From Candidatus Omnitrophota bacterium (lineage in GTDB: Bacteria > Omnitrophota > Gorgyraeia > Gygaellales > Profunditerraquicolaceae), in the NCBI GenBank assembly GCA_903907475.1, contig CAIVOB010000139.1, forward strand, positions 1-17,261: a stretch of DNA of 17,261 nt, in the 5' to 3' direction. A program made the position numbers and the translations under genes. Positions 1 to 17,261 of the stretch are shown piece after piece; within the stretch, counting starts at the first letter, position 1; every line of letters begins with the position of its first letter. The notes below the pieces were generated by a model, which was given only the letters and a program-made list of their open reading frames with translations, was not told where the DNA came from and made no database searches.

Positions 1-621
1 AATCAATAAACTTTTTTGCCGATACTCCTTATCATAAAGGGCATAAATTACTAAAGTTAACCCAAAAAACCAAGATACCCCGATATGCGTGTAAAAACAA
101 AGCGTGAGAAAAAAAATCGCCGGTAATATTCTTGCTCGAAACAAGAAACTCAAAGCGGTTATTCCAAAAATAAATGCCCAAGTTGAAGGAAGGTGATTAA
201 TTAATGAGAAATAAAAAGCGGTGCAAGAACCACAAGCCACGAGCGTAAAAAACGCCGATGCCGGATTAAAGTGAAAACGTATAAATCTCCAAAGTACAAA
301 AATAAATAAAAGCGGAGTAAAAGTTTCAAATATTTTAGCCAAAATGATCGGCCCGCATCCTAATTTCAATAAAGACGCTAAAAATAACTGAAAAAACGGC
401 GGATAAATATTAACTCTACCAAATGGAGCGTATTGCCAAAAATCCCACCCGCTATACCCTCCAGCCTGATTAAATCCCCAGGCCGAAAGCAGATGATAAT
501 AAATATCCATAAATTGGGGCAAAATTAACCAACGCGTGATCTGCAAAACAGCAATAGTAAAAATAATAATTTTGCTTAACGAATCCCAACTATACTGTTT
601 AGAAAAATAGCGCTTAATCAT
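1..621 (-). CDS. Multi-pass membrane glycosyltransferase, GT-C-like (C-terminus beyond window)
   Basis: An open frame of 207 codons runs from the ATG at 621-619 off the left edge with no stop. The protein is strongly hydrophobic with about six or seven membrane segments (roughly residues 16-36, 73-90, 92-112, 122-140, 146-162, 165-178, 181-196). A first outer loop after the first segment carries Asp39 in MDIYYH and a downstream YPPFF (about 73-77). A short first loop with Asp followed by Tyr/His and a later YPP is typical of GT-C enzymes that use polyprenyl-phosphate sugars, so I infer a lipid-linked sugar transferase or related membrane protein. The start lies 3 bases after the truA stop, in the same frame, so it is probably co-transcribed and coupled. 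The only SD-like stretch (AAGGG) sits within the end of truA and is rather far from the ATG. Substrate and family number cannot be given. Confidence 0.75.
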   Translation of the reverse strand, partial: MIKRYFSKQYSWDSLSKIIIFTIAVLQITRWLILPQFMDIYYHLLSAWGFNQAGGYSGWDFWQYAPFGRVNIYPPFFQLFLASLLKLGCGPIILAKIFETFTPLLFIFVLWRFIRFHFNPASAFFTLVACGSCTAFYFSLINHLPSTWAFIFGITALSFLFRARILPAIFFLTLCFYTHIGVSWFFGLTLVIYALYDKEYRQKSLLI

Positions 622-624
622 ATT

Positions 625-1386
625 TTAATATTTTACCCTTAAAAGATAAAGCCCGTGAGCAGGAACAGTCGGGCCTGCCAATCTGCGCTCCCGGGATTTT
701 AAAATTCTTAACATCGTCCCTTGCTCAAAATGGCCTCGCCCAATCTCTAAAAGAGTGCCAACAATATTTCGCACCATATTATATAAAAAACTATCCGCTT
801 GAATATCTATCTGAACAAACGCACCTTTAGTAATAAGCTTAATTGACTTGATATTGCGCACCGGATTTCTCTCTCGGGAATCCTGAGCGGCAAAGGCAGC
901 AAAATTATGTTTACCTAAAAGGACTTTGGCTTCCTGACGCATCAATTTAATATTCAGAGGATAATGGAAAAAATAAACTTTTTTTGCCAAAAGTGCCGCA
1001 GAATATTTACGATTTAAAATCGTGTAGCGATAAACTTTAGATTTAGCACAAAAACGGCTATTAAAATTCAAAGGAACTTTTTGAATTTGCGAAACCTTGA
1101 TATCTTCCGGCAATAAACAGTTTATTGCCCAGCGCAAACGCGTTAAAGATAGCTTGGTATTTGTTTTAAAATTCGCTACTTGACCTAAGGCATGCACGCC
1201 GGCGTCCGTGCGACCGGCGACAGTTAACTGCACGTTCTCCTGGAGAATCTTCTTTAGGGTAAGTTGCAAAACATTCTGGATAGTTTTGTTAGAACGATAA
1301 GTTTTTTGGGCTTTTAAACCGTTTTGAATCTGCCAACCATGATAATGCGTACCATCATACTCTATTTTGAGTTTGAGATTAAGCAT
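625..1386 (-). CDS. truA: tRNA pseudouridine(38-40) synthase TruA
   Basis: This 253-residue protein matches the TruA family in length and opening (KIEYDGTHYHGWQ). It converts uridines 38-40 of the tRNA anticodon arm to pseudouridine. The signature AGRTDAGVHALGQV contains the catalytic Asp61, and the C-terminal region has the expected FLYNMVRNIVGTLLEIGRG stretch (family knowledge: RNA-binding and folding core). Between GWQ and the first helix it carries a slightly longer linker (KAQKTYRSNK) than most TruA proteins. The start overlaps the end of asd by 25 bases, there is no strong Shine-Dalgarno sequence, and no other Met is near. I therefore infer translational coupling to asd. Confidence 0.95.
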   Translation of the reverse strand: MLNLKLKIEYDGTHYHGWQIQNGLKAQKTYRSNKTIQNVLQLTLKKILQENVQLTVAGRTDAGVHALGQVANFKTNTKLSLTRLRWAINCLLPEDIKVSQIQKVPLNFNSRFCAKSKVYRYTILNRKYSAALLAKKVYFFHYPLNIKLMRQEAKVLLGKHNFAAFAAQDSRERNPVRNIKSIKLITKGAFVQIDIQADSFLYNMVRNIVGTLLEIGRGHFEQGTMLRILKSRERRLAGPTVPAHGLYLLRVKY

Positions 1387-2387
1387 TCGGCAATTTGCAC
1401 GGCATTAGATGCTGCCCCTTTACGTAAATTATCGGCAACAACCCAAAGCCATAAACCTTTTTTATCGAAAGCATCCTGACGGATACGCCCGACAAAAGTT
1501 TCATCCCGCCCTTCTACATCTTTTGGCATAGGATAGATATTATTTTTAGGCTCATCCAGCAACACAATTCCCGGAGCCTTGGATAAAAGTTCACGCGCTT
1601 TCTGGGCAGTGATGGGCTTAACGGTTTCAATATAAATCGATTCGGAGTGGCCCGTTCTTACCGGCACACGCACCGTGGTAGCAGAAATTTTAATCTTAGG
1701 AGCATGCATAATTTTATGCGTCTCATGCACCAACTTCCATTCTTCATTGGTATAATCACCTTCGACAAAACTACCAATATGCGGAAAGCAATTATAAGCC
1801 AATTGCTGGGGCATAGATTTCTGCGTCAAATTAACTTGCAAATTACCAAATCCGCCCTGCACGATCTGCGTAATTTCGTTATTTAACTGCTCCACCGCGC
1901 TTTTGCCCGCGCCGCTAGAAGCTTGTAAAGTAGTAACCACGATCTTTTTAATCCCAACTTTTTTATGGATCGGATTTAAAGCCACCACCATTTGAATCGT
2001 CGAGCAATTAGGATTAGAAATAATACCTTTATGCTTCTTCACGTCATTGCCGTTTACTTCAGGCACGACCAACGGCACATTTTTATCCATACGAAAATCT
2101 GCGCCATTATCAATTACTACCGCCCCTCTTTTTACCGCCTCGGCGGCAAAAGTCACGGCTGCGCCTTTTTCACCTTCAGTGCCGGCAAATAAAGCAATAT
2201 CAATCCCGCAAAAACCATCCGCTGTAATCGGCTCCACGCTGTAAGTATCATTATCAACCTGGATATTCCGGGCAGAACGGGCGAAAACTTTTAAATTATT
2301 AACCGGAAATTTACGCTGCTTTAAAACTCGCAGCATCTCCACTCCCACCACCCCTGCACCAATTACCGCCACATTATATTTTTTCAT
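1362..2387 (-). CDS. asd: Aspartate-semialdehyde dehydrogenase
   Basis: This 341-residue enzyme reduces beta-aspartyl phosphate to aspartate semialdehyde with NADPH, the branch point toward lysine/diaminopimelate, threonine and methionine. The N-terminus shows a Rossmann motif, AVIGAGVVGVEMLRVL (7-22). The catalytic Cys128 lies in SNPNCST. Near residue 240 the VPVRTGHSE stretch supplies the active-site His. Family length is about 330-370, so the gene is complete. The ATG at 2387 has a good AGGAG ribosome site 7 bases upstream (2396-2400). A 90-base structured repeat lies between this gene and leuB, and the gene overlaps truA at its end. It shares its transcript with leucine genes, but no dapA or hom neighbour is seen. 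Confidence 0.96.
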   Translation of the reverse strand: MKKYNVAVIGAGVVGVEMLRVLKQRKFPVNNLKVFARSARNIQVDNDTYSVEPITADGFCGIDIALFAGTEGEKGAAVTFAAEAVKRGAVVIDNGADFRMDKNVPLVVPEVNGNDVKKHKGIISNPNCSTIQMVVALNPIHKKVGIKKIVVTTLQASSGAGKSAVEQLNNEITQIVQGGFGNLQVNLTQKSMPQQLAYNCFPHIGSFVEGDYTNEEWKLVHETHKIMHAPKIKISATTVRVPVRTGHSESIYIETVKPITAQKARELLSKAPGIVLLDEPKNNIYPMPKDVEGRDETFVGRIRQDAFDKKGLWLWVVADNLRKGAASNAVQIAECLISNSK

Positions 2388-2418
2388 CTTTTAAGCTCCT
2401 ATATATTAATTTTCAAAG

Positions 2419-2508
2419 TTAGCGGGTCCTGCCACTGCGGCACCCTTTTTTTGTCCTCGCTGCGGCTGCGGGCAAAAAAATGGGAAGCGCCTCCGTGTCA
2501 CCCGCTAA
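2419..2508 (-). repeat. Constant-end/variable-core palindromic element, copy 1 (leuB-asd)
   Basis: This 90-base element has perfect 9-bp terminal inverted repeats: TTAGCGGGT at 2419-2427 and ACCCGCTAA at 2500-2508. Inside, the plus strand continues CCTGCCACTGCGGCACCC from the left end, while the right end has GCGCCTCCGTGTC. The inner arms TTTTTTTG (2446-2453) and CAAAAAAA (2473-2480) also pair, so the whole element folds as one long interrupted hairpin. A second copy at 15857-15945 shares the outer blocks almost base for base but has a different core. It starts 3 bases after the leuB stop on the transcribed strand. No T-run follows it, so it is not a classic terminator. Confidence 0.9.
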
Positions 2509-2511
2509 TAA

Positions 2512-3561
2512 CTATATACTCTTAACTATTAAATCCCCCACTTCAGTGGTGGAATAACCCATCTTACCAGCGGCCAAAGATTTAATATCCTTAGCCACCA
2601 ATTTAATTACTGCCTGCTCAATTGCTTTACCGGCTTTCTCCTCACCTAAATTCTCTAACATCATTCCTACGGCACAAATCGCCGCTAAAGGATTAATAAT
2701 ATTCTTACCGGTATATTTCGGCGCGCGTCCTCCAATTGGTTCAAACATCGATACTCCTTGCGGATTGATATTTCCACCTGCGGCAATCCCCATCCCACCT
2801 TGGATCATCGCGCCTAAATCCGTAATAATATCACCAAACATATTATCGGTAACAATCACATCAAACCACTCCGGATTCTTGACAAACCACATTGTTGTGG
2901 CATCAACATGCGCATAGTCAGTGGCCACGTCCGGATATTCTTTAGCAACTTCATTAAAAGTACGCTGCCAAAGATCCCAGGCAAAAGTCAAAACATTAGT
3001 TTTGCCGCACAGTGTTAATTTTTTACGCTTGTTACGCTTGCGCGTAAATTCAAAAGCATAACGAATGCAACGTTCCACGCCTTGACGCGTGTTATAAGAA
3101 ATCTGAATCGCAACTTCATTTTTAGTATTCTTATTCTGAAATTCACCCATACCTTTATATAACCCTTCAGAATTCTCGCGCACCACCACAAAATCAATAT
3201 CTTCCGGTTTTTTATCCTTGAGCGGGCAAAAATTCGCGTTATAAAGTTTTACCGGACGCAGATTAATATACTGATCTAAAGCAAATCTTAATTTTAACAA
3301 TACTCCGGTCTCAATCACACCGGGTTTAACTTCAGGATCTCCTACTGCGCCAAGATAAATCGCGGAATATTTTTTTAACTCCGCAATATCGGCATCATCA
3401 ACAAGTTTACCGGTCTTTAAATATCTTTGGCCGCTAAAATCAAAACTTTTGGTCTCATATTGAAATCCAAATTTCTTGGCCGCTACCGCAAGAACCTTTA
3501 ATCCTTCATTAACAACTTCAGGACCTGTTCCATCACCGGGTATAACTGCAATTTTGTACAT
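2512..3561 (-). CDS. leuB: 3-isopropylmalate dehydrogenase
   Basis: This 349-residue member of the isocitrate/isopropylmalate dehydrogenase family carries out the oxidative decarboxylation of 3-isopropylmalate in leucine synthesis. Family residues visible are Arg92 and Arg102 (LRF, LRPVKLY), Arg128 in VVRENSEGLY, Tyr135, Lys187, Asp220, and Asp244/Asp248 in DNMFGDIITDLG. The GDPxVxxGVIE and VDATTM stretches resemble actinobacterial-type LeuB rather than the RELTGGIYFG type of E. coli. The coenzyme loop reads GGRAPKYTGK (277-286): Lys-Tyr replaces the Asp-Ile of NAD-dependent LeuB, and the usual His is absent. The ATG has a strong AAGGAG ribosome site. Adjacency to leuC and leuD supports LeuB over homoisocitrate or tartrate dehydrogenase, which stay possible from sequence alone. 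Confidence 0.88.
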   Translation of the reverse strand: MYKIAVIPGDGTGPEVVNEGLKVLAVAAKKFGFQYETKSFDFSGQRYLKTGKLVDDADIAELKKYSAIYLGAVGDPEVKPGVIETGVLLKLRFALDQYINLRPVKLYNANFCPLKDKKPEDIDFVVVRENSEGLYKGMGEFQNKNTKNEVAIQISYNTRQGVERCIRYAFEFTRKRNKRKKLTLCGKTNVLTFAWDLWQRTFNEVAKEYPDVATDYAHVDATTMWFVKNPEWFDVIVTDNMFGDIITDLGAMIQGGMGIAAGGNINPQGVSMFEPIGGRAPKYTGKNIINPLAAICAVGMMLENLGEEKAGKAIEQAVIKLVAKDIKSLAAGKMGYSTTEVGDLIVKSI

Positions 3562-3590
3562 TGAGCTCCTTAATTTTTTGTCTAGCGAAA

Positions 3591-3648
3591 TCCTGACGAG
3601 TGTAATAATATTTTTATAAAAAATATTATTACATATTACGAGTCAGGA
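3591..3648. repeat. Two-stem hairpin element with GAG/TWTTACGA internal loop, copy A (leuD-leuB)
   Basis: The outer arms TCCTGAC (3591-3597) and GTCAGGA (3642-3648) pair perfectly. The inner arms pair over 15 bp (3601-3615 with 3619-3633) around a 3-base loop. Between the two stems lie GAG (3598-3600) on one side and TATTACGA (3634-3641) on the other. The element at 14787-14845 has the same internal loop, stem lengths and layout with entirely different stem sequences. This copy begins about 10 bases after the leuD stop and ends about 30 bases before the leuB start. No T-run follows in the transcribed (minus) direction, so it is not a standard terminator. It could be an mRNA-processing or stability hairpin, or a small mobile palindrome. 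Confidence 0.85.
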
Positions 3649-3658
3649 CCTCTGTCGA

Positions 3659-4150
3659 TTATTTTACTTTATTCTTCTTAATATAATTAATTAAACCACC
3701 ACTAGCAACAATTTGCTGTAAAAACTCCGGGAACGCCTGAGTTTTATAACTCTCATTCTGGGTAATATTTTTAATGATCCCGGTCGCTAAATCAATCTCA
3801 ATCATATCCCCGTGATTAATCTGTTCAATTTGAGCAGTCTCTAAAAAAGGTAAGCCGATGTTGATTGCATTTCTAAAAAATATCGCCGCGAAACTTTTCG
3901 CCAAGACCGCCGCTACGCCACACCCCTTAATCGCCAAAGGAGCATGTTCCCGGCTGGAACCACAGCCAAAATTATTACCCGCCACAATAATATCTCCGGG
4001 GCTGACTGCCTGAGAAAAATTAGGATTAATCGTCTCCATGCAATGCTTTCCCAGCTCCGCAGCATCAGTCGAAACTAAATATTTAGCGGCAATAATATCA
4101 TCAGTATTAATATCATTGCCAAATTTATGTACTTTTCCTTTTATTATCAT
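3659..4150 (-). CDS. leuD: 3-isopropylmalate dehydratase small subunit
   Basis: This 163-residue protein has the length of the compact (archaeal/anaerobe-type) LeuD swivel domain, shorter than the roughly 200-residue E. coli form. It partners LeuC to isomerise 2-isopropylmalate to 3-isopropylmalate. Visible family motifs are [11 protein letters not shown] near the N-terminus, [12 protein letters not shown] (about 59-70) for substrate recognition, and [16 protein letters not shown]. Its ATG overlaps the leuC stop in an ATGA arrangement (4147-4150), giving tight coupling and equal dosage of the two subunits. The same fold serves homoaconitase, but the leuC/leuB neighbours favour leucine synthesis. 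Confidence 0.94.
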
Positions 4151-5406
4151 TTGAGATTATCCGGATGCGTAATTTTCCCAGTCAAAGCGGAAGCCGCGGC
4201 CACCGCCGGATTGGACAAATAGACAAAGGACTTTGGCGAACCCATTCTCCCTAAGAAATTTCTATTCGTAGTGGCAATTGCCACTTCTCCATCCGCAAGA
4301 ATTCCCATGTGCCCGCCTAAACAGGGCCCGCAAGTAGGAGTAGAAAATATTCCACCGGCACGCACAAAAATTTCTGCCAGCCCTTCTTTTACTGCCTGCA
4401 AATATATTTTTTGCGTCGCGGGAAAAATAATTAATTTTACGCCACGCGCCACTTTTTTATTTTTCAGTAATTTAGCAGCAATCCGTAAATCAGAAATTCT
4501 GCCATTAGTACAAGATCCGATTACCACCTGATCAACCTTAATATTTTTTAAGCTCCTGGCCGGCCTAACATTACTGGGTAAATGCGGACAGGCGACTTGC
4601 GGCTCAAGCTTACTCACGTCCCAGGTATAGATCTTCTCATAAACCGCGTCATTATCAGATTGATAAAATTTCGGTTTGCGCTTAAAAGCAGCAACGTACT
4701 TTTTAGTTATGGCGTCCGGAGCAATTAATCCGGCCCGCGCTCCGGCTTCAATTGCCATATTGCACATTGAAAAACGGTCATCCATTCCTAATTTAGAAAT
4801 CACCGGCCCGCAAAATTCCATCACTTTATATAATGCCCCATCAACTCCAATCTGGCCAATCGTATAAAGAATAAGGTCCTTGCCGGTAACCCATTTATTT
4901 AATTTCCCTTGAAAAACAAATTTAATTGTCGGCGGAACTTTAAGCCAACATTGACCGTCAATATAAGCGCGCGCCAAATCCGTGGAACCCATCCCGGTAG
5001 CGTACGCCCCCAATGCCCCGTAAGTACAAGTATGAGAATCCGCCCCGATCACCAAATCACCGGGTAAAACAATCCCTTTTTCCGGTAAAAGCGCATGTTC
5101 AATCCCCATACAACCAACTTCAAAATAGTTTTTTATCTCCTGCTCTTTAGCAAAATCTGCCAGCACCTGGCACTGATTAGCGCTTTTGGCGTCTTTTGCC
5201 GGAGCAAAATGATCCGGAACTAAAACAATTTTATTTTTATTGAAAACTTTCTTAAAACCTGATTTTTTAAACTCCGCGATCGCTAGCGGCGCGGTAATAT
5301 CATTAGCGAGAGCCACATCCACATGCGCTTGAATAAATTCACCGGGCTTAATCTGTTTTTGCGAACAGTGCGCTAATAACAATTTTTCCGCTAAAGTATA
5401 ACCCAT
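4147..5406 (-). CDS. leuC: 3-isopropylmalate dehydratase large subunit
   Basis: This 419-residue aconitase-superfamily protein is of the short LeuC/HacA type (about 420 residues, against about 466 in E. coli). The three [4Fe-4S] ligands are visible: Cys299 in VIGSCTNGR, then Cys359 and Cys362 in TPTCGPCLGG. GADSHTCTYGALGAYATGMGSTD (121-143) is the conserved substrate and cluster region. With LeuD it converts 2-isopropylmalate to 3-isopropylmalate. The start follows fabF by 33 AT-rich bases and has no convincing Shine-Dalgarno sequence, which suggests weak or coupled initiation. The short LeuC/LeuD type also includes homoaconitase-like enzymes, so substrate identity rests partly on the adjacent leuB. 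Confidence 0.94.
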   Translation of the reverse strand: MGYTLAEKLLLAHCSQKQIKPGEFIQAHVDVALANDITAPLAIAEFKKSGFKKVFNKNKIVLVPDHFAPAKDAKSANQCQVLADFAKEQEIKNYFEVGCMGIEHALLPEKGIVLPGDLVIGADSHTCTYGALGAYATGMGSTDLARAYIDGQCWLKVPPTIKFVFQGKLNKWVTGKDLILYTIGQIGVDGALYKVMEFCGPVISKLGMDDRFSMCNMAIEAGARAGLIAPDAITKKYVAAFKRKPKFYQSDNDAVYEKIYTWDVSKLEPQVACPHLPSNVRPARSLKNIKVDQVVIGSCTNGRISDLRIAAKLLKNKKVARGVKLIIFPATQKIYLQAVKEGLAEIFVRAGGIFSTPTCGPCLGGHMGILADGEVAIATTNRNFLGRMGSPKSFVYLSNPAVAAASALTGKITHPDNLK

Positions 5407-5439
5407 ATTTTTATTTTAAATTTTTTAAGAAGTCTTTTA

Positions 5440-6681
5440 TTATTTAAACTTCTTTACGATGAGAGAGGCATTGTGTCCGCCGAACCCTAAAGAATTAGAC
5501 ATGCAGGCGTTAATATCCGCGCGACGGGCGGTATTAGGCACATAATCTAAATCACACTCCGGATCCGGGTATTCATAATTAATGGTAGGAGGAACAACAC
5601 CGTCTTTAATCGTTAAACAACAGGTAACAAATTCTACTCCGCCAGCCGCACCCAAAAGATGCCCGGTCATGGATTTAATCGAAGAAACCATCACCTTTTT
5701 AGCATGCGCGCCAAAAGCTTTCTTCATTGATAAAGTTTCAATCTTATCATTAAGTTTCGTCGAAGTGCCATGCGCATTAATATAATTAATCTGCTCCGGA
5801 TTTAGTTGTGCATCTTTTAAGGCCATCGTCATGGCTGCTGCTGCTCCCTGCCCATCAGGATCGGGTGCGGTAATATGATAAGCATCACAAGTTGAACCAT
5901 ATCCCACGATCTCAGCAATAATCGGGGCATTTCTTTTTTGAGCATGTTCTAAAGTTTCTAAAACTACCAAACCGCTTCCTTCAGCCATAACAAAACCATT
6001 GCGTTCTTTATCAAACGGCCGGCTGGCCCTCTGAGGATCATCATTTCTAGTAGATAACGCCCGTAACGCGCAAAAACCCCCGACCGCAGTAGGTACAATA
6101 CAGCTTTCCGTTCCGCCGGTAATCATAATATCCGCATCGCCATAAAGAATCGTGCGGTAAGCTTCTCCAATCGCGTGTGAACCGGAAGCGCAAGCTGTCG
6201 CGACGCAAGAATTAGGCCCTTTAAAACCATGGATAATCGCTACTAATCCACTGGCTTCATTAACAATTAACATCGGAATCAGAAACGGTGATAATCTTGA
6301 CGGCCCTTTATTCAAAAGAATCTTATGCTCTTCCTCAATGGTATGTAAACTTCCGATACCGGAACCGATAATTACTCCAATCCGGGTAAGATCTTCATTC
6401 TCTAAAATCAGCCCCGATGAATCTACTGCTTGCTTAGCAGCGGCGACCGCAAACTGCACGAACTTGGCGGTACGTTTGACATCTTTAATTGAAATTCCAT
6501 AAGCGGTAGGATCAAAATTCTTTACTTCCGCGGCAATGCGCGAATCAAAAGCTTTAGCATCAAAACTGGTAATTGGGCCAACCCCGCATTTGCCATCTTT
6601 TAAAGATTGCCAAAAAGAAGTAACATCATTGCCAACCGGAGAAATAACTCCCAAACCTGTAATGACCACTCTTTTTTTCAT
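5440..6681 (-). CDS. fabF: Beta-ketoacyl-ACP synthase II
   Basis: This 413-residue condensing enzyme extends acyl-ACP with malonyl-ACP. The Cys-His-His triad is visible: Cys164 in VATACASGSHAIGEA, His304 in NAHGTST, and His341 in SMTGHLLGAAGG. The N-terminus (KRVVITGLGVISPVGND) and overall length are typical of FabF. The start ATG at 6681 has AAGGGG upstream. It follows acpP after 96 bases that contain a perfect 12-bp hairpin, and leuC follows 33 bases after its stop. FabB-type function cannot be excluded by motif alone, but the position next to acpP is classic for FabF. Confidence 0.97.
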   Translation of the reverse strand: MKKRVVITGLGVISPVGNDVTSFWQSLKDGKCGVGPITSFDAKAFDSRIAAEVKNFDPTAYGISIKDVKRTAKFVQFAVAAAKQAVDSSGLILENEDLTRIGVIIGSGIGSLHTIEEEHKILLNKGPSRLSPFLIPMLIVNEASGLVAIIHGFKGPNSCVATACASGSHAIGEAYRTILYGDADIMITGGTESCIVPTAVGGFCALRALSTRNDDPQRASRPFDKERNGFVMAEGSGLVVLETLEHAQKRNAPIIAEIVGYGSTCDAYHITAPDPDGQGAAAAMTMALKDAQLNPEQINYINAHGTSTKLNDKIETLSMKKAFGAHAKKVMVSSIKSMTGHLLGAAGGVEFVTCCLTIKDGVVPPTINYEYPDPECDLDYVPNTARRADINACMSNSLGFGGHNASLIVKKFK

Positions 6682-6715
6682 TAAATACGACCCCTTAAAT
6701 TAAATCCTCATTATA

Positions 6716-6752
6716 AATTTACCCCGCCAAAGCCATTCATGCGGGGTAAATT
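6716..6752 (-). promoter_or_regulatory. Strong hairpin between acpP and fabF
   Basis: The arms AATTTACCCCGC (6716-6727) and GCGGGGTAAATT (6741-6752) pair perfectly over 12 bp around a 13-base loop. In the direction of transcription the sequence after the hairpin is TATAATGAGGA, with no T-run, so this is not a normal intrinsic terminator. It lies downstream of acpP, whose product is usually needed in large excess over fatty-acid enzymes. I infer a 3' stabilising or partial-attenuation hairpin that uncouples acpP from fabF levels. Confidence 0.7.
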
Positions 6753-6777
6753 ATTAACTTGTTATTAAATCAGCTGC

Positions 6778-7014
6778 TTATTTAGCGCTTTTTTCATCAA
6801 TATATTTGATGGCATCGCCAACCGTGGTAATCTTTTCGGCGTCCTCATCAGGAATCTCGATTCCAAACTCCTCTTCTAAAGCCATTACTAATTCTACGGT
6901 ATCTAATGAATCCGCGCCTAAATCATCCACAAATGATGCCTCAAGAGTAACCTCTTCAGGTTTTACACCTAACTGCTCTGCGATAATTGATTTTACTTTC
7001 TCTTGTGATGCCAT
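6778..7014 (-). CDS. acpP: Acyl carrier protein
   Basis: This 78-residue acidic protein carries growing acyl chains on a 4'-phosphopantetheine arm. The attachment residue is Ser36 in [22 protein letters not shown]. The frame stays open for 10 more codons upstream (to 7044, [10 protein letters not shown]), but I reject that longer start. The ATG at 7014 ([10 protein letters not shown]) has a perfect AAGGAGGA ribosome site 6 bases upstream and gives the normal ACP length, whereas the extension would include the ribosome site itself. It lies between fabG and fabF with a hairpin on each side. Confidence 0.97.
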
Positions 7015-7020
7015 TCTATT

Positions 7021-7028
7021 TCCTCCTT
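7021..7028 (-). promoter_or_regulatory. Shine-Dalgarno site that decides the acpP start
   Basis: On the minus strand AAGGAGGA ends 6 bases before the ATG at 7014-7012, ideal spacing. This is among the strongest ribosome sites in the window and fits the high ACP demand. It shows that translation begins at 7014 and not at the upstream in-frame ATG at 7044. Confidence 0.9.
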
Positions 7029-7040
7029 GTGTAGAGACAC

Positions 7041-7072
7041 ACACCCGCGCAATTCATATTAGCGTGGGGTGT
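7041..7072 (-). promoter_or_regulatory. Hairpin upstream of acpP
   Basis: On the plus strand ACACCC (7041-7046) pairs with GGGTGT (7067-7072), and CGC (7048-7050) pairs with GCG (7062-7064) around an 11-base AT-rich loop. It lies in the 66-base gap between the fabG stop and the acpP ribosome site, 12 bases upstream of the latter. It may be a processing site giving acpP its own 5' end. No promoter is obvious. Confidence 0.5.
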
Positions 7073-7080
7073 CATTCATT

Positions 7081-7824
7081 TTAAGCCATAACCATGCCGC
7101 CATCAATTGTCACGACTTGACCGGTTATATAACTTGACTCATCTGCTGCTAAAAACAAACAAAGATTCGCCACATCCTGTGGAGTGCCTAACTTCGCCAG
7201 CGGGATCGCTTCCAACATCTTCTGTTTAATATCTTCCGGAAGCTTCGCAGTCATCTCGGTCTGAATAAATCCCGGGGCTACCGCATTAGCGTTAATATTG
7301 CGGCTTGCCAACTCCTTGGCTACTGTTTTTGTAAGAGCGATTATTCCGGCTTTCGATGCGGCATAATTTGCCTGGCCCGGATTACCCATTAAACCGATAA
7401 TCGAAGCGATACTGATAATCCTACCGCTACGTTGTTTAACCATCGGCCGGGAAACAGCTTTTATGCAATTAAAAGTGCCTTTTAAATTCACATTAATCAC
7501 TGCGTCCCAATCCGCTGGAGACATTCTCATTATAAGATTGTCTTTGGTAATTCCAGCGTTGTTAACTAATATATCAACCTTTCCCATTTTGTCAAGAATT
7601 TTGTTTACTCCATCTTCGACCTTCTCATAGTTTGTAACATCCATCTCTAGAGCCAAAGCTTTTACTCCTAAATTCTCAATTTCTAAAGCGGTTTTCTGAG
7701 CAATCTCTAAGTTGACGTCTGCAACAACAATATTGGCACCGGCTTTTGCGAAAGTTAAAGCAATCGCTTGGCCAATCCCTCTTGCTCCCCCAGTAATCAA
7801 GGCGACCTTAGCTGTTAATTTCAT
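7081..7824 (-). CDS. fabG: 3-oxoacyl-ACP reductase
   Basis: This 247-residue short-chain dehydrogenase reduces beta-ketoacyl-ACP with NADPH in the elongation cycle. The cofactor motif [10 protein letters not shown] lies at 11-20, NNAG at 88-91, and the catalytic Ser141, Tyr154 and Lys158 are in [20 protein letters not shown]. The C-terminus has the usual [10 protein letters not shown]. The ATG has a GGGAGG ribosome site. Setting within fabD-fabG-acpP makes FabG secure among the many short-chain dehydrogenases. Confidence 0.97.
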
Positions 7825-7878
7825 TACATCCTCCCTGTTTTAAGCTATATTAGAGTAGATAGTATATCACCCTACCTA

Positions 7879-8781
7879 CTAACTACCCGCAATATCCTCT
7901 TTTTTCTCAATATTGGTAACTCGAGCATTACTATCGATCCGACGCAACAATCCTTTAAGCACTTTTCCCGGGCCAAATTCGATAAAGCTGCTCACTCCTT
8001 TAGAGAGAATTAACCTTATCGAATCTTCCCAAAGCACGCTTGAAGCTACCTGCTTAATTAAATTTTGTTTAATTTCTGCCGGATCAAACGTAATCTGAGC
8101 GCTAACATTACTCACGACCGGAAACTTAGGCTTAAGAATATTTATTTTTTCTAACTCGCGGGCAAGTTTTAATGAAGCTTCCGCCATGAAAGAAGAATGG
8201 AATGCTCCACTTACTTCTAAAATAACTGCCAGTTTCGCACCTTGCGCCTTAGCTAATTCTTGCGCTTGAGAAATTGCCAAAGGCGTTCCAGAAATAACAA
8301 TCTGCCCGGGACAATTAATATTGGCAACCTCAGTCCCTAATTGCGCGCAAATTTCCCGCACTTTTACTAAATCTAACCCAATCACAGAAAGCATTTTTCC
8401 CGGATATTTAAGAGCGGCCTCCTCCATAAACTCGCCTCTTTGGCGCACTAAACTAATCGCGTCTTCAAATTTTAGCGCCCCGGCAGCAACATAAGCAGAA
8501 TATTCTCCTAAACTTAATCCTGCCATATATCCATCTATCTGAGGATGTTTACTTTTATAGGCTTGCCAACTAGCAATCGTCGTGGCAACAATTGCCGGCT
8601 GACAATTATTAGTTTTCGTTAATACATCTAACGGGCCCCGAAAACAAAGCTCGCTCAAAGAAAACCCTAAAATTTTATTCGCTTGATCAAAAATTTCCTG
8701 GGCTTCGGGAAAAGCAGCACTTAAATCTTGGCCCATGCCAACATACTGGCTGCCCTGTCCGGCAAAAAGGTAGCCTACCAT
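7879..8781 (-). CDS. fabD: Malonyl-CoA:ACP transacylase
   Basis: This 300-residue enzyme moves malonyl from CoA to ACP. It opens with YLFAGQGSQYVGMG (4-17). The nucleophile Ser90 sits in AGLSLGEYSA, and His195 is in VSGAFHSSFM. Length is typical of FabD (about 300-310). The ATG overlaps the fabH stop by 7 bases, so it is probably coupled. A 54-base gap with short degenerate TAG-rich repeats separates it from fabG. Confidence 0.96.
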   Translation of the reverse strand: MVGYLFAGQGSQYVGMGQDLSAAFPEAQEIFDQANKILGFSLSELCFRGPLDVLTKTNNCQPAIVATTIASWQAYKSKHPQIDGYMAGLSLGEYSAYVAAGALKFEDAISLVRQRGEFMEEAALKYPGKMLSVIGLDLVKVREICAQLGTEVANINCPGQIVISGTPLAISQAQELAKAQGAKLAVILEVSGAFHSSFMAEASLKLARELEKINILKPKFPVVSNVSAQITFDPAEIKQNLIKQVASSVLWEDSIRLILSKGVSSFIEFGPGKVLKGLLRRIDSNARVTNIEKKEDIAGS

Positions 8782-9752
8782 TTAATAATACAGGCGCCCC
8801 AAACTAAACCCGCCCCAAAAGCATCTAAAAGAATCACATCTCCGCGCTTAACCTTTCCTTCTCGCACCGCCTCACAAAGCGCGGTAACAGTAGAAGCGCT
8901 AGACATATTACCACATCTTTCAATATTTAAATAAACCCGCTCTTCCGGAATACCTAATTTCTTCGCCACCGCCATTATAATGCGCGCGTTAGCCTGATGC
9001 GGAATAATTAAATCAATATCCGCAAAAGTCATCTTGGCCTGCGCTAAAACAACTTCCGCGGCTTTAGTCATTGTGTTAACCGCGATTTTAAATAATTCAT
9101 TACCCTGCATTTTAAGAAAATGCTGGCGATTTTTTACGGTTTCCGCGCTTGCCGGCAGCCGTGAACCACCGGCAGGTAAATTTAAAATTCCCACTTTTGA
9201 ACCATCGCAGCCCAAATAAGTAGAAATAATTCCCCCTTCTTTTACTTCCGTCAAAACTACCGCCCCCGCGCCATCTCCAAATAAAACACAAGTATTACGA
9301 TCCTGCCAATCTGTCACGGAAGTCAAAACCTCAACCCCGACCACTAAAGCATTTTTATAAGTACCACAAGCTAAAAACTGCTGCGCGACGGAAATTCCAT
9401 ACACAAACCCGGCGCAAGCTGCCGAGAGATCAAAACAAGCGGCTTTTTTAGCTCCTAATTTATCTTGTAAAATTGCGGCCACGGAAGGAAAAGGCATGTC
9501 ACCGGTAATTGTGGCGACCACGATTAAATCTAAATCTTCAGGATTAATTTTCGCGTCTTTTAGAGCCTGGATGCTAGCCGGTAATGCTAAATCGGAAGCT
9601 GCCTGGCCTTTGGCAGCGACATGTCGCTCTTTAATTCCGGTCCGCGTCGTAATCCACTCATCCGAAGTATCGACAATTTTCTCTAAATCAGCGTTCGTAA
9701 GTATTTTTTCCGGAAGGTATTCGCCTACCCCGATAATCCCGACCTTTTTCAA
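8775..9752 (-). CDS. fabH: Beta-ketoacyl-ACP synthase III
   Basis: This 325-residue initiating condensing enzyme joins acetyl-CoA (or another short acyl-CoA) to malonyl-ACP. The triad is visible: Cys113 in DLSAACAGFVYG, His252 in IPHQANARI, and Asn282 in GNMSSAST. The start codon is TTG (9752-9750). It is the only plausible one, because the same frame upstream is closed by the plsX stop four codons earlier. An AAGGGAAA ribosome site precedes it, and translation from this TTG gives the standard opening KKVGIIGVGEYLPEK. Gap to plsX is 9 bases and it overlaps fabD. Confidence 0.96.
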   Translation of the reverse strand: MKKVGIIGVGEYLPEKILTNADLEKIVDTSDEWITTRTGIKERHVAAKGQAASDLALPASIQALKDAKINPEDLDLIVVATITGDMPFPSVAAILQDKLGAKKAACFDLSAACAGFVYGISVAQQFLACGTYKNALVVGVEVLTSVTDWQDRNTCVLFGDGAGAVVLTEVKEGGIISTYLGCDGSKVGILNLPAGGSRLPASAETVKNRQHFLKMQGNELFKIAVNTMTKAAEVVLAQAKMTFADIDLIIPHQANARIIMAVAKKLGIPEERVYLNIERCGNMSSASTVTALCEAVREGKVKRGDVILLDAFGAGLVWGACIIKW

Positions 9753-9761
9753 TAATTTCCC

Positions 9762-10745
9762 TTATTTTATCGCTTCTAAAATTTTAGTATTAACTTGCCG
9801 TTCAACCTCTTCCTTAGCCACACGAATAGCATTCTTAATTGCCTTCTTGTTAGAACGCCCATGACCAATAATTACTACCCCATTAACACCCAGCAAAAGC
9901 GCTCCGCCATATTCCGCGTAATCAATTTCTTTTTTAAAACGCTTGAGGCTGGGCATCATAAAAATTAAACCGATTTTACCCCAGATATTACTCAGGAGAT
10001 GACGTTTTAAAAATGTCTGCATTGCTTCCGCGGCGCTTTCAGAAACTTTTAAAGCCACATTGCCCACGAAGCCGTCACAAACAATAATATCGCATTTTCC
10101 GCTAAAAAGATCCTTGCCTTCAACATTACCGATAAAATTCAACCGGCTCTTTTCTAATAACTCATAGGTCTCGCGTAAAAAATCCGTACCCTTTTTTTCT
10201 TCTTCTCCGATATTTAAAAGTCCCACGCTAGGATTAACTTTATTTAAAATATTTTTGCAATACGCGTCCGCCATAATCCCATATTGTAATAATTGCGTCG
10301 GTTTAGGATCAATATTTGCTCCGGCATCAATTACCAAAGACACCCCTTTTAAAGTCGGAGTAACAATCCCAATCCCCGGGCGTTCAATCCCGGGTAAAAG
10401 CCTTAATTCTAAAGTCGCCGCGCAAACCACTGCTCCGGTATTCCCGGCGCTAAAAAAAGCATCCGCTTTGCCTTCTTTTACCAGATTCAAACCGAGAACA
10501 ATCGAAGAGTTTCTTTTGCGCCTCACGCTCGTAGCCGCAGATTCACACATTTCAATTGCTTCAGAAGCGTGCTGCACCGAAATTTTATTACCGTTATATT
10601 TAGCCTGCTTTAAAAGAGCTTCAATTTTCGGCTGATCTCCCACTAAGATCACCTCAACATCATACTCTTTGACTGCTTCTAAACTACCATCAATCACTAC
10701 GCCAGGAGCATAATCCCCGCCCATAGCATCAACGACGATTTTCAT
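9762..10745 (-). CDS. plsX: Phosphate acyltransferase PlsX
   Basis: This 327-residue enzyme makes acyl-phosphate from acyl-ACP, the acyl donor for PlsY in phospholipid synthesis. The family opening VVDAMGGDYAPGVVIDG (4-20), the ASEAIEMCESAATSVRRKRNSS region (about 60-81), SAGNTGAVVCA (about 99-109) and the ending GVVIIGHGRSNKKAIKNAI are all present. Length is typical (about 330). It lies 18 bases after rpmF and 9 before fabH, the normal rpmF-plsX-fabH order. Confidence 0.97.
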   Translation of the reverse strand: MKIVVDAMGGDYAPGVVIDGSLEAVKEYDVEVILVGDQPKIEALLKQAKYNGNKISVQHASEAIEMCESAATSVRRKRNSSIVLGLNLVKEGKADAFFSAGNTGAVVCAATLELRLLPGIERPGIGIVTPTLKGVSLVIDAGANIDPKPTQLLQYGIMADAYCKNILNKVNPSVGLLNIGEEEKKGTDFLRETYELLEKSRLNFIGNVEGKDLFSGKCDIIVCDGFVGNVALKVSESAAEAMQTFLKRHLLSNIWGKIGLIFMMPSLKRFKKEIDYAEYGGALLLGVNGVVIIGHGRSNKKAIKNAIRVAKEEVERQVNTKILEAIK

Positions 10746-10763
10746 TGAACCATCCTTTATAGT

Positions 10764-10967
10764 TTAGCGAGATTTCTTTTTCTTCTCTTTAATTTTTATT
10801 TCGACTACTTGGCGGCCATCATAATATCCACAGACCAAACAAACATGATGGGGCAATTTCAATTGCTTGCATTGCGGACAAGTATTAAGGCTCGTCTTTT
10901 TAAGCTTCCAATGTGTCCGGCGTTTTCTGCCGCGTTGCGCTGAATGTTTCCTCTTAGGTAGAGCCAC
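10764..10967 (-). CDS. rpmF: Large ribosomal subunit protein bL32
   Basis: This 67-residue basic protein opens with ALPKRKHSAQRGRKRR. It has two zinc-binding CxxC pairs, Cys30/Cys33 and Cys43/Cys46, so it is the zinc-containing form. The start codon is GTG (10967-10965), with AAGGAGG 8 bases upstream. The gene overlaps the end of yceD by 14 bases, and its ribosome site lies inside the yceD zinc-ribbon codons. The lysine-rich tail EIKIKEKKKKSR is a little longer than in many bL32 proteins. Confidence 0.96.
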   Translation of the reverse strand: MALPKRKHSAQRGRKRRTHWKLKKTSLNTCPQCKQLKLPHHVCLVCGYYDGRQVVEIKIKEKKKKSR

Positions 10968-11367
10968 AGTTACATCCTCCTTGGTTTAAGTTATTACCAC
11001 ATTCCTTACAAAGCCCTTGGCATTTTAAATCACACAACGGCTTTATCGGATAATCCAACATCACTTCTTCTCTTAAATCTGAAGTTAAATCAATAAAACT
11101 CTCGCCTTGATTTACGGAAAAATTAAATTGCACATCTTTATTTAACTTCCGCTCAAAACTCTCTAAACAACGCGCGCAAGTAAATTGCAACAAAGCCTGA
11201 AGATTTAATTTTACGCTCAAAGCGTTAGTAAAACGATTTACTTGCCCCTTAACCTTAAGCGCTGAACCAAGTTTAATTAAATCTGTTTCTAAATCAAGTT
11301 CTAAGGGGCTAACCTCTTCTTCTAAAAACAACCCCTCCGGAGGAACCTGATTAATAAGTATCTTCAT
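10954..11367 (-). CDS. yceD: DUF177/YceD family protein (23S rRNA accumulation)
   Basis: This 137-residue DUF177 protein belongs to the YceD family, linked by established knowledge to accumulation of 23S rRNA and 50S assembly. Cys64 and Cys67 (FTCARC) sit mid-protein, and a Cys-rich C-terminus holds Cys112, 116, 120, 123, 132 and 134. The last part, LCKECGNNLNQGGCNCGST, forms a zinc ribbon common in non-proteobacterial members. It sits directly before rpmF as in most bacteria and overlaps it by 14 bases. It starts 15 bases after the coaD stop with a weak ribosome site. The gene name follows the family and biochemical role is inferred. Confidence 0.88.
   Translation of the reverse strand: MKILINQVPPEGLFLEEEVSPLELDLETDLIKLGSALKVKGQVNRFTNALSVKLNLQALLQFTCARCLESFERKLNKDVQFNFSVNQGESFIDLTSDLREEVMLDYPIKPLCDLKCQGLCKECGNNLNQGGCNCGST
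10976..10982 (-). promoter_or_regulatory. rpmF ribosome site inside the yceD zinc-ribbon codons
   Basis: The minus strand reads AAGGAGG and then 8 bases to the GTG start of rpmF. The same bases encode Gln-Gly-Gly just before the CNC of YceD. An ATG directly after the site is in the yceD-reading region and is followed in frame by TAA, so it cannot start rpmF. Confidence 0.85.
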
Positions 11368-11382
11368 TAATATGTTAAAAGC

Positions 11383-11871
11383 CTACTTCCTGGGGCGTAA
11401 TTTCTTCCGTAAAGCCGCTCCGACAAAATCCGGAACAAAATCTGAAAGATCCGCGCCCAAGCTGCCTGCTTCTTTAATTAATTTCGCCGAAAGGTAGCTA
11501 TAAGATTCATGCGGCATTAAAAAGATCGTTTCCACATCACCGGCTAATTTACGATTAGTTAATGCCATTTGAAATTCATATTCAAAATCCGAAAGCATGC
11601 GCAATCCGCGCACCAAAACGCGCGCTTTCATTTTATGCGCAAAATCCACCACTAATCCGTCAAAATGCGTCACTCTCACTCCGTCCATATCCGCAGTGGC
11701 CTTTTTAAGCATCGCCACTCTTTCCGGCACGCTAAAAATCGGTTTTTTATGCGGATTCGGAGCAACGGCGACAATCACATCCTGAAAAATGGCATGCGCC
11801 CGACAAATTAAATCAATATGACCGTTAGTTACCGGGTCAAATGTTCCAGGATACAAAGCAATTTGGCACAT
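11383..11871 (-). CDS. coaD: Phosphopantetheine adenylyltransferase
   Basis: This 162-residue nucleotidyltransferase makes dephospho-CoA from 4'-phosphopantetheine and ATP, the penultimate step of CoA synthesis. The TxGH nucleotide motif is at 15-18 in YPGTFDPVTNGHIDLI. RGLRMLSDFEYEFQMALTNRKL and SYLSAKLIKEAGSLGADLSDFVP complete the active site. Length is typical. It begins 2 bases after the rsmD stop, the very common rsmD-coaD pair. Its product ultimately supplies the prosthetic arm of AcpP, encoded further along. Confidence 0.97.
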   Translation of the reverse strand: MCQIALYPGTFDPVTNGHIDLICRAHAIFQDVIVAVAPNPHKKPIFSVPERVAMLKKATADMDGVRVTHFDGLVVDFAHKMKARVLVRGLRMLSDFEYEFQMALTNRKLAGDVETIFLMPHESYSYLSAKLIKEAGSLGADLSDFVPDFVGAALRKKLRPRK

Positions 11872-11873
11872 CT

Positions 11874-12416
11874 TTACTCTTTCTTCCTAAAAATTGAAAG
11901 CCAGGTATCACCGTACTTGGCTTCTTTAATTAAAGCAAATTTTTTACTATCCTTAGGCAATAATTCCACCTTAGAATGCTGCACCACGATTAAACCATTG
12001 GGCGCTAATATATCATAACCCTCTAGGGTTTGCAAGATTTTTTTTGCCATATCCCTGCGATATGGCGGATCAAAGAATATAATATCAAAACTGCCTTTAC
12101 TTGCGGCTATCACCTTAACCGCATTCTCCGCATCAAGGTAATAAAGAATGCAAGCCGTTGCCTTAAGCAGCTCAATATTCTTCTTAATTACATCCATGGA
12201 GTTGGGATTACTTTCCACTAAAGTCAACTCTTTTACTCCCCGGGAAAGCGCCTCAAACCCTACTGCCCCGGATCCGGCATAAATCTCTAAAAAAGTTAAC
12301 CCTTCAATATCCCCAAGAATATCAAAAATCGCCTTACGCACCTTGTCCTGAGTCGGACGAATACCCCGGGGCATATGTAATTTACGATTACGGTATTTTC
12401 CTGTCGTGATCCGCAT
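11874..12416 (-). CDS. rsmD: 16S rRNA (guanine(966)-N2)-methyltransferase
   Basis: This 180-residue SAM-dependent methyltransferase belongs to the RsmD family. It opens MRITTGKYRNRKLHMP, continues with RPTQDKVRKAIFDIL (20-34), has the SAM loop EIYAGSGAVGFEALSRG (44-60), and shows the catalytic DPPY at 116-119. E-I-Y replaces the more usual D-L-F before AGSG, a mild variation. The start has no Shine-Dalgarno sequence. Its leader is made of three heptamer repeats, so initiation may depend on coupling to recG. It is followed by coaD after 2 bases. Confidence 0.94.
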   Translation of the reverse strand: MRITTGKYRNRKLHMPRGIRPTQDKVRKAIFDILGDIEGLTFLEIYAGSGAVGFEALSRGVKELTLVESNPNSMDVIKKNIELLKATACILYYLDAENAVKVIAASKGSFDIIFFDPPYRRDMAKKILQTLEGYDILAPNGLIVVQHSKVELLPKDSKKFALIKEAKYGDTWLSIFRKKE

Positions 12417-12437
12417 GTCAGTTGTCAGTTGTCAGTC
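12417..12437 (-). repeat. Three tandem heptamers abutting the rsmD start
   Basis: On the plus strand GTCAGTT is repeated twice exactly and a third time as GTCAGTC, directly against the rsmD ATG. The rest of the 48-base gap to recG is a degenerate series of TTAGTTN units on the minus strand that can pair with the heptamers (AGTTGT with ACAACT). Confidence 0.8.
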
Positions 12438-12464
12438 TAACTAAAAACTAAACTAACAACTAAG

Positions 12465-14546
12465 CTATCCTACTAATACTAACTTCTCATACTCTGGAAA
12501 ACTGCGCAGCAGCTTCTTTTTTAACAATTGGTGCGTCCGATCCGCCAAATTCGGATCCGCCGTTAATATTTTTAGCGCTTCTTCACGGGCACTCTTAAGC
12601 AAATGCATTTGCGCTAAAGGATTTGCGATTCTTAACTCTGCTAATCCATGTTGACGCCGGCCAAAAAACTCTCCCGGCCCGCGAATCTTCAAATCTTCTT
12701 CAGCAATTTTAAAGCCATCGGCAGTTAACACCATTGCCTCTAATCTGGCTTGAGACTCTTCAGTCGGAGCATCTGAGATTAATAAACAATACGACTGTAA
12801 CGACCCTCTACCGATTCTACCCCGTAACTGATGTAATTGACTTAAACCAAAACGCTCCGCTGATTCAATAATCATACAGGTGGCGTTAGCAATGTCAATA
12901 CCAACTTCTAGAATCGTAGTTGAAATCAAAAGATCGAGTATGCCATTTCTAAACTTTTTCATCACGGCATCTTGCGCAGATTGTTTAAGTCTTCCATGGA
13001 TCAAACCTAAACGATAATCCTTAAACTCCCCCTTCTGCAGCTCTAAAAACATCTTCTTGGCTCCAGCAATATCTAATGCATAAGACTCCTCAATCACGGG
13101 ATAAATAATATATCCCTGACGTTGATTTTTAAGCTCATGCTTTAATATAGCAAAACCTTGGTCTTTTTGCTGAGATGTAAAATGCAACGTTTTTACCGGC
13201 AGGCGGCCGGGAGGAAGCTCATCAATCACGGAAATATCCAAATCTCCATAAAGAGTGATCGCAAGTGTGCGCGGGATGGGAGTTGCGGTCATAATTAAAA
13301 TATCAGGGTTATTACCCTTCTTGGGTAAAAGCGCCCTTTGCCCCACTCCAAATTTATGCTGTTCATCAATCACCACCAAACCTAAATTCGCGAAAACTAC
13401 ATCCTCCTGTAAAAGCGCGTGCGTTCCAATTATTAAATCGATTTTTCCGCCAGCCATCTCCTGATGCATCTTTTCCTTATTCTTATCCTGGCCGAGTAAC
13501 AACTCCACGCGCAATTTACTTCCCCTAAAATTTAATGCTGATAATTGCGTCACAATTTTCTCATAATGTTGACGCGCTAAAATTTCCGTAGGAGCCATAA
13601 TGACCGCTTGATAACCCCCCTCTAAAGCTAATAAACAAGCCGCCAGCGCCACCACGGTTTTCCCGGAACCAACATCCCCCTGAATTAAGCGCTGCATCGC
13701 TTGAGGCGAGGCCATATTTTCTTTAATCTCGGCAATGACTTTTTCTTGAGCGTGTGTTAAAACAAAAGGCAACTGCGCAATAAATGCCCGACTTAAACCT
13801 CCGCTAACATTATGCGCAATCCCCTGCTTTTCTTTACGCCTTAATTTTCTTAAAACCAAAGGCAATTGAAAAATAAAAAATTCTTCAAAACTTAAACGTG
13901 CATAAGCTTGTTGCTGTAAATCTAAGCTATGAGGAAAATGAATATTAAGCAAACTTTCGGCAAGATTTAAAAAATTATGACGCGCGCGCAAATCAAAAGT
14001 AAGGCAATCACCAAGCTTAGGAATAAATTCATCCAAAGCGCTTTTCACTGCCTGGCGCAGACCCCTTTGCGAAAATCCTTTCGGTAGCCGGTAGACAGGA
14101 ACAATTCTGCTAATATTTAAAGAGCCCTCCTCTTCTCCGTCTAAAAACTCAAACTCCGGATTATTCATCTGCAACCGGCCATTATAAATCTCCACCTTGC
14201 CATAAAGAATTAAAGAAACGCCGGACTTAAGATATTCTTTTAAATACGGTTGATTAAACCAAACGCAATTTAATTTACCCGTACCATCATAAAATAAAGC
14301 TTCGGTGATACTAAACCTTTTCCTTCTCCAGGAGTTCCGCTGGCCGCCGGTAAGAAGCTGCGCCTTAATGGTATAAATTTGGCCGGATTTTAATTCAGAT
14401 ATTTTGGCAAAATTAGTGCGATCTTCATAACGCCGGGGAAAATAATACAATAAATCCTCGATTGTCAAAACACCGCAGGACGCAAAACTTTTTGCGCGCG
14501 CCGGGCCGATGCCTTTAAGATATTGGATAGAAGTATTCTCTGCCAT
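12465..14546 (-). CDS. recG: ATP-dependent DNA helicase RecG
   Basis: This 693-residue protein equals E. coli RecG in length. RecG regresses stalled replication forks and branch-migrates recombination intermediates. An N-terminal helix-hairpin-helix-like KGIGPARAKSF (11-21) precedes the OB-fold wedge domain (about 55-150). Walker A GDVGSGKT is at 290-297, DEQH at 394-397 (DEQHKFG instead of the usual DEQHRFG), and TATPIPRTLA follows at 420-429. The second helicase domain includes STTILEVGIDIANA and QLRGRIGRG. The ATG at 14546 has no ribosome site and lies 6 bases after a TATAAT, suggesting a leaderless message. Confidence 0.98.
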   Translation of the reverse strand: MAENTSIQYLKGIGPARAKSFASCGVLTIEDLLYYFPRRYEDRTNFAKISELKSGQIYTIKAQLLTGGQRNSWRRKRFSITEALFYDGTGKLNCVWFNQPYLKEYLKSGVSLILYGKVEIYNGRLQMNNPEFEFLDGEEEGSLNISRIVPVYRLPKGFSQRGLRQAVKSALDEFIPKLGDCLTFDLRARHNFLNLAESLLNIHFPHSLDLQQQAYARLSFEEFFIFQLPLVLRKLRRKEKQGIAHNVSGGLSRAFIAQLPFVLTHAQEKVIAEIKENMASPQAMQRLIQGDVGSGKTVVALAACLLALEGGYQAVIMAPTEILARQHYEKIVTQLSALNFRGSKLRVELLLGQDKNKEKMHQEMAGGKIDLIIGTHALLQEDVVFANLGLVVIDEQHKFGVGQRALLPKKGNNPDILIMTATPIPRTLAITLYGDLDISVIDELPPGRLPVKTLHFTSQQKDQGFAILKHELKNQRQGYIIYPVIEESYALDIAGAKKMFLELQKGEFKDYRLGLIHGRLKQSAQDAVMKKFRNGILDLLISTTILEVGIDIANATCMIIESAERFGLSQLHQLRGRIGRGSLQSYCLLISDAPTEESQARLEAMVLTADGFKIAEEDLKIRGPGEFFGRRQHGLAELRIANPLAQMHLLKSAREEALKILTADPNLADRTHQLLKKKLLRSFPEYEKLVLVG

Positions 14547-14552
14547 ATGGAT

Positions 14553-14558
14553 ATTATA
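14553..14558 (-). promoter_or_regulatory. Possible -10 box for recG (leaderless)
   Basis: A perfect TATAAT on the minus strand ends 6 bases before the recG ATG, so transcription would begin at or next to the start codon. There is no Shine-Dalgarno sequence, which fits leaderless translation. No convincing -35 box exists at 16-18 bases, where the sequence is a run of C, so this stays tentative. AT-rich sequence makes chance TATAAT matches common. Confidence 0.35.
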
Positions 14559-14582
14559 CTATAAAATATTTTTTAGGGGGAC

Positions 14583-14611
14583 TTGAAATTTAGTAATTTA
14601 TATGGCATACT
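14583..14611 (+). promoter_or_regulatory. Possible sigma-70-type promoter for the plus-strand RNA
   Basis: TTGAAA (14583-14588, 5 of 6 to TTGACA) lies 17 bases from CATACT (14606-14611, 4 of 6 to TATAAT). Transcription would begin near 14618, just at the first stem of the proposed RNA. It is back to back with the recG promoter region. Confidence 0.4.
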
Positions 14612-14616
14612 TACAA

Positions 14617-14718
14617 TGTTGGAAAGAGATAACACACAACAAGGAGGCTAGGAACGATAGCGAAAGCTATTAGGCCTATCACCTACAAGAAAACCCCGGG
14701 AACTTACGGGGCTTTTTT
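14617..14718 (+). ncRNA. Candidate plus-strand small RNA of about 100 nt, no known family recognised
   Basis: This stretch reads as a small RNA gene with three helices in order. TGTTG (14617-14621) pairs with CAACA (14637-14641). GATAGC-GAAA-GCTATT (14656-14671) is a 6-bp hairpin with a GNRA tetraloop, extended by TAGG (14649-14652) with CCTA (14675-14678). A GC-rich intrinsic terminator ends it at 14694-14718. A GAAA loop on this strand (TTTC on the other) and the terminator T-run both point to plus-strand transcription. A full AAGGAGG (14641-14647) lies unpaired or weakly paired between helices. No ATG, GTG or TTG follows at ribosome spacing, so it is probably not a leader peptide. I do not recognise it as 6S, SRP, tmRNA or a riboswitch class. 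Confidence 0.5.
14694..14718 (+). terminator. Intrinsic terminator
   Basis: CCCCG (14694-14698) pairs with CGGGG (14707-14711) around an 8-base loop, followed by C and six T (14713-14718). A preceding run of A makes it partly bidirectional: on the minus strand the stem is followed by TTTTCTTG, so it may also end dusB transcripts. Confidence 0.8.
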
Positions 14719-14787
14719 GTTTGTGAGCGGATAACTTACCGAACGCAAAGCGTGAGGTAAGTTATAGCGTAAGCGCCCGCGAACAAA
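14716..14787 (+). repeat. Long imperfect hairpin with tandem GA/GA step (element C)
   Basis: As RNA, TTTGTTTGTG (14716-14725) pairs with CGCGAACAAA (14778-14787) through 10 pairs including two G-U. ATAACTTACC (14731-14740) pairs perfectly with GGTAAGTTAT (14756-14765). The tip is GA, ACGC, AAA, GCGT, GA (14741-14755), that is a 4-bp hairpin joined through opposed GA/GA, which form sheared pairs in RNA. The left arm overlaps the terminator T-run. It directly abuts the hairpin at 14787-14845. Function unknown. Confidence 0.65.
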
Positions 14788-14845
14788 TTCCGCTGAGTAT
14801 GCCAAAATTATTAGAATAATTTTGGCATATTTTACGAAGCGGAAT
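14787..14845. repeat. Two-stem hairpin element with GAG/TWTTACGA internal loop, copy B (recG-dusB)
   Basis: The outer arms ATTCCGCT (14787-14794) and AGCGGAAT (14838-14845) pair perfectly. The inner arms pair over 15 bp (14798-14812 with 14815-14829) around the 2-base loop AG. The bases between stems are GAG (14795-14797) and TTTTACGA (14830-14837). This layout matches the element at 3591-3648 with unrelated stem bases. On the plus strand it is followed by C and five T, so this copy could also act as a terminator in that direction. Confidence 0.85.
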
Positions 14846-14861
14846 CTTTTTCTCTCCAATA

Positions 14862-14880
14862 ATTAGTGTCTGTCCCTAAT
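14862..14880. repeat. Short palindrome with GGGACAGACAC motif at the dusB stop
   Basis: ATTAG (14862-14866) and CTAAT (14876-14880) flank TGTCTGTCC. On the minus strand this reads TTAGGGACAGACACTAAT and starts within the dusB stop codon. From memory, GGGACAGACAC strings recur beside REP-type (IS200-like) transposases in several phyla. I cannot verify that here, so a mobile-element remnant is only a suggestion. Confidence 0.4.
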
Positions 14881-15842
14881 TAAATACTGAACGCCTCTTT
14901 TATGATTTTCTCTATTTCGACCTTAGTCCTTACCCTGGAAGATTTTTCCCTTAAAGTTCGCACCTTACGCAATCCCTTAGTGTACCAGCTATAAAATTTA
15001 CGAAAAATTATCACACCGTTTCTTTCTCCATAAAAACTTACGCTCGCATCCAAATGTTCCAACATAATCCGCGCCACTTCTTCATTCTGCGGACGGCTAA
15101 TAATCTTATCATGTTTTAAATACTCACTTATTTCTTTAAAGATCCAAGGATTGCCCAGGGATCCGCGGGCGATTGCCAGGCCGTCACATCCGGTTTCATC
15201 AATCATTTTTTTAGCCAAAATATTAGAAAAAACATCCCCACTGGCAATTAAGGGAATTTTTAATACTTTTTTTACTTCCCGAATAACATCATAATCTACC
15301 TGCCCGCTATACCCTTGAGTTTTAGTGCGGCCGTGAATAAACAAAGCATCCACACCGCAATCTTGGGCTAATAAAGCAATTTCCCGGGCATTCACTGAAT
15401 CTTTGTCCCACCCAGAACGGATTTTAACACTTACCGGGAGCCAGGAATTTTTCACCACTAATTTTAATAATTTAGTAAATTTTTTTGGTTCACGTAATAA
15501 TCCTGAACCCTCTCCTCTGCGCACCACTTTTTTAGCCGGACAAGCCGCATTAAAATCTAAAAGATCAAATTTATAATTACGTAATACTTCCAAAGCTTTT
15601 AAAATATATTGCTCTTCGCATCCTAATACCTGTAAACCTAAAGGTTTATCTTTAGGCAAAGTCGCAAGCATTTGCTTAGTACGGCGGCTAGCGTGGCTAA
15701 TCGAGCGACAGTTAATCATCTCCACAAACGCTAACTCTGCCCCGAATTTACGGTTGAGCATGCGAAATGGTAAATCTGTGATCCCGGCCATCGGGGCAAG
15801 AATCAAATTAGATTTTAATTTTAAATTGCCTATTTTTAGCAT
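14880..15842 (-). CDS. dusB: tRNA-dihydrouridine synthase
   Basis: This 320-residue FMN enzyme reduces uridines in the tRNA D-loop. It opens with KLKSNLILAPMAGITDLPFRML (8-29), has the catalytic Cys101 in NAACPAKKV, and later IRSGW, FIHGRT, ASGDV and DGLAIARGSLGNPWIF for flavin binding. The usual NxGCP has Ala100 in place of Gly. Length and PAKKV place it nearest DusB. There is no Shine-Dalgarno sequence: a 90-base structured repeat lies 13 bases before the ATG. The stop codon is merged with a short palindrome, so the last residues may have been altered by an insertion. It follows pgi after 108 bases. Confidence 0.93.
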   Translation of the reverse strand: MLKIGNLKLKSNLILAPMAGITDLPFRMLNRKFGAELAFVEMINCRSISHASRRTKQMLATLPKDKPLGLQVLGCEEQYILKALEVLRNYKFDLLDFNAACPAKKVVRRGEGSGLLREPKKFTKLLKLVVKNSWLPVSVKIRSGWDKDSVNAREIALLAQDCGVDALFIHGRTKTQGYSGQVDYDVIREVKKVLKIPLIASGDVFSNILAKKMIDETGCDGLAIARGSLGNPWIFKEISEYLKHDKIISRPQNEEVARIMLEHLDASVSFYGERNGVIIFRKFYSWYTKGLRKVRTLREKSSRVRTKVEIEKIIKEAFSI

Positions 15843-15856
15843 ATTTGATTACAAAA

Positions 15857-15945
15857 TTAGCGGGTCCTGCCACTGCGGCACCCTTTTCGTACTCGCCTTA
15901 TCGGCTCCGTGCGAAAATGGGACCCGCCTCCGTGTCACCCGCTAA
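15857..15945 (-). repeat. Constant-end/variable-core palindromic element, copy 2 (pgi-dusB)
   Basis: The terminal repeats TTAGCGGGT (15857-15865) and ACCCGCTAA (15937-15945) are identical to copy 1, and the pairing extends to 11 bp in this copy (15855-15947). The next blocks, CCTGCCACTGCGGCACCC on the left and GCCTCCGTGTC on the right, are also conserved. The core differs: TTTTCG (15884-15889) pairs with CGAAAA (15911-15916 region) where copy 1 has TTTTTTTG with CAAAAAAA. This copy has a second GGACCCGC (15920-15927) that could pair with the left-end GCGGGTCC, giving an alternative fold. It begins 5 bases after the pgi stop. Confidence 0.9.
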
Positions 15946-15950
15946 TTAAA

Positions 15951-17261
15951 TTATAATAAATATTCAGATTTTTTAATTAATGGCTTGCTTTTTATCTCAC
16001 CGGCAATTTCTGGCGCGATGCCCGGCTTGCCTAATTTATAATACATATAATTTTTGTAGCCTTCAACTCCCGGTTGATCGAAAGCATTAACGTTAAGCAA
16101 TTCACCTTCAAAAGCAGTAGCCATCTCAAAGAAAAATAACAATGCCCCCCAATGATAAGCATCAACTTCGGGCATAATAATCGTGCAATTCGGCCGCTGC
16201 TCATTTACCAGCGCCCACTCCGTAGCTTCCTGCGCTAGCTGCATTAACTGGCTATATTGCCTCCCGGAAAGCAAGTCCCCTATACCAGGAACTTTAAGAT
16301 CCGTCTTAAACTTTTCCACCCGGATAAAAGTAACCACCTTATTATTTTCTCCCTCAACATTATTTTGTTGAATAGAATGCAAATCATTAGTACCGGCTGC
16401 GGCAATCGGCGTGCGGCCGCGATTAAATAAATTTTCCTTATCCGCCTCCCAGCTTTCTACCCCATTTCGATCTACCTCAATTTTACGATGATATTTCTTC
16501 CCTAAACTTTCCGCTAAAAGCTGCACGTACCAATCGGCGGTAGATTTAAGAGTCTGAGAAAAAGGCATTAATATCGCCAAGGATTTACCTTTCTTTTGGT
16601 AAAGAATCGTCTGTAACAAAGCATAAAGATAAGCCGGATTTTTGAGGATCTCTTTTTGACTGCAACGCGCAAACATATCCTGAGCTCCGGCAAATACCTT
16701 TTGAATATCTATTCCAACAAGCGCCAGATGTAAAAGCCCCATATTTAATTCCGAAAATCTTCCCCCGACGCCTTTGAAAAGCGGTAAAGAACGGAAACTT
16801 AAAACATCTTTTTCCTGCTCAGAATTTACTCTTTTTCTTAATGCACCGGATTCCGGATCAGTAATCGCAAAAATCTGCCGTCCGTACTTAGCGCCTAAAA
16901 CTTTTTTCAGCCAAGCCTCTACAATCATTAAAGCCACCTTAGTTTCGGTGGTTTCTCCGGATTTAGAAATTACCACGACAAAAGTTTTTTTCGCGTTAAG
17001 ATTTTTTAAGAGCACTTGTAATGTATCAGGGTCCAAATTATTACCCTCTAAATAGATACGTGGTAATTTCTTTCTTAGAGTTTTAAATTCATTATAATAT
17101 GGCGCACCGAGCGCATCCTGAGCAGCTTTTAAACCCAAATACGAACCTCCGATTCCTAAAAAAAGAACGTTCTCATATTTTTTAGCAATCTCTTTACCTA
17201 ATTTTTGAATCGCGATAATTTGGCTTACATCTTGCACGGCAAGCTTGGCCCACTCTAAATT
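15951..17261 (-). CDS. pgi: Glucose-6-phosphate isomerase (N-terminus beyond window)
   Basis: An open frame of 436 codons enters from the right edge and ends with TAA at 15951. A GTG lies in frame at 17237, but the frame stays open to 17261 with sequence that fits the family (NLEWAKLAVQDV), so the true start is outside. The enzyme interconverts glucose-6-phosphate and fructose-6-phosphate. Visible motifs are VLFLGIGGSYLGLKAAQ near the start, VVISKSGETTETK, a catalytic Glu in QLLAESLGKK, GTNDLHSIQQ, and FDQPGVEGYKNYMYYKLG near the end. Spacing fits the compact, Bacillus/Thermotoga-like form of about 450-500 residues. It precedes dusB but is separated from it by a structured repeat. Confidence 0.95.
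   Translation of the reverse strand, partial: NLEWAKLAVQDVSQIIAIQKLGKEIAKKYENVLFLGIGGSYLGLKAAQDALGAPYYNEFKTLRKKLPRIYLEGNNLDPDTLQVLLKNLNAKKTFVVVISKSGETTETKVALMIVEAWLKKVLGAKYGRQIFAITDPESGALRKRVNSEQEKDVLSFRSLPLFKGVGGRFSELNMGLLHLALVGIDIQKVFAGAQDMFARCSQKEILKNPAYLYALLQTILYQKKGKSLAILMPFSQTLKSTADWYVQLLAESLGKKYHRKIEVDRNGVESWEADKENLFNRGRTPIAAAGTNDLHSIQQNNVEGENNKVVTFIRVEKFKTDLKVPGIGDLLSGRQYSQLMQLAQEATEWALVNEQRPNCTIIMPEVDAYHWGALLFFFEMATAFEGELLNVNAFDQPGVEGYKNYMYYKLGKPGIAPEIAGEIKSKPLIKKSEYLL

Follow-up and report, generated by a model that had tools for sequence, protein, structure and literature searches.

As described in the sections cited here, REP, REPIN and BIME sequences are short imperfect palindromes scattered between the genes of bacteria and thought to be non-autonomous (PMC3733652; PMC8266576). 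The elements of the Omnitrophota that we describe share with those associated with a RAYT (TnpAREP) their short, imperfectly palindromic form, their conserved unpaired bases and their intergenic dispersal in many copies, a single genome having as many as 60 matches. They differ from RAYT-mobilised REPs in that the alignments show GA/GA mismatches instead of a GTAG or CGTC tetranucleotide at the hairpin foot, and in that none of 40 Y1 transposase loci has the element at E≤0.01. The cited part of one of these papers also describes RAYT genes flanked by unrelated repeats and places REPs predominantly downstream of coding regions (PMC3733652), whereas the Omnitrophota elements mostly lie before gene starts, in the sense orientation.

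Other known hairpin elements share part of this picture. The mitochondrial double-hairpin and repetitive hairpin-forming elements are, in the passages cited, likewise intergenic, variable between lineages and seemingly invasive with no known mobiliser (PMC2800124; PMC5910586), but they are organellar, whereas ours are bacterial and sit at gene starts; in the sponge elements, as far as the cited part describes them, the stems are conserved and the loops vary (PMC2800124), the reverse of what we see here. The Rickettsia palindromic elements are similar in being palindromic insertions of ~150 bp scattered in a bacterial genome, but in the section cited they lie inside genes as in-frame fusions (PMC10969869) and not between genes. 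Bacterial MITEs (Correia, ERIC, BOX, RUP) are also intergenic and, according to the same section, are folded in the transcript and can alter expression or RNase cleavage (PMC10969869); in the Omnitrophota elements, by contrast, neither a terminal inverted repeat running from end to end nor a clear duplication was seen, and the orientation at starts is strongly sense.

No description of the element was found in the open-access literature searched. Rfam gave no match in the window at the gathering score; eight loci searched at E≤1 yielded three weak matches, all well short of that score, of which one (mir-5728, 26 of 100 bits) lies over an element. Integron attC sites carry R and L boxes and come with an integrase; boxes of this kind were not noticed in the elements. 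An intrinsic terminator was considered and rejected, as the elements precede a Shine-Dalgarno sequence or an ATG in the flanks read rather than forming a GC stem followed by a T run; one separate terminator-like site lies near the second element of the window, at 14694-14711. A phage origin was also rejected: a 19-base core had no match in viral_contigs, and positions 3500-3750 of the window had no phage match.

The two hairpins of the window

The window is the whole 17,261-nucleotide stretch analysed, contig CAIVOB010000139.1 of a Candidatus Omnitrophota bacterium (assembly GCA_903907475.1). An earlier note had pointed out two hairpins in it, which are real and lie where it had placed them to within 1-2 bases (E1 and E2, Table 1). 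Their perfect 15-nt arms are at the top of the window's inverted-repeat list and, folded as single-stranded DNA, both hairpins lie 7.6 to 8.7 s.d. beyond dinucleotide shuffles on either strand, with none of 200 shuffles equalling them. Hairpin A of E1 has an outer stem of 7 bp with an unpaired A/C end, an inner stem of 15 bp and a loop of 3 nt; GAG lies opposite TATTACGA on the plus strand, and the order on the leuB strand is stem, TC, G, TAATA, 15-bp inner stem, CTC, stem. Hairpin A of E2 has an outer stem of 8 bp, GAG opposite TTTTACGA, an inner stem of 15 bp and a loop of 2 nt.

Table 1. Features of the two elements and their neighbours in the window
Feature	Position	Strand	Basis or remark
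leuB (3-isopropylmalate dehydrogenase)	2512..3561	-	start codon immediately 3' of E1
E1 short second module TTCGC...AAGGAG-CTCA	3562..3589	-	replaces full hairpin B
E1 hairpin A	3590..3649	- (leuB strand)	inverted-repeat list, folding, model R1
leuD-like gene (Aconitase_C)	3659..4150	-	its stop codon 9 nt before E1
E2 hairpin B	14720..14786	-	outer stem TTGT/ACAA, stem GCGG/CCGC, inner stem ATAACTTACC/GGTAAGTTAT
E2 hairpin A	14787..14845	-	inverted-repeat list, folding, model R1
dus gene	14880..15842	-	stop codon 34 nt before E2

What exceeds chance here is structure and motif together, the sequence motif alone being weak. The pattern GAGT-N20-50-ATWTTACGA had six matches in the genome (both strands) against three for a reversed-pattern control, and by eye only E1 and E2 among the six were long hairpins; since the pattern was barely above its control, structure models were used instead. 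A covariance model built from the two window copies (R1) picked up three others in the same genome, with E values of 2.9e-10, 1.7e-9 and 2.0e-5, and at E≤1 it had matches in 29 of the 58 relatives. Reading 33 copies with their flanks, E1 and E2 included, overturned the notion of a single-hairpin unit: the unit consists of two hairpins in tandem, ~110 nt in all. On the gene strand, hairpin A is laid out as ATCCCGCC - TC - stem - TC - GGCGGGAT, and hairpin B, 3' of it, as AAT - TC - stem - TC - ATT, frequently with another such loop inside in the sequences read; these TC/TC mismatches are GA/GA on the strand used in the earlier note.

A full-length model (R2) was made from 13 full copies. It matches E2, which has both hairpins, at 14722-14845 with 83.6 bits and E1 at 3560-3649 with 53.8 bits. 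In E1, hairpin A is followed by a short module that contains the Shine-Dalgarno sequence of leuB (AAGGAG, 3571-3566). Hairpin B of E2 has its GA/GA mismatches at 14725-14726 and 14781-14782 of the plus strand and one additional small hairpin inside. E2 is placed in the 3' region of dus with no adjoining start codon, the start of recG being at 14546.

Structure and distribution of the family

The search of relatives with covariance models that the earlier note had proposed was strongly positive with both R1 and R2, the stems being compensatory; further copies are present and the loop bases are not random. R2 matches 48 of 58 relatives at E≤0.01, with up to 60 matches per genome, and 107 of 193 sampled Omnitrophota genomes at E≤1e-6; at the same cut-off, which does detect matches in Omnitrophota, it matches none of 200 genomes of another phylum (Proteobacteria). 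In the other 86 of these genomes R2 finds nothing at E≤1e-6, so that the element is dispensable, a point against a role as leader. In the window's genome itself R2 gives 13 matches at E≤0.1, including an antisense echo of E2. A 21-base core was found in 26 stretches of named species genomes, 19 of them from Omnitrophota or Omnitrophica, five from the MAG DP16D_bin.15 and two from others; R2 on 15 of the 26 gave 12 strong matches, one weak match (locus L200; loci and genomes carry our own L and G numbers) and two without match. The pattern matches L203 and L209, outside Omnitrophota, have no R2 match and were taken as chance.

Across 39 pairs in an alignment of 105 distinct rows, pairing holds in 93.8% of cells compared with 75.3% after shuffling, and 27-43% when the partners are slid by 1-3 columns; 734 cells are changed on both sides (shuffled mean 194; 0 of 500 shuffles as high), against 66 changed on one side, and 38 of the 39 pairs have a double change, all these figures being flattered by an alignment fitted to the model and by counting related copies as independent. 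Together with the R1 and R2 matches, this stem covariation bears out the claim that what is conserved is a folded shape and not a sequence.

The mismatches are nearly constant. On the gene strand, those of hairpin A are T in 95/101 and C in 99/103 rows on the 5' side and T in 96/104 and C in 100/103 on the 3' side; the corresponding figures for hairpin B are 100/105, 103/105, 105/105 and 99/105. Thus, of the fixed loop GAG opposite TWTTACGA that had been proposed, GA facing GA holds, the TNTTA part is partly conserved, and the third base of GAG is in fact a covarying pair with the C of ACGA (A-U 57, G-C 40, U-A 4, G-U 2 and C-G 1 in 104 rows, gene strand). The claim that the stems have no common sequence is fair for E1 and E2, but the family prefers CCCGCC in the outer and AAAATT in the inner stem, and AAAATT and the CCC are mostly constant, so that the stems are partly constrained. 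Similarly, an inner stem of exactly 15 bp describes both window copies but not the family, where it ranges from ~1 to 15 bp, with one or few pairs in L060, L063, L065 and L068. A nested additional hairpin is seen in L024, L031 and L129, and some junction copies have a plain hairpin A with no mismatch (e.g. L189 at rplO-secY).

Genomic sites and dispersal

Placement relative to genes was assessed for 113 elements, which are the better-scoring, fetched part of the listed matches and not a random sample (140 R2 matches, less 30 below 50.5 bits, many of them antisense palindrome echoes, and less 7 repeated sites, gave 103, to which 10 ribosomal-operon copies were added). With a start defined as an ATG opening at least 60 codons within 40 nt of the element, 71 have a start 3' of them in sense only and 6 on the opposite side and strand only (two-sided binomial p 3e-15), whereas 2 have both and 34 neither; the last group, E2 among them, speaks against a leader. 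Spacing to the ATG is bimodal, with 22 copies at ≤4 nt and 48 at 8-22 nt. A scripted search found a Shine-Dalgarno string in 47 of the 48 far copies and in none of the 22 near ones, of which 21 truly have none, as E1 carries its own inside its module, outside the scripted stretch. In 16/22 near and 28/48 far copies, a sense gene upstream ends with its stop codon no more than 60 nt away. By eye, the 5' flanks of the class without Shine-Dalgarno contained no consistent split Shine-Dalgarno 5' of the hairpins.

Of 30 downstream proteins compared with NCBIfam, 28 could be given a name at E≤1e-20, several of the sequences being cut by the fetched stretch and scoring under the curated cut-off. Among the genes so listed are those for ribosomal proteins L2, L7/L12, L16, L19, L31, S1, S8, S13 and S16, as well as SecY, IF-1, EF-G, EF-Tu, RpoA, enolase, GAPDH, DnaJ, NusB, SerA, HisF and LeuB. 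As these are genes of many functions, many of them in translation, a single metabolite regulon is not indicated.

The same junctions occur with and without the element. Ribosomal-operon stretches of 20 genomes of the same genus contained 24 R2 matches at E≤1, echoes included. At rplO-secY, the two genes overlap by 8 nt in 13 of the 19 readable genomes and adjoin without a gap in one; in the other five (L177, L178, L179, L181 and L189) an element separates them, with a different hairpin A in each. The flanks there would allow a ~9-nt copy of the gene overlap but have diverged too far to reveal one, and no clear target-site duplication was seen at the junctions compared. At map-infA, R2 found 3 of 20 sites filled, and a fourth (L187) has an element interrupted by N. 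For the E1 site, leuD-leuB, 23 of 25 loci were tried and 20 were readable, three having no readable leuB start; in classes assigned by eye, eight of the 20 have no element (L218, L224, L226, L228, L229, L231, L234, L238), six an E1-like hairpin with quite different stems (L216, L220, L225, L227, L230, L237), two a plain hairpin followed by the same ribosome-binding-site module (L222, L236), one the full double hairpin (L235) and three another palindrome (L217, L219, L223). At one place beside tRNA-Trp, seven genomes of the genus have a copy antisense to the tRNA (which was called in four of these loci), a placement that also speaks against a leader; their hairpin B modules clearly differ, and these copies are old.

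Within genomes, the copies are much more alike than their surroundings. Ten of the 52 matches of G047, chosen for comparison, are 78-100% alike (mean 91%), whereas the mean is 34-35% for flanks at a distance of 30-130 nt. Of the eight matches in G019, the three compared are 93-94% alike, and of the 12 in G052, the nine compared are 70-88% alike. Copies that are alike while their flanks differ point to dispersal within genomes, and near-identical copies at unrelated places together with empty sites, both seen here, are general features of mobile elements. We infer that the elements are mobile.

Several other repeats were seen along the way. The 5' flank AGATTACTATAATAATGTAT recurs before hairpin A in copies of G047 and G056 (L032, L116, L143, L147, L149, L152); it holds a TATAAT-like box, and it looks as though a promoter or an extended version of the element had moved along. 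A second hairpin family, ACACCCCGCGC - TAA...ATT - GCGCGGGTGT, occurs at ribosomal-operon junctions (rpsN-rpsH, rpsM-rpsK; e.g. L171, L172, L184, L187) and is followed by a second hairpin immediately before AGGAG. In the window, an imperfect inverted repeat, AATTTACCCCGC / GCGGGGTAAATT, at 6711-6757 between an acyl carrier protein gene and a fabF-like gene is possibly another intercistronic hairpin. A second palindromic repeat, GGGGACGGTTC...GAACCGTCCCC, is enriched at Y1_Tnp loci (14/40; L071, L074, L097, L109 and others) and is also inserted at leuD-leuB of L217 and L219, and L091 (G047:C61:7000-12000) has three perfect palindromes of the TTTTGGAAGTC / GACTTCCAAAA type near its Y1 gene. Furthermore, GGGACAGACAC lies at 14866-14876 of the window, 20 nt from E2, and twice at L090 (G000:C172:11500-16500), the sole Y1_Tnp locus of the window's genome; motifs of this type may be the real ends of Y1 elements.

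Function and alternative readings

We read the element best as a dispersed one whose structure is maintained and which serves, or is tolerated, as a folded leader in the RNA between two genes. More specifically, we consider, with about even confidence, that this is a family of short non-coding Omnitrophota elements made of two hairpins, typically mismatch-split, probably spread in genomes, and most likely a folded intercistronic mRNA leader. Compensatory stem change, in an alignment fitted to the model, and the sense position before starts (71 against 6) are features of a structured leader. For the most part the elements are found in sense between genes that run in the same direction, their 3' end adjoining the Shine-Dalgarno or start codon of the next gene, and in the mRNA they would fold on themselves; as the fold would absorb ~100 nt, the stop codon, ribosome-binding site and start codon would be brought close and stay exposed, and such a leader may insulate, stabilise or permit re-initiation. 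Because the near class, e.g. at secY and infA, has no Shine-Dalgarno, re-initiation or structure-aided loading is the most testable idea. Core pairs read on the sense strand include 54 G.U against 31 A.C cells, an excess that leans to RNA but is small and comes from a sense-strand model that favours G.U. Survivorship after random insertion would likewise give both position and orientation, and the two are not separable here. Structured RNA and copied palindrome, which the earlier note had set out as alternatives, are not mutually exclusive: the positions fit an RNA leader, while filled and empty sites and near-identical copies fit insertion.

One alternative is that the elements are purely selfish REP-like DNA, whose GA/GA-bearing folded strand is recognised and pasted by a Y1/HUH transposase, with position and orientation left by survivorship of insertions. 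TnpAREP is described as requiring unpaired bases in the hairpin, in the part of the source cited (PMC8266576), and Y1_Tnp (PF01797) is common, being present in 49 of 58 relatives and 148 of 193 genomes of the phylum, where it co-occurs with the element (91 genomes have the two together, 16 the element alone, 57 Y1 alone and 29 neither one; Fisher p 0.0033, uncorrected for kinship). Yet none of 40 Y1 loci (39 distinct genes, as L087 and L095 overlap, with ~1-2 kb of flank) has an R2 match at E≤0.01, the single weak one being at E 0.36, and R1 gave three weak matches in 2 of 20 loci tried; the Y1 loci bear other repeats instead, GGGGAC[AG]GTTC occurring in 14/40 of them compared with 2/123 element loci, and G029 and G037 have many elements (35 and 18) but no Y1 match. 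The Y1 transposases are thus poor candidates for the copying enzyme, and a purely selfish element seems somewhat unlikely. A further account, a phylum-wide mobile translation-start module that inserts at starts, even in tightly coupled ribosomal-operon genes, and whose fold enables re-initiation or loading without a Shine-Dalgarno, perhaps via a factor reading UC/UC or GA/GA, is in our view unlikely.

The constancy of the mismatches while the stems change would also suit a regulatory RNA site whose paired mismatches are bound by a putative protein or small RNA peculiar to the phylum, which would control how a set of growth genes is translated; the genes for translation and central metabolism among the 30 scanned and the position of the 3' end at a Shine-Dalgarno or ATG agree with this. 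A conserved regulon, however, is not what the sister genomes suggest, as their orthologues mostly have no element (13/19 plain overlaps at rplO-secY), and we regard such a site as rather improbable. Finally, the stems might stay perfect with no selection at all. Template switching in replication can copy one hairpin arm onto the other, so that hairpins would correct themselves while drifting and have no function of their own. The great excess of both-side over one-side changes (734 against 66 cells), the rarity of G.U and A.C pairs and the finding that same-site copies may differ by a whole hairpin B (G006 and G003) agree with this process, but the cells count sequences rather than events in an alignment fitted to the model, and the same process should erase the TC/TC mismatches, which are kept in 92-100% of aligned rows; it is the least probable of the explanations weighed here.

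Hairpin elements that keep a shape and not a sequence evade ordinary repeat finders. The Omnitrophota family surfaced through its structure only, and more than half of the genomes sampled from this large and mostly uncultivated phylum contain it. The same operon junctions with and without the element constitute a natural experiment in the crossing of structured intergenic gaps by ribosomes. Furthermore, the family is well suited to the long-standing question of how hairpin elements can spread with no known enzyme.
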